Shown: positions 1 through 52,538 of the stretch, piece after piece
How the letters are laid out: each line of letters starts with the position of its first letter
How positions within the stretch are numbered: position 1 is the stretch's first letter
Assembly: GCA_007693745.1 (NCBI GenBank)
Contig: REDA01000007.1
Span: forward strand, 1 to 52,538
Origin: Balneolaceae bacterium
GTDB taxonomy: Bacteria; Bacteroidota; Rhodothermia; Balneolales; Balneolaceae
Direction of reading: 5' to 3'
Length of the DNA stretch: 52,538 nucleotides
Notes under the pieces: model-generated
Database searches by the model: none
Told to the model about the DNA's origin: nothing
What the model saw: only the letters and a program-made list of their open reading frames with translations
Program-made: the position numbers and the translations under genes

Positions 1-498
1 CTCTCAGAAAGCACGTTTGAGGATACTCTGTCACTCTATATATCCGAATTTGAAGCACTCAACCATCATATCAATCCGGATACACAGATTACGAGCGTGA
101 ACAAGGTGATCAGCACGCTTGATCGGTACCGCTCGGAACTTCAGAGCCTGCAGTCGAATCTGACATGGAGAGACTTCCGGATCGCTGAATTTTCGATTGA
201 AGTGCATAAGAAGTTTTCCATACCGTTCGCATGTGTTGTCTTCGTTCTGCTTGGTGCACCCATCGGGATGATGACGCGCAAGGGAAATATCGGGATTGCA
301 GCCCTGATCAGTTCCGTTTTGCTTACATTTTACTTCACTGCAATTATACAGGGTGAAAAACTGGGTGACCGGATGATTATCAGTCCCTTTGCAGGGATGT
401 GGGCCATCAATCTCTTCTATCTGGCACTGGGTTCAATCCTCACCCTTCATGTCACCACCAGTTATAAAATCACCAATCTCTTCCGGAGAAATGAATAA
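1..498 (+). CDS. LptF/LptG family permease, C-terminal part (5' end outside window)
   Basis: The reading frame is open from the first base and ends with TAA at 496-498, so the gene starts before the window. About 165 residues are visible: a hydrophilic stretch, then three hydrophobic segments (one near the motif IPFACVVFVLLGAPIG) typical of the C-terminal membrane half of LptF/LptG (YjgP/YjgQ) permeases. In this family two such subunits sit in the inner membrane with LptB2 and move lipopolysaccharide to the periplasmic bridge. The gene overlaps the next family member by 8 bp, which supports translational coupling and a heterodimer. Calling it LptF rather than LptG rests only on gene order. 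Confidence 0.85.
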   Translation, partial: LSESTFEDTLSLYISEFEALNHHINPDTQITSVNKVISTLDRYRSELQSLQSNLTWRDFRIAEFSIEVHKKFSIPFACVVFVLLGAPIGMMTRKGNIGIAALISSVLLTFYFTAIIQGEKLGDRMIISPFAGMWAINLFYLALGSILTLHVTTSYKITNLFRRNE

Positions 499-1570
499 AA
501 TTGACAGATATATCATTTCCCGCGTACTCTACATCAGCCTGTTTATGCTGGGGGTACTGATCTGTATCTTCATCCTGATCGATTTCTCCGAGAACAGTGA
601 CGATTTCACAGACAAAGGGGCTTCCCTTTCCGATGTCTGGAATCTCTATTACCTGAATTACATTCCGGAAATGACGCGGCTTGTAATGCCGGTTGCCGTT
701 TTTACAGCCATATTATTTCTCACCGGTCAGATGACTGAGCGTCTTGAAATGACCGCTCTGAAGGCTTCGGGAGTGAGTCTTTACAGACTTTTGGTTCCTT
801 ATCTCTTTCTCGGTGTGATTCTGGCAGGGTTGATCAGTTATCTCGACGCGTTTGTGATCCCAGCCTCCAACGCCGAACGCATCGAATTTGAACAGAGGTA
901 TCTCTCCCGCTCCGGAGAGCGGATCGATCGGGGCGGTATCTACCGTCAGGATTCAGACAGCACCATTATTAATATTAATTTCTACGATGCCAATGCGAAT
1001 GTTGGATACAGAATCTTTCATGTTGTGTATGATGAGGACAGAATATCAAAAATTCTGCAGGCCAACAGAATCATGTGGGTCGATTCCACCTCGAACTGGA
1101 TTACCGACAGGGCAAGAATCCGGCACTTTACCGAAGAGGGTGTGGTGGAGAGTGAAACAGAACGGGAATTTTTTGATATCAATATCCTGCCGAGGGACCT
1201 GACCCGCAGAACCACCGATATTTATCAGCTCACCTATCCCGAAGCACTTGAGTATCTGGACTCGATACGCAGAATCGGAGCCGGGGGGATCGAACTTCCT
1301 CAGGTTCAGCTGTATGGAAGAATGGCTTACCCGTTATCTATTCTCACCGTTTGCCTGATCGGTTTTGCCCTGGCAGCACAGCGCAGAAAAGGAGGAAAAG
1401 GATTCTATATCGGTGCCGGTCTTGGAATCAGCTTTATCTATCTCGTGATGATGAAAGTGATCGAACCTTTTGGAGCCGCCGGAACACTATCGCCACTGGT
1501 TGCAGCGCTTTTCCCCCATGTTTTCTTCTTCGCAGTGGGAATCCTTCTCTTGCTTGCCACCCGAAAATAA
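491..1570 (+). CDS. LptF/LptG family permease (LptG-like)
   Basis: This is a 359-residue protein. I chose ATG 491 (MNKIDRYIISRVL) over the in-frame upstream start at 389, because the extra 34 residues would lie inside the preceding gene and the family begins with this short charged segment before the first membrane helix. There are hydrophobic segments near residues 15-35, 55-75 and 95-120, a large hydrophilic periplasmic domain of about 150 residues, and three C-terminal helices, the classic LptF/G layout. The 8 bp overlap with the upstream permease gene suggests they make the two membrane subunits of one LPS exporter. No LptA, LptB or LptC gene is visible nearby. Confidence 0.85.
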   Translation: MNKIDRYIISRVLYISLFMLGVLICIFILIDFSENSDDFTDKGASLSDVWNLYYLNYIPEMTRLVMPVAVFTAILFLTGQMTERLEMTALKASGVSLYRLLVPYLFLGVILAGLISYLDAFVIPASNAERIEFEQRYLSRSGERIDRGGIYRQDSDSTIININFYDANANVGYRIFHVVYDEDRISKILQANRIMWVDSTSNWITDRARIRHFTEEGVVESETEREFFDINILPRDLTRRTTDIYQLTYPEALEYLDSIRRIGAGGIELPQVQLYGRMAYPLSILTVCLIGFALAAQRRKGGKGFYIGAGLGISFIYLVMMKVIEPFGAAGTLSPLVAALFPHVFFFAVGILLLLATRK

Positions 1571-1595
1571 ATCTGAATACCTCGTCTGTTAAGTG

Positions 1596-1916
1596 TCAGG
1601 CTTCAGGTTGCGGCCCCCTGTAATTTAAGGGCATATCCAGTTTTTCCTTCATCGTGATCACCCCGTTTTCACTCTCATACTTCCGGATGTTTTCGATCAG
1701 TGCATTGGAAAGGCGCTTGGCGTGATCCGGAGTAAGAATTAATCTCTTCACAACCTTCGCTTTTTTAACAGCCGGCATCATGGCGATAAAATCAAATACA
1801 AATTCTGAAGGTGAATGCGTGATCATCACAAGATTGGAATACGTTCCCGTTGCCTCATCCTCTTTCAATTCAATCTCAATGGGATTACCTTGTTTGGGCG
1901 GATTTGATGGATTCAT
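1596..1916 (-). CDS. DUF3467 family protein
   Basis: This 106-residue protein carries the signature of the small DUF3467 family: an acidic N-terminus, TYSNLVMITHSPSEFVFDF, a basic patch (KKAKVVKRLILTPDHAKRL) and a C-terminal helix with NIRKYE. The family is widespread in bacteria and of unknown molecular function. There is no signal peptide, so it is expected in the cytoplasm. It converges with the LptG-like gene with only 25 bp between the stops, and no terminator hairpin is obvious in that gap. The match is from memory of the family pattern. Confidence 0.8.
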   Translation of the reverse strand: MNPSNPPKQGNPIEIELKEDEATGTYSNLVMITHSPSEFVFDFIAMMPAVKKAKVVKRLILTPDHAKRLSNALIENIRKYESENGVITMKEKLDMPLNYRGPQPEA

Positions 1917-2261
1917 TCTATAATCGATAGTTATATTGCACTGTCAAATTTCAATGTATTGGAAAGATAGTGAAATATTCTTCCTTTTTCTGATATTGCA
2001 GCAATGCGGGATGAAACTGAAGGGTATGCAGCATCGGAAAAAGATCTTCCCTGAATGGAGATGAACCGGGTATCTCAAGAAAACCGGTTCGTTGATTCAG
2101 TACGGCAATGCATCATCGGATAAAAAGACAGGTTATAAAGCGACCAGATCAAAAAGAAGACTTCCGGGGATATAGTGAAGATCTCTTCAGATACCCTTAC
2201 CTTCCATAAACCTGCCGGCAGACGGGTATGCGGACTTACTTAATCTATTTAATTAATACAT
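1917..2261. other. Intergenic region without a recognised gene
   Basis: This 345 bp stretch lies between two divergent genes (DUF3467 and DUF4290-like) and must contain both promoters. It holds short unrelated reading frames only. The last 25 bases before 2262 are very AT-rich. I see no repeat, riboswitch or terminator in it. Confidence 0.5.
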
Positions 2262-2537
2262 ATGTTTTTAAAACAGGATAAACCGAAAGACTACGATTGC
2301 GGATACAACCTGGATCTGATGATTGAAGCGATCCCGAGAATTGAAGACCCGGAAGAGCAACTGCGTTATGCAAAACGTGTCGTGGGTCTGATAAAACAGA
2401 GCCACCCAAACTGGGTTGAAAAAAACGGGAACAGTAAAATGGCCTGGGACTACTTCTTTGAGCTCGCTGATTATGATCCGCGGGAACATGGCATTCTCAA
2501 TCCCTATGAAAGTAATCTGCCCGACGACGCTGAGTAG
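2262..2537 (+). CDS. Short DUF4290-like protein
   Basis: This is a 91-residue acidic cytoplasmic protein. Residues 12-80 follow the pattern I know from the N-terminal part of DUF4290, a Bacteroidota-specific family of unknown function: a tyrosine-rich start (YDCGYNLDLMIE), IEDPEEQLRYAKRVV, a KQSHPNW segment, then MAWDYFFELADYD. Typical members are roughly twice this length, so this is either a short variant or only the first half of the domain. No frameshifted remainder is apparent downstream. It stands alone, 236 bp before menF. Confidence 0.6.
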   Translation: MFLKQDKPKDYDCGYNLDLMIEAIPRIEDPEEQLRYAKRVVGLIKQSHPNWVEKNGNSKMAWDYFFELADYDPREHGILNPYESNLPDDAE

Positions 2538-2773
2538 GCAGAACTGCTCTCATTCTGATTTCTAGGCGTGCAAAGATGGCTTTTTTCTGTTAAACTCATT
2601 ATCTTTCAATAATTACTGAAAGTATTGAAATTATGATCTGTTCAGCATTCAATCCGGTTGACAGACCCGCTGATTCGGAATCTTTCATGATCCGGATCAC
2701 TAAAGAAACAGTGACTGAATACTGACTGACCCGGCCTAATCAATTTCCGGTCCACCGTTCCGGTTTTTTTTCA

Positions 2774-4228
2774 ATGAGTGAATCAAACGTACATAACGTC
2801 ACACCCACAACATTTATCAGATCGATTGAATCACCTGATTTTACGCTGTTTCTAAAGTCAGTAACCGGTTCATCAGCTCCATATTTGAGCATCACACTGC
2901 CAATTGCAGGAATCGATCCGCTTGCCGCTCTTGAATTACATCAGAACTATGAGGAGAAATTTTACTGGAACCATCCGGAACAGTCTATTTCGATTTCTGC
3001 CGCCGGCAAGGTCAGGGAGCTGAAAGCCACGGGCAGCTGCAGGTTTGATGAAATCTCTGAGCAGACAGCCGCCCTCAAGGATGAAATCGATGCCTATACT
3101 GCTATTGAACATACCATGGCAGGCCCGCTTTTCCTGGGAGGTTACTCCTTTAACCATCACAATTCAGGTCCTGTCTGGAAACGGTTTGGGGCGGCCCGCT
3201 TTGTGCTGCCCGAATGGATGCTGCTTCAGATCGGGCATCTGCATCTTCTCACGCTCAACATCGAAAAAAAAGCCCGTGCGGCAGATGAAATTTTCCAGGA
3301 GGTGATTTCCAGAATCACCGATTTTCTGAATCTTGCCGGAGCCCTCTCCATCTCTTCCACCGGAAAGAAAAAACAGCCCAATATCCTCTGTACTCATCAG
3401 TCAGTTGACGATAAAGATAAATGGGATGATGGTGTGAAGAGAGCAAAAATCATGATTGAAGATCAGCGGTTTCAAAAAATTGTCCTTGCCCGGTCTGCCG
3501 TTTTTGAATCCAAGTGCCCTATTGAACCCACCTTTCTGGCTCATCATTTAAGGGAAGCCTATCCGGCATGCTACAATTTCATGATTCAGCCCGATTCCGA
3601 TACGGCGTTTATCGGGGCAACACCCGAAAGGCTGGCTTCATTTAACAACGGGATTTTCCTTACAGAGGGTCTTGCAGGAAGCATCTCCAGAGGTGCAAGT
3701 GCCCTTGAAGACGCAACACTTGCTCAACTGCTGCTAAGAAGTGGTAAAGACAGGGATGAGCATAACTATGTTGTGGAGGCGATCCGAAAAACACTTCGGA
3801 AGTACAGTGACCAGGTGGTTCTGCCCTCTGATCCGGCTGTTAAAAAGCTGAAAAATGTTCAGCATCTCTTCACTCCGATACGTGCCTCCATCCGCTCGGG
3901 AGTAAAAATCCACAAGCTGATTGAAGAGCTTCATCCCACACCGGCTGTTGGTGGTTTTCCCAGAGATAAAGCTGTGCCTTACATTCACGACCTGGAGAGG
4001 ATAGACAGAGGCTGGTATGCCTCTCCGGTTGGCTGGTTTAATCTGAATGGCTGCGGTGAATTTGCCGTGGCAATCCGAAGTGCTCTGATCCATAAAAACC
4101 GCGCTGAACTCTATGCCGGCTGCGGTATTGTGTCCGATTCTGACCCCGATATTGAATGGGATGAAACATTGATGAAGTTTAAACCGGTGATGCATGCCAT
4201 GAACCAGCTGCAGGATGATGATGAGTAG
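2774..4228 (+). CDS. menF: Isochorismate synthase (menaquinone pathway)
   Basis: This 484-residue protein converts chorismate to isochorismate, the entry step of the o-succinylbenzoate menaquinone route. The C-terminal half (about 215-475) shows chorismate-binding enzyme motifs: FQKIVLARS, FIGATPERL, TEGLAGSISRG, a KDRDEHNYVVE segment, LHPTPAVGGFPRD, and DRGWYASPVGW, with a final EWDETLMKF. The N-terminal half is the variable domain. It is MenF rather than anthranilate or aminodeoxychorismate synthase because menD follows, overlapping its 3' end by 14 bp. Confidence 0.93.
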   Translation: MSESNVHNVTPTTFIRSIESPDFTLFLKSVTGSSAPYLSITLPIAGIDPLAALELHQNYEEKFYWNHPEQSISISAAGKVRELKATGSCRFDEISEQTAALKDEIDAYTAIEHTMAGPLFLGGYSFNHHNSGPVWKRFGAARFVLPEWMLLQIGHLHLLTLNIEKKARAADEIFQEVISRITDFLNLAGALSISSTGKKKQPNILCTHQSVDDKDKWDDGVKRAKIMIEDQRFQKIVLARSAVFESKCPIEPTFLAHHLREAYPACYNFMIQPDSDTAFIGATPERLASFNNGIFLTEGLAGSISRGASALEDATLAQLLLRSGKDRDEHNYVVEAIRKTLRKYSDQVVLPSDPAVKKLKNVQHLFTPIRASIRSGVKIHKLIEELHPTPAVGGFPRDKAVPYIHDLERIDRGWYASPVGWFNLNGCGEFAVAIRSALIHKNRAELYAGCGIVSDSDPDIEWDETLMKFKPVMHAMNQLQDDDE

Positions 4229-5984
4229 TCCGCTTATCTGGTCGGCAGAGCTCCTTCAAACCCTTGTGAACAGGGGTGTGTCTCATGCCGTCATCTCACC
4301 GGGTTCCCGCTCTGCCCCTGTTACCATGGCTGCTGCACTGCACCCTGCGTTACAGACCCATGTATACCTGGACGAACGCTCAGCAGCCTTTACGGCTCTC
4401 GGTATTGGTAAAGCGACGGGGAGGCCCGCCCTGCTGATCTGTACCTCAGGTACTGCCACAGCGAACTATTTCCCGGCTGTCATCGAAGCGCGGCAGTCCG
4501 GCGTGCCCATGATTCTGCTTACTGCCGACCGGCCACCACATCTGCGCGGAACAGGGAGTTCTCAAACCATTGATCAAATCAAGCTTTACGGGGATTATGC
4601 CATCTTTTTCCACGAAACGGGTGAACCCCAAACCGGGCGGCCAGACCTGAAAAGATTACGTGAGGCCGGCAAGCAGGCGGTGAGGAAGTCGATTTTCTTT
4701 GGCGGACCCGCTCATATCAATCTGCCGTTCCGAAAGCCTCTGGAACCTTCAGCCGGTGATATTAAAACCGTGCTGAATGAAATCTACACTAACGGAACCA
4801 GCAAGTCACTGACATCTCAACAGCAACACGATCTCACAGAGGCCGTATCTTCCGCTACAGGCGCCGAAAGTGAGTCTGCAGCCCTGTGCTTCGGTCAAGC
4901 CATGCATCTGGCGCCCCCTGTACGTTCCCTGCTCTCCTCCTCAAAAAGGCCTCTCATCGTTGCCGGTCCGGCGATGCCCCATCACTGCCCCGTCGGTTTT
5001 CTCCAAAACCTGAAAACGGCGTTGAATGCGCCCGTGATCGCGGAACCAGGAAGCTCTGTTGGTAAAGAAACCGGTACTCTGCTCCGTTACGAGCAGTTTC
5101 TCAGAAATGCAGTGACCCGGGAGGAGCTCAGACCCGATCTGATTATCCGTTTTGGAGACCAGCCTTTCACACGCTCTCTTCTCGATGCTTTTGAACTTTG
5201 GGACAGAACTCCGGTAATTCATTTCCAGAGCCGGATTTCAGATCAGGATCAGGTTCTGAGTATTACTCAGCATCAGCAGATCCATCCGGCCGGTCAGGCT
5301 GATCTTACCTTTTTGGTGCAACCCGCTGATGAGAAATGGCTGGATAAATGGAAAGGGTATGAAACGGAAAGCGAAAAACAGCTTGCAGCAGCTCTTTCAG
5401 CTCAAAGCGGGTTTACTGACGGACATGTTTTTCACCATCTGGACACGGTGTTTCCGACATTCTGGAACCGGATGATCTCAAATTCGTTTCCGGTGCGGGA
5501 CACTGCACTATTCGGAAAAACAACCGGCCGGCAGTTTGTAAACCGGGGAGCAGCGGGTATCGACGGTATCATCTCCACCGGACTGGGAATCCATTTCGCC
5601 TCAGAAAATCCAACTCTCGCGGTTACGGGAGACCTCGCCTTTTTGCACGACAGCAACGCACTGCTCTCTGTAAAGGAGAGCGCGAACCCTTTTGTCATAA
5701 TCGTAATTAACAACGGTGGGGGTACCATTTTCAGAATGTTGCCGCTGAACAGGGCCGGGGCTCCACTTGCCGGAAGTGACACCTTTCGCCGGTTTTTTGA
5801 GACGCCCCAGCACGCAGATATCGGAAAACTCGCCGCAGCTCATCAGATCCCCTTTTTGAAAATCACGAAGACCACCGAATTACAATGCCTGCATCCGGAT
5901 CAACTCACCGGCAACCTGATCGTTGAGTGTGTCACCGATGCCGATGCCAGTATGGCCCTCAGGAACCGGCTTTGGGGGACCTGA
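4215..5984 (+). CDS. menD: 2-succinyl-5-enolpyruvyl-6-hydroxy-3-cyclohexene-1-carboxylate synthase
   Basis: This 589-residue thiamine diphosphate enzyme joins isochorismate and 2-oxoglutarate to give SEPHCHC. The N-terminal Pyr domain has GVSHAVISPGSRSAP and the conserved ERSAAFTALGIGKATG. The middle domain has a DRPPHLRGTGSSQTIDQ motif. The C-terminal PP domain has TGDLAFLHDSNALL followed by VINNGGGTIF, the Mg/ThDP-binding pattern. Three consecutive ATG codons open the frame at 4215, 4218 and 4221, inside the end of menF, so the exact start is uncertain by two codons. Length is normal for MenD. Translational coupling with menF and menH is likely. Confidence 0.95.
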   Translation: MMMSSPLIWSAELLQTLVNRGVSHAVISPGSRSAPVTMAAALHPALQTHVYLDERSAAFTALGIGKATGRPALLICTSGTATANYFPAVIEARQSGVPMILLTADRPPHLRGTGSSQTIDQIKLYGDYAIFFHETGEPQTGRPDLKRLREAGKQAVRKSIFFGGPAHINLPFRKPLEPSAGDIKTVLNEIYTNGTSKSLTSQQQHDLTEAVSSATGAESESAALCFGQAMHLAPPVRSLLSSSKRPLIVAGPAMPHHCPVGFLQNLKTALNAPVIAEPGSSVGKETGTLLRYEQFLRNAVTREELRPDLIIRFGDQPFTRSLLDAFELWDRTPVIHFQSRISDQDQVLSITQHQQIHPAGQADLTFLVQPADEKWLDKWKGYETESEKQLAAALSAQSGFTDGHVFHHLDTVFPTFWNRMISNSFPVRDTALFGKTTGRQFVNRGAAGIDGIISTGLGIHFASENPTLAVTGDLAFLHDSNALLSVKESANPFVIIVINNGGGTIFRMLPLNRAGAPLAGSDTFRRFFETPQHADIGKLAAAHQIPFLKITKTTELQCLHPDQLTGNLIVECVTDADASMALRNRLWGT

Positions 5985-5985
5985 G

Positions 5986-6819
5986 ATGGTTCTGATCGCC
6001 GACACTATTCACTATTCCTGTCACATTCATGCGAATGATCCCGGAAAGCCCTGGCTCTTAATGCTTCACGGTTTTATGGGATCGAAACGCTCTTTCTCTC
6101 ATCTGACTGAATCCCTTCAATCGTTTTGCAATCCTGTTACACTGGATCTGGCCGGCCATGGAAAAACCCTGGCTGCGGCTGACCCATCTCTCTACTCCGC
6201 CGGCAGGCAGACCCGTCAGGTTTTGTCCGTCATAGACCGCCTGGCTCCCGACCCTCTCTACCTTTACGGATACAGCATGGGAGGCAGACTCGCTTTCCAT
6301 CTGCTTGCAGCCAATTCAGCTCTTTTCCACGGCGCATTGATTGAAAGTGCCCATTGCGGAATGCTTTCCGAAGAAGACCGCAGCATACGCCGGGAAACCG
6401 ACATACTTCGGGCAGCTGCCATCCGGGAAAATTATCCCGCTTTTGTGGAAAGCTGGGTCAAGATGCCAATGTTCGGAGGTTCTGCCTCTTCAGCAGCCTT
6501 CAGCCAGCGGGAGCTCATGCTAAACCAGCGACCGGAATGTATGGCTGCATCCCTGCTCGGCTTTGGCGCCGGAACCATGCCCCCGGTATGTGGCCGCCTG
6601 GCTGAACTTCGGCTCCCCATCCGTCTTCTGGCGGGTGAGCAGGATAAACCCTATGCAGAGAGAATGGATTCCATTCGAAGGCTAAATCCCCGGTTCATCC
6701 TGGAGGTGATTAAAGGAGCCTCTCACCGGATTCATCATGACGATGCGGAAGCGGTAGTTCATGCCATCCGGCGGCTGATTACGGAAACGGAGGAAAGCCG
6801 GGTTCCGCAAAAGAGCTGA
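5986..6819 (+). CDS. menH: SHCHC synthase, alpha/beta hydrolase MenH
   Basis: This 277-residue alpha/beta hydrolase eliminates pyruvate from SEPHCHC. I chose ATG 5986, which follows the menD stop by one base; the longer frame from 5923 starts with GTG inside menD and adds 21 residues foreign to the family. Visible motifs are LMLHGFMGSKRSF (oxyanion region), the nucleophile elbow GYSMGGRLAF, the acid in LLAGEQDKPY, and the histidine in KGASHRIHHD. The position directly behind menF-menD makes this assignment stronger than the fold alone would. Confidence 0.9.
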   Translation: MVLIADTIHYSCHIHANDPGKPWLLMLHGFMGSKRSFSHLTESLQSFCNPVTLDLAGHGKTLAAADPSLYSAGRQTRQVLSVIDRLAPDPLYLYGYSMGGRLAFHLLAANSALFHGALIESAHCGMLSEEDRSIRRETDILRAAAIRENYPAFVESWVKMPMFGGSASSAAFSQRELMLNQRPECMAASLLGFGAGTMPPVCGRLAELRLPIRLLAGEQDKPYAERMDSIRRLNPRFILEVIKGASHRIHHDDAEAVVHAIRRLITETEESRVPQKS

Positions 6820-6842
6820 ATACTCTATATTTATCCAGCATT

Positions 6843-6976
6843 GGACTTTTTAAAACCAGGAATTTTGTTCAGGACAGGGACAGAAGTAAATTATAAACGA
6901 AGCGAATTAGTTCTGCGTGAGGATTTTAAATTTGCGACAATGAAGTTATGGGCAATAGAACCGTTTTAAAAAGCCC
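6843..6976. repeat. Dispersed inverted-repeat element, copy A
   Basis: The ends GGACTTTTTAAAAC and GTTTTAAAAAGCCC are inverted complements with 13 of 14 positions matching. An inner inverted pair lies around AAATTATAAACG and CTGCGTGAGGATTT. It shares the motifs TTGTTCAGGACAGGG (degenerate), GCGTGAGGATTTTAAA and TTGCGACAATGAAG with four other copies in the window. It is directly followed by copy B with about 25 bp between, in the menH-menB gap. Confidence 0.75.
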
Positions 6977-7001
6977 TCAAATACAACTGAACACAGTAAC
7001 A

Positions 7002-7140
7002 GGGTACTTTCAAAAAGCAGGGATTTTGCACAAGATCAAGGCGAAATCAAATGTAAAACCGCAATCTGTTTGCGTAAATTGAGCATTTTGAATTTGCTGC
7101 AATGAACATATTGGCAACAGAACAGTTTTTAAAAGTCCCC
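7002..7140. repeat. Dispersed inverted-repeat element, copy B
   Basis: This copy has the core GCACAAGATCAAGGCG, an AAAACCGCA box, and the right end CAGTTTTTAAAAGTCCCC, which is the imperfect inverted complement of the left end GGGTACTTTCAAAAAGCAG. Its right end lies about 22 bp before the menB start, so it occupies the menB leader or promoter zone. Confidence 0.78.
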
Positions 7141-7162
7141 CCGAACACTTAATGAAAAATCG

Positions 7163-7999
7163 ATGTCTGATTGGAAAACCGTAAAAGAGTACGAAGACAT
7201 TACCTATAAAAAACGCGATGGGGTAGCCCGCATCGCATTCAACCGGCCGGATATTCGAAATGCTTTCAGGCCAAAAACCCTGTTTGAGCTTGAAGAGGCA
7301 CTGATTGACGCAAGAGAAGACACCCGGATTGGAGTCATATTACTCTCTGGTGAAGGTCCCGCTAAAGACGGCGTTTACTCCTTCTGTTCGGGCGGGGATC
7401 AGAAGGTTCGTGGAGCGAAGGGCTATGAAGGAGGTGACGGAGTACAGAGGCTGAATGTTCTGGATATTCAGCGCCTGATCCGCTTCATGAGCAAGGTGGT
7501 GATCTGTGTGGTACCGGGCTGGGCGGTGGGAGGCGGACACAGCCTGCATGTGGTGTGCGACCTGACTCTGGCAAGTCGTGAACATGCTGTTTTCAAGCAG
7601 ACCGATGCGGATGTTGCCAGTTTTGACGGCGGATTCGGATCTGCCCTGCTGGCCAGGCAGGTGGGTCAGAAACGGGCCCGTGAGATCTTTTTTCTGGGCC
7701 GGAATTACACTGCTCAGGAAGCATTTGACATGGGCATGGTGAATGCGGTTGTACCCCATGAGGAACTGGAGGAGACCGCCTTTGAGTGGGCTAAAGAGAT
7801 CATGGGCAAAAGTCCTACGGCCATCCGAATGATTAAATTTGCGTTCAACCTGGTGGACGATGGCATGGTGGGTCAGCAGGTCTTCTCCGGAGAAGCGACG
7901 CGTCTGGCTTATATGACCGAGGAGGCGAAAGAAGGGCGTGATGCGTTTCTGGAAAAACGAAAACCCGATTTCAGCCGCTTCCCCTGGCTTTCGCTGTAG
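7163..7999 (+). CDS. menB: 1,4-dihydroxy-2-naphthoyl-CoA synthase
   Basis: This 278-residue crotonase-fold enzyme closes the ring of o-succinylbenzoyl-CoA. Motifs seen are RNAFRPKTL, CSGGDQKVRG (oxyanion hole), GWAVGGGHSLHVVCDL, and SFDGGFGS followed by ARQVGQKRAREIFFLGR, and the typical C-terminal FSRFPW. At the position where E. coli-type enzymes have glycine and use bicarbonate, this protein has Asp148 in QTDADVASFD, as in mycobacterial-type MenB, which supplies its own carboxylate. It is separated from menH by 343 bp holding two repeat copies, so it probably has its own promoter. Confidence 0.95.
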   Translation: MSDWKTVKEYEDITYKKRDGVARIAFNRPDIRNAFRPKTLFELEEALIDAREDTRIGVILLSGEGPAKDGVYSFCSGGDQKVRGAKGYEGGDGVQRLNVLDIQRLIRFMSKVVICVVPGWAVGGGHSLHVVCDLTLASREHAVFKQTDADVASFDGGFGSALLARQVGQKRAREIFFLGRNYTAQEAFDMGMVNAVVPHEELEETAFEWAKEIMGKSPTAIRMIKFAFNLVDDGMVGQQVFSGEATRLAYMTEEAKEGRDAFLEKRKPDFSRFPWLSL

Positions 8000-8093
8000 G
8001 ATTCCCGTTTGTGGTTTGGGGTTTCAAGTTTCTTGTTTCACGTTTTTTCGCCAGATAAGAGACAGGGTGAAAAGAGGAGAAGTGAAAAGCGCC

Positions 8094-8124
8094 CTCAACC
8101 TAAACCTCATTCTCAACCTAAACC
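8094..8124. repeat. Short direct repeat, 13 bp unit
   Basis: The unit CTCAACCTAAACC occurs exactly at 8094-8106 and 8112-8124, with degenerate continuation (CCCTAATCCTCAA). It lies in the 132 bp gap between the convergent menB and HAD genes. The gap also has GTTT-rich quasi-repeats at 8008-8046. It looks like simple-sequence drift; no hairpin terminator was found here. Confidence 0.5.
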
Positions 8125-8131
8125 CTAATCC

Positions 8132-8977
8132 TCAAGTAAGTATCGAATCCGTGATATAGTCCGGGATAATCCCGCTGGAGCGGATCTTCATATAGACATT
8201 ATCGGGACGGGTGTTACCAGAAAGAACCAACAGTGTTTTAATCCCGAATTTATTCCCACCGAGGATATCGGTATTCAGGGTATCTCCTACCATCAGTATA
8301 TCCTGTTTTTCAAAGGTGCCGTACTGGTTGAGATTGTCGAACGCATACATAAAAATTTGTGTATCGGGTTTGCCAAAACGCATAAACTTCTGATTCAGTA
8401 CCGATTCCACCAGCCGTGAGAGACCTCCGATGGCCACCGCCACATCGTTATTTGAGGTTGGATAGTACTTATCCGGATTCGCGACAATAACCGGCAGATT
8501 TTTGCGGCGGAGAAAATTGACGGTTTTGTTGATATCCCTGTTCCAGTCAAATCCTTCATCATCTACAAAAACAAATGCTTTTACATGTTCAAGATCATCC
8601 AGGTCAAGTTCACTCACCGGAACGCGCTCAATCCCCGGGTGAAGGATACACTCGGCTGAACTCTCCGTCCCCAGATAGGCGATTTTCCCGGCCTGCACCT
8701 TCAGTTCAAGAAACTGGCGTGCCATCATCCCGGAGGTGATAACTTCATCATCCACCAGAGTGTTCAGTCCAAGTTGCTTAAAAACATCTACCTGTTGCGA
8801 CTGACTCCTGGAAGCATCATTGGTGAGTACGCGTACGGCAAGCCCCTGATTGCGGATCGATTGAAGGGTATCCTGTACGCCGTTAATGAGACCCTGATGA
8901 TTTTTAAGCACACCGTAAGAATCAAGAAATACGGCCTTGAACTGTTTAATGACTGCAGAAAAAGAGACACGTTCCAT
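8132..8977 (-). CDS. HAD superfamily (IIA, NagD-like) hydrolase
   Basis: This 281-residue protein has the HAD-IIA order: motif I LDSYGVL (nucleophile Asp19), motif II VLTNDAS, a C2-type cap from about residue 75 to 190, and motif IV in MVGDTLNTDILGGNKFG. The usual second aspartate of motif I (the general acid) is Tyr21 here. Some HAD-IIA subfamilies have an aromatic residue at this place, so it need not be inactive. It is the last gene of a tight operon, 8 bp after the kinase gene, which suggests it acts on a phosphorylated product of that pathway. The substrate cannot be told. Confidence 0.8.
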   Translation of the reverse strand: MERVSFSAVIKQFKAVFLDSYGVLKNHQGLINGVQDTLQSIRNQGLAVRVLTNDASRSQSQQVDVFKQLGLNTLVDDEVITSGMMARQFLELKVQAGKIAYLGTESSAECILHPGIERVPVSELDLDDLEHVKAFVFVDDEGFDWNRDINKTVNFLRRKNLPVIVANPDKYYPTSNNDVAVAIGGLSRLVESVLNQKFMRFGKPDTQIFMYAFDNLNQYGTFEKQDILMVGDTLNTDILGGNKFGIKTLLVLSGNTRPDNVYMKIRSSGIIPDYITDSILT

Positions 8978-8985
8978 ATCGTAAA

Positions 8986-10029
8986 TTATAAATTCAATGC
9001 TTGTAGCAGCGGATCGGGATTAAAGCGGGTGTCAATGCCCGGCAGATGTTCATTGTAGGCTTCTTTCTGAAGCCTTGTGGCAAAAATTTCATGGAAAAAA
9101 TAGCGTCCGTATTTGATTACATAATTGAGCAGGAAAAAGCGATAGGCTTCCTTTAAAAAGCGAATTTCGATTTCCGTTAAAGGATATTCCTGATGATACG
9201 CCTGAAGGAAAAGGATAAATCGCTTCTCCATCAGGCGGTCGATCTCGTAGCTGAACGTTGTTTTGTCGCCAACCTGTGAGACGATTCTGCTAAAAAAGTA
9301 GAAATCCATCATTCTGGAGCTCATCCTGAACCAGTCGTAATCCCATCTCGAAAAGAGCTCGAAGTTAGAGGTCACCGAAAAGTTGCCGATGTTCCAGTCC
9401 ACAAAAACCGGAATCATATCGAGTCCCCCAACCCCAAGTTCATTCACATTATTCAAAAAATGATGACACTGATCATGTATCAGCCCAATATGCATGCGGT
9501 GCTCATGCTCACCCTCCGGTGTTTCAAGAATATCGAGCAGGTGCTGAATATCCACTTCCAGGGTTTTGGACGAGGGAGGCAGTGAGTTCTTGATACTTTC
9601 GCACGATTTATGAAATCTTGCAAACGACCTGGCAAGTTTCACGATCTGCTCCTCGCTCATGATTTTCGGAAGCTTTCTCTTGATTTTCATGGGGCGGTAA
9701 AAAACAACCCATGCATCAAAGAACGAGCTTTGATGCCGGTGCACAAACAGCGATTCCCCCCGGATCAGAGAGCGGGCAAGAACATTTTCAAAAGGGTAAG
9801 GCAGATTATTGGCCATGGAGTTGATGATGGTATGATCTTCCACAAAATGCTCATATTTCCCAAAGTAAGAGAGTTTGGCGATCAGGACATTGTCGTCTGT
9901 AAGCTGTATTCTGTAAACGTGGTTTGTGGAGACCCGGGCGCTGATGTCGGTGATAGAAGCGATGGTCTTTGTGCGGTCGTAGTGAAAAAGGGCATCCTTG
10001 ACAATCGCATTAAAATCGATCTGAATCAT
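8986..10029 (-). CDS. Aminoglycoside phosphotransferase-like small-molecule kinase
   Basis: This 347-residue protein resembles the APH/choline kinase fold. The N-lobe has a VSTNHVYRIQL strand pair and a lysine in LIAKLSYFGKYEHF. The catalytic loop reads VFVDWNIGNFSV, with Asp211 as likely base and Asn216 as metal ligand; the usual histidine of HxDxxxxN is Phe here. RWDYDWFRM supplies the second metal-binding aspartate. The C-terminal third is helical and rich in Tyr and Phe. It lies 11 bp after the GS-like ligase gene and 8 bp before the HAD gene. It probably phosphorylates a small molecule of the same pathway; identity of that molecule is unknown. Confidence 0.65.
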   Translation of the reverse strand: MIQIDFNAIVKDALFHYDRTKTIASITDISARVSTNHVYRIQLTDDNVLIAKLSYFGKYEHFVEDHTIINSMANNLPYPFENVLARSLIRGESLFVHRHQSSFFDAWVVFYRPMKIKRKLPKIMSEEQIVKLARSFARFHKSCESIKNSLPPSSKTLEVDIQHLLDILETPEGEHEHRMHIGLIHDQCHHFLNNVNELGVGGLDMIPVFVDWNIGNFSVTSNFELFSRWDYDWFRMSSRMMDFYFFSRIVSQVGDKTTFSYEIDRLMEKRFILFLQAYHQEYPLTEIEIRFLKEAYRFFLLNYVIKYGRYFFHEIFATRLQKEAYNEHLPGIDTRFNPDPLLQALNL

Positions 10030-10040
10030 ATCATTTCCGT

Positions 10041-11420
10041 TTAAATAATTTCAAAATAGCGTCTGCGCTCCCAGTCTGTCACTGCTTTCTCCGACTGTTC
10101 TGCTTCCCACTCCCGCGAAGCGATAAAATGATCGGCAAACTCCCAGCCAAAAAACAGAGAAGGCAGCTCCGATCGTTTCATCTCCCGGATAGCTTCCCTC
10201 AAATTTCCGGGCAACCTGATTCCCTCCACCTTCTCATATTCGTTTCCTTTTGTGGGCGGTATATTGAGCTCCAGCTTGTTTTCAATCCCGTAAAGACCCG
10301 ATGCCAGGGATGCGGCCATAGCCAGGTAGGGATTAAGGTCGGAACCCGGTACCCGGTTTTCAATCCGCATCTCCTTCTGGGATGCGTGGATCACCCGGAA
10401 CGCTGTGGTTCGGTTATCCACTCCCCAGCTCACTGTTGTCGAGGCCCAGGATCCCTCCCTGAATCGTTTAAAGCTATTTACGGTAGGTGCATACATCGGC
10501 AACAGCGATGGAAGGCAGTGAAGCTGCCCGGCAAGGTACTGTTTCATGATCCGGCTGATGGAATCGGGCTCATCCGGATCATAAAAAAGATTTTTCTTTC
10601 TGTCTGCATCCCAAAGGCTCTGGTGAATATGGGCACCGTTTCCGGGGAAATCTTCGGACCATTTGGCCATGAAACTGGCGATCATACCGTTTTTGTATGC
10701 CAGTTCCTTCACAAAATGCTTGAAGAGAACAGCTCTGTCGGCTGCCTCAAGAATCGTTGCCGGCTCTATACTCGCCTCACATGCTCCTTCTCCGGTCTCC
10801 GTGTGCAAGGCGGCCAGCGGGATCCGGGCGGATTGAAGCTCATCAAACAGGCTATTGAAAAAAGCGGAGTAGTTACTCAGCCTTAGCATCGAGTAGCCAA
10901 ACATTCCGGGACTGACCGGATCCGGGGGTAAAAAATTCTTCTCCCGGAGCGACTGATGCGATTCGGCGAAGTTTGTCCACTCATATTCAGCTGCAAAAAC
11001 CGGGTTGATTCCCATGGTTTCCGCCTTCATTGCAACTCTTTTGAGCAGAGAACGGGGACATATTGCACTGAGCTGTTCTGATGGCTCAAAATCGGCGAGA
11101 TAAAATGGGGTATCCGGCTCCCGGGGAATCAAACGGCCTGTATCCAGATCGATCGCAGCATCTGAGTCGGGATAACCGGTATGCCATCCGGTAAGGCCCT
11201 CCCGGCTGTAGATTTCATCGTTGCTGTCCCATCCAAAAATTACGTTACAGAACCCGAAACCATTGCGGATCGCCTTCAGAAATTTTTCCGCAGAAATGAT
11301 TTTTCCTCGCAGTATACCATCGATATCAGTGATGCCATACTTCACTTTATTCACTTTCGAAGACCGGATATACTGAATTAATTCATCTCTTTCCATAGAG
11401 TGTAATATAGCGTATCTCAT
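10041..11420 (-). CDS. Glutamine synthetase family ligase (GS-I-like, probably glutamate-amine ligase)
   Basis: This 459-residue protein has the GS N-terminal beta-grasp (KYGITDIDGILRGK) and catalytic domain: FAAEYEWTNF, HTETGEGACEASIEP, GAHIHQSLWD, NSFKRFREGSW, WGVDNRTTAFRV and RIENRVPGSDLNPYLA. These keep the metal and glutamate ligands, but the stretch matching NGSGMH is GNGAHIH, and the true glutamine synthetase is the gene next to it. I infer a paralog that joins glutamate to some amine, as gamma-glutamylpolyamine synthetases do. A second ATG at 11396 (MERDELIQ) may be the real start. The kinase gene follows after 11 bp. Confidence 0.8.
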   Translation of the reverse strand: MRYAILHSMERDELIQYIRSSKVNKVKYGITDIDGILRGKIISAEKFLKAIRNGFGFCNVIFGWDSNDEIYSREGLTGWHTGYPDSDAAIDLDTGRLIPREPDTPFYLADFEPSEQLSAICPRSLLKRVAMKAETMGINPVFAAEYEWTNFAESHQSLREKNFLPPDPVSPGMFGYSMLRLSNYSAFFNSLFDELQSARIPLAALHTETGEGACEASIEPATILEAADRAVLFKHFVKELAYKNGMIASFMAKWSEDFPGNGAHIHQSLWDADRKKNLFYDPDEPDSISRIMKQYLAGQLHCLPSLLPMYAPTVNSFKRFREGSWASTTVSWGVDNRTTAFRVIHASQKEMRIENRVPGSDLNPYLAMAASLASGLYGIENKLELNIPPTKGNEYEKVEGIRLPGNLREAIREMKRSELPSLFFGWEFADHFIASREWEAEQSEKAVTDWERRRYFEII

Positions 11421-11558
11421 CCAAAATCCGATCTCATGCTGCCAAATCAGTCCGGGAATTCCTGTTATGGTTTACCTGAAAAAAACAGTCTGATCTGAAA
11501 TTACAACCTCAGTAACTGACCGGCCAGCCGGCAGATGAGATCCTGCCGGAAAAAACAA

Positions 11559-11598
11559 TAAAAAAAGCCCGGCTGCTGAAAAAGAGAGGCCGGGCTTT
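11559..11598 (-). terminator. Rho-independent terminator of glnII
   Basis: The arms AAAGCCCGGC (11564-11573) and GCCGGGCTTT (11589-11598) are perfect complements around a 15-base loop. Read on the minus strand, the hairpin is followed by a run of seven or eight T. It lies 22 bp after the glnII stop, so glnII is probably its own transcription unit, separate from the GS-like operon. Confidence 0.9.
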
Positions 11599-11619
11599 GA
11601 AACGAAAGTACGAAGTGAG

Positions 11620-12633
11620 TTAAAATGAAACGCCTCTCAGGGTTTTCATAATCCGTGCACTCACCAGATAGGGATCAGCATTGGATGCCGGCCGCCGGTC
11701 TTCCAGGCGACCCTTCCAGCCATCTTCAATGGTAGAAACCGGTATACGAATCGACGCACCGCGATCGGATATGCCGTAGCTGAACTTGTCAATGGACTGT
11801 GTTTCATGCTTCCCTGTGAGTCGCAGATGGTTATCGGCTCCATACACATCAATGTGCTCTTTGATGTATTTGCCAAACTCTTCACAAACCTTAATCATGT
11901 TGGCTTCGCCGCCAACATCTCTCATGGCTGCATTTGAGAAATTGCAGTGCATTCCTGAGCCGTTCCAGTCGGTATCACCAAGCGGTTTCGGATGCAACTC
12001 CACAGCCACACCATACTTTTCGGCAGTACGCTCGAGCAGATAACGGCCTACCCAGATCTGGTCGCCCGCATCTGCAGCACCCTTGGCAAAAATCTGAAAT
12101 TCCCACTGCCCGGCAGCAACCTCTGCATTAGTACCTTCAACATTGAGACCTGCCTCCAGGCAGATATCCAGATGTTCATCCTTAATGGCTCGTCCGAAAG
12201 CATTCCTTGCTCCAACACCACAGTAGTACGGACCCTGAGGTGAGGGATAACCCCCTGCCGGGAACCCAAGCGGAAGATTGGTGTCCGGATCTATAAAAAA
12301 GTACTCCTGCTCATATCCAAACCAGAATTCGTCACTGTCATCTTCAATTTTAGCCCTGGTATTGGTGGAGTGCGGCGTTCCGTCTGCATTGAGCACTTCA
12401 CACATCACCAGATAACCGAAATCTACATCGGGATCGGGATAGATCGCTACAGGTTTCAGCACACAATCAGAAGAGCCTCCCTCAGCCTGAAGCGTAGAGC
12501 TACCGTCAAAAGACCAGTTTGGGGCATCTTCCAGCTTTCCGCTGAAATCGTGCCTGATCATTGTTTTACTGCGAAGGAATTGGGTAGGCTTGTAACCATC
12601 AAGCCAGATGTATTCAAGTTTTGAATAAGCCAT
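11620..12633 (-). CDS. glnII: Type II glutamine synthetase
   Basis: This 337-residue enzyme makes glutamine from glutamate and ammonia. It is the short, eukaryote-like GS-II form: WLDGYKPTQFLRSKT, WSFDGSSTLQAEGGSSDC, GYEQEYFFID, YYCGVGARNAFGR, GLNVEGTNAEVAAGQWEFQI, GSGMHCNFS, HLRLTGKHET, and a final RRPASNADPY. GS-II is the normal length of about 330-370 residues and is not regulated by adenylylation. It is transcribed alone, with a terminator downstream and a 355 bp upstream region shared with menA. The adjacent, differently built GS-I-like gene is probably not redundant with it. Confidence 0.95.
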   Translation of the reverse strand: MAYSKLEYIWLDGYKPTQFLRSKTMIRHDFSGKLEDAPNWSFDGSSTLQAEGGSSDCVLKPVAIYPDPDVDFGYLVMCEVLNADGTPHSTNTRAKIEDDSDEFWFGYEQEYFFIDPDTNLPLGFPAGGYPSPQGPYYCGVGARNAFGRAIKDEHLDICLEAGLNVEGTNAEVAAGQWEFQIFAKGAADAGDQIWVGRYLLERTAEKYGVAVELHPKPLGDTDWNGSGMHCNFSNAAMRDVGGEANMIKVCEEFGKYIKEHIDVYGADNHLRLTGKHETQSIDKFSYGISDRGASIRIPVSTIEDGWKGRLEDRRPASNADPYLVSARIMKTLRGVSF

Positions 12634-12988
12634 AATTTATCAGGGGATCTGTCTTTTAAAATGTTTTGGTTAAAAAATAACTGTTGTCACACTCCCGGAT
12701 AAGATTCGGGGGATTGAACGTATAACTGCTCGTGAATCATGACGAAGAAAATATAGCAAGCGAAGCTTTTTAAAAAAAATATTTTAGGTGAAAAAATATC
12801 CACATCTTATTTTATTTTCCATAAACCCATTTCACCTTATTTATTAATTATAGAAGCGCTTTTAATTTTCATTTCTTCAGAAGTGGCGTCCAACTTCAAC
12901 CTTCATCCTGAACTTTTTTAAGCGGCGGGGGATTAGCTATCTTTCTACTCTCAAAATTATCCACATTAAACGTTTCCCACGGGTCTCT
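12634..12988. other. Divergent intergenic region glnII-menA
   Basis: This 355 bp region must hold the promoters of glnII (minus) and menA (plus). It is strongly AT-rich from about 12760 to 12880, with A and T runs. I see no gene, no repeat copy and no clear riboswitch or operator palindrome. Confidence 0.5.
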
Positions 12989-13879
12989 ATGAATAGATCT
13001 CTCTCTGTATGGCTGAGCGCATCCAGGCCTCAAACACTGCCCGCCGCTGTCATTCCGGTGATGGCAGGTGCTTCACTCGCTCTGGCTAAAGGAGCGCTGC
13101 AGTGGAACGTAACCCTTGTGATACTGATCTGCGCCCTGCTCATCCAGATCGGCACCAATTTTGCGAATGATTACTACGATTTTATAAAGGGATCCGATAC
13201 AGAGGAGAGGATCGGATTTACCCGTGCCACTTCGGCCGGACTCATCTCCCCTGCGGCCATGCTCAAGGCTGCGTGGATTTCGATGGGGCTGGCCTTTATA
13301 GCCGGGCTCTGGCTGATATGGATTGGAGGATGGGTGATTCTGCTGATCGGACTGCTCTCCATTCTCTTTGGATTTCTCTATACCGGCGGACCCTACCCAC
13401 TGGGGTACAATGGCCTCGGGGATATTTTTGTATTTCTCTTTTTTGGCATCATTGCAGTTACAGGAACCTACTACCTCAATACCCTCGAGTGGAGTCTGCT
13501 CTCTCTCAGCGTATCCCTTCCGGTCGGAGCCCTCTCCGTGAATATACTCGTGGTAAACAACCTGAGGGATGTGGAACAGGACAGAAAAAGCGGCAAACGG
13601 ACGCTCGGCGTGCTGCTTGGTGACAAAGCCCTGAAGGTCGAATATCTTATGATGCAAGGGGTGGCTTTTATTACACCAGTACTGCTTTTACTCTTTTCCC
13701 AAGCCGGCTTTTCAATACTTTTACCGCTGCTCCTCATTCCTCTCGCACTAAAACTCCATAAATCAGTCTGGAACCATACTGACAAACGATTGCTGAACGG
13801 AACGCTTGAAGAGACAGCCAGATTTATGGTATTCTACGGTATCCTGTTTGCTTCAGGTATCCTATTTTCCGGACTATGA
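12989..13879 (+). CDS. menA: 1,4-dihydroxy-2-naphthoate polyprenyltransferase
   Basis: This 296-residue UbiA-family membrane enzyme attaches the polyprenyl tail to DHNA. It begins SVWLSASRPQTLPAAVIPV, typical of MenA. The first Asp-rich site reads NDYYDFIKGSD and the second reads NNLRDVEQDRKSGKRTLGV; both bind the magnesium-diphosphate. About eight or nine hydrophobic segments are visible. Its stop overlaps menC by 4 bp (ATGA), so menA-menC-menE form an operon. The type 2 IPP isomerase at 39822-40847 would feed the same isoprenoid pool. Confidence 0.95.
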   Translation: MNRSLSVWLSASRPQTLPAAVIPVMAGASLALAKGALQWNVTLVILICALLIQIGTNFANDYYDFIKGSDTEERIGFTRATSAGLISPAAMLKAAWISMGLAFIAGLWLIWIGGWVILLIGLLSILFGFLYTGGPYPLGYNGLGDIFVFLFFGIIAVTGTYYLNTLEWSLLSLSVSLPVGALSVNILVVNNLRDVEQDRKSGKRTLGVLLGDKALKVEYLMMQGVAFITPVLLLLFSQAGFSILLPLLLIPLALKLHKSVWNHTDKRLLNGTLEETARFMVFYGILFASGILFSGL

Positions 13880-14967
13880 CAGACCTCTATCATTATCGCC
13901 TCCCGTTTGCAGAACCGCTTAGAACTGCAAATAAGACCATTGCAGATAGGGAAGGACTCATTCTTCGTTTTCGTACCAGAGAGGGTGAGTGGTGCTCTGA
14001 AATCGCTCCGCTTCCCGGCTTTTCTGATGAAACCCTCGCCGGGGTTCAGGATGCACTTGCCACCATTCTGCCGCTTACGGATCAGTTTTTCTCGAATCCA
14101 TTCACCAGAGATGAGCTGCAACTGTTTCTGGATTCACTGCCCCGGATTGCATCCCTTCAGTGTGGATTAAGCTATCTGGGGATTTTAATCCTGGCTTTCC
14201 GAATCGGTACTTCCCCGATGGCAGTACTTTCGGACACCTTTAGTGAGACCGTTGGTGTCAATGGAATGACCGGTGCCGAAGAGCCTGAGAAACTCAGGCA
14301 GTCGCTGAACTTACTGGCTGGTGCCGGGTTTAAAACCCTGAAAGTGAAAGCCCCCTGGCCTTTGAATGCACTGGTTGAAATACTCACAGCGCTTCAAACA
14401 GAGTTTCCGGATCTGCGCTTCCGCCCCGATGCCAACCGCTCCTGGCCCGCCGATGCAGTTCCTGAAGCCTGCCGGTTACTTGAACCACTTCATATTCAGT
14501 ATATCGAAGAGCCCTCTCCGGCTGACTCCCCCGGGCACTTTCTCGCTCTCGCTTCCCAGTGCTGCCTGCCACTGGCGGCAGACGAAACTGTTGCGGATAT
14601 GGATGCTCTTTCTGCATTCTTACAGAACAGTCCCGATACCTTTTTGATCCTGAAACCGATGCTCACCGGAAGCCTGCTGAAACTCTCTGAGATGATAGAT
14701 TCCTCCCGCCCGGATCGTAAAGGTGTTGTGATCACATCGGCTTTGGAAACATCTCTCGGCAGAGAGATGGCGATACTTGCCGCATCGGCACTGGGGGATC
14801 CTCAACTGGATCACGGCCTCAATACAGGCACTTTATTCAGAGACGACCTGATGAAAACCCGGCCGCAGAACCAGCCTCGTATGGTTCTGAATCTCTCTTC
14901 AGATACCCGAATGCCGTTCGACCGGCTAAACCACCAGTTTATTAAAAAGATGGTGTTGCTGTCATGA
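13876..14967 (+). CDS. menC: o-Succinylbenzoate synthase
   Basis: This 363-residue enolase-superfamily enzyme dehydrates SHCHC to o-succinylbenzoate. The KxK motif is in FKTLKVKAPW. Metal ligands appear in FRPDANRSWP, IQYIEEPSP and PLAADETVAD, and the second acid/base lysine in FLILKPMLTG, in the expected barrel order. A segment VVITSALETSLGREM follows, as in MenC. The start overlaps the menA stop and the end overlaps menE, each by 4 bp (ATGA), which points to translational coupling. Confidence 0.93.
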   Translation: MTDLYHYRLPFAEPLRTANKTIADREGLILRFRTREGEWCSEIAPLPGFSDETLAGVQDALATILPLTDQFFSNPFTRDELQLFLDSLPRIASLQCGLSYLGILILAFRIGTSPMAVLSDTFSETVGVNGMTGAEEPEKLRQSLNLLAGAGFKTLKVKAPWPLNALVEILTALQTEFPDLRFRPDANRSWPADAVPEACRLLEPLHIQYIEEPSPADSPGHFLALASQCCLPLAADETVADMDALSAFLQNSPDTFLILKPMLTGSLLKLSEMIDSSRPDRKGVVITSALETSLGREMAILAASALGDPQLDHGLNTGTLFRDDLMKTRPQNQPRMVLNLSSDTRMPFDRLNHQFIKKMVLLS

Positions 14968-16448
14968 CCCTCCCAGGCCATACCCCTCCCCTGTTTTCTC
15001 TGCCAGATGCATCTCTCCCCTTTCTGAGAACCGGCATCAGGGAATACAGCTACGGGCAGCTCTACTGTTTTGCATCACATCTTTCAGAAGCATTACACAC
15101 CAGGGGCTGGCAGTCAGGTTCCGGGCGGCCATTGCTTCTTTACACCAGGCCGGACGCTGCAACACTGTTTATGATGGCTGCCGCTTTTCTTTTGAAACTG
15201 CCGGTACTTCCGCTGCCCCAAAAAACCAATGAGAAGGAGCTCCAGCACATTCTCTCAAAGGTTGCTCCTCTCCTCTATTTCTGCAGCGGGGATGAGGTAA
15301 CCGGGCGCATAGAGGGGTGTTCATGTCTGATTCCGGATCTGAGCAGTTGGATATCAGACAGTGTGCCGCCTGATCATCGGTTCAGCCTGGCCGGGGCGGA
15401 CCAAACCGCCGGTCTGTTTCTAACCTCGGGTTCAACGGGGTTTTCAAAACTGGTCCCGCTGAAGCGGAGTCAGATCTTCTTTGCAGCACACGCCTCTTCC
15501 GTTCATGTGAAAGCAGAACCTGCCAGCCACTGGCTGCTTACGCTGCCGCTGAATCACGTGGGTGGTGCAAGCATCATCTACCGGTCGCTGTTGTACCATT
15601 CGGCGATCTGGCTGCAGGAGGGTTTTGATTCAGATGCTGTCCGAATTCTGCTTTCGGAACAGCCTGAGATCTCTGTGGCTTCCATGGTTCCCACGATGCT
15701 GCATCAGATAATGAAAGATCCGGTGTTTCAACCCCACTCCGGATTCAGGGCGCTGCTTCTGGGGGGCGGACCCATTACCGAGAAGCTGGTTCTGCAGGCA
15801 CTTTCGCGTAAGATACCGGTGGTGACCAGTTACGGCATGACCGAAACCGCGGCTCAGATTGCATCCAATCCGTTGACCCTTTCAGAAACGCCTTACACCG
15901 GCGGCGATGCGGGACCGATATTCCCTCCCAACGAGGCGGAAATACGAGACGATGCAGGCCTGCCGCTTCCGCACGGATCCTCCGGGAAAATCTGGCTCAG
16001 AGGGCCGCAGCTCTTCGGCGGCTACCACGCATACGATGAGGCTCAGCCATTCGATCTGCAGGGCTGGTTTGATACCGGGGATTTTGGCCGAATCACAGAA
16101 AAGGGCCACCTGATCATCCAGAGCCGCAGAACAGATCTGATCATTACCGGAGGGGAGAATGCGAGTGCGGCCGTGACCGAAGAGGCTCTCGAAAGGTTTG
16201 AAGGGGTGGCAAGGGCTGCAGTCATCGGGGTGCCGGATGAAACCTGGGGCCAAAAAATGGTGGCGTTCATTGAGCCTGAAAAGGAGATGGAGCCTGATCA
16301 GGCATCCATTCTCGCTCAGTTGAAAGGTGAACTATTGCCCCATCAGATCCCGAAAGAGATCATACTGACAGACCGGTTGCCGGTCACCCCGGCACTAAAA
16401 ATTAAAAAGGCCGAGCTGCGGGAGAGGTATGCTCAAACTCACTCTTAA
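14964..16448 (+). CDS. menE: o-Succinylbenzoate-CoA ligase
   Basis: This 494-residue adenylate-forming enzyme activates o-succinylbenzoate with CoA for MenB. Motifs in order: the phosphate loop GLFLTSGSTGFSK, LPLNHVGGASII, SYGMTETAAQIAS, WFDTGDFG, IITGGENASAAVTEEAL and the C-terminal catalytic lysine region ALKIKKAEL. It is the last gene of menA-menC-menE, so the pathway genes here are split into two blocks around a reversed nitrogen-related block. Confidence 0.93.
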   Translation: MTLPGHTPPLFSLPDASLPFLRTGIREYSYGQLYCFASHLSEALHTRGWQSGSGRPLLLYTRPDAATLFMMAAAFLLKLPVLPLPQKTNEKELQHILSKVAPLLYFCSGDEVTGRIEGCSCLIPDLSSWISDSVPPDHRFSLAGADQTAGLFLTSGSTGFSKLVPLKRSQIFFAAHASSVHVKAEPASHWLLTLPLNHVGGASIIYRSLLYHSAIWLQEGFDSDAVRILLSEQPEISVASMVPTMLHQIMKDPVFQPHSGFRALLLGGGPITEKLVLQALSRKIPVVTSYGMTETAAQIASNPLTLSETPYTGGDAGPIFPPNEAEIRDDAGLPLPHGSSGKIWLRGPQLFGGYHAYDEAQPFDLQGWFDTGDFGRITEKGHLIIQSRRTDLIITGGENASAAVTEEALERFEGVARAAVIGVPDETWGQKMVAFIEPEKEMEPDQASILAQLKGELLPHQIPKEIILTDRLPVTPALKIKKAELRERYAQTHS

Positions 16449-16471
16449 ATAAAGCGGCTTCACCGGCGGCA

Positions 16472-17440
16472 CTACTCCTCACGGTAGGTAGCCACACCGA
16501 TGCCCGAATCCCCCATCCCGTAGTAGAGAAACCAGGTATCCCCCAGTTTTGCCAGCCCCTCGATAAAGACCACATTCGGAATCTGTCCGTCCACTTCCAT
16601 CTCCAGGTCCGGTTCCAGGAAAAAATGGTCCGATCGTTTCAGCAGACGGGTCGGATCGTTGATATCAAAAAGAGCCTGGCCGGTGCGGTACACAAGATCA
16701 TCATCGGCTGAGTTGTAAAGCATCAGAATACCCTGGTCGGTAATCAGCGGAGTGGGGCCCGGTTCGATCAGTCCGCTGTCGAACATCCCGGGACGCGGGC
16801 GCATCACCGGTTCCTCAATGGGTGTCCAGCGGATCAGGTCTTCGGAGTGAGCGATCCAGATATTGGTATCCCCGAAATACATCCAGTATTTCCCGTTGAT
16901 CTGAACAGGCACGATTGCGCCTGCCTTGGTCCAGCCCAGCTGCGGAAAAATAAGGCCATGCCGCTCCCACTCAAACAGATCCGGGGAAGAGGCGAGTGCC
17001 TGGCGGGCCGTTTCGCCGTCGTAGGCGGTATAGGTAAGCCAGTAGGTATCTTCAATTTTCACAATACGGGGATCCTCTGCCCCACCGGGAAGTTCCCAGT
17101 CGGATACCGGTTCATAGATCGGATCGGGGTGGCGGTCGAACTGAAATCCGTCGCTGCTGGTAGCCAGTCCGATACGTGAAGTGCCGTTCCAGATCCCGAT
17201 ACCGGTGGAGTCCTCTGCGCGGTAGAGCATATAAATCAGATCATCCTCTGCAAACGCAGCCGGATTAAAAATATCCTTAGCTTCCCAGGTGTCGCCCTGC
17301 GGAACCATAATCGGGTTGTTATCATACTTTACAAATGGGCCGAGTTGCCACTCATCAGAATCAATTACAGCAGGATCATTGCATGCGGAGAGTAGCAGTA
17401 AGGGGGGAAAAAGAAAGAAGAAACGGAAGGGTTTATTCAT
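16472..17440 (-). CDS. GH130 family glycosidase/phosphorylase-like lipoprotein
   Basis: This protein of about 322 residues has a lipoprotein signal (LLLLSACNDP), so the mature form begins at Cys and is anchored in the envelope. The rest is a five-bladed propeller with GH130 marks: DIFNPAAFAEDDLIYMLYRAED, an ELPGGAEDPRIV segment, YWLTYTAYDG, GWTKAGAIVPVQINGKYWMYFGD and GLIEPGPTPL. GH130 acts mainly on beta-mannosides, as phosphorylases or hydrolases; export without phosphate supply favours hydrolysis, but that is inference. I chose ATG 17440 over 17452 because it puts the lysine directly before the hydrophobic core. It may belong with the regulator across the tRNA gene. Confidence 0.8.
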   Translation of the reverse strand: MNKPFRFFFLFPPLLLLSACNDPAVIDSDEWQLGPFVKYDNNPIMVPQGDTWEAKDIFNPAAFAEDDLIYMLYRAEDSTGIGIWNGTSRIGLATSSDGFQFDRHPDPIYEPVSDWELPGGAEDPRIVKIEDTYWLTYTAYDGETARQALASSPDLFEWERHGLIFPQLGWTKAGAIVPVQINGKYWMYFGDTNIWIAHSEDLIRWTPIEEPVMRPRPGMFDSGLIEPGPTPLITDQGILMLYNSADDDLVYRTGQALFDINDPTRLLKRSDHFFLEPDLEMEVDGQIPNVVFIEGLAKLGDTWFLYYGMGDSGIGVATYREE

Positions 17441-17616
17441 CGTCAGAGCCATTTTTTTGTGAGAGAAATATCCATTTAATATACAAAAATGGATAAGAAA
17501 GACGACCGGAATCAGGAATTAAACCCTGCCATACCAGAGACATTGGATCCGGAAAAAGAAACCCGGCAGACCCTTTGAAGAAGAAGCGCTTAAAGTGTTA
17601 TATTTGGAGATCAAAC

Positions 17617-17700
17617 GCCCGGGTGGCGGAATTGGTAGACGCGCCGGACTCAAAATCCGGTGGCAGCGATGTCGTAAGGGTTCGAGTCCCTTCCCGGGTA
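17617..17700 (+). tRNA. tRNA-Leu (anticodon CAA)
   Basis: This is a class II tRNA of 84 bases with a variable arm. The anticodon stem CCGGA/TCCGG closes the loop CTCAAAA, giving anticodon CAA. The T arm has GGTTCGAGTCC. The acceptor stem GCCCGGG pairs with CCCGGGT (one G-T end pair) and the discriminator is A. The 3' CCA is not encoded. Confidence 0.93.
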
Positions 17701-17701
17701 C

Positions 17702-17739
17702 AAAAAGCCTTGTAAGTGGTTGACTTGCAAGGCTTTTTT
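17702..17739 (+). terminator. Terminator after tRNA-Leu
   Basis: AAAAAGCCTTG and CAAGGCTTTTTT form an 11-bp stem around a 15-base loop, ending in a T run. It starts two bases after the tRNA and should end its transcript before the regulator gene. Confidence 0.9.
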
Positions 17740-17961
17740 GCCTGAAACTGCCCCGGAGTTTAGAAGTTCTGCTGAATACTTAGGGGAAAGCCGGTAGGTT
17801 TTGCTGCTGATTTTCTTGATAAAAAAAGATCCATCCCGATGGAATTTAGCCGGGCGAACGCGGCAGAATAAAGTCCGGTGTAAAGTTTAGTGATTCATCT
17901 GATTTTAAAAGCCCCCTTGAACTGAATAGCAATAATGGGAAAAAAAACTTAGTTTCAGCCG

Positions 17962-20900
17962 ATGAGACCGGCTACATATCTACTCCCTCTGTTTTTTTTT
18001 CTGTTTTTATTCTATCCTCTTGCTTCCTATGCGCTTCAGGAGGCTCATCCGGTTTATTTCTACAACTCCGACCCGCATTTTATTTCTGAGCATTGGACTA
18101 CCAATAACGGCCTTCCAATCAACCACATCAACCAGATCTACCAAACACCGGACGGTTTTATCTGGATGGCTACATTTAACGGACTGGTCCGATTTGATGG
18201 TATCACGTTCAGGGAATTCAACTCCGGAAATACCCCGGAACTGCCATCGAACCGAATTCTTTCCATCCAGCCCGGGATCGGTAATTCATTCTGGATCAAT
18301 ACGGAGCAAGGCCACCTCGTACTGGTTGAAAATGGAAAATTCAGATCATTCGAAGACGAATTCCTTACTGAAGACGGCATCATAACGATAGTGAACAGAA
18401 TCCGGGTCCGTATTCATGGTGACAGAACCTGGATTAGCGCAAAAAACGGGCTTTTTTTCTATCAGGACCATGAAATAATGGCCTTCCGGCCAGATCTATT
18501 TGACGTCTCCTCCAATCCTTTGATTGATCGGAAAATCTCAACCATTCATGTCGGGAGTGATCAGATTGTTCGAGTGATAGATGCAAATGGCATGATCTGG
18601 GAAATTGATTCAAATCTGGAAGTAACAAATACAATTCAAATTCCGGAGATTATTGGTGCTGATGCGATTATGCAAGATAATAACGGTATCTATTGGATAG
18701 CCAGAGATCAGATCGTCCGGTTGAATCAAGTTGAACACCGGATTCTATCTGAGCCGGAGAACCTAAAAGATGACTGGAACCGGGTACACCCTTATTACCT
18801 GAGCTTTAAGGAAAATCCGGACGGCACCATTATGGTTTCAACCCTCAACGGGATGGTGAAAATTGAAAATAACTCCCTGTCTGTACTGGATTATATTGAA
18901 TCCAGAGTTCACGGAACTTTTCCTGATATGCTGGGCAGTTCGTTCGCGGAGTGTACTGATTCATCCGTCTGGGCAATTGTACAGGATCGTGTTTACAAAA
19001 ATGGTGAGTTTATCTTTCAGGCTGGTGCACACGGAGTAGGTATTTACTGCGACCGGGAAATGAATCTTTGGATCCCCACCAGAGGAAATGGCCTTTTCAG
19101 ATACCGGCAATCACAGCTCGACAACTTCTCTTTTCAATATACCACACCCAGCTTTTATGGGATATTCATTGATTCCTACAACACCTATTGGACTGGTGGT
19201 TTTTCTGAGTTAACCCAGGTTGATTCGAATGGAACAGTCCACGAAAGTGTAAATCGGGGTGGTGACGGAGCAACCGCCACATTTTTTGAAGCTTCAGACG
19301 GTTCTCTCTGGAACGGATATCATCGGTGCAGAGCCTCGAACCGTTCCGCAACCGGAGCATGTCTGGAGTTTGAAACGCTCAGTGAATTAAACAGGGATAA
19401 TGTTTACTCAGTTTATGAAGACCCCAGGAAAAGAATGTGGTTTGGCACGGATGTGGGATTATTCCGACTTGATAACGGTATCCTTGAAGAGGTTATACTT
19501 TCCGAAACCGGCTCTCAGCGACCGGTTCGCTACATCCTGGAAGGTGCCGATTCCGCACTCTGGATGGCTACAAACGGGAGTGGGATTTTCCGCTATCACA
19601 ATGGGGTATCGGATGCCTTCACAAGGGATCAGGGTCTGACAAGCAACAACATCCGCGCACTTTTCGAAGATGAAGAAGGTTTTATCTGGATTGCCACGGA
19701 AGACCTGGGCTTAAACCGGCTGAATCCCGTTACCGGTGAAGTAGTCATTATTCAAAAAAGTGATGGTCTCTTTGAAGACGGTCTCCACAAAATGCTGTTG
19801 GATGATTACGGAAGAATGTGGTTCAATACAAATCAGGGAATTTTCTGGGTACCGTTCAACCACCTTCAGGAATTTGCAAACAACGAGAGAAACCGCATCC
19901 ACTCTACCTATTACAATGAACGAAATGGTATGCTCAACCGCGAAGGCAATGGCGGTTTTCAAAACTCCGGATTTAAATCAGAAGACGGCCGGTTATTTTT
20001 TGCTACACAAAACGGAATAGTAGTGATCGATCCAAGCCGTATCGATGTTCAAACACCTTTTCCCGCTGTTATCATCGATGATTTCCGCGTGGGTAATGAA
20101 TCCCTCTTTACCGGTGAATCCGCCACACTACTGACTAAAGATCAGCGTAGTTTTTCAATTCAGTTTACCGCCCCCTTCTTTATGGCTCCCGACAGGGTTC
20201 GTTACCACTACAAACTGCAGGGCTTTGATGATGAGTGGAATGATGCCGGCAGCCGCCGGGAGGCCATTTACACGAACATCCCGGCCGGAACTTATCACTT
20301 TTCTGTCACCGCCGACCTTGGAAACGACGACACAACCTTCATTGAAACCACTCACGCTGTTGTTGTTGCTCCCTTTTTCTATGAAACCACCTGGTTTCCT
20401 GTTCTCATCTTTCTTCTGTCAGGTTTCATGATCGCCACAGGGTTCCGGTTGCGATTAAGGCATCAGATCAGAAGACAAAGAGTCCTGGAAGGCATTGTTG
20501 CAAAAAGAACAGAAGATCTAAGATCGGAAAAGGTTAAAACTGAAAAGCAGGCTGAACAACTCCGGATTTTATCACAGGAGAAAAACCGGTTCTTTACCAA
20601 TATCAGTCACGAGTTCAGAACCCCTCTCACACTCACCATCGCTCCCCTCGAAAACCTGAAATCCAGGAAGTATGGTGAGCTGTCACTGCAGGGTGAAGAG
20701 CAAATTAACATGGCCATTCGTAATTCAAAGCGGCTCATCAGATTGGTGAATCAATTGATGGACCTGGCCAAATTCGAAGCCCATCTCTTTAAGCTGAAAC
20801 CTGAGGCCGTCAATTTAAATCAGTATCTCAAATACATCTCAGCCAGATTTATCGGAGTCGCAGAAAGAAACCACGTTCATTTTGATGTTGAAATTCCTGA

Positions 20901-22158
20901 TGAAATAATCATCGTCAATATTGATCCTGAGCAATTTGAGAAAGTGATTTTCAACCTGCTTTCCAATGCGTTCAAGTTTACACCTGAAAATGGCACGATC
21001 TCAATTTCGCTTTACTCCGAAAACAACCGGGCAACCATCAAAGTAAATGATTCCGGTATCGGTATATCAGAAGAACATCTGCCCCGGCTTTTCGATCGTT
21101 TTTACCAGGTTGAAAAATCAGAACTACAGCCGGGCAGCGGAATTGGTTTGGCTCTGGTGAAAGAGATAACGGAACAGCATGACGGACAGGTTCAGGCAAT
21201 AAGCGAAATGGGAAAAGGAACTGAGTTTACAGTCTCTTTGCCACTCACAGAGTCCTTCCACCCCGGAAAATCGCTCATCGACAGACCCGCCGATCTGGAA
21301 TTTGATCTTTATGAAGGGCTTTCTGAAAACAGTGAAACCGACCAATCAGACAAAGACCTGACGAATGATGATGACCGAAAAACAGTCATGGTGATTGATG
21401 ACAATCCGGATATCCGTTCCTATCTCAGAGAACAGCTCTCTGTCGATTATAATGTCGTGGACGCATCAACAGGATCCGAAGCCCTGGAACGTATTCACAG
21501 ACTGCTTCCGGATGTTATTGTTTCTGATATTATGATGCCTGATGGTGATGGTTTCAGTTTATTAAAAAAATTGAGATCCAATAGTGAAACCAGTTTTCTG
21601 CCTGTCATCCTGCTCACTGCACGCGCAGAGGCTGAGGACAAATTGGATGGCCTCGGAATTGGAGCCGACGATTACATCACAAAACCGTTCAGCATGGAGG
21701 AAGTAGCTGCAAGGGTTCATAATCTCATCGAACGACAGAAACGGCTTCAGAAACATTTTGCGAAAGAGTCTGAGAAACCCACATCACCAAATAAAGAACA
21801 ACATCCCGATCCTGATAAAGCGAAATCGGCCGATGATATTTACCTTGAGAGAATCAGATCCATTGTACAGGAGAGAATGCACGATGAAGATTTCAGCGTT
21901 GAAGATCTCTCTAACCTGATGTTTCAAAGCCGAATTCAACTTTTCCGGCGGATGAAGGAGCTCATCGGCGAGACTCCAAGTGGATTTATCAAACGGATCA
22001 GACTCGAACACGGCGCCGATCTCCTTGTCAGGAAAGCCGGAAATGTCAGCGAGATCGCATACTCAACAGGGTTCAGAAGTGTCGCTCAGTTTTCAAAATC
22101 TTTCCGCGATCACTTCAATGAAACGCCCACCTCATACGCTGCCTCAAAAACAACCTGA
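17962..22158 (+). CDS. Hybrid two-component regulator (HTCS) with propeller sensor and AraC output
   Basis: This 1398-residue protein combines a whole two-component pathway. A signal peptide (residues 1-24) leads into periplasmic Reg_prop propeller repeats (about 40-690; for example TPDGFIWMATFNGLVRFDG and DEEGFIWIATEDLGLNRLN), a Y_Y_Y domain (about 715-800), one membrane helix (about 808-830), HisKA with His883 in SHEFRTP, a HATPase domain with SNAFKF and DSGIGIS, a receiver with Asp1189 in SDIMMPDGDG, and an AraC-type helix-turn-helix at the end. Such HTCS proteins usually sense oligosaccharides and switch on nearby glycan genes. No SusC/SusD pair is in view; candidate targets are the GH130 lipoprotein and the genes downstream. 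Confidence 0.95.
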   Translation: MRPATYLLPLFFFLFLFYPLASYALQEAHPVYFYNSDPHFISEHWTTNNGLPINHINQIYQTPDGFIWMATFNGLVRFDGITFREFNSGNTPELPSNRILSIQPGIGNSFWINTEQGHLVLVENGKFRSFEDEFLTEDGIITIVNRIRVRIHGDRTWISAKNGLFFYQDHEIMAFRPDLFDVSSNPLIDRKISTIHVGSDQIVRVIDANGMIWEIDSNLEVTNTIQIPEIIGADAIMQDNNGIYWIARDQIVRLNQVEHRILSEPENLKDDWNRVHPYYLSFKENPDGTIMVSTLNGMVKIENNSLSVLDYIESRVHGTFPDMLGSSFAECTDSSVWAIVQDRVYKNGEFIFQAGAHGVGIYCDREMNLWIPTRGNGLFRYRQSQLDNFSFQYTTPSFYGIFIDSYNTYWTGGFSELTQVDSNGTVHESVNRGGDGATATFFEASDGSLWNGYHRCRASNRSATGACLEFETLSELNRDNVYSVYEDPRKRMWFGTDVGLFRLDNGILEEVILSETGSQRPVRYILEGADSALWMATNGSGIFRYHNGVSDAFTRDQGLTSNNIRALFEDEEGFIWIATEDLGLNRLNPVTGEVVIIQKSDGLFEDGLHKMLLDDYGRMWFNTNQGIFWVPFNHLQEFANNERNRIHSTYYNERNGMLNREGNGGFQNSGFKSEDGRLFFATQNGIVVIDPSRIDVQTPFPAVIIDDFRVGNESLFTGESATLLTKDQRSFSIQFTAPFFMAPDRVRYHYKLQGFDDEWNDAGSRREAIYTNIPAGTYHFSVTADLGNDDTTFIETTHAVVVAPFFYETTWFPVLIFLLSGFMIATGFRLRLRHQIRRQRVLEGIVAKRTEDLRSEKVKTEKQAEQLRILSQEKNRFFTNISHEFRTPLTLTIAPLENLKSRKYGELSLQGEEQINMAIRNSKRLIRLVNQLMDLAKFEAHLFKLKPEAVNLNQYLKYISARFIGVAERNHVHFDVEIPDEIIIVNIDPEQFEKVIFNLLSNAFKFTPENGTISISLYSENNRATIKVNDSGIGISEEHLPRLFDRFYQVEKSELQPGSGIGLALVKEITEQHDGQVQAISEMGKGTEFTVSLPLTESFHPGKSLIDRPADLEFDLYEGLSENSETDQSDKDLTNDDDRKTVMVIDDNPDIRSYLREQLSVDYNVVDASTGSEALERIHRLLPDVIVSDIMMPDGDGFSLLKKLRSNSETSFLPVILLTARAEAEDKLDGLGIGADDYITKPFSMEEVAARVHNLIERQKRLQKHFAKESEKPTSPNKEQHPDPDKAKSADDIYLERIRSIVQERMHDEDFSVEDLSNLMFQSRIQLFRRMKELIGETPSGFIKRIRLEHGADLLVRKAGNVSEIAYSTGFRSVAQFSKSFRDHFNETPTSYAASKTT

Positions 22159-22394
22159 TAACACCCAGCTGTTATTCAATTTTACATACGCCGCAGTTTG
22201 AAGTCAATTCACTTCAACCGGAGCTAAACTCAGAAAAAAATCAACTCCAACTCCCTGTTTGGAGTCATTTAAGCTGTTTGAACGGTAAATGTAACGAGAG
22301 AACAACAAAATGTAACGTAGTCAAAAAGAGAAAATCCATCACTGAAATACATTGTTTGCAGGAGTACAACTTTCAACAAACGACTGGTAAAACA

Positions 22395-22919
22395 ATGAAA
22401 ACATTACAAACTATCATTTCTCTCACACTTATCATTAAGATCTTTTCTGTATCTCTGCCCTACGCACAGGATACACGCACCTTACTGCCTCTCGATGCTA
22501 AAGATTTTCAATGTCTGAAGTCTGTTGATTGCATCAAAAACAGCGAGAGCCTTAAAGAAAAAGGGTGGTCTTTCATTTTTGATGATACCGTTGAAAATTT
22601 TCCGCAAGAATTAACGGCGAAAATGGATGGCGAAAATGTATCTTTCTTCGCAATCTACAATAAAGAAGGCGACTTGATCAGATCTGAATATAAGCGTAAA
22701 AACATGTCCCTTCCCACCTCCCTGTTCGCATACCTTGCAGATAACAGCCAGGATGGCTGGATACTGACCGGAACCCAGATGGTGATGTACAATTTTGACG
22801 AATCTACTGTTACCTACGAAGTATTTCTTCAAAATGGCTCTTCATCAGAATCCATGAACTTTGATATAGCTTTTATCGAAGCATTAACGAAAGATGAAAT
22901 TATACTGTTAGCCCCTTAA
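22395..22919 (+). CDS. Secreted PepSY-like protein of unknown function
   Basis: This is about 174 residues from ATG 22395, which opens a clear signal peptide (MKTLQTIISLTLIIKIF, cleavage near SLPYAQ). A longer frame from a TTG at 22278 would bury that signal. The mature part contains a Cys pair (QCLKSVDC) and alternating strands with GDLIRSEYKRKN, LPTSLFAYLADN and TVTYEVFLQNGSS, resembling the PepSY-like putative inhibitor-type proteins common in Bacteroidota. Function is unknown. It sits 236 bp behind the HTCS gene and ahead of a strong terminator, so it may be a target of that regulator. Confidence 0.6.
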   Translation: MKTLQTIISLTLIIKIFSVSLPYAQDTRTLLPLDAKDFQCLKSVDCIKNSESLKEKGWSFIFDDTVENFPQELTAKMDGENVSFFAIYNKEGDLIRSEYKRKNMSLPTSLFAYLADNSQDGWILTGTQMVMYNFDESTVTYEVFLQNGSSSESMNFDIAFIEALTKDEIILLAP

Positions 22920-22927
22920 TTCGTTGA

Positions 22928-22967
22928 AAAGCCCAAACACCTTTAAGAGACGGGTTGTTTGGGCTTT
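22928..22967 (+). terminator. Rho-independent terminator
   Basis: AAAGCCCAAACA and TGTTTGGGCTTT are perfect 12-bp complementary arms around a 16-base loop, followed by CTCT. It lies 9 bp after the stop of the PepSY-like gene. The stem is A/T-flanked on both sides, so it could also work in the other direction. Confidence 0.85.
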
Positions 22968-23118
22968 CTCTGTTCAGCAGTAAGAACATGTTCAATTCCC
23001 CTGTTCTTTCGATTTTTATTGCAACTTTCCCCGTTATTGAATAACCTGAAACTATGTAAATCATCGATTCCGACTGCCCGGGCAGCCCGGAATTAACTTT
23101 TTCCATGTAAATTAAGAG

Positions 23119-23254
23119 CGGGTTTTAAAAACCGTAATTTTGCACAAGATCAAGGCATTTGCAAATTTTAAAACGCAGCCTGTCTGCGAACCGTGAGGAC
23201 TAAAAATTTGTGACAACCAAGAGATTGTTGAAAAAAAACAGTTTTAAAAAGTCC
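23119..23254. repeat. Dispersed inverted-repeat element, copy C
   Basis: The left end CGGGTTTTAAAAACC and right end AACAGTTTTAAAAAGTCC are imperfect inverted complements. The core TTTTGCACAAGATCAAGGC matches copy B exactly over 18 bases. It also has AAAACGCAGCC, CCGTGAGGAC and TTGTGACAACCAAG. It lies 49 bp before the oxidoreductase start, in a 384 bp gap that otherwise holds only the upstream terminator. Confidence 0.78.
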
Positions 23255-23303
23255 GCTAAGACAATTTTGTCTGCCAACGTATTCAAAGTAATGAGGGAAC
23301 TTT

Positions 23304-24710
23304 ATGTCTAATCAATCTCGAAAAAACTTTCTTCGGAACAGCGCCCTGGGTCTTGCCGGCCTCTCCATGGCACCTATGTTTGCCAGAGCCGCTGATTCAG
23401 TCACCCAGCTCGAACAGCAACCCTGGAAATCCAGATTTGCTGCAAACGACCGCATCCGCGTAGCCGCTCTCGGAATGGGTATTATTGCACATTACAACGT
23501 GCGAACCGCACTGCAGGTACCCGGAGTGGAGTTCGTAGCCGCCGCAGATGCGTTCGATTCGCGCCTTGTCAGAGCCAAAGAGATCTGGGGAAACCAGTTA
23601 TTTACCACCAGGGACTATCGTGAAATTCTGAACCGGCCCGATGTGGATCTGGTTCTCATCAGTACACCGGATCACTGGCATGCAAAAATGACGATCGACG
23701 CCCTTGAAGCCGGTAAGCACGTCTTCTGCGAAAAACCGGTTGTACAGCAGATGGATGAGGGACATGCTGTCATTGAAGCCCATCGCAAAGCCGGAAAAGT
23801 GGTGCATGTGGGAAGCCAGTTTGGCAGTAATATGATCTTTCTGAAGGCCGCTGAACTCTTCAGGCAGGGAGCGATCGGTACCCTGAATCAGATCGTGGCA
23901 ACCTATAACCGAAACTCATCACTTGGTGCCTGGCAATATACCATTCCCGATAACGCTTCTCCGGAAAATCTCGACTGGGATGCATTCCTCGGTCATGCAA
24001 CGAAAAGGCCGTTTGACCCCACACGCTTCTTCCGCTGGAGAAATTACGACGACTACGGCACCGGTGTAGCCGGTGATCTTTTCGTTCACCTCTTTACCGG
24101 AATTCACACCGTTATGAACTCCTACGGACCTACACGCATCTGCGGATTTGGCGGCCTGCGATCGTGGCTCGACGGCAGGGATGCGGAAGATGTTGTGGCC
24201 GGCCAGTATCACTACCCCGAAACTGAATCTCATCCGGAATGTACCTGCGTACTGCAGAGTAATCTCGCCGACGGCGGCGGCTCGGGAACTCAGTTCCTGT
24301 TCATCGGTGATGAAGGCTCCCTTGCTGTTGATCCGGGATCTTCCATCAAACTTACACGCATACCCCGTCGCGATCCTTCCATTAATGAAGTGATCAGAGG
24401 GTATAACTCTGTGATGACCTTCTCGGAAGCCGATCAAAGAAGGATTGAACAGCAGATGATCAGAAATCAGCAGGAGACCGTTTCATTCGGTCCCGAAATG
24501 AATCAGACAGAAGAATATCGGGCTCCCGCAGGTTATGACGACCGTCTGGATCACTTTGTGAATATGTTTAATTCTGTCCGAAACGGCGCCCCGGAAGTAC
24601 AGCCGCCAATTGTCGGCTTCAGAGCCGCGGCACCTTCCCTGCTTACAAATACAAGTATCCGGGAAAACCGCGTGATTGAGTGGGATCCGGTAAACCTCCG
24701 GGTTTCCTGA
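23304..24710 (+). CDS. Exported Gfo/Idh/MocA family oxidoreductase
   Basis: This 468-residue protein has an N-terminal Tat-like signal (SRKNFLRNSALGLAGLSMAP, with RK in place of RR, ending near FARAADS). The NAD(P) fold follows at about 50-165 (VAALGMGIIAHYN, VEFVAAADAFD, DLVLISTPDHWHAKM) with the family's EKPV catalytic lysine motif, then the alpha/beta C-terminal domain. In Bacteroidota such exported members oxidise sugars or release glycosides in the periplasm; the substrate here is unknown. A repeat copy precedes it and a terminator follows. Confidence 0.88.
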   Translation: MSNQSRKNFLRNSALGLAGLSMAPMFARAADSVTQLEQQPWKSRFAANDRIRVAALGMGIIAHYNVRTALQVPGVEFVAAADAFDSRLVRAKEIWGNQLFTTRDYREILNRPDVDLVLISTPDHWHAKMTIDALEAGKHVFCEKPVVQQMDEGHAVIEAHRKAGKVVHVGSQFGSNMIFLKAAELFRQGAIGTLNQIVATYNRNSSLGAWQYTIPDNASPENLDWDAFLGHATKRPFDPTRFFRWRNYDDYGTGVAGDLFVHLFTGIHTVMNSYGPTRICGFGGLRSWLDGRDAEDVVAGQYHYPETESHPECTCVLQSNLADGGGSGTQFLFIGDEGSLAVDPGSSIKLTRIPRRDPSINEVIRGYNSVMTFSEADQRRIEQQMIRNQQETVSFGPEMNQTEEYRAPAGYDDRLDHFVNMFNSVRNGAPEVQPPIVGFRAAAPSLLTNTSIRENRVIEWDPVNLRVS

Positions 24711-24735
24711 CCAACCCAAAACAAAAGTAAGTACA

Positions 24736-24768
24736 ACCCGCATCCCTTTCTGAGGTGCGGGTTTTTTT
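24736..24768 (+). terminator. Rho-independent terminator of the oxidoreductase gene
   Basis: ACCCGCA and TGCGGGT form a 7-bp stem around 13 bases, followed by TTTTTT. It lies 25 bp past the stop codon. Confidence 0.88.
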
Positions 24769-24836
24769 ATTTCAGTTAGTAAACAGTGAATTGCTGCCAG
24801 GTCCATTTCCTCCCAGCAGGCCCTCATCTTTCGGGG

Positions 24837-25826
24837 CTACTTTTCAGCCGGTATCTCCGCACGCCGGTGCTGGTATAGGTGAAACCGGGCCACCGAAATC
24901 TCCATTCCTGGATCTGCATAGATTCCGACATAATTACCATAAAGTGGCAGAGTTCGCGCATCAAAGATGAGCTCCTTATTCAGGAACAGATAATACATAT
25001 CCCCCCGCCTGTACACTCCGAGTTCATTTCCCGCCCGCTGAAGATTCAGGTTTTCAACAGGGAAAAACAGATTCAGATCATCACTGCTTCCAAAGTTCAC
25101 CGCCTGAAAATCGATTCCCTGTTCAATAACATTCAGTTTCAGAAGATAGTAGTTCTCACCCCCGTCGGATCCGAAGATGAGACCCGCAGAAGGATTCCAA
25201 ACCAACGGCCTGTAACTCACCAGCTGAAATTGAACCTGCAGGTAGAAGTCGTTATCCGGAATAAAATCCGTTTGAAAGTGAATTTCAGACGCCGTCTCTG
25301 ATTCCCCTGTCTGGAGTCTTGTCCCGAAATCTGACGTCTCGAACCGCTCAAATTCGCTTTCGTTCTGTAAATACCCGCTATGTTCCCTGATGAGATCGAT
25401 CGGCTCTGCATACTCCCTGAGCAGCTGTATCTCCCGGTCAAACAGCTCCCGCTCTTCAAGATCCAGCAACAGCTGCCGTTCCAGCTCAATCGCTTCTGTA
25501 ATGATATTTCGGACATTCTGCTGTATGATCGCCATCTGATCCAGGCTCCCGGTGAGATTTCCGCGCCTCAGTAAAATCGTAAGATACTGATCGTGTGAAG
25601 TGAGCTGCCTTCTGAACGATTCATCTTCTATCAGTCCCTGATAAAGGTAGATCAGTGCCGAAAGTCTCACAGCAAACGCAAAGGCAGCCTGCTCCAGCGC
25701 CTGTATGTCTTCCGGATTCTCAATTTCCAGCGTGAAGGGTGGCTGCAATGCCGGAAGTGTCTGGGATTGAACGGGCGCTACCTCAAGGATTAAAACACAT
25801 ACGATAAGAAAGGTTTTGATTTTCAT
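24837..25826 (-). CDS. Secreted protein with concanavalin-like C-terminal domain, unknown function
   Basis: This is a 329-residue protein with a signal peptide (MKIKTFLIVCVLILEVAPVQS, cleavage near SQTLP). Residues about 35-175 are mostly helical and acidic. Residues about 185-325 alternate strands in the pattern of laminin-G/DUF1080-type sandwiches: FYLQVQFQLV, AGLIFGSDGGENYYLLKL, ELIFDARTLP, YVGIYADPGMEISVARFHLYQ. That fold usually binds or cleaves sugars, but no catalytic residues can be assigned. It lies 97 bp downstream of the hybrid kinase gene on the same strand and converges with the exported oxidoreductase. Confidence 0.55.
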   Translation of the reverse strand: MKIKTFLIVCVLILEVAPVQSQTLPALQPPFTLEIENPEDIQALEQAAFAFAVRLSALIYLYQGLIEDESFRRQLTSHDQYLTILLRRGNLTGSLDQMAIIQQNVRNIITEAIELERQLLLDLEERELFDREIQLLREYAEPIDLIREHSGYLQNESEFERFETSDFGTRLQTGESETASEIHFQTDFIPDNDFYLQVQFQLVSYRPLVWNPSAGLIFGSDGGENYYLLKLNVIEQGIDFQAVNFGSSDDLNLFFPVENLNLQRAGNELGVYRRGDMYYLFLNKELIFDARTLPLYGNYVGIYADPGMEISVARFHLYQHRRAEIPAEK

Positions 25827-25923
25827 GGCAGTTATCCCGTAAAATCAAAAAAAACCTGGCAGAAAACAAGGCCGGCTATCCCGCATCCATCTCATGGAGA
25901 GCTCTTAATTGCGGATTTAAACC

Positions 25924-28900
25924 TTATTCACCTTTCGTCTCAGCGCGTTTCTGCAGTATATGCCCTACCGTCTGCCGCAGGGCATCCGATTCAACAGGCT
26001 TGATCAAAAAACCATTCATCCCTGCATCCAGGCATTTCTGTTTGTCCTCCTCCATCACCGCCGCCGTCAGCGCAACAATTGGAACTCCTTTTCGGCCACA
26101 CTGCAGCTCCCTGATCGTTCTTGTCGCCTCCAATCCATCCATCACGGGCATGTGAATATCCATTAAAATAAGATCCGGTTGCTCCTGTTCACACTTTTGA
26201 ACCGCCTCCTCACCGTTTTCAGCTTCAATAATGATCACATCCGGTACAATCCCCTTCAGAAGCGACCTGACCAAAAGCCTGTTGAGAGGTACATCCTCTA
26301 CGATCAAAATGACCGGGGTTTCTTTGTGTCCACTTTCGGGTTCGGTATTGATTATCGCATTTGATAACCCCGTTTCTTTTTTAGTGACCGGCCCGCCCGG
26401 CACAGGAACATTACGGGTACTTTTCTCAATCTCCTCCAGACCAGAGATCAATTCAGGATCCATCACCAATTCTGCTTCGATGGTGAATCCAAACAGTGAA
26501 CCCACCCCGGGCTCGCTATGCACCTCAATCACCGTATTCATCTTTTTGGCGAGTGAGCTGGAAATCACCAGCCCAAGGCCGCTGCCGCCATAAAGTCTCG
26601 TCGTAGAGTTATCCCCCTGCATAAAAGGCGTGAAGAGTTTCTCCAGCTGTTCCCTGCTCATTCCGATACCCGTATCACGGATTTCAAACCGATAACTTCC
26701 ACTGTTTTCACTGCTCTTTTTAAACGTTACACGTATCTCAACCTCCCCTTCTTTCGTGAATTTCACCGCGTTGCTCAACAGATTGAGTAGAATCTGTTTC
26801 AAACGCAGGGGATCTGCAATGGCGTATTCCGGTATTCCAGGCTCAATATTGATAAGCAACTCAAGATTCTTCGAAAAGGCTCTGTGCTTCACAATGTCTG
26901 CTGTCTGTTCCACCAGGTCTGCAATGTTCACCGGGATCCACTCCAGCTCCATCCGGCCTGCTTCAATTTTTGAAAAATCGAGCACATCATTAATCACACT
27001 CAGCAGAGACCTGCCAGACTGCCTGGAATTCGAGACAAACTCTCTCTGATTTTCGGTGAGGTCTGTATTTTCAAGGAGTTCAAGAAATCCCAGTACCCCG
27101 TTGAGCGGTGTACGGATCTCATGACTCATTTTTGCCAAAAACTCCGATTTGGCGGCGCTGGCGCTGTCGGCTTTTTCCTTCGCATGAACCAGTTCCGTCT
27201 CCAGTTCTTTTCGGTGGGCGGCTATACCAATGTTTCCTGCAAATCCTGAGAGCAGCTCCAGTTCTGTCTCGTCCCAGTACCGCTCACTGTGCAGGGTTTC
27301 AAATCCCAGAAAAGAGCGCACATCCGATTCAAAAGAAACCGGTATAAAAAGATATGAACCCACGCCCTGACTCTCCATGATATTGTGAAGGGGTGAGCCC
27401 TGTTCCATCTCCTTTACATGTCCCTGAAAGGATTTGCCTGATAATATTTTTTCGCCATACACCCCAAACAGGGGAACCGGTAAATTCTGCAACCCCTCCT
27501 TTTTAAATTCCGGCGGACGTCCGTCAATGAAAACTTCAATTTCATGAGAACAGTATATTTCATCCTTCTCTGCCTCAATGGAGAAGTAAAAAGCCTGATC
27601 AGACTCAACTACCTTTGCCAGCAGCTGAAGAGCATTTGTAATGGCAAAAATAAGGTTTTGGTTTGACAGAAGTTCTGTTGCTGATCCTGAAATCGCTTTA
27701 ATCATGCGCTCATGATATTTCAGTCTCTCCACCTGAGAAATCCTGTTGAAGATGTTCACCAGCATCTCGGAAAAAAGAGTGAGCAGTGCTTTTTCAGATT
27801 CTGAATAGAAGTGGTAATTCTTTACTGAGTCAAATCCTACGAATCCGAGAAGCAGTCCCTCCGACAACATTGGCACCGTAATCAGGCTTTTTATCCCCTG
27901 TGGTTCAAGAATAGATTTTAACCCCCCTTCACCATCATCTTCAAGTTCCTGAACATTCGGTACATAGAAAGGAAATCCTCTTTCATGCTGGTTGACCGAC
28001 TGGGGAATATACTCAAGCGGAACACACTGCAGATTATCAATCTCAGGAGAGATCCCCTCTTCACACCATTCATAAGTATTGTTTGTGGTGTTTTTAACAA
28101 AATCATAATCGAAGATGTAGGCGCGGTCTGCCTCTACAAACCGGCACATTTTCATCAGTGCCTTATGGATCTTCTCATCAAGTGCATCCAGGGCGATATT
28201 GATAAAATCTGTGGATATTTCAAGTAGCAGTTCCTGAAACTGCATCTGCTGATGCAGGGAATGCTCAACCGCCTTTTTGTCAGTGATATCAAATCCGATG
28301 CAGAGAAGCTCTTCCGGCTCACCATCTGTGTTGCAGATGGCTGAAAATTCCCAGTAGGTAGAAAAAAAACCTCCCTCCCCGTCCGGCTTCTTCAATGTCA
28401 CAGGGTATCTCACCTCAGGGGTTTTCAGACACTGCTCAACCACCTTATGGCATTTATCCCAGTCCCCTTTCAGAATGGAGTGTAAGGAAAGCTCTCCACG
28501 CTCTTCATTTATATTGAATTGTTTCCGGAAATAGTCGTTGATATAGGTGTAGCGACCTTTCAAATCCGTTTTTACAATAAATATATGCTCGGAATCCACA
28601 AGTTTCCGGTACTGTTCCGCCAACGCATCTGCATGGCTTTTCTGCTTTTCAAGCTCCTGAATGATCTCAGCAGCCTCCATCGTTTTTCGACGCAACTCAA
28701 GCAGTTTTACGGTCTGCCGGCCGAGTGCAGTCAGTGATTCTTTCTGCACTACTGTAAGCTTTCTGGGTGTATCATCCACCGCACAAAGCACCCCAAGCGC
28801 ATGTCCGCGCTCTGTAACCAATGGTGTACCCGCATAAAAAATAATTCCGGGTTCTCCGCTAACGAGTGGATTATCGTGGAAACGGGGATCTGATCTGGCA

Positions 28901-29175
28901 TCCTCAACAATAAACAGATCTCCAGGCTCATTAATGGCATGCGCGCAGAAGGCATGCTCTCTTGGTGTTTGCCTGGTATCGGTTCCCACTCTCGACTTAA
29001 ACCAATGCCGGTCCCTGTCAATCAGGCTCAGCATCGCCATTTTTGTGCCGCAAATTTCGGAGGCAAGCCGGGTCAGAAAGTCATAGTCATTTTCATCCAT
29101 CGTATCCAGAATATGGAGAGAGTCCAGCTCTTTCTGTCTTTCCTCTTCGTTAGAAGGCAGCGGTGGCTTCTTCAT
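25924..29175 (-). CDS. Soluble hybrid sensor histidine kinase (GAF-PAS-GAF-GAF-HK-REC)
   Basis: This 1083-residue protein has no membrane segment, so it should sense cytoplasmic signals. In order: a GAF domain (about 20-165; [21 protein letters not shown]), a PAS domain (about 185-310), two further GAF domains (about 320-480 and 490-660), HisKA with His685 in [15 protein letters not shown], a HATPase domain ([31 protein letters not shown]), and a C-terminal receiver with Asp1006 in [13 protein letters not shown] and lysine in FLIKPVE. There is no output domain, so a separate Hpt or regulator is expected. It is divergent from the CoA-transferase gene across a 424 bp gap. Confidence 0.93.
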
Positions 29176-29391
29176 TTTTTTTTAAATTTACCTCAGTGTC
29201 AGATTCGATGACATCGGACCGTTCCCCGAAACAGTTGTACTGCTTCAAGGAATGATAATGAACAGTTTAAACGCTTTCAGCCCGGGACCTCTTTAATTCT
29301 GAATTTTATCGTAAAATTTTAATCAGAATGATCGTAACTTCCAAAAAATATGAATGAAATAGTGATACTTTTTTTCTTTTATTAACAGCAA

Positions 29392-29531
29392 GGGGGTTTT
29401 GAAAAACCAGGAAATTTGTTCAAGATCAAGGCGGAAGCTACTTTAAAACCGCAGCTTATTAAGCATACGTGAGGATTTTAAAGTTGCGACAACAAAGATA
29501 TCGGGCAAATGAACAGTTTTTCAAAGTCCCC
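29392..29531. repeat. Dispersed inverted-repeat element, copy D
   Basis: The left end GGGGGTTTTGAAAAACC and right end CAGTTTTTCAAAGTCCCC are imperfect inverted complements. The core TTGTTCAAGATCAAGGCGG, AAAACCGCAGC, ACGTGAGGATTTTAAA and TTGCGACAACAAAG match the other copies well. It occupies the middle of the 424 bp gap (29176-29599) between the hybrid kinase and the CoA-transferase, ending 68 bp before the latter. The rest of the gap is AT-rich and holds no gene. Confidence 0.8.
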
Positions 29532-29599
29532 GACAAGAGAATGTCTTCCATCTCCAAATCATTGGAGAATAATCATTTAAAGAAAGCATAAAGCATTTT

Positions 29600-30871
29600 A
29601 TGAAAATCATCACAGCCGGAGAGGCATTGAATAAAATCAAGCCGAACGACAATATCTATGTTCATACCGCGTCGGCGGCTCCGCAAACTTTGGTGAAGGC
29701 GCTCACCGCCCGCTATAAGGAACTGAGCAATATTACCTTATACCACCTCCATACCGAAGGAGAGGCCCCCTATACGGAGCCGCAGTACCGTGATACATTC
29801 AGAACACAATCCTTCTTTGCCGGGGCAAACGTAAGAAGAGCCATCCGGGATGGAGAGGCGGATTATATCCCCGTTTTTTTAAGTGAAGTACCCGGGCTCT
29901 TCAACAAAAAGATTATCCACCTGAATGTAGCACTTATGAATGTGAGTCCGCCGGATAAACACGGCTTCTGCTCTCTTGGCGTCTCTGTGGATGCCTCTAA
30001 AGCTGCTGCCCTCAATGCAGATCTGGTGATTGCCCAAATTAATCCTCACATGCCCAGAACACACGGCGACGGGATCATCCACAGTAATCAGATCGATTTC
30101 GGCGTGGAGGTAAACGATCCGCTGCCCGAACACTACCCTTCCAAATTGTCAGATATTGAACTGCGTATCGGAGAGCATGTAGCTGCCCTTGTTGAAGATG
30201 GAGCCACTTTACAACTTGGTATCGGTTCGATTCCGGACGCTGTACTCTCTTCACTCACAAACCATAAAAACCTCGGTGTGCATACAGAGATGTTTTCGGA
30301 TGGATTGATACCGCTGATAGAATCGGGTGTGGTCAACAACTCCCTGAAACGAATTCATCCAAACCGTACCGTCTCCTCTTTTTTGGTAGGCTCACGAAAG
30401 CTGTACGATTTTGTTGACGACAATCCAAATATTGCCATGCTCGATTGCGCCTACGTGAATGACACAGCTGTGATCCGAAGAAACCCGAAGGTGACTGCCA
30501 TCAACAGTGCCATTGAAATCGACCTTACCGGCCAGGTATGTGCCGACTCCATTGGCACCAGGCACTACTCAGGTGTGGGTGGCCAAATGGATTTTATCCG
30601 TGGTGCTTCACTTTCCGATGGCGGAAAACCTGTAATTGCCATACCTTCACAGACCCGTAAGGGTCAGTCGCGTATTGTTCCATTCTTGAAACAGGGTGCG
30701 GGTGTGGTCACGACAAGAGCCCACGTACAGTATATCGCAACAGAATTCGGAGTCGCGTTTCTCTATGGAAAATCTCTGCGTGAGCGCGCGAAAGCGCTGA
30801 TTGCCATCGCTCATCCTGATAATCAGGAAGAGTTGGAAAAAGCTGCGTTTGAACGGTTTAATTTTATTTAG
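29600..30871 (+). CDS. Acetyl-CoA hydrolase/4-hydroxybutyrate CoA-transferase family protein
   Basis: This 423-residue family I CoA-transferase starts ITAGEALNKIKPNDNIYVH, as in 4-hydroxybutyrate CoA-transferases. Glu230 in GVHTEMFSDG is the expected residue that forms the glutamyl-CoA intermediate, and GVGGQMDFIRGA is the CoA-binding loop. The family exchanges CoA between acetyl-CoA and short acids such as 4-hydroxybutyrate, succinate or butyrate; which one is used here is not shown by the sequence. A degenerate AAA+-like gene follows after 36 bp and is probably co-transcribed. Confidence 0.88.
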   Translation: MKIITAGEALNKIKPNDNIYVHTASAAPQTLVKALTARYKELSNITLYHLHTEGEAPYTEPQYRDTFRTQSFFAGANVRRAIRDGEADYIPVFLSEVPGLFNKKIIHLNVALMNVSPPDKHGFCSLGVSVDASKAAALNADLVIAQINPHMPRTHGDGIIHSNQIDFGVEVNDPLPEHYPSKLSDIELRIGEHVAALVEDGATLQLGIGSIPDAVLSSLTNHKNLGVHTEMFSDGLIPLIESGVVNNSLKRIHPNRTVSSFLVGSRKLYDFVDDNPNIAMLDCAYVNDTAVIRRNPKVTAINSAIEIDLTGQVCADSIGTRHYSGVGGQMDFIRGASLSDGGKPVIAIPSQTRKGQSRIVPFLKQGAGVVTTRAHVQYIATEFGVAFLYGKSLRERAKALIAIAHPDNQEELEKAAFERFNFI

Positions 30872-30907
30872 AAAAAGTTTCAGAAACCCTTTAATTTTTC
30901 TCGTTAT

Positions 30908-31492
30908 ATGAAAGCTAACGCTGAGTCGCATATTTTTAATTCTGTAAATAAAACTCAGATGGCCGGGCTTCTTGACAGGCTCAGTCAGATTGATCTCACC
31001 TCATCTCACTACATGATGGTGCTCGCAGGACCCAATCAGGCTCTCAAAAATGAGTTTCTGAAAAACATATCAGCTCTTCTTGGCGATTTTTCTGAAATAG
31101 ATCTCCGGTCAATTATCAGCATTGATGAGGAGGAATCAAAACGGAAAACAGACAGCTTTTTTAAAGCAATAAGTAAAAGTGAAAGAAATATTCTCCTGAG
31201 AAACGGCGACGTGCTGGCAGGTGAGTACACCGGATTTACCTACTCAAATGTACGCTATGCCACACCTCAGGAGAAGTATCTGCTGAAAAGAATTAAAGGG
31301 AGCGAAAAATTCTTTATCCTCGATCTGAAGGAGACAGAGAATATTGACATGACACTCAGGCGTTTTGCCCAGTCAGCTATCCTCTTTACAGCTCCAACAT
31401 CTCTTTTGGGCCGTCTCTTCTGGGCTCTGAAAAGTATCCGCCTTAACGGCCACACCTTTATCAATAAACGCAAAAGCGTGCAACTTGTTTAA
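30908..31492 (+). CDS. Degenerate AAA+-like protein, probably without ATPase activity
   Basis: This 194-residue cytoplasmic protein has no family I can name for sure. Its pattern follows an AAA+ core of the CbxX/FtsH-like type. GPNQALKN (41-48) sits where Walker A GPPGTGKT belongs and keeps the Lys but loses the glycines. EIDLRSIIS (63-71) matches the strand after Walker A. ILLRNGDVLAG (95-105) sits at Walker B, with RN replacing DE. FFILDLK (135-141) sits at sensor 1, with Lys for Asn. NIDMTLRRF (145-153) and FTAP match the arginine-finger region. I infer a pseudo-ATPase, perhaps a binding or regulatory partner. It follows the CoA-transferase gene by 36 bp. Confidence 0.55.
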   Translation: MKANAESHIFNSVNKTQMAGLLDRLSQIDLTSSHYMMVLAGPNQALKNEFLKNISALLGDFSEIDLRSIISIDEEESKRKTDSFFKAISKSERNILLRNGDVLAGEYTGFTYSNVRYATPQEKYLLKRIKGSEKFFILDLKETENIDMTLRRFAQSAILFTAPTSLLGRLFWALKSIRLNGHTFINKRKSVQLV

Positions 31493-31512
31493 GGGATCTG
31501 CTCCCTGCCCGC

Positions 31513-32007
31513 TTAAACAGTTACCTTGCTCTCCTGTCGCGGATCCAGATCGTACAGAGAGGAGGCTGTAGCCTGAATCGTTTTGTACCAGATATTCCCG
31601 AACTTGTCATTGATTTCATAGTAGTCTGAGAAATCCGGTTTACGAAGCTGCATTTTCCACTCCTGGTTTTTTGCCTTGAAAACAGGATCTACATGAAGAA
31701 GTTCATGATACAGCAGCATCTTACGGGTATCTTTATCCAGCATATCCCATAACTCTCCGGACACCTCGATCAGATAGTCGTGTCCCGAGTAGTATTTCAC
31801 TTCACGGGTCGCTTTCATGCATTTGGCGGCTTTCAGTTTTGAGATATTGGGATAAACAAGCAGGTATCCGATCTGTGCCGGACCCAGGTTGATTTTGTGG
31901 GTTTCAATAAGTTCCTGTGCAAGTTGCTGAAGTTCAGGAGATTCAATCAGCTCTTTTTCTGTTAATCGTATATCACCTCTCGGCTCTAAAAAATCATTTT
32001 CTGCCAT
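31513..32007 (-). CDS. Putative metallopeptidase (phage_metallopep-like)
   Basis: This is a 164-residue cytoplasmic protein with a single zinc-peptidase type motif, YHELLHVDP (HExxH), preceded by LDKDTRKML, the order seen in the small putative phage metallopeptidase family also found in host chromosomes. A third ligand is not certain; Asp in HVD or a later acidic residue could serve. Other marks are a conserved N-terminal LGPAQIGYLLVYP and a KCMKATREVKYYSGHDYLIEV-type core. No phage genes are near. Substrate and role are unknown. Confidence 0.65.
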   Translation of the reverse strand: MAENDFLEPRGDIRLTEKELIESPELQQLAQELIETHKINLGPAQIGYLLVYPNISKLKAAKCMKATREVKYYSGHDYLIEVSGELWDMLDKDTRKMLLYHELLHVDPVFKAKNQEWKMQLRKPDFSDYYEINDKFGNIWYKTIQATASSLYDLDPRQESKVTV

Positions 32008-32223
32008 AGCGTTGGGTATCTTTTTCTATTCTGTAGTTGTGTGAATAAGCGTGTGGTTCATGTCCAGCTGTAATTCTCCTTCAGGAGCCGTATAGAATAA
32101 CCTGCCTTGTCTGGCGGCTTTTTCCAATCATTTGCGGCTTGCTGCGGATTTGCAGCGGGATAAATAAAAGAGGATAAAAAAACGTGTGCTGAAGATACAA
32201 ATATTCCCGGCAAGAGATACTTT

Positions 32224-32976
32224 TTATCCCATAACTTCTTCCGGTGTAACACCCCTCCACTCCGCAAGTTCTACTGCAATGCACTGCCGAACTCTCTCCA
32301 TCAGCTCGCCTGCCTGCGATATCTCCAGCCCCCTGGTATCAACCGGTTCAAGAACCTTGAGCTTTACATACACATCCGGTTCAAATCGCCAGGATTTTTT
32401 TGGAAGGCACTGCTGAGTACCATCGATGACAAGGGGTAGTACAGGAACACCCTCCCGTATGGCAAGATCAAACGCGCCGGAAGCGAATCTGTTCAATTTC
32501 CCGCTTTTTGAACGGGTCCCTTCCGGGAAAAAAATGACCGACATATTTCTGTTCAGATAGAAAGAGCAGCGCTTGAATACCCCTGCTCTGTTCCCCCCTT
32601 TTTTCCTGTTAACAGGTATATCCCCGGCAAGCTTCAGCATCCTGCCGAGCAGTGGCAGATCGAACAACTCCTTTTTCGCGATCCACTTCATCTCCCACGG
32701 AAGATTCGAAATCACAGGGATATCTGCATTGGAGAGATGATTGCTCACAATCACATAAGGGTTGCGCACATTGAGTGAAGTTCTCCCCTCTATGGCAATA
32801 TTCCAGTTTGGATTCAGCTTCGTGATGGCCAAACCGAGTCTTCTGAACATTCGCCCCGTCCTGTACCGAACCGAATCCCTGTCAAAAAGACGGGTTACGA
32901 ACAAGAGAGGAACCCACATTAAAACAAGAAGAATAATTCCGCTCCAGATCAGAATTGAACCGAGAAACTGCTTCAT
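32224..32976 (-). CDS. plsC: 1-Acyl-sn-glycerol-3-phosphate acyltransferase (PlsC family)
   Basis: This 250-residue membrane-associated acyltransferase makes phosphatidate from lysophosphatidate. It has an N-terminal hydrophobic segment (ILIWSGIILLVLMWVPLLF), block I VSNHLSNADIPVI (HxxxxD), block II-III around GDIPVNRKKGGNRAG and FFPEGTRSKSGKL, and block IV VLPLVIDGT. The gene ends 3 bp after the rhlE end is approached from the other side: its start is only 3 bp past the rhlE stop on the same strand, so the two are probably co-transcribed (rhlE first). The 216 bp downstream hold no supported gene. Confidence 0.9.
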   Translation of the reverse strand: MKQFLGSILIWSGIILLVLMWVPLLFVTRLFDRDSVRYRTGRMFRRLGLAITKLNPNWNIAIEGRTSLNVRNPYVIVSNHLSNADIPVISNLPWEMKWIAKKELFDLPLLGRMLKLAGDIPVNRKKGGNRAGVFKRCSFYLNRNMSVIFFPEGTRSKSGKLNRFASGAFDLAIREGVPVLPLVIDGTQQCLPKKSWRFEPDVYVKLKVLEPVDTRGLEISQAGELMERVRQCIAVELAEWRGVTPEEVMG

Positions 32977-32979
32977 CTT

Positions 32980-34581
32980 TTATTGGCTTCTGAATCGCGG
33001 TATGTAGCTTTTTATGAGACCAAATAAGCCCTTGGATGGTTTTCTTGTCCTCTTGTTTCTGGATACCGCTTTCTCAATCACCGGTGGTATGATTACACTT
33101 CTCGGAGCAGACCTGACCACAGCCGGCTGCGCGCTCACATCAGAAGGTTTGCCCTGCTCTTTTTTACCCCTGCTCTTCTCTCTCTTATCCTCCTTGCCGC
33201 GATTCCGGGCAAGAGCCGGATCCTCATCACTTTTGGCAGCAACCTGATGCCTGCCGCTGTCTGAAGAGCCCTCCGTCTGGTGATCCGTTACTGTTTTCTT
33301 TTCATTTCGTCCGGCAGAACGCTTATCCTGAACTTTTGAGTGTTTTCCACCCTTTCTGGAGCTGGAATCTCCGCGATTCGGACTGCTCTTTTCCTCATGT
33401 GACGTCTCCCTTGCAACTTCACTTGCAGAACCGAACCCGGATTCCCAGGAGAAACCGGATTTTTCATCAAACTCTGAGGGCACCTCAATATTTTTAATAC
33501 TGTTCCCTTTAATCGACAATATCTCCTGAAACGTACGGCTGTCTCTTCTTGTCGCAAAAGTAATGGCGATACCACTCTTGTCATACCTTCCCGTCCGCCC
33601 GATCCGGTGGATATAGTCATCCGTGTTGTTGGGTACATCATAATTGATAATGATCGACACACCCTTGATATCGATTCCGCGAGCCAGAACATCCGTTGCG
33701 ACAATCACAGGAACCTGCCCGTTCTTGAATGCATTCAATGCGCGGTTTCTTTCATCCTGCGTACGATCCCCATGAATACTCTCTGCCTTGATGCCTTCCT
33801 TTTTCAGTAACCGCTGCAGTTCATCCGTTCCTTTCTTGGTAGAGGTAAATATGATGCAGGATTCCCATTTCAGTTCCTTGAAAATCATCTTGACCAGCGG
33901 AATTTTTTGCTGACTCAGCAGTGTGTAGCCTCTCTGCTCCACCTGTTGTGATGGTTTCGATCTCTCGATCTCCACACTTTCAGGATTTTTCATGATTGAA
34001 GCCGACAATTTCTGAATTTCAACGGGCATCGTTGCAGAGAAGAGCAGTGTCTGGCGATTCTCTGGCAGCCAGGAGATAATCTTTTTCATATCTGGCAGAA
34101 AACCCATATCCAGCATTCTGTCCGCTTCATCCAGTACAAGAAATTCCAGCCTGGAGAAATCTATGCTCACCACTTTATTCTGATCTATCAACCGGCCCGG
34201 AGTTGCTACAATGATATCCACACCAGCCTTCAGCGCTTTAGCCTGAACAGAGAAATCACTTCCTCCGATTACCGTTGCAGATGAAATACCGGAATGATAC
34301 CCGATTGCGAATATCTCCTGATCAATCTGAGTAGCCAACTCTCTTGTGGGACTCAGGATCAGAGCTTTCACTCCCTCTCTGTCACTGTTGATGATCCTCT
34401 CCATTAACGGAATGACAAACGCACCCGTTTTTCCCGTTCCGGTCTGAGCTGTGCTGATTAAATCTTTACCCTCCAGTACGATCGGGATGGATTGCTTTTG
34501 TACCGGTGTCGGCTCCCTGAAGTTTACATCATTGAGTCCGGCCAGGAGTGAATCGGACAGAGAAAAGTCACTGAATTTCAA
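32980..34581 (-). CDS. rhlE: DEAD-box RNA helicase (RhlE type)
   Basis: This 533-residue helicase has all core motifs: Q motif near PTPVQKQSIP, STAQTGTGKTGAF (I), PTRELATQI (Ia), VLDEADRML (II), FSATMP (III), FTSTKKGT (IV), VATDVLARGID (V) and HRIGRTGR (VI). After residue about 370 comes a long, low-complexity, Lys/Arg/Ser-rich tail, probably for RNA or ribosome contact, ending in a basic RTRKPSKGLFGLIKSYIPRF segment. The first codon is TTG: an in-frame stop lies three codons upstream and no earlier ATG exists, while MKFSDFSLSDSLL fits the family N-terminus. Likely roles are ribosome assembly or RNA turnover in the cold. Confidence 0.93.
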   Translation of the reverse strand: MKFSDFSLSDSLLAGLNDVNFREPTPVQKQSIPIVLEGKDLISTAQTGTGKTGAFVIPLMERIINSDREGVKALILSPTRELATQIDQEIFAIGYHSGISSATVIGGSDFSVQAKALKAGVDIIVATPGRLIDQNKVVSIDFSRLEFLVLDEADRMLDMGFLPDMKKIISWLPENRQTLLFSATMPVEIQKLSASIMKNPESVEIERSKPSQQVEQRGYTLLSQQKIPLVKMIFKELKWESCIIFTSTKKGTDELQRLLKKEGIKAESIHGDRTQDERNRALNAFKNGQVPVIVATDVLARGIDIKGVSIIINYDVPNNTDDYIHRIGRTGRYDKSGIAITFATRRDSRTFQEILSIKGNSIKNIEVPSEFDEKSGFSWESGFGSASEVARETSHEEKSSPNRGDSSSRKGGKHSKVQDKRSAGRNEKKTVTDHQTEGSSDSGRHQVAAKSDEDPALARNRGKEDKREKSRGKKEQGKPSDVSAQPAVVRSAPRSVIIPPVIEKAVSRNKRTRKPSKGLFGLIKSYIPRFRSQ

Positions 34582-34937
34582 ATGGTTTATTTTTAATTAA
34601 GCATTTACTGAATAATCCTTACAATATACGAATTTATACGGTTATTGGTAAGTACTGAAAAACCGGCTTATTTAATTGGAACAGTCAGTAAAAACGGGGC
34701 AAACACTAAACTCATCTCTTTTTCAGAAGTGTATTTCCATTTCAGAAGTGTATTTCCATGAAAACGGAAAAGTGCTCCCGGGGCAGGCTGAACGGCATTT
34801 CCCTGGTGCGTGGTTTATCTGATTCAGCCTGAGTCTTTTCATGATAGAACAACACCCTCATACCGGGAAACTGATAGTTTTATTAGGGCAGAAAATCTGT
34901 TAACTTTCCCGGATTGAATTAAAATCAAACAAATACT
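34582..34937. other. Divergent intergenic region rhlE-FKBP
   Basis: This 356 bp region should hold the promoters of the helicase and FKBP genes. It contains a perfect 19-bp tandem duplication (34722-34759). Otherwise only short frames without family signatures and AT-rich sequence near both ends are seen. Confidence 0.5.
34722..34759. repeat. Perfect 19-bp tandem duplication
   Basis: The unit TTCAGAAGTGTATTTCCAT occurs twice without a gap, at 34722-34740 and 34741-34759. It is noncoding and lies about 180 bp before the FKBP gene start. It looks like a recent slippage or duplication, or a doubled binding site. Confidence 0.9.
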
Positions 34938-35651
34938 ATGAAAATTATTTCCATCCCCCTAATAACAGCGATTCTCTTTGCTGGATTTGCAGTTTCCTGT
35001 AACAGTTCAATTGAATCCAAAAAGACGACACTTACAAGTAAAAGCGATTCACTCAACTATACATTCGGTTTCCTTCAGGGCGGCAGTCTTGTCGCGGAAG
35101 GGATCGAAGATATTGATGTGCGTCAGTATCTGGCCGGATTCAATACCGCACTTGACGGAGATACATCACTGATCAGCGATGCTGCAATGCAGCAACTGAT
35201 TCAATCCTTTTTCCAGGAGCTTCAGGTTGAACAGATGCAGCGGCAGGCCGACGAAGCTGAGGTTAACATCCGACAGGGACAAGCCTTCCTCGAGGAAAAT
35301 CTGCAGAACTCTGATGTCTTCCAAACAGACAGCGGACTTCAGTATCGGGTAATCCGGGAGGGAGACGGTCCTCGCCCGACGGCAACCGATCAGGTGGAAG
35401 TACACTACCGCGGCACCCTGCTTTCCGATGAGGTGTTCGACAGTTCTTACGACCGCGGCGAACCGGTTACATTCCCACTGAACAGAGTAATAAGCGGCTG
35501 GACGGAAGGACTGCAGCTCATGAGCGTTGGTTCCGAGTATCAGTTCTTTATTCCGGCTGACCTTGCCTACGGAAACAACCCGCCTCCGGGCAGCTCGATT
35601 CCTGCAGGAGCCGTGCTTATTTTCGATGTTGAATTACTCGATATCAAATAG
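34938..35651 (+). CDS. FKBP-type peptidyl-prolyl isomerase lipoprotein
   Basis: This 237-residue protein has a lipoprotein signal ending in FAVSCNSS. Residues about 30-120 form the helical FKBP_N dimerisation domain (DSLNYTFGFLQGGSL and a Gln/Glu-rich helix). Residues about 130-237 form the FKBP catalytic domain: QYRVIREGDGPRPTATDQV, VHYRGTLL, VFDSSYDRGEPVTFPLNRVI, GWTEGLQLMSVGSEY, IPADLAYGNNPPPGSSIPAG, LIFDVELL. The Asp, Phe and Tyr residues of the pocket are present. It is a Mip/FklB-type folding helper in the envelope. A long hairpin follows the stop. Confidence 0.92.
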   Translation: MKIISIPLITAILFAGFAVSCNSSIESKKTTLTSKSDSLNYTFGFLQGGSLVAEGIEDIDVRQYLAGFNTALDGDTSLISDAAMQQLIQSFFQELQVEQMQRQADEAEVNIRQGQAFLEENLQNSDVFQTDSGLQYRVIREGDGPRPTATDQVEVHYRGTLLSDEVFDSSYDRGEPVTFPLNRVISGWTEGLQLMSVGSEYQFFIPADLAYGNNPPPGSSIPAGAVLIFDVELLDIK

Positions 35652-35660
35652 AATTTCGCT

Positions 35661-35705
35661 GCAGAAGATCCGTAAACCGTGTAACCGTTTACGGATCCCT
35701 TCTGC
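35661..35705 (+). terminator. Long hairpin between FKBP and queG genes
   Basis: The left arm (35661-35677) pairs with the right arm (35687-35705) over 17 bp with one two-base bulge and a 9-base loop; the loop-side core is ATCCGTAAAC/GTTTACGGAT. There is no T run after it, so it is not a standard intrinsic terminator. It could end the FKBP mRNA with help, protect its 3' end, or act as a small operator. It lies 46 bp before queG. Confidence 0.6.
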
Positions 35706-35750
35706 ACGATCCATCCCCACCTTTTCCACTGTCACAGATACTTAAGGAAC

Positions 35751-36707
35751 ATGAATGTTCAGTCACGATCCGATCTGACTCTTTCTGTGCGGAATAAAGC
35801 CCTGGAACTTGGGTTTGACGCATGCGGATTTGCCCGCGCTGAACCCCTCGACCGGGAAGCATTTCGGCTTGAGAACTGGCTGCAACAAAACCTTCACGGC
35901 TCCATGTCCTGGATGGAGAGGAATTTTGATAAACGTGTCGATCCCACTCTCCTGGTGCCGGGCGCAAAAAGTGTGGTGAGTGTGATCATGGGCTACAGAA
36001 ACGAACTGAATGAACAGAGTGACCTCAGTAATAACGGACCAAAAATTGCCAAATATGCGAGAGGACGCGACTATCACAAGGTTTTTAAAAGGAAACTGAA
36101 AAAGCTGTTTCAGTTTACCGATGAGCTCACCGGGGGTGTGAACGGCCGCTTTTTTGTCGATTCGGCGCCGGTAATGGATAAAGTATGGGCTCAAAGAGCC
36201 GGACTGGGATGGATCGGCAAAAACAGCAATCTTCTCAACAAGAAATTTGGATCCTGGTTTCTGATCGGTGAAATGATTACCGACATTCCTTTTGTCCCCG
36301 ATCTTCCTGTAACAGATCATTGCGGGAGCTGTACACTCTGTATCGATGCATGCCCTACAAATGCCATCCACGAACCCTACCGTGTCGATGCGCGGCGCTG
36401 TATCTCCTATCTGACTATTGAGCTGAAGGAACGCTGCCCGGAGCTTTTTCAGGAGCAGATGAGCGGCTGGATGTTCGGCTGTGATATTTGTCAGGATGTC
36501 TGTCCCTGGAACCGAAAGGCTGATTATGGCACAGATCCCGGGCTGATGCCCAGGCAGGAACTTCTGACCCCTCCGGATGATGGATGGAGCAGAATTACTG
36601 AGGAGCAGTATCTTAAACTCTTTGAAGGTACAGCCGTAAAACGCGCTTCATTCAGTAAGTTTGCCGGGAATGCGCTCATTGCAGAAAAGTCTCTCCCCAC
36701 GAAGTGA
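35751..36707 (+). CDS. queG: Epoxyqueuosine reductase
   Basis: This 318-residue cobalamin- and iron-sulfur enzyme reduces epoxyqueuosine in tRNA to queuosine, the last step. It has the N-terminal QueG domain (FDACGFARAEPLDREAF, SMSWMERNFDKRVDP), PVMDKVWAQRAGLGWIGKN, and two [4Fe-4S] clusters: CGSCTLCIDACPTNAI and CDICQDVCPWN with the intervening RRCISYLTIE. The HEAT-like C-terminal part of longer members is absent, as in many Bacteroidota. queE and queD are about 1 kb downstream on the other strand. Confidence 0.93.
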   Translation: MNVQSRSDLTLSVRNKALELGFDACGFARAEPLDREAFRLENWLQQNLHGSMSWMERNFDKRVDPTLLVPGAKSVVSVIMGYRNELNEQSDLSNNGPKIAKYARGRDYHKVFKRKLKKLFQFTDELTGGVNGRFFVDSAPVMDKVWAQRAGLGWIGKNSNLLNKKFGSWFLIGEMITDIPFVPDLPVTDHCGSCTLCIDACPTNAIHEPYRVDARRCISYLTIELKERCPELFQEQMSGWMFGCDICQDVCPWNRKADYGTDPGLMPRQELLTPPDDGWSRITEEQYLKLFEGTAVKRASFSKFAGNALIAEKSLPTK

Positions 36708-36725
36708 ACCTGTCCCTTCTTTCGC

Positions 36726-37445
36726 TTACATCGGAGCGACTTTGCCTCCCTGAGGCTGCAGAGAGAGCTCTTCTACCACAGACCGCTCACTCAGCGCTGT
36801 GACAGCCAGAATCAGTGAAGCCACATCTTTTGGATCAATCAGCTTTTCAGGACTCATATCCGATTCTGCCCATGAAGTGGAGTGGGTTTGTCCCAGATTG
36901 ATGGCTGTAACCGCAATGTTGCTGTGCATCAGCTCCTGCCGGAGTGAACGAGTGTACCCAAGCAGGGCATGTTTGGCCGCCGCATAGGCACCGCTGTCTC
37001 CAAAGCCTTTCAGCGAAGCCACAGAACAGATGTTCACAATCAACGCCCTGTCGAGCCTGTGCAGTCCCGGTAAAAAACGGTTCGTCACATTCACTGCCGT
37101 ATAGAGATTGGTATCGAGCTGAGCCCTGAATTCCAGTTCACTGGTTTGAGCGAGCGTTTTGTAGAGATAGCTGCCGGCATTGTTCACAATCACTCCCGGT
37201 TCAGGGAACCCCTCCGGTATCACCAGTTGCCCGGTCTCTTCAGCTGAGGTGGCGTCGCATGGCAGAATGTGAACTCTCTCAGCTCCGGCCTGCCGGCACA
37301 GTTTTTCGGTCTCGAGCAGGTTTTGCTCATTTCGCGCCAGCAGTATCAGTGGCCGGTCGGAAGCGCCCGCAAAAGCGAGCGCTATACTTCTGCCAATACC
37401 CTGGCTGGCTCCTGTAATCAGTACCGATGAGTCTTTGTAAATCAT
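36726..37445 (-). CDS. SDR family NAD(P)-dependent oxidoreductase
   Basis: This is a classical short-chain dehydrogenase of about 239 residues: cofactor loop TGASQGIGRS, NNAGSYLY, Ser in NICSVASLKG, and YAAAKHA as catalytic Tyr and Lys. I chose ATG 37445; a three-codon longer form would start with TTG. It resembles the small SDRs annotated as sepiapterin-reductase-like, but the substrate is not readable. It lies between queG and queE, yet nothing links it to queuosine chemistry. It converges with queG with an 18 bp gap. Confidence 0.85.
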   Translation of the reverse strand: MIYKDSSVLITGASQGIGRSIALAFAGASDRPLILLARNEQNLLETEKLCRQAGAERVHILPCDATSAEETGQLVIPEGFPEPGVIVNNAGSYLYKTLAQTSELEFRAQLDTNLYTAVNVTNRFLPGLHRLDRALIVNICSVASLKGFGDSGAYAAAKHALLGYTRSLRQELMHSNIAVTAINLGQTHSTSWAESDMSPEKLIDPKDVASLILAVTALSERSVVEELSLQPQGGKVAPM

Positions 37446-37570
37446 AGAATGCAAAGTGTATAAGAAAGATGAATGAATAGTTTTTTTGGCAAGTGTTCAC
37501 TCAAATTCCGATTTCTGACAACACAACTGCCGGTCGGTATGCCATGGCCGGGGGATCTGAGTTCCGTTTG

Positions 37571-38212
37571 CTACGGTACATTCATGAACTTATGCGTTTG
37601 CAAACTAATTCCCCAGGCGGGATTATTTTTTACATACTCCACAATCAGCTCCACAGAATCCGGTGTATCCCACTCCGGCTGAAGAAGCAGGCGCGTTTTC
37701 TCCGGACATTCAGCAGCGTTCTCTTCCGCCCATTTCAGGTCTTTTTTTGTCAGTACCACCACTTTCAGCTCATCCACCAGTGGGAAGATTGCAGGCAGGG
37801 GTTTCTTGAACCGTTTGGGTGAAAGCGTAATCCAGTCAAAAGTCCCGCTCAGGGGCGATGAACCGCTCGTTTCAATATGCACCTTCATGCCTGCTCCGGA
37901 AAGTTCACCGGTCAGCAGATCCAGATCGTGAAGCAGTGGCTCACCTCCGGTAATCACGGCGATGGGGGCTCCGCTTACCCGTGCCCTCTCCACAATTTCA
38001 CTGCAGGCAACCCGCGGATGTTTTTGCTCATCCCAGCTCTCCTTCACATCGCACCACCAGCACCCGACATCGCAACCGGCCAGGCGGATAAAGTAGGCCG
38101 CCCTTCCGCTGTGCGCACCTTCTCCCTGAATGGTGTAAAAATCTTCCATCAGAGGGTAGATTCCGGAATCCGTTTCTCTTTCAGTCAGCATCACGTCCGA
38201 ATACTTATTCAT
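37571..38212 (-). CDS. queE: 7-carboxy-7-deazaguanine synthase
   Basis: This 213-residue radical SAM enzyme converts carboxytetrahydropterin to 7-carboxy-7-deazaguanine. The first motif is EDFYTIQGEGAHSGRAAYFIR, typical of QueE. The cluster motif is CDVGCWWC (Cx3Cx2C), followed by VITGGEPLLHDL, HIETSGSSPL, ITLSPKRFK and a final WGISLQTHKFMNVP. Its start overlaps queD by 8 bp, so queD-queE are translated together. No queC or queF is visible in the window. Confidence 0.93.
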   Translation of the reverse strand: MNKYSDVMLTERETDSGIYPLMEDFYTIQGEGAHSGRAAYFIRLAGCDVGCWWCDVKESWDEQKHPRVACSEIVERARVSGAPIAVITGGEPLLHDLDLLTGELSGAGMKVHIETSGSSPLSGTFDWITLSPKRFKKPLPAIFPLVDELKVVVLTKKDLKWAEENAAECPEKTRLLLQPEWDTPDSVELIVEYVKNNPAWGISLQTHKFMNVP

Positions 38213-38594
38213 CCCTGTCTGTATATTCCACCCAGCTTGTTTCTGTTTCCCAAACGGTCACCCGCAGTTCAATCCCTTCCGGAATCCTTTCACTCGTCTG
38301 CTTGTGGATATATTCTGCAATTCTCTCCGCGGTAGTTGGCACCGGGATCGATTCATTCAGTACTGTATGATCCAATCCTCCTTTCCCGCCATCGGCTGCA
38401 GCCCATTTCAGCTCCTTAAAGTCGCAGACCATGTCCGGAGTCGAGAGATATCTCGAAGGATTCAGTTTGTTGGATTTGGCAGACACTTCAACCTTGTAGG
38501 TATGCCCGTGCATTCTGCCGCATTTTCCATCGTACCCCTCAATCAGATGAGCGGCATCAAATTTAAATGTAGTAAATAGTGTCCAGGTTGGCAT
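38205..38594 (-). CDS. queD: 6-carboxy-5,6,7,8-tetrahydropterin synthase
   Basis: This 129-residue protein is of the PTPS/QueD fold and makes carboxytetrahydropterin from dihydroneopterin triphosphate. FDAAHLIEGYDGKCGRMHGHTY holds the zinc histidines and the catalytic cysteine (C-x3-HGH). CDFKELK, LDHTVLNE and ATAERIAEY-like (here PTTAERIAEYI) complete the family pattern, with VTVWETETSWVEY at the end. It leads the queD-queE pair and lies 33 bp after the prfA stop on the same strand, so read-through from prfA is possible. Confidence 0.94.
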   Translation of the reverse strand: MPTWTLFTTFKFDAAHLIEGYDGKCGRMHGHTYKVEVSAKSNKLNPSRYLSTPDMVCDFKELKWAAADGGKGGLDHTVLNESIPVPTTAERIAEYIHKQTSERIPEGIELRVTVWETETSWVEYTDRDE

Positions 38595-38627
38595 AAGCTT
38601 CGTTTATTCCGCTATATATTAAACAGA

Positions 38628-39707
38628 TTAGTTCATTACTGCATTCAATTTTTCCAGATTCTCCTCAACCCGAAGGGCCTTAATCACATCCCCCAGATTC
38701 CCTTTCATAATGTCATCGAGATTATACAGGGTTAAATTGATGCGATGGTCAGTAAAACGGCCCTGGGGATAGTTGTAGGTTCGTATCTTCGCACTTCTGT
38801 CGCCGGTAGATACCTGACTTTTCCGGTCCGCCGCCCTTTCACTTCGAATTTTCTCCATCTCCTGGTCATAGAGCCGGGTGCGAAGCATAATCAGTGCTTT
38901 TTCCTTGTTCTGATGCTGCGACCTCTCCTGCTGGCACTCCACAACCAGACCGCTTGGTTCGTGGGTAAGGCGTATGGCTGAATCGGTTTTGTTCACATGC
39001 TGGCCTCCGGCGCCACTCGACCTGAAGGTATCCACACGGATATCCTTCATGTCCAGATCAATTTCAACATCTTCACTCACCTCCGGCAATACGGCTACAG
39101 TAGCCGCAGAGGTGTGGACCCTCCCCTGAGATTCTGTTTCGGGTACACGCTGCACTCTGTGCACACCGCTTTCATATTTCATTTTGCCAAATACCTCATT
39201 CCCGGAAACCTCAAAAATCAGCTCTTTAAACCCACCTTTTTCACTTTCTGCAACGGAGAGTACATTCAGAACCCACTTTTGGGAGTCTGCATAACGCCGG
39301 TACATATCGAAAAGATCTCCCGCAAAAATGGCTGCCTCATCTCCCCCGGTTCCGGCTCTGATCTCAACGATACAGTTTCTGGAATCATCGGGATCCTTTG
39401 GAATGAGTTTAAATTTGATCTCCTCTTCCAGCTCAAGCTCCATACGCTTCAGTTCACGGCTTTCCTGCCTGGCCATCTCGGTTATTTCCGGATCCTCATT
39501 CAGGTCTATCAGCTCCTGATTCCCGTTAAGCTGGTGCTTGATATCCATCAACTTGCCGTAATCTTCCACCAGCTCCCTTAGCTGTGTATGCTCGATGGTA
39601 AGCTCTGCGTACTCTTTTGGACGGTCGAATATGGAGGGATCAGACATCGCCTGATTCAGCTCGTCATATCGCTCCTTTACCTGTCTTAATTTATTTTCGA
39701 GATTCAT
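38628..39707 (-). CDS. prfA: Peptide chain release factor 1
   Basis: This protein of about 359 residues ends translation at UAA and UAG. It has the PCRF domain and the recognition stretch RVPETESQGRVHTS, where P-x-T marks RF1 rather than RF2's SPF. The catalytic loop is SSGAGGQHVNKTDSAIRL, with GGQ at the peptidyl transferase centre. The frame opens further upstream only with a TTG; ATG 39707 or 39710 gives the usual RF1 N-terminus (MNLENKLRQV). queD-queE lie immediately downstream on the same strand. Confidence 0.95.
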   Translation of the reverse strand: MNLENKLRQVKERYDELNQAMSDPSIFDRPKEYAELTIEHTQLRELVEDYGKLMDIKHQLNGNQELIDLNEDPEITEMARQESRELKRMELELEEEIKFKLIPKDPDDSRNCIVEIRAGTGGDEAAIFAGDLFDMYRRYADSQKWVLNVLSVAESEKGGFKELIFEVSGNEVFGKMKYESGVHRVQRVPETESQGRVHTSAATVAVLPEVSEDVEIDLDMKDIRVDTFRSSGAGGQHVNKTDSAIRLTHEPSGLVVECQQERSQHQNKEKALIMLRTRLYDQEMEKIRSERAADRKSQVSTGDRSAKIRTYNYPQGRFTDHRINLTLYNLDDIMKGNLGDVIKALRVEENLEKLNAVMN

Positions 39708-39821
39708 CATCTTCTTTTTTCCTGTGGGCAAAAGATAAGGAATTTAGAAACAGGAATGAATGCAGTTATCAGGAGCTTCAAAAAGCTGTCTGAGAACCCC
39801 TCCATTCTTCTTTATCCTGAT

Positions 39822-40847
39822 TCAGGCAGTCACTTTTCGCAGATGATGTGGCCCTAAATCATGAAAAGAACGGCATCCGAGGAGTGTCAGGATCAGCCGG
39901 CACTCTTTTTCAAACCTGTCGAGAAGTTTGTGAAGAGACGGCTCTCCACCATCAAAAACAGCTTTAATCAGAGGTTGTGCCATTGCAGTGAAGTCAGCCC
40001 CAAGTGCCATTGCCTTTACAATATCTTCTGATGAGCGGATCCCTCCGGAGGCGATCAGCCCAAAATCGAAGGAGTCTTTCAATCCGGATACTTCTGAAAT
40101 ACATTCGGCGGTCGGAATCCCCCAGTTATCCAGGAAATGAAGGGGGGCTTTCTGCCTCTCCCTAAGGTTTTCAACCCTGGCCCAGCTGGTACCGCCTGCT
40201 CCGGCCACATCAATGACACGAACTCCGGCAACAGCCAGTTTTTCCGCAACCTGGAGAGAGATTCCCGCACCGGTCTCTTTTACAATCACCGGGATTGAGA
40301 TGCCCTCTGCAAGGGAGTAGATGCCCTCGAATATCCCTTTAAAGTTTCGGTCACCTTCCGGCTGAACAAGTTCCTGCAGCGGATTCAGATGCACAATCAA
40401 CGCATCCGCCCGAATGGAGTCGATGAGACGGGCAGCAGCCTCTTCCCCAAGCCCTCCGATCAGCTGTGCACCCCCGATATTGGCGGCTATAAACGCCGTG
40501 GGTGCCATCCGGCGTACAACAGCAAATGATTCAGTTTCTGACGGATCTTCCAGCATGGCTCTCTGACTGCCAACACCAAGCGGGAGGTTTCGGGCTTCAC
40601 AAAATGAAGCGAGTGTTGCATTTACAGCTTCAGCTCCCTTGTATCCCCCCGTCATGGATGAGACAAAAACAGGAAAAGAGAACGTTCTGTCCAATAGTTT
40701 CACCGACAGTTCCACTTCATCCATGTTCACTTCGGGGAGCGCATTATGCTGAAAGTGATACCTCTCAAAGCCCGTTCCCTTCTGATAAAAGACATCCTGA
40801 TTGAGTGTCAGTTCCACATGCTCTTTTTTTCTGTCCCGTATCGGCAT
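39822..40847 (-). CDS. fni: Type 2 isopentenyl-diphosphate delta-isomerase
   Basis: This 341-residue FMN enzyme interconverts isopentenyl and dimethylallyl diphosphate. It starts with RDRKKEHVELTL and has VSSMTGGYKGAEAVN, GVGSQRAMLEDP, ANIGGAQLI, HLNPLQELVQPEGDRNFKG, VKETGAGISLQVAEKL, VAGAGGTSW, ASGGIRSSEDIVKAMALGAD, all typical of the TIM-barrel type 2 family. It supplies isoprenoid units, including those for the menaquinone tail. Upstream lies repeat copy E, which separates it from the divergent methylase gene. Confidence 0.94.
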   Translation of the reverse strand: MPIRDRKKEHVELTLNQDVFYQKGTGFERYHFQHNALPEVNMDEVELSVKLLDRTFSFPVFVSSMTGGYKGAEAVNATLASFCEARNLPLGVGSQRAMLEDPSETESFAVVRRMAPTAFIAANIGGAQLIGGLGEEAAARLIDSIRADALIVHLNPLQELVQPEGDRNFKGIFEGIYSLAEGISIPVIVKETGAGISLQVAEKLAVAGVRVIDVAGAGGTSWARVENLRERQKAPLHFLDNWGIPTAECISEVSGLKDSFDFGLIASGGIRSSEDIVKAMALGADFTAMAQPLIKAVFDGGEPSLHKLLDRFEKECRLILTLLGCRSFHDLGPHHLRKVTA

Positions 40848-40875
40848 AAGTTAAACCCGTTATGTTGTTCACTTT

Positions 40876-41015
40876 GGACGAACTTTGAAACACTGTGAAT
40901 GTTGCACAAGTTCAAGGCAACAGCAAATTATAAACCGCAGCGCATTGACGGTACGTGCAGATTTCATAAGTGCGAGAATAAAGTATTTGGTCAAAAGCAC
41001 AGTTTTGCAAAGCCC
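40876..41015. repeat. Dispersed inverted-repeat element, copy E
   Basis: The ends GGACGAACTTTGAAACACTG and CACAGTTTTGCAAAGCCC are imperfect inverted complements. The core GTTGCACAAGTTCAAGGC, AAACCGCAGC, TACGTGCAGATTTCATAAG and TGCGAGAATAAAG match the other copies with more changes than B or D. It fills most of the gap between the divergent fni and RsmI-like genes and ends 55 bp before the latter. Confidence 0.7.
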
Positions 41016-41070
41016 TCTATGATTCAGTTCTGCGAAATAGTAATTTTAAGAGCTGAATCAACCTTAAAAT

Positions 41071-41784
41071 ATGAAAAAAGAACATACACTCTATCTGATT
41101 CCCACACCGCTGGGAAAAGAGAAAGAGAATCATACTCTTCCGGAATATACACTCTCCACGGCAAGAAGATTGTCCACTTTTATTGTGGAAAAACCACAAA
41201 CTGCAGTAAGCTTTCTGAAATGGATCAATCATCCGCTCCCCGATTTTAAAATCACATTCAGGGTTCTGAATAAAAAAACACCGGATCATGAGGTGCTCAG
41301 CCTCCTCAGACTATTGGAGGAAGGAGATGTCGGCTTGATGTCGGAAGCCGGTTTACCTGCTGTAGCCGATCCAGGTTCCGGGTTTATCTCACTGGTGCAC
41401 GAACAGGGCTATCAGGTAGTTCCACTCACGGGCCCCTCTTCCATCTTTCTGGCACTGATGGCGTCTGGTCTCAACGGCCAGCAATTTTCATTTCATGGTT
41501 ATCTCTCTTTAAATGAAAAAGAGCGGATTTCTGAACTTCGTTTCATGGAAGATTTTTCATTGCGCAGCGGTCACACGCAGATCTTTATCGAAACCCCGCA
41601 CAGAAGCAGCATGCTGGCTTCTCTGCTGATTGAACTTTTGAGTCCGGCAACCCGGCTCTGCATTGCTACAAATCTGACACTGCCCGGGGAACAGATCACC
41701 AGTATGCGGATTTCGGAATGGAGAGAAACCGGTCTTCCCGATCTTCAGAAACAACCCTCCATCTTTCTGTTTTCAGCCGGGTAG
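41071..41784 (+). CDS. SAM-dependent methyltransferase, RsmI-like (tetrapyrrole methylase family)
   Basis: This 237-residue protein starts YLIPTPLGKEKENHTLP and has FIVEKPQTA, SEAGLPAVADPGSGF, PLTGPSSIFLALMASGL and FHGYLS, the RsmI subset of tetrapyrrole methylases. RsmI methylates the ribose of C1402 in 16S rRNA. This protein is shorter than standard RsmI (about 280) and its DAGTP motif reads EAGLP, so it belongs to the divergent second RsmI-like group found in Bacteroidota, whose substrate I do not know. Confidence 0.82.
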   Translation: MKKEHTLYLIPTPLGKEKENHTLPEYTLSTARRLSTFIVEKPQTAVSFLKWINHPLPDFKITFRVLNKKTPDHEVLSLLRLLEEGDVGLMSEAGLPAVADPGSGFISLVHEQGYQVVPLTGPSSIFLALMASGLNGQQFSFHGYLSLNEKERISELRFMEDFSLRSGHTQIFIETPHRSSMLASLLIELLSPATRLCIATNLTLPGEQITSMRISEWRETGLPDLQKQPSIFLFSAG

Positions 41785-41791
41785 TGAACCT

Positions 41792-42367
41792 TCAGTTTTC
41801 TCTTCTCCTCTTCTCGGATTCCACACAAAGCCGAAGCATTTCAACAATTCTCGACTTTTTTGTTCTGAAATTCTGATGGGAAATCCCCAGAAGTTTTGCC
41901 GTATCCTTATCTTTCTTATTGATGTGTTTCATCACTTCGGAAAAGAAGTCTGTTTTGTCTGCAGCCATTTTCTCAAGACACTTTTCCAGCAATTCTTCCC
42001 TCTCTTGTTTCTCAGCAGCTTCTGAATCATCATGAATGAAATCCGGATCATTGAAATTGCTGTATCGCAACGGAACTTCTTCGAATTTCTTTTTTTGCCA
42101 GGCGAGAAAACGGTGACGGGCAGAGGTAATCATATAAGCCATCAGGGAATTCACTCCTCTGACTCTTCCGCTTTTTACTTTTTCAAAGATATCTGCATAG
42201 ACACTTTGTGAAATATCCTCGATAACAGATTCATCCGCCTTGAATACCTGTCTGAGATAGAGAGAAAGCCTGTAGATAAACAGATCCGAGTAATGATTCA
42301 GCTCCTCCCTTTGCCCCTTCTGAATAAGCTTCAAAAAGTCATCTGAGGAAATATTATTTACTTTCAA
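41792..42367 (-). CDS. ECF-type RNA polymerase sigma factor
   Basis: This 191-residue protein has a sigma region 2 (about 10-95; VFKADESVIEDISQSVYADIF, then SLMAYMITSARHRFLAW) and a region 4 helix-turn-helix (about 130-185; KDKDTAKLLGISHQNFRTKKSRI). The linker is acidic. The first codon is TTG: an in-frame stop lies three codons upstream and the next ATG would remove most of region 2, so a weak TTG start may keep expression low. The gene is divergent from the small lipoprotein and CHAT genes across 746 bp. The likely partner is the anti-sigma-like protein at 46728-47477, although it is not adjacent. Confidence 0.85.
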   Translation of the reverse strand: MKVNNISSDDFLKLIQKGQREELNHYSDLFIYRLSLYLRQVFKADESVIEDISQSVYADIFEKVKSGRVRGVNSLMAYMITSARHRFLAWQKKKFEEVPLRYSNFNDPDFIHDDSEAAEKQEREELLEKCLEKMAADKTDFFSEVMKHINKKDKDTAKLLGISHQNFRTKKSRIVEMLRLCVESEKRRREN

Positions 42368-43113
42368 GACGGATTAGGTTGAGCACTTTTAGATCTTCAT
42401 CACCGGAAATCTGAAAAGGAAAATGCCTGAGCAAAACATTTTCTTCCGGTAACATGAAAAAAGATCCGCAATTCTTGTAACATTATGAAGCATTATTCAT
42501 CTTTACTTCAGAGACATAGGTTTTGAAGCACACTCTGCAAGTTATATACCCCGGGATTCGGCCTGATCACCAGCGGTGTTGCTGCTCTGTTCGGAAATCC
42601 GAATGGCCCTTCAGGATATGACTTGACAACAGATAAGTCGAAAAGCTGTTTTTCAAAGCCATTGAAATGTATGCTTACAATAGCAATCGAATTGTAAAAG
42701 GAAAATAAGGGGCTGATTACACACCAAAAGAACAGAGCATACTTGGCTGCCCCTTTAAAAGATCATATCTCGTTTTGAAAAGGATACTCAAAACGATCAA
42801 CCAACATACAAGGAGGGATCACTTCAGATCTTTTATTCACTTATTCCAGGCAGAATAGAAAACTGGATTTTGATTGAGTAGTACAGCATTTCGGACAACC
42901 AGATACAGATTTGTGATTCTGCGTGGGATTTATGTTTGCTGCTACTCTGAAATCATGGAAATGAATGTTTCACAAACTTCACGTACAGTTTCCCGTCAGA
43001 TCAGCTGACATACTGCTTAGGATTCTCAAAACAGAACTTCTCACGGGTAGCCGGCCTCAGTACACAAAAGCCGGATCCGGCCAACAACAACCAACCAACA
43101 ATCCAAAACGCTC
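42368..43113. other. Long noncoding region between sigma factor and lipoprotein genes
   Basis: This 746 bp stretch has no frame with a recognisable product. Its two ends must hold the divergent promoters of the sigma factor and the small lipoprotein. At about 42518-42660 there is a possible worn copy of the dispersed repeat: TAGGTTTTGAAGCAC at the left, and CTTGACAACAGATAAG and CTGTTTTTCAAAGCC at the right, spaced like the intact copies, but without the CAAGATCAAGGC core. The rest is unexplained and could hold a long leader or small RNA. Confidence 0.5.
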
Positions 43114-43329
43114 ATGAAAAATCAAATCAAAGCCATCATCATAACATTATTATTCATTCTCGCTGCCGGTTGTGCAGGGATTACAGAAAGCACCTTGCCT
43201 GTCACATCAGAACCTGTTTCCACAGAGCTTGAAATGATCGACATGGATCGCGGCGATATCTTTAATACCGGAACCAATGAAGAGGTTGTAACCGGTGAAA
43301 CGACATCTACTTATGATGACAGAGATTGA
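43114..43329 (+). CDS. Small lipoprotein, unknown function
   Basis: This is a 71-residue protein with a clear lipoprotein signal (IIITLLFILAAGCAG; lipobox LAAGC, Cys at residue 20). The mature part is only about 50 residues, acidic and Thr/Ser-rich, without predicted structure. No family is recognised. It is the first gene of the + strand part of the CHAT locus, 215 bp or more before the CHAT protease, so it may be a partner, a substrate or a surface tether for it. Confidence 0.7.
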   Translation: MKNQIKAIIITLLFILAAGCAGITESTLPVTSEPVSTELEMIDMDRGDIFNTGTNEEVVTGETTSTYDDRD

Positions 43330-43577
43330 AATCGGGCATGCAAGCTGATTTGAGTCTCCGGTCATTCAAAAGGAGCCAGGGGTTTTAGCCGAATCTTAAT
43401 TTCGTTTCAGAGATGAGGAGAAGATCCTGTATTAGAGGATCTGAACTCTTTCTGTCCGCTTCCGGATGCGAAATTATTATTTAGAATGGTGCTTTATTTA
43501 GTACATTCACCAGAGGAAAAGTCTATTTTCCCCGTTGAAATGTCATGTTTTGTCCGATTTCGGGAATAAACCACCCT

Positions 43578-46500
43578 ATGTATCACAGATTTTTTTTTCT
43601 GATTATTTACATACTGAGTCCGGCTTCAGAAGCTTCCGGTACTCATTCCGTTTCTGAAACCCGGAATGATCCGGAGATATTCCGCAACTGGATTTCCATA
43701 CATCAGCAGACAGAGCAGGATTCACTCTCTTCAGAACCTCTCTGGAACACTCTCGCAGAGGAGTTCTTTCAGCTCTATCTGCAAACGAATGAGGTGATTT
43801 ACCTCAATTTTGCTTTCAGTGAAGCCGGAAGGGTGAAAAGAGCAGAGATAATTTCACGCCCTGAACTGAATCTTGAGAGTGTGGATCCGGATTATGCAGC
43901 CCTTTACATTCTGCGGACTGATGAAAGCAAAAGGTATGATCTCAGGGATTTCACTGCAGACGAACTCTATATTTTTTTAATTCACCGGATCCCACCGGAG
44001 CAGGAAGAAAATGCACGGAAACTATTGGATCACTGGTATAAGCAGTTTTACTCTGAATGGGAGCAGGACAAATTCAGAGCTTCTTTTACAGGCCAGGCGC
44101 TACTGTATGGTTTTTACAGGGTCGGGGACATGCGAAAAGTAGTTGAAATCGGAACCCTTCTTCTGGATAATCACCCTTTCCCCCCCTCTTTGTACACGAT
44201 TGATCTGTTTCGAAATCTGGCAAATGCATCCAACAGAATTGGATACCAGCGGCTCACTGCCAGGGTTTACAGTGAGATCCTGATTCCATTGTCAGAGGAG
44301 TTCTACCGCAAGGGAAATCCTTCTGAACTTGCTGATTTCCTCTATCTCTACGGGACATCTCTCTATCTGCTGGGTGAGCTGAATCGCGCCATAGAAGCTT
44401 TTGAACAGGTCACGGAAATGATGCTAAATGATCATGTGTTTTCTTTTGAGGAGAACCTCTATAACAACATGGCTGTAAGTTATTTAAATATGGGGTTTTT
44501 TGACCGCTATATCCGCTATCAGCTTCGCTCACTCGATCTGGCTTTCGAACGAAATAACATCGATATGCAGATTCTGATTCTCAGCAATCTTTATAATTTT
44601 CACAGGAATCGAAATGATTTCAACGAAGCGAGCGGCTATCTGAGAATGGCGCTGGAGACAGCTACTCAAAATGAACTGCTCTCCGAATCAGCAAATCTTC
44701 TGATTATCTCCGGAATTCACCAGCGGGAAGACCGCGGAAATCCGGAGGAGGCTCTGGAGTATTTTTATCGGGCCGTGGATGCTGCAGCCATTTCTGAAAA
44801 CTACCGCCACCGGCTGAACAGCATCCTGCAGCTTGCGGAAACCTATTACGAAACCGGAGATCCCGAATCCGGAAAAAGCTACTTCCTGAAAGCAATTGAG
44901 ACCACAGACTTTCAACAGGATCCCATTTATCATCTCACGGCGATAGCTGCATATGCGAATACGGCAACCCGGTTTGGAGATTTTAAAGATGCAGAGGAAC
45001 TACTTGCTATCCTCAGATCGAATGACCTGAGTTCACTGAGCCAGGATATTCAGGTAGTGGCCGCAAATGCAATCACCCGCCTATATCTGCACAATGGTGA
45101 TCAGGAACTTGCATACAGGAGTTCCCGGGATATTACGGACAAGGTCATGACCTGGCTGACTGAGAGCGTAGAGGAACAGAGCGGGATGATTCGGTTGCGA
45201 AAGGAGTTTTCGCAAGCACTCTATCTCTATTTTACATCCGCTGCAGCAACGGACAGGGTGCACGACGCACTGGTTACTGCAGGGCGTTTAAGGAATATCA
45301 GCCGATCCGGGATCTACAATAACCCACTTCTTAAGGCAAGCCTGTTGACAGATGAAGAAATCTCGCGAGACAATCAGCTCTCCTCCGAGATACAGCAGCT
45401 GCGAAACCAATTACGCAATGCGGCCGCAGATCAGCGCCCTTATCTGAACAATCAGATCCTTCTGGCACTGTCGGAACGCAATGAACTGCTGAATACACGT
45501 ATGCCAAACCGTGAAAGCCTGAACTACAGTGATCTGCTTGGCTCAACCCGCTCCCTGTTGAGGCGCGATGAAATGGTAGTCTATTTCGCCCGTTTTGAGC
45601 AGTCTCTTTTTCAATTTTTGATAACACGGGAAAATGTTGAACTCATCACACATGACGCCGGCCGGATTGACCTTTTACTGAACCGCGCGATTGACCGGTT
45701 CGGCAGAGGTACTACCGACCTCTTACTCCTTTCCGAACTCTATACCCTTCTTTTCAAAGAGAAGATTCCTCCATCTGTAAGAGGGCTCTATATCGTTCCC
45801 GACGGAGAGCTCTACAGACTTCCGGTGGAGATCCTGCCTGTGAACAAGGTTTCCTCATCTCACAGTTTTGGATCTGCCCGTTATCTGATTGAAGAGTATC
45901 GCATCAGTTATCTGAATACACTTACAGATCTGAAGTTAAAAGACAACCGCACCAGTTATTCCTATTCGTTTGCAGGCTTCGGTCTCAGCGATTTTCCAGG
46001 CGCAGGCCATTCTCATTTATCTGTACTGCCCTACACGAGAGATGAAATCAATCAATCAGCAAAAGCATTTCCAAAATCTGATGACTGGGTTACTTTCTTT
46101 GAGGAAGAGAGCACAAAACGCCGGCTCGTTGATATGGTTGGAAAAAGCAGAATTCTGCATCTTGCAACGCATAGCCGGGTTAATGAATCGGATCCGCTCT
46201 TTTCGGTACTCTACCTCCACCCCTCTGAAAACGATTCTGAAGAAAAAAGTGATGCCGGAAGACGAAGCAGGGAGCCGCTGGATCCAAACCTCTATGCCTA
46301 TGAACTTTTCGATCTCAATCTAAACGCAGAGCTGGTATTCTTAAGCTCTTGTGAATCGGGTTCCGGCGGTTATCTGAAAGGATCCGGAATCCTGGGATTG
46401 TCAAGATCTCTCTCCTATGCCGGTGCCAAAAGGCTGATCCTGAATCTCTGGCCGGTAGGTGATCAGGCTTCTTCTTTTATAGCCCCTCTGTTTTATCGCA

Positions 46501-46712
46501 ATTTCAGTGACGGAAATTCCAAATCTGAATCACTACGACAGGCGAAAATCCACTATCTGAATAACTACAACAGTGACCCATACCTCTGGGGACCATTTGT
46601 ACTCTATGGTCCCGATACCGGAAATAGCAAACCGGTCTCTCCCGTCCGCTATTTCCTTGTTATGATCACAGCGGGATTGATTTTTCTGGCATTTAAAAAA
46701 TTCATCCGGTAG
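43578..46712 (+). CDS. TPR-CHAT protease, predicted exported and membrane-anchored
   Basis: This protein of about 1044 residues opens with a hydrophobic signal (MYHRFFFLIIYIL, cleavage near SEASG); an upstream in-frame ATG at 43545 would add 11 residues. A long helical part with TPR-like repeats (about 150-600; for example ALEYFYRAVDAAAI and YGTSLYLLGELNRAIEAFEQ) precedes a C-terminal CHAT caspase-like domain with His865 in LHLATHSRVN and Cys925 in LSSCESGSGG, followed by LILNLWPVGDQAS. A last hydrophobic helix ends with FKKFIR. Both topology signals place TPR and CHAT outside the cytoplasm. CHAT members include separase-like and caspase-like proteases. Confidence 0.88.
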   Translation: MYHRFFFLIIYILSPASEASGTHSVSETRNDPEIFRNWISIHQQTEQDSLSSEPLWNTLAEEFFQLYLQTNEVIYLNFAFSEAGRVKRAEIISRPELNLESVDPDYAALYILRTDESKRYDLRDFTADELYIFLIHRIPPEQEENARKLLDHWYKQFYSEWEQDKFRASFTGQALLYGFYRVGDMRKVVEIGTLLLDNHPFPPSLYTIDLFRNLANASNRIGYQRLTARVYSEILIPLSEEFYRKGNPSELADFLYLYGTSLYLLGELNRAIEAFEQVTEMMLNDHVFSFEENLYNNMAVSYLNMGFFDRYIRYQLRSLDLAFERNNIDMQILILSNLYNFHRNRNDFNEASGYLRMALETATQNELLSESANLLIISGIHQREDRGNPEEALEYFYRAVDAAAISENYRHRLNSILQLAETYYETGDPESGKSYFLKAIETTDFQQDPIYHLTAIAAYANTATRFGDFKDAEELLAILRSNDLSSLSQDIQVVAANAITRLYLHNGDQELAYRSSRDITDKVMTWLTESVEEQSGMIRLRKEFSQALYLYFTSAAATDRVHDALVTAGRLRNISRSGIYNNPLLKASLLTDEEISRDNQLSSEIQQLRNQLRNAAADQRPYLNNQILLALSERNELLNTRMPNRESLNYSDLLGSTRSLLRRDEMVVYFARFEQSLFQFLITRENVELITHDAGRIDLLLNRAIDRFGRGTTDLLLLSELYTLLFKEKIPPSVRGLYIVPDGELYRLPVEILPVNKVSSSHSFGSARYLIEEYRISYLNTLTDLKLKDNRTSYSYSFAGFGLSDFPGAGHSHLSVLPYTRDEINQSAKAFPKSDDWVTFFEEESTKRRLVDMVGKSRILHLATHSRVNESDPLFSVLYLHPSENDSEEKSDAGRRSREPLDPNLYAYELFDLNLNAELVFLSSCESGSGGYLKGSGILGLSRSLSYAGAKRLILNLWPVGDQASSFIAPLFYRNFSDGNSKSESLRQAKIHYLNNYNSDPYLWGPFVLYGPDTGNSKPVSPVRYFLVMITAGLIFLAFKKFIR

Positions 46713-46727
46713 AACGACATACGAAGA

Positions 46728-47477
46728 TCACTCTGTTGCCGAGACTGCCTGCTTAGCCATTCTGATATAGGCACCATCCAACTCAATCACTTTGTGCAGA
46801 TAGACAGCCGCTTCGCCCGTTTGTGAGCGGTGCAGCAGTGTATTGGCAAGATACCAGTAAGCCTGCTCCAGCTGATACGGTTCCAGTGCAGGGTGTTGAG
46901 TCAGCCGGACGAACCACTCCCCGGCTTCGCTGAACTGCTGTTGATTGTAATGAATTCTCGCAATGGCAAAGACAATCTCGATTTCATCCACAGCACTGTT
47001 TTCCTGCAGTTGAAGCCGCTGCTGCAGTAAATCGATTCCATCCTCCGGTGAACCCTCCAGAGCCATGACATAGGCCTCATTGATTACCGGCAGAACACTT
47101 TCCGGAACCGATTCGGAACGTTCGATCGGATATTCGAGCAGGGCAAGAGGTTCAAAGTCCGTTTCAGATGTACCGAAATCAGACACAGTAAACAGAATCG
47201 TCAGCCCGGCCAGCAAAACCGCTGCTGCAGCGAGATATTTCAGAACCCCGGGCTTGAACACCCGGCCTGCACTGCTCACGGCCAAAGGCGGTTGGCCTGT
47301 TTCAGAAAACCTGTCCAGTTTCCCTTTCCTTCCCATCTCTCCAAGTGTAGTAAGAGTATTGTAGTAATCGAGACTCTCTTTGTCATCCAGCAGTTCAGCC
47401 CACAATTGATCCGCTTCAATATCGGTGAGTTCCCCATCCAGGAAACGATGAATTTTTTGCCTGATCTCATTTTCCAT
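46728..47477 (-). CDS. Anti-sigma-like single-pass membrane protein with periplasmic TPR
   Basis: This is a 249-residue protein. Residues 1-55 (RQKIHRFLDGELTDIEADQLW, then DYYNTLTTLGEM) resemble the N-terminal helical sigma-binding domain of anti-sigma factors but lack the zinc HxxxCxxC motif. One membrane helix spans about 79-98. The C-terminal 150 residues, expected in the periplasm, form TPR-like helices (EDGIDLLQQRLQLQEN, IARIHYNQQQFSEAGEWFVRL, YWYLANTLLHRSQTGEAAVYL). The gene converges with the CHAT gene (15 bp between stops) and starts right after the response-regulator stop. I infer it holds the ECF sigma factor in check and is read or cut from the periplasmic side. Confidence 0.7.
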   Translation of the reverse strand: MENEIRQKIHRFLDGELTDIEADQLWAELLDDKESLDYYNTLTTLGEMGRKGKLDRFSETGQPPLAVSSAGRVFKPGVLKYLAAAAVLLAGLTILFTVSDFGTSETDFEPLALLEYPIERSESVPESVLPVINEAYVMALEGSPEDGIDLLQQRLQLQENSAVDEIEIVFAIARIHYNQQQFSEAGEWFVRLTQHPALEPYQLEQAYWYLANTLLHRSQTGEAAVYLHKVIELDGAYIRMAKQAVSATE

Positions 47478-48029
47478 TCAATGCTCCGGTTTGGTTTCCG
47501 GCATCTTAATATACCTGCCTATTTCATCAATTGCTTTTAGCAAACTGGGTTTGCTGAACGGTTTTTGAATGTACGCATTCATCGTTGAAATGACACAATC
47601 TTCCCTTACATTCTCAAAATCATTCGAAGTAAGGGCAATCAGCGGAGTCTGGTGATAGCGATCCAGCTCTCTGATTTTTTTTGCTGTCTCAAACCCGTCA
47701 ATTCCCGAACCCAGATTGATGTCGATGATCACAAGATCATACTTCTCTCTCGAAATCGCAGTCAGAGCTTCTTCTCCTGTTTCAACACTATCTACATCAA
47801 AATATTCCTTCAGATAGATATGCAGAAGCAGGCGAATCTGAATATTATCCTCAATGTGCAGAAGCCTGGGCCTGTCAATCCGAAACCTCTCACTCTTCGG
47901 TTTTTCGGTAGTTCCGGAATAGGAATGTGTTCGGCCTGATCCATCACGAAACAGCAGATACTCATCTATGTAGATGTGCTGCAGTGTTGCGATCCGGTCT
48001 TCATATAAAAGTACGCAGGTTTTCATCAT
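47478..48029 (-). CDS. Response regulator, receiver-only with N-terminal extension
   Basis: This is a 183-residue protein. Residues about 54-175 are a receiver domain: LLHIEDNIQIRLLL (acidic pair), phospho-acceptor Asp103 in LVIIDINLGSGIDGFE, Thr in IALTSND and Lys in IQKPFSKP. There is no output domain. The first 53 residues form an unrecognised strand-rich segment (IYIDEYLLFRDGSGRTHSYSG), which may be a binding module or a worn domain. The stop is directly followed by the start of the anti-sigma-like gene, so both are co-translated. It may receive phosphate from a kinase elsewhere and act as a partner-switching protein. Confidence 0.85.
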   Translation of the reverse strand: MMKTCVLLYEDRIATLQHIYIDEYLLFRDGSGRTHSYSGTTEKPKSERFRIDRPRLLHIEDNIQIRLLLHIYLKEYFDVDSVETGEEALTAISREKYDLVIIDINLGSGIDGFETAKKIRELDRYHQTPLIALTSNDFENVREDCVISTMNAYIQKPFSKPSLLKAIDEIGRYIKMPETKPEH

Positions 48030-48328
48030 TCGAACTTATTTGAAACTTTTCACTTGCCTTCTACCTTAATGAGTCTTAAGTCTCTCTTTTGTTACAATTT
48101 TTCCGTATTTATTTTAAAATTTTCCATACCCTGAATGTAAAAGCCGGTTCGTTTGTTGGGTACCGGATATCACTATTTTGCCATGAAAAAGAGTTCTTTA
48201 ATTTTTTCCTGCTCATCCTTATCGGCAGGTACTTTTATAAACATAAGATCCGGTTTTGCTCTACTGCTGCAGCGTAACCCATTCTGTTCAACTTCCTTCA
48301 TTTTCAAACTGTCTGATGTTTGACTGAG

Positions 48329-49306
48329 ATGCAAAGATCTGCACTGAAATTATTTATCCCGGTCGCACTTGCTGCTCTTGCAATCTGGATCTTCTATATG
48401 AGCTGGAGCTCCAGCTGGTTTCTTTTCAGGGATAACTGGTTTATGACTGCAACCATGCTGTTCGGCTCCTTCATAGCCGGTGCCAGTTCCGAGGGAGGAG
48501 GTGCTATTGCATACCCGGTGATGACACTCATCTTCAGCATTGAACCGGATATCGCACGCAATTTCAGCTTTGCCATCCAGAGTATTGGTATGACTTTCGC
48601 GGCTTTCTGGATCGTGCTTTCGAAAATACGGATTGACCTGACCTATTTCATTCTGGCAGGCACAGGCGGACTCGTTGGCATCATCTTTGGTACCTTTTTT
48701 GTTGCTCCGCTGGTCCTGCCTGAATACGCAAAAATGATGTTTGTCTCTTTCTGGTTAAGTTTCGGGATCGCTCTCTGGATTGTTACCTTCGTGAATGAGA
48801 GAAAACACCGAGATTCACTCCCCCGTCTTTCTGCTGCTCAAAAAGCGGAACTGTTACTTGTGGGGGTGTTTGGCGGCGTTTTCAGCTCGGTTCTCGGTAA
48901 TGGGCTTGACATCTGCTCCTTTTCATATGTGGTGATTAAATATGGCCTTTCCGAAAAAGTTGCCACCCCTACCTCCGTAATGCTCATGGCCAGCAACGCC
49001 ATCGCCGGATTAATCCTCAATACATGGGTGGTCCAAACCATGCAGCCGGAAGCGATTCAGTACTGGCTGGTTTCAATACCGGTGGTCATTTTTGGCGCCC
49101 CGCTGGGAGCTTATGTCATCACCCGTATCGGCAGAAAAACGATTGCCGGAATCCTGATATCCATCATCATTATTCAGTTTGTAACTGCACTCTTTATTGT
49201 AAGGCCGGGTTCAGAACTTTCTCTTTTCTCATTCCTGATTTTTCTGGCGGGAATTATTCTCTTTTTCGTGCTGACAAAATCGGGTCAATCTTCCCGTACC
49301 GAATAA
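48329..49306 (+). CDS. Sulfite exporter TauE/SafE (TSUP) family transporter, type 1
   Basis: This is a membrane protein of about 325 residues with eight or more hydrophobic segments. The start is ATG 48329; the frame extends to a TTG at 48320. TSUP marks are SFIAGASSEGGGAIAYPVMTL near the N-terminus and GVFGGVFSSVLGNGLDICSF in the second half, the repeated inverted-pair motif. The family exports sulfite, sulfoacetate or related anions. The motif GxxxEGGG is the variant seen in larger, less-studied members. It converges with a second TSUP gene of a different subgroup. Confidence 0.82.
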   Translation: MQRSALKLFIPVALAALAIWIFYMSWSSSWFLFRDNWFMTATMLFGSFIAGASSEGGGAIAYPVMTLIFSIEPDIARNFSFAIQSIGMTFAAFWIVLSKIRIDLTYFILAGTGGLVGIIFGTFFVAPLVLPEYAKMMFVSFWLSFGIALWIVTFVNERKHRDSLPRLSAAQKAELLLVGVFGGVFSSVLGNGLDICSFSYVVIKYGLSEKVATPTSVMLMASNAIAGLILNTWVVQTMQPEAIQYWLVSIPVVIFGAPLGAYVITRIGRKTIAGILISIIIIQFVTALFIVRPGSELSLFSFLIFLAGIILFFVLTKSGQSSRTE

Positions 49307-49354
49307 TTTGCAGCTTGCGGAACTTCGTTTGTTCTCCAAACTGTATGATGCTGT

Positions 49355-50167
49355 CTATCCAAATAATTCTCCCAGCATCGAAATTGCGATCACTGTAATG
49401 AGCAAGGCAAAAAGAAGATATAACAGACGCTGATTTACAAATTTGCCTAACCTGACACCGGCAAACCCGCCGATAAAAGCACCGGCAATTAAGGGCAGGG
49501 CTGTCCCAAAGTCAACATATCCAAGCGTGACTGAAGATGCACCTGGAGGTGCATCGGTCAGCAGTGCATACTGCAGCCATCCCGAAAGAGAGATGAATAC
49601 AATGGCAAGCGACGAAATGCTGACTGCTTTTCTTACCGGTATCTGAAACATCAGATTCATGATGGGAACCATGACGATACCTCCTCCAACTCCCGCAAGA
49701 GCTGCAATAAATCCTCCCGCACCCCCGGCCACGGTAAAATGACCGACTCTGCTCTGATTCCGGCCGGCAGGTGTCTGATACTCTGCCCCGCTTCTCCTGA
49801 TAAACAGAACAGCTACCCAAATCAGGAGCAGAATAAAATAACCCGCAAAGAGTCTGCTGCTGAACCATGACGACAATACCACACTTTTACCTGCAAAAAC
49901 AGCAATACTCCCTGCGAAACCGACCCATAAACCCTCTCTCCAGTATAAATTTTTCTGCTTTCTCTGCTGAATTGTACTGCTCAGTGATGCTGAAAATGTA
50001 CAGAAAAGCGAAGTGGCAATCGCCCAGGTAGCCGGCTGCTCCAGGCCCAGCGTCTGAAAAAGATAAAACAATACCGGTGTGAAGAGCAATCCGCCGCCAA
50101 TCCCAAAGAGGCCGGCGGCGGCTCCGGCAACAACACCCATTAAAATCAGCAGTACCGTTAATAACAT
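49355..50167 (-). CDS. Sulfite exporter TauE/SafE (TSUP) family transporter, type 2
   Basis: This is a membrane protein of about 270 residues with eight predicted helices. I chose ATG 50167, which opens directly into the first helix (MLLTVLLILMG); an upstream in-frame start at 50197 is GTG. Classic TSUP repeats are visible: GAAAGLFGIGGGLLFTPVL in the N-half and GFIAALAGVGGGIVMVPIM in the C-half, then GGFAGVRLGKFVNQR near the end. Substrate may be sulfite or another sulfur anion. The two TSUP genes face each other with 48 bp between stops. Confidence 0.85.
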   Translation of the reverse strand: MLLTVLLILMGVVAGAAAGLFGIGGGLLFTPVLFYLFQTLGLEQPATWAIATSLFCTFSASLSSTIQQRKQKNLYWREGLWVGFAGSIAVFAGKSVVLSSWFSSRLFAGYFILLLIWVAVLFIRRSGAEYQTPAGRNQSRVGHFTVAGGAGGFIAALAGVGGGIVMVPIMNLMFQIPVRKAVSISSLAIVFISLSGWLQYALLTDAPPGASSVTLGYVDFGTALPLIAGAFIGGFAGVRLGKFVNQRLLYLLFALLITVIAISMLGELFG

Positions 50168-50439
50168 TGATGATCCGTATTTGAATGACCAGAACACATT
50201 CCGTTACAAAGAAACACCCGGCTTATTCCGAAGCTCCTTTTCGATAAGAAAACCTTGTAAATTGAGCGTAATTAAGCAAGAATCCAGATCGATATTACCG
50301 GTGTCAATTCCCAATGAGGGTACGGGATTCAGAGTAATTGTACAAATATCGAATTGAGATGACTCTGCTTTCCGATCCCTGAGCAAACAGGAAATTCCGG
50401 GTGACTTTTCATTGTTTGTGAAGTTCACGACCTTACAGA

Positions 50440-52538
50440 ATGGCACAATTTTTTATCACATATCCAGAAAGATCCTGCGAGAAGACCGGTTTCGACCATG
50501 TTAGGGATACAGCGGCAAGGGAAGCGTTTACTCCCTACGGTTACGAGCGTGTACTGAACTGTAAACCCTCATCCGACCCGGGGGTGGTGCAGCGCAGGCT
50601 GTCTCTTGCTTCCCAATGGCTCAAGGTTGTTGAAAGCGGCCTCTTTCCGCCGCTCACACAGCTGGATGATATCCGGGATATTGTGAAAGAGTGCCGGATT
50701 GAGGGAAGCATGGTGCAGCTTACCGATTTCATCATTATTCTGGATCATGCGAAAACTGCGCGAAAACTAAAGGATTTTTTCGACAAGCTCGAAGGTGATT
50801 TTACTCACCTGACTGAACTCGGATCCACATTGATCCCGCTCCGGGAACTTGAGAAAAGAATCAGCCAAACCATCAACGATCTTGGTGAGCTGCGTGATGA
50901 TGCAAGCAGTGAGCTGCGAAAAATCCGGACAGCTCTCAATCGCTCCAAAAACAACCTCAGAGCGACGATCCAGAGGGTACTTCGACGGCTTAACAGTGAA
51001 GGCATGACCTCTGATGAAGGTGCTACAATCCGCAGTGGCAGAATGGTTGTCCCGATCCTTGCCGAATTTAAGAGAAAAGTCGACGGATTTATACATGATG
51101 TCTCTTCCACCGGACAGACCCTCTATCTGGAACCCGTGGAGGCACTGCAGATCAATAACGAAATAAGACAGCTCGAGGCGGAGGAAAAAAGAGAAACCGA
51201 GCGCATCATGAGAGAGCTCTCCTCGTTTGTCCGGAAGTTTACAGACGAACTTGATCTGAATACCGAAACCATTGCTGAACTGGATGAAATTGCTTCTAAA
51301 TCTGCCTTTGGCCTGAAAATTAACGGTAGCATACCGGTAATTTCGGGCGGGCTCCACCTGAAACTCATTCAGGCATTCAATCCGAATCTCATCCTGAAAA
51401 ACCTGACGGCCAGGCAGAAGGAACCTGTAATTCCGCTCGATCTTGAACTGACGGATCAGGAGAGAGCTCTGGTTATCACGGGTCCCAATGCAGGCGGAAA
51501 ATCCGTGGCTATGAAGAGCGTTGGGCTTCTGTCACTTATGTTTCAATGCGGTTTTCCACTGCCTCTTCATCCCGATTCCAGACTCCCTGTAATCAGCGGA
51601 CTTTATGTGGATATGGGGGATGACCAATCGATTGAGGATGATTTAAGTACATTCTCTTCAAGATTAAAGTGGATGAAAAACACTCTCGAAAGACTGAGAC
51701 CCGGATCTCTGGTGCTTGTGGATGAAGCCGGCTCGGGAACTGACCCTGAAGAGGGCGGGGCTCTTTTCCAGGCCTTTACTGAACTGCTTGTGGAACGCGG
51801 GGCACGCGTTATCATTACAACACACCATGGTTCACTCAAAGTGTTTGCCCATCAGAGAGAAGAAGTTGTAAACGGAGCAATGGAATTTAATCAGGAGCAT
51901 CTTTCCCCGACGTACCGTTTTCGCAAGGGGATTCCCGGCAGCAGTTACGCATTTGAGATCGCTGACCGAATGAAACTTCCCGGCATATTGATGGAACGGG
52001 CAAGATCACTTTTGGGAGAGAACCGCGACAAGATGGGCGATCTGCTTGTTTCACTTGAAAGGAGTATACAGGAATCTGAAGAGATAAGAACCCGGTATAA
52101 CCGGAGGGTGGCGGAGCTGGAGAAAAAGGAGCGGATTTTTGATGAAGAGCAGAGTTCCTTTAAAAACAAAAAAAACCAGCTTCTTCAAAAGGCTTATCGC
52201 GACGCTGAAGAGATTCTCAGAGGGGCTAATCAGAGAATTGAGCGTGCAGTGGAAAAAATAATCACGGAAGGAAGTGCCGACAGAGGTCTGATTCGTGAAG
52301 CCAGAGAAGATGTGGATCTGGCTAAAACCACCCTTGAGAGAGAGAAATCTGAGCTGACCGAAGAGATACAAATTCAAAAACGCTACCGGCAGGTTCCATC
52401 TGAAGGTGATTTTGTAATCATTGGTGATAGCAACAGCACAGGTGAGCTTGTCGAAATCACAGGTAAGAAAGCCACTGTTCTGGTGAACGGATTGAGAGTG
52501 AAGGCTCCGTTGAAATCACTTGTTAAAACAGATCCGCC
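50440..52538 (+). CDS. mutS2: Endonuclease MutS2 (3' end outside window)
   Basis: The frame runs open from ATG 50440 (MAQFFITYPERSCEKTGFDH) to the last base, about 699 residues, so the C-terminus is cut off. MutS2 marks: QRRLSLASQWLKVVESG, the lever-helix part with LRATIQRVLRRLNSEGM, VPILAEFKRKVDGFIHD-type core, Walker A ITGPNAGGKSVAMK, DMGDDQSIEDDLSTFSS, Walker B VLVDEAGSGTDPEEGGAL and ITTHHGSLK, then a long coiled coil rich in Glu and Arg. The Smr nuclease domain expected at the C-terminus is not reached. MutS2 suppresses recombination or rescues collided ribosomes. No MutS1-type mismatch domain is present. Confidence 0.95.
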   Translation, partial: MAQFFITYPERSCEKTGFDHVRDTAAREAFTPYGYERVLNCKPSSDPGVVQRRLSLASQWLKVVESGLFPPLTQLDDIRDIVKECRIEGSMVQLTDFIIILDHAKTARKLKDFFDKLEGDFTHLTELGSTLIPLRELEKRISQTINDLGELRDDASSELRKIRTALNRSKNNLRATIQRVLRRLNSEGMTSDEGATIRSGRMVVPILAEFKRKVDGFIHDVSSTGQTLYLEPVEALQINNEIRQLEAEEKRETERIMRELSSFVRKFTDELDLNTETIAELDEIASKSAFGLKINGSIPVISGGLHLKLIQAFNPNLILKNLTARQKEPVIPLDLELTDQERALVITGPNAGGKSVAMKSVGLLSLMFQCGFPLPLHPDSRLPVISGLYVDMGDDQSIEDDLSTFSSRLKWMKNTLERLRPGSLVLVDEAGSGTDPEEGGALFQAFTELLVERGARVIITTHHGSLKVFAHQREEVVNGAMEFNQEHLSPTYRFRKGIPGSSYAFEIADRMKLPGILMERARSLLGENRDKMGDLLVSLERSIQESEEIRTRYNRRVAELEKKERIFDEEQSSFKNKKNQLLQKAYRDAEEILRGANQRIERAVEKIITEGSADRGLIREAREDVDLAKTTLEREKSELTEEIQIQKRYRQVPSEGDFVIIGDSNSTGELVEITGKKATVLVNGLRVKAPLKSLVKTDP

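Follow-up and report, generated by a model that had tools for sequence, protein, structure and literature searches.

The locus analysed here, part of a 52,538-nucleotide stretch of DNA from a Balneolaceae bacterium (contig REDA01000007.1; the whole stretch is called the window below), encodes an exported CHAT protease next to an ECF sigma factor and an anti-sigma-like protein. What does this protease cut, and does it control the sigma factor? We consider it reasonably probable that the locus encodes an envelope regulated-proteolysis pathway, in which CHAT would act as site-1 protease, cutting the anti-sigma behind Arg120 and so freeing the ECF sigma factor. The original prediction had named five genes, and all five open reading frames were found at the coordinates given there. 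The ECF sigma factor gene (41792..42367, minus strand, 191 aa) is divergent from the lipoprotein-CHAT genes and has a TTG start, with which the end-to-end alignment of its orthologues agrees; against TIGR02937 the protein scored 38.1 bits, under the cut-off of 42.9, and the orthologues aligned over the full length. The small lipoprotein gene (43114..43329, plus strand) encodes 71 aa with the lipobox LAAGC, and its orthologues lie at the same place. It is followed by the TPR-CHAT protease gene (43545..46712, plus strand, 1055 aa) and by the anti-sigma-like gene (46728..47477, minus strand, 249 aa). The receiver-only response regulator (47478..48029, minus strand) is the first gene of the receiver/anti-sigma pair; it matched PF00072 at 74.6 bits, and no output domain was found in it.

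The conservation of the gene set was counted in 61 loci (L071-L130 and L133), several of which share a genome, with the loci that had sufficient flank as denominators (24, 55 or 48). The close relatives are Balneolaceae. The conserved core consists of the ECF sigma factor, the divergent TPR-CHAT and the convergent anti-sigma with a single TM helix, and the order was fixed in many relatives. The divergent ECF gene was kept in 22/24 loci and was missing near CHAT in L099 and L112. The anti-sigma gene lay beside CHAT in 51/55 loci. A CHAT gene lacking these partners, which the original prediction had named as contrary evidence, was therefore seldom seen (ECF missing in 2/24 loci, anti-sigma in 4/55). 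The lipoprotein was found in 14/24 loci by HMM match and in three more by lipobox (14-17/24). The receiver had been proposed as a second input. It adjoined the anti-sigma gene in fewer than half of the testable loci (22/48) and was absent from 26, so it was rejected as a core component, and its role as a general second input did not hold up. Outside the order, an ECF/anti-sigma pair lay beside the best CHAT in 9 of 33 genera surveyed (0/10 in the same class, 9/23 in the phylum), which counts against this pairing as a general rule. The Ignavibacterium anti-sigma had matches in 5/296 genomes, and the Saprospiraceae anti-sigma had no match among 296 genomes.

The CHAT protein has the architecture of an exported protease, as had been predicted. 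The CHAT domain PF12770 matched at 170.4 bits (cut-off 24), and TPR was also matched. The N-terminus is signal-peptide-like; judged by eye, Met12 (43578) is a likelier start than Met1. A C-terminal helix at residues 1036-1054 (46650..46706, plus strand) is a probable membrane anchor. Alignment A3 contains 38 full-length copies and leaves out incomplete ones and some near-duplicates (L109, L118 and L119 among them). An export-type N-terminus and a C-terminal anchor were present in 38/38 of these CHATs, and the same export/anchor rule applied to ECF proteins as a control gave 0/20 and 1/20. The catalytic-type dyad, His876 in ATHS (codon 46170..46172, plus strand) and Cys936 in SSCESG (codon 46350..46352, plus strand), was invariant in 38/38 copies. 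Asp973 (codon 46461..46463, plus strand), at Cys+37, was likewise invariant in 38/38. By the residue numbers in passages of PMC9729208 and PMC12609080, D2070 of human separase is at Cys+41; by this offset alone, Asp973 is a candidate equivalent of D2070 and a candidate residue of the P1-Arg pocket. In Csx29, K670 replaces the separase Asp that reads P1-Arg (PMC9729208, in part). The best structural match of the CHAT model was Csx29 (Z 27.6), and separase was matched at Z 25.6 (rmsd 3.3 A, 308 residues aligned). Searches of the PDB with the CHAT domain as a single-sequence query gave nothing useful. With the CHAT profile, DdvA was the sole plausible match and no separase was reached at E up to 1. 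TPR proteins dominated the matches to the full-length profiles of CHAT and the anti-sigma.

The anti-sigma-like protein was expected to be single-pass with a TPR part, and the AF2 model agrees: N-terminal helices at 2-50, a TM helix at 78-100 (47178..47246, minus strand) and periplasmic TPR helices at 129-248. The N-terminal domain is followed by this one TM helix. The N-terminus matched zf-HC2 at E 0.012, below the cut-off. It matched the profile of its relatives with hhalign at 93.5% and E 2.3e-7 over 37 columns, and one such relative exceeded the zf-HC2 cut-off (30 bits vs 22.2). The N-terminal part is a candidate anti-sigma domain. In the fold comparison, the matches of the anti-sigma model were swamped by TPR proteins.

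A clue to a possible cleavage site is Arg120 (codon 47118..47120, minus strand), the predicted P1 residue. In alignment A2, which consists of the window copy and 49 of 53 anti-sigmas, Arg120 was present in 50/50 proteins and in 33/33 clusters at 60% identity. The Arg was also present in the four anti-sigmas left out of the alignment (L075, L090, L099 and L110). Arg120 is the only invariant residue of the extracytoplasmic linker and lies approximately 20 residues outside the membrane. Separase sites follow [D/E/S]-hydrophobic-ExxR, with DxxR used too, according to passages of PMC12609080, and yeast separase sites are given as (D/E)xxR in PMC4626109 (in part). The separase-like motif [DES]-hydrophobic-[DE]xxR was found at Arg120 in 32/50 anti-sigmas and [DE]xxR in 38/50, and only 10 further matches occurred elsewhere in the 50 proteins. 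The site in the window, EYPIER|S, has Pro at P4 and thus falls outside the separase-like pattern. In the paralogous anti-sigmas, excluding the incomplete L158, Arg was at the same topological place in 13/13 and D/E at P4 in 12/13; in only 5/14 loci of the paralogous gene was a CHAT encoded in the same retrieved stretch. Arg was also at the same topological place in 9/9 CHAT-linked anti-sigmas with an unrelated, GLYYWK-type C-terminal domain (two of them from one genome), where it had been spotted by eye before alignment.

The arginine was then compared in membrane proteins linked to CHAT and in controls, the CHAT-less ECF-linked TM proteins. R[SGAT] occurred 5-60 residues past the TM helix in 15/19 CHAT-linked proteins vs 4/16 controls; this count omits L182:2197-3633, whose ECF is not adjacent to CHAT, and includes both of the near-identical L201 and L202. 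In the wider stretch of +5 to +100, the counts were 18/20 and 9/16. The acid at P4 was not enriched outside the order, where [DE]xxR[SGAT] was found in 3/20 vs 2/16 controls and [DE]xxR in 4/20 vs 5/16. The anti-sigma of L216 had no Arg at that place.

These data have to be weighed against a reading in which nothing is cut. CHAT and the anti-sigma would bind each other through their TPRs, the invariant Arg-Ser segment would dock or play a structural part, and a signal would shift the complex so that the sigma factor is released. Both proteins do carry TPRs, and D/E at P4 is not universal, being missing in 12/50 anti-sigmas. The linker around Arg120 was modelled at pLDDT 81-84; therefore, the Arg might be part of a packed structure. 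However, the His and Cys, kept by all 38 CHAT copies, would be dispensable in a pure scaffold, and the Arg persists in anti-sigmas whose periplasmic domain is of another type than TPR. For the latter reason, the Arg as a structural element of the TPR was set aside, and we regard the non-cleaving complex as unlikely. Cleavage after Arg120 by CHAT is the reading that we follow below.

The motif TGTAACA-N15-ACTC, probably an ECF promoter, is present at this locus both in the window and in many relatives. In the window, which has no other exact copy of GTAAC-N16-ACTC, the predicted promoter lies upstream of the receiver/anti-sigma pair (48071..48096, minus strand). The motif was directed at lipoprotein-CHAT in 15/26 intergenic regions, the same DNA from which it had been picked; the best word pair of the discovery scan reached 14/26, little above shuffles (10-12). 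In DNA not used for discovery, it preceded 17/50 anti-sigma operons. The exact motif was absent before the other 33/50 and from 11/26 lipoprotein/CHAT intergenic regions, that of the window among them. With one mismatch allowed, the five matches in the window equalled chance (5.5). The genome of the window had two exact matches of the longer pattern, one of them this promoter, which is not above the reversed-pattern control (three). The motif was present at the own locus in 8/8 genomes, which were hand-chosen and mostly already known to show it. In relatives, it also stood before ParA-like and pilin-like genes elsewhere, targets that were first found through exact genome-wide motif matches. 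Discovery sites accounted for three of the six exact upstream matches for ParA (G023, G033 and G030) and two of the six for the pilins (G023 and G030). The grouping of the 30 ParA loci as 12 close and 18 distant was made once the scores were known, and the upstream DNA was too short at three pilin loci and at one of the distant ParA loci. We believe that this sigma factor may read TGTAACA-N15-ACTC.

The same motif bears on a second alternative, in which the first cut in the anti-sigma falls to a different protease, and CHAT belongs to the regulon but acts on something else, such as the lipoprotein or the sigma factor. In many relatives, the motif places CHAT in the regulon. The gene next upstream of CHAT is that of the lipoprotein, which often has a conserved C-terminal tail carrying an I-I-x-R/K-P-like motif. 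For the CHAT neighbours of ECF54, control of the sigma factor without an anti-sigma has been proposed (PMC8999054, section 3.3). Nevertheless, the anti-sigma gene is the neighbour of CHAT in nearly all testable loci, further anti-sigma types recur next to CHAT, and a cytoplasmic sigma factor should be out of reach for an exported protease. We judge this alternative distinctly unlikely. The lipoprotein as a securin-like pseudosubstrate was also set aside; several orthologues carry the I-I-x-R/K-P motif, but the copy in the window lacks it.

A third alternative is that CHAT belongs to a cell-death or anti-phage module that cuts a gasdermin-like or other executioner, the sigma genes being mere neighbours. 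Other CHATs work in type III-E CRISPR and on gasdermins (PMC9729208, in part). However, a CHAT match, with the paralogue included, was present in 55/58 relatives, which is not the patchy spread of a defence island; for the five proteins PADLOC reported nothing beyond a generic TPR match, and there was no plasmid match. On these grounds a defence island or plasmid gene was set aside, and we hold the cell-death reading to be very improbable.

The proposed pathway resembles several known systems. In type III-E CRISPR, Csx29 cuts Csx30, an inhibitor that binds CASP-sigma (PMC10028731, in part). There, as here, a TPR-CHAT protease, a candidate sigma-binding inhibitor and an ECF-like sigma factor are encoded together. 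In contrast to that system, CHAT is here exported and anchored, not cytoplasmic and bound to Cas7-11, and the inhibitor is a single-pass membrane protein with a predicted P1 of Arg. The PDB entries 8rot/8rw5 bear the title transmembrane anti-sigma factor DdvA and call the molecule CHAT domain-containing protein. From the name, we take it to be Myxococcus xanthus DdvA, the anti-sigma of the ECF DdvS. DdvA aligned to residues 322-1022 (TPR and CHAT) of the CHAT model with a Z of 21, no higher than plain TPR proteins, above which Foldseek ranks it. DdvS becomes active once DdvA is inactivated (PMC4374960, in part). DdvA joins anti-sigma and CHAT in one chain, whereas the two are separate genes here. 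ECF group 54 also has CHAT-domain neighbours, a likeness of gene neighbourhood; section 3.3 of PMC8999054 proposes proteolytic control and lists carboxypeptidase and subtilase neighbours. Eukaryotic separase shares the CHAT protease fold, and the motif at Arg120 resembles its sites, but the present CHAT is bacterial and exported and would have another substrate. In the DegS-RseA-sigmaE pathway of E. coli, an anti-sigma is cut by a protease that senses envelope stress, which releases an ECF sigma (PMC10028731, in part). Here, by contrast, a cysteine-type CHAT with TPR would replace DegS, and the periplasmic domain of the anti-sigma is TPR.

In the resting state, the N-terminal domain of the anti-sigma would hold the ECF sigma factor. 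A signal may be sensed through the exported, membrane-anchored TPR-CHAT and activate it, with the small lipoprotein perhaps as an adaptor or inhibitor. Active CHAT would then cut the anti-sigma after Arg120, and general proteases, of the site-2 type and then cytoplasmic, would complete the degradation and release the sigma factor. The released sigma factor may read TGTAACA-N15-ACTC promoters, both those of its own pathway and those before the ParA-like and pilin-like genes of relatives. Of the originally predicted circuit, the core is supported by synteny, topology, the invariant near-membrane Arg, the zf-HC2-like N-terminus and the shared promoter motif; the receiver dropped out as a general input, and between cutting and displacement of the anti-sigma, we infer cutting. 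A wider and much more doubtful idea is that exported CHATs serve as site-1 proteases for a class of ECF anti-sigmas in Bacteroidota and neighbouring phyla. They would cut behind an Arg where the linker meets the periplasmic domain, their specificity in Balneolota would be separase-like, and the type III-E protease-sigma switch and DdvA would be offshoots.

The CHAT/ECF neighbourhood is already in print for ECF54 (PMC8999054, in part), as is the CRISPR case. Among the matches listed from the open-access literature, none described this gene set or cut site. The invariant extracytoplasmic Arg suggests that cutting there frees the sigma factor on an envelope signal. If this is true, an exported CHAT would gain a substrate and a cut site that can be checked by one point mutation, and the candidate target promoters (own locus, ParA-like and pilin-like) make the output measurable. 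A separase-like protease would then trigger sigma-factor signalling in the bacterial envelope, and the locus would offer a chromosomal counterpart to the CRISPR Craspase sigma switch, perhaps its forerunner.

All five genes of the original prediction (41792-48029) were present as it had described them: the ECF sigma factor gene on the minus strand, the lipoprotein and CHAT protease genes on the plus strand, and the anti-sigma and receiver genes on the minus strand. The lipoprotein-CHAT pair is divergent from the ECF gene, and the receiver/anti-sigma pair is convergent on CHAT. The proposed TTG start of the ECF gene was consistent with the orthologue alignment. The window corresponds to contig C70 in a genome with 100 contigs (2.87 Mb), and its named relatives included Balneolaceae MAGs, Rhodohalobacter, Fodinibius, Aliifodinibius and Balneola. 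Conservation was counted over 61 loci of Balneolota type, and each gene was scored only where the flank was sufficient. The ECF gene was divergent in 22 of 24 loci, the anti-sigma gene convergent in 51 of 55, and the receiver gene lay behind it in 22 of 48. The lipoprotein was matched by HMM in 14/24 loci (more than once in 5/24), and a lipobox scan added L099, L112 and L122, giving 17/24. Two Fodinibius loci (L099, L112) had no ECF gene near CHAT, and one relative's genome (G031, 98% complete) gave no match to the window's CHAT, ECF or anti-sigma with an E cut-off of 1e-3. Flanking methyltransferase and TauE genes were also retained in same-genus loci of sufficient reach; in other families of the order the block was retained without them. 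Two convergent genes adjoin the block at 48320-50197, the first TauE/SafE-type by Pfam and the second similar-looking, and both were retained in several same-genus genomes. Balneolota-like genes also occurred on contigs assigned to the PVC group, Chitinophagaceae and Mollicutes (L080, L100, L125), perhaps through wrong labels or mixed bins.

His876 and Cys936 of the protease were invariant across 38 aligned CHATs. By a single hydropathy rule, all 38 had a hydrophobic segment at the N-terminus and a hydrophobic anchor at the C-terminus; the same rule gave 0/20 and 1/20 on ECF proteins. The AF2 model of CHAT (mean pLDDT 82.6) best matched Csx29 (7y9x; Z 27.6, rmsd 8.4 Å, 559 aligned), followed by the protease domain of separase (5fby; Z 25.6, rmsd 3.3 Å, 308 aligned). 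The DdvA structures 8rw5 (Z 21.4, 515 aligned) and 8rot (Z 21.0, 522 aligned), both with an rmsd of about 10 Å, scored no higher than plain TPR proteins (Z 20-22). Foldseek placed DdvA (6.6e-11) above plain TPR proteins (first LGN-type chain 1.4e-6), and the CHAT profile reached it at E 0.0039. The PDB title of these structures is transmembrane anti-sigma factor and the molecule name is CHAT-domain protein; DdvA of Myxococcus is the anti-sigma of the ECF factor DdvS, according to PMC4374960. It thus seems that CHAT and anti-sigma share one chain there. Asp973 (Cys+37) was invariant and, judged by offsets alone, is a candidate residue of the P1-Arg pocket. In published work, human separase D2070 lies 41 residues past its Cys, and Csx29 has K670 where separase has D2151. 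Tandem CHAT duplications occurred in some same-genus genomes (L038 6865-13317, L039 3-6709, L062 2-3521). In L040 6880-9928 (genome G005), stops interrupt the N-terminal half of CHAT, the catalytic half is open, and four lipoprotein matches lie next to the gene.

In the AF2 model of the anti-sigma, residues 2-50 form three helices, followed by a stretch of low confidence and the TM helix at 78-100; beyond an extended linker come the TPR helices at 129-248. In a profile comparison, the N-terminus of the protein matched that of CHAT-linked membrane proteins of other lineages (93.5%, E 2.3e-7, 37 columns), one of which exceeded the zf-HC2 cut-off (30 vs 22.2 bits). The N-terminus is therefore probably an anti-sigma domain without zinc ligands.

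Arg120, the predicted P1 residue, was present in 50/50 aligned anti-sigmas (33/33 after clustering at 60% identity); the next residue was usually Ser (45), otherwise Gly (4) or Thr (1). Arg120 is the sole invariant residue of the linker, 18-25 residues past the TM segment. PMC12609080 gives the separase site as [D/E/S]-hydrophobic-ExxR, and the residues leading up to Arg120 often fit it. At this place the full pattern ([DES]-hydrophobic-[DE]xxR) was present in 32/50, [DE]xxR in 38/50 and a hydrophobic P5 in 49/50, with Asp commoner than Glu at P4; the window's own site, EYPIER, deviates at P4. The 50 anti-sigmas held 42 full-pattern matches, 10 of them outside this site, and the CHAT proteins held 30 in 40,591 residues. 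A paralogous set occurs in the same genome group (L151-L170, e.g. L153 and L158), in which ECF2 adjoins anti-sigma 2. Each of the 14 fetched loci with the paralogous anti-sigma gene had an ECF gene adjoining it, and 5 of the 14 had CHAT, with a signal-peptide-like N-terminus, in the same stretch. The post-TM Arg was retained in 13/13 complete members, 12 with D/E at P4. In a third set, from Ignavibacteria-type, KSB1, Saprospiraceae and further genomes, 9/9 CHAT-linked anti-sigmas with a different C-terminal domain carried Arg immediately ahead of that domain. Among ECF-linked TM proteins, R[SGAT] at +5 to +60 past the TM segment occurred in 15/19 with CHAT and 4/16 without (Fisher p 0.002). 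The contrast weakened out to +100 (18/20 vs 9/16), and [DE]xxR gave none (4/20 vs 5/16). L216 had no Arg at the post-TM position.

Of 26 intergenic regions between the ECF gene and lipoprotein-CHAT, 15 carried a predicted ECF promoter motif, GTAAC-spacer-ACTC, directed at lipoprotein-CHAT. There were 20 such sites, 19 of them with a spacer of 16, and the motif was never directed at the ECF gene. Markov resampling gave a mean of 0.3 and a maximum of 2 in 200, an optimistic contrast because the motif was chosen from the same intergenic DNA. In the discovery scan, the best word pair reached 14/26 against 10-12 in shuffles. On independent DNA, the motif lay upstream of 17/50 anti-sigma operons, against 3/400 control ORFs of at least 150 aa, genuine genes or not. 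The window's one exact match (GTAAC-N16-ACTC, 48071-48095, minus strand) lies 41 nt ahead of the receiver start; allowing one mismatch gives five matches, as many as expected by chance. For exact TGTAACA-N15-ACTC, the window's genome had two matches (against 3 for the reversed pattern) and seven others had 3-14 each (controls 1-3); all eight match at this locus, and they were hand-picked, most having already displayed the motif. ParA-like ATPase genes also carry the motif (L268, L294, L296, L327-L338), 41-43 nt ahead of the start in the first three; in L268 and L294 a small basic protein gene follows. The closest ParA-like genes had it upstream in 6/12 exactly and 10/12 at one mismatch, and more distant ParA genes in 0/18. 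It also lay upstream of pilin-like proteins beginning MGQQQLLL (L287, L289, L293, L303-L307), with 6/30 pilin-like genes exact and 10 at one mismatch. The label "pilin-like" is ours and reflects the hydrophobic N-terminus and, in L293, a neighbouring gene resembling type II secretion F but under the Pfam cut-off; the L287 protein, the sole one checked, had no Pfam family above cut-off. The window's genome had no close copy of either target.

Upstream of CHAT, L085, L096, L103, L112 and L116 carry the small lipoprotein as two or three tandem copies that resemble one another. Many orthologues carry I-I-x-R/K-P close to the C-terminus, and a role as a securin-like pseudosubstrate is possible.

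Outside the order, the best CHAT from one genome per genus was surveyed in 33 genera. An ECF gene with an adjoining single-TM protein was found in 0/10 genera of the same class, 9/23 of the phylum and 9/19 further loci outside the Balneolota type. Thus, the pairing of CHAT with ECF and anti-sigma recurs, yet it is no rule for CHAT proteins.

Cleavage and its position, the signal, the binding of sigma and the roles of the lipoprotein and the receiver are inferred. In the likeliest mechanism, the periplasm-facing CHAT would, on receipt of a signal, cleave the anti-sigma after Arg120, and general proteases would break down the rest. M50 proteins number two in the window's genome and likewise occur in 14/14 control genomes. 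The sigma factor would then transcribe the pathway genes plus other targets. In type III-E CRISPR, according to PMC10028731, Csx29 cleaves Csx30, a protein that binds an ECF-like sigma factor and inhibits it. The logic would be alike, but here the compartment, the trigger, the inhibitor and probably the specificity would differ.
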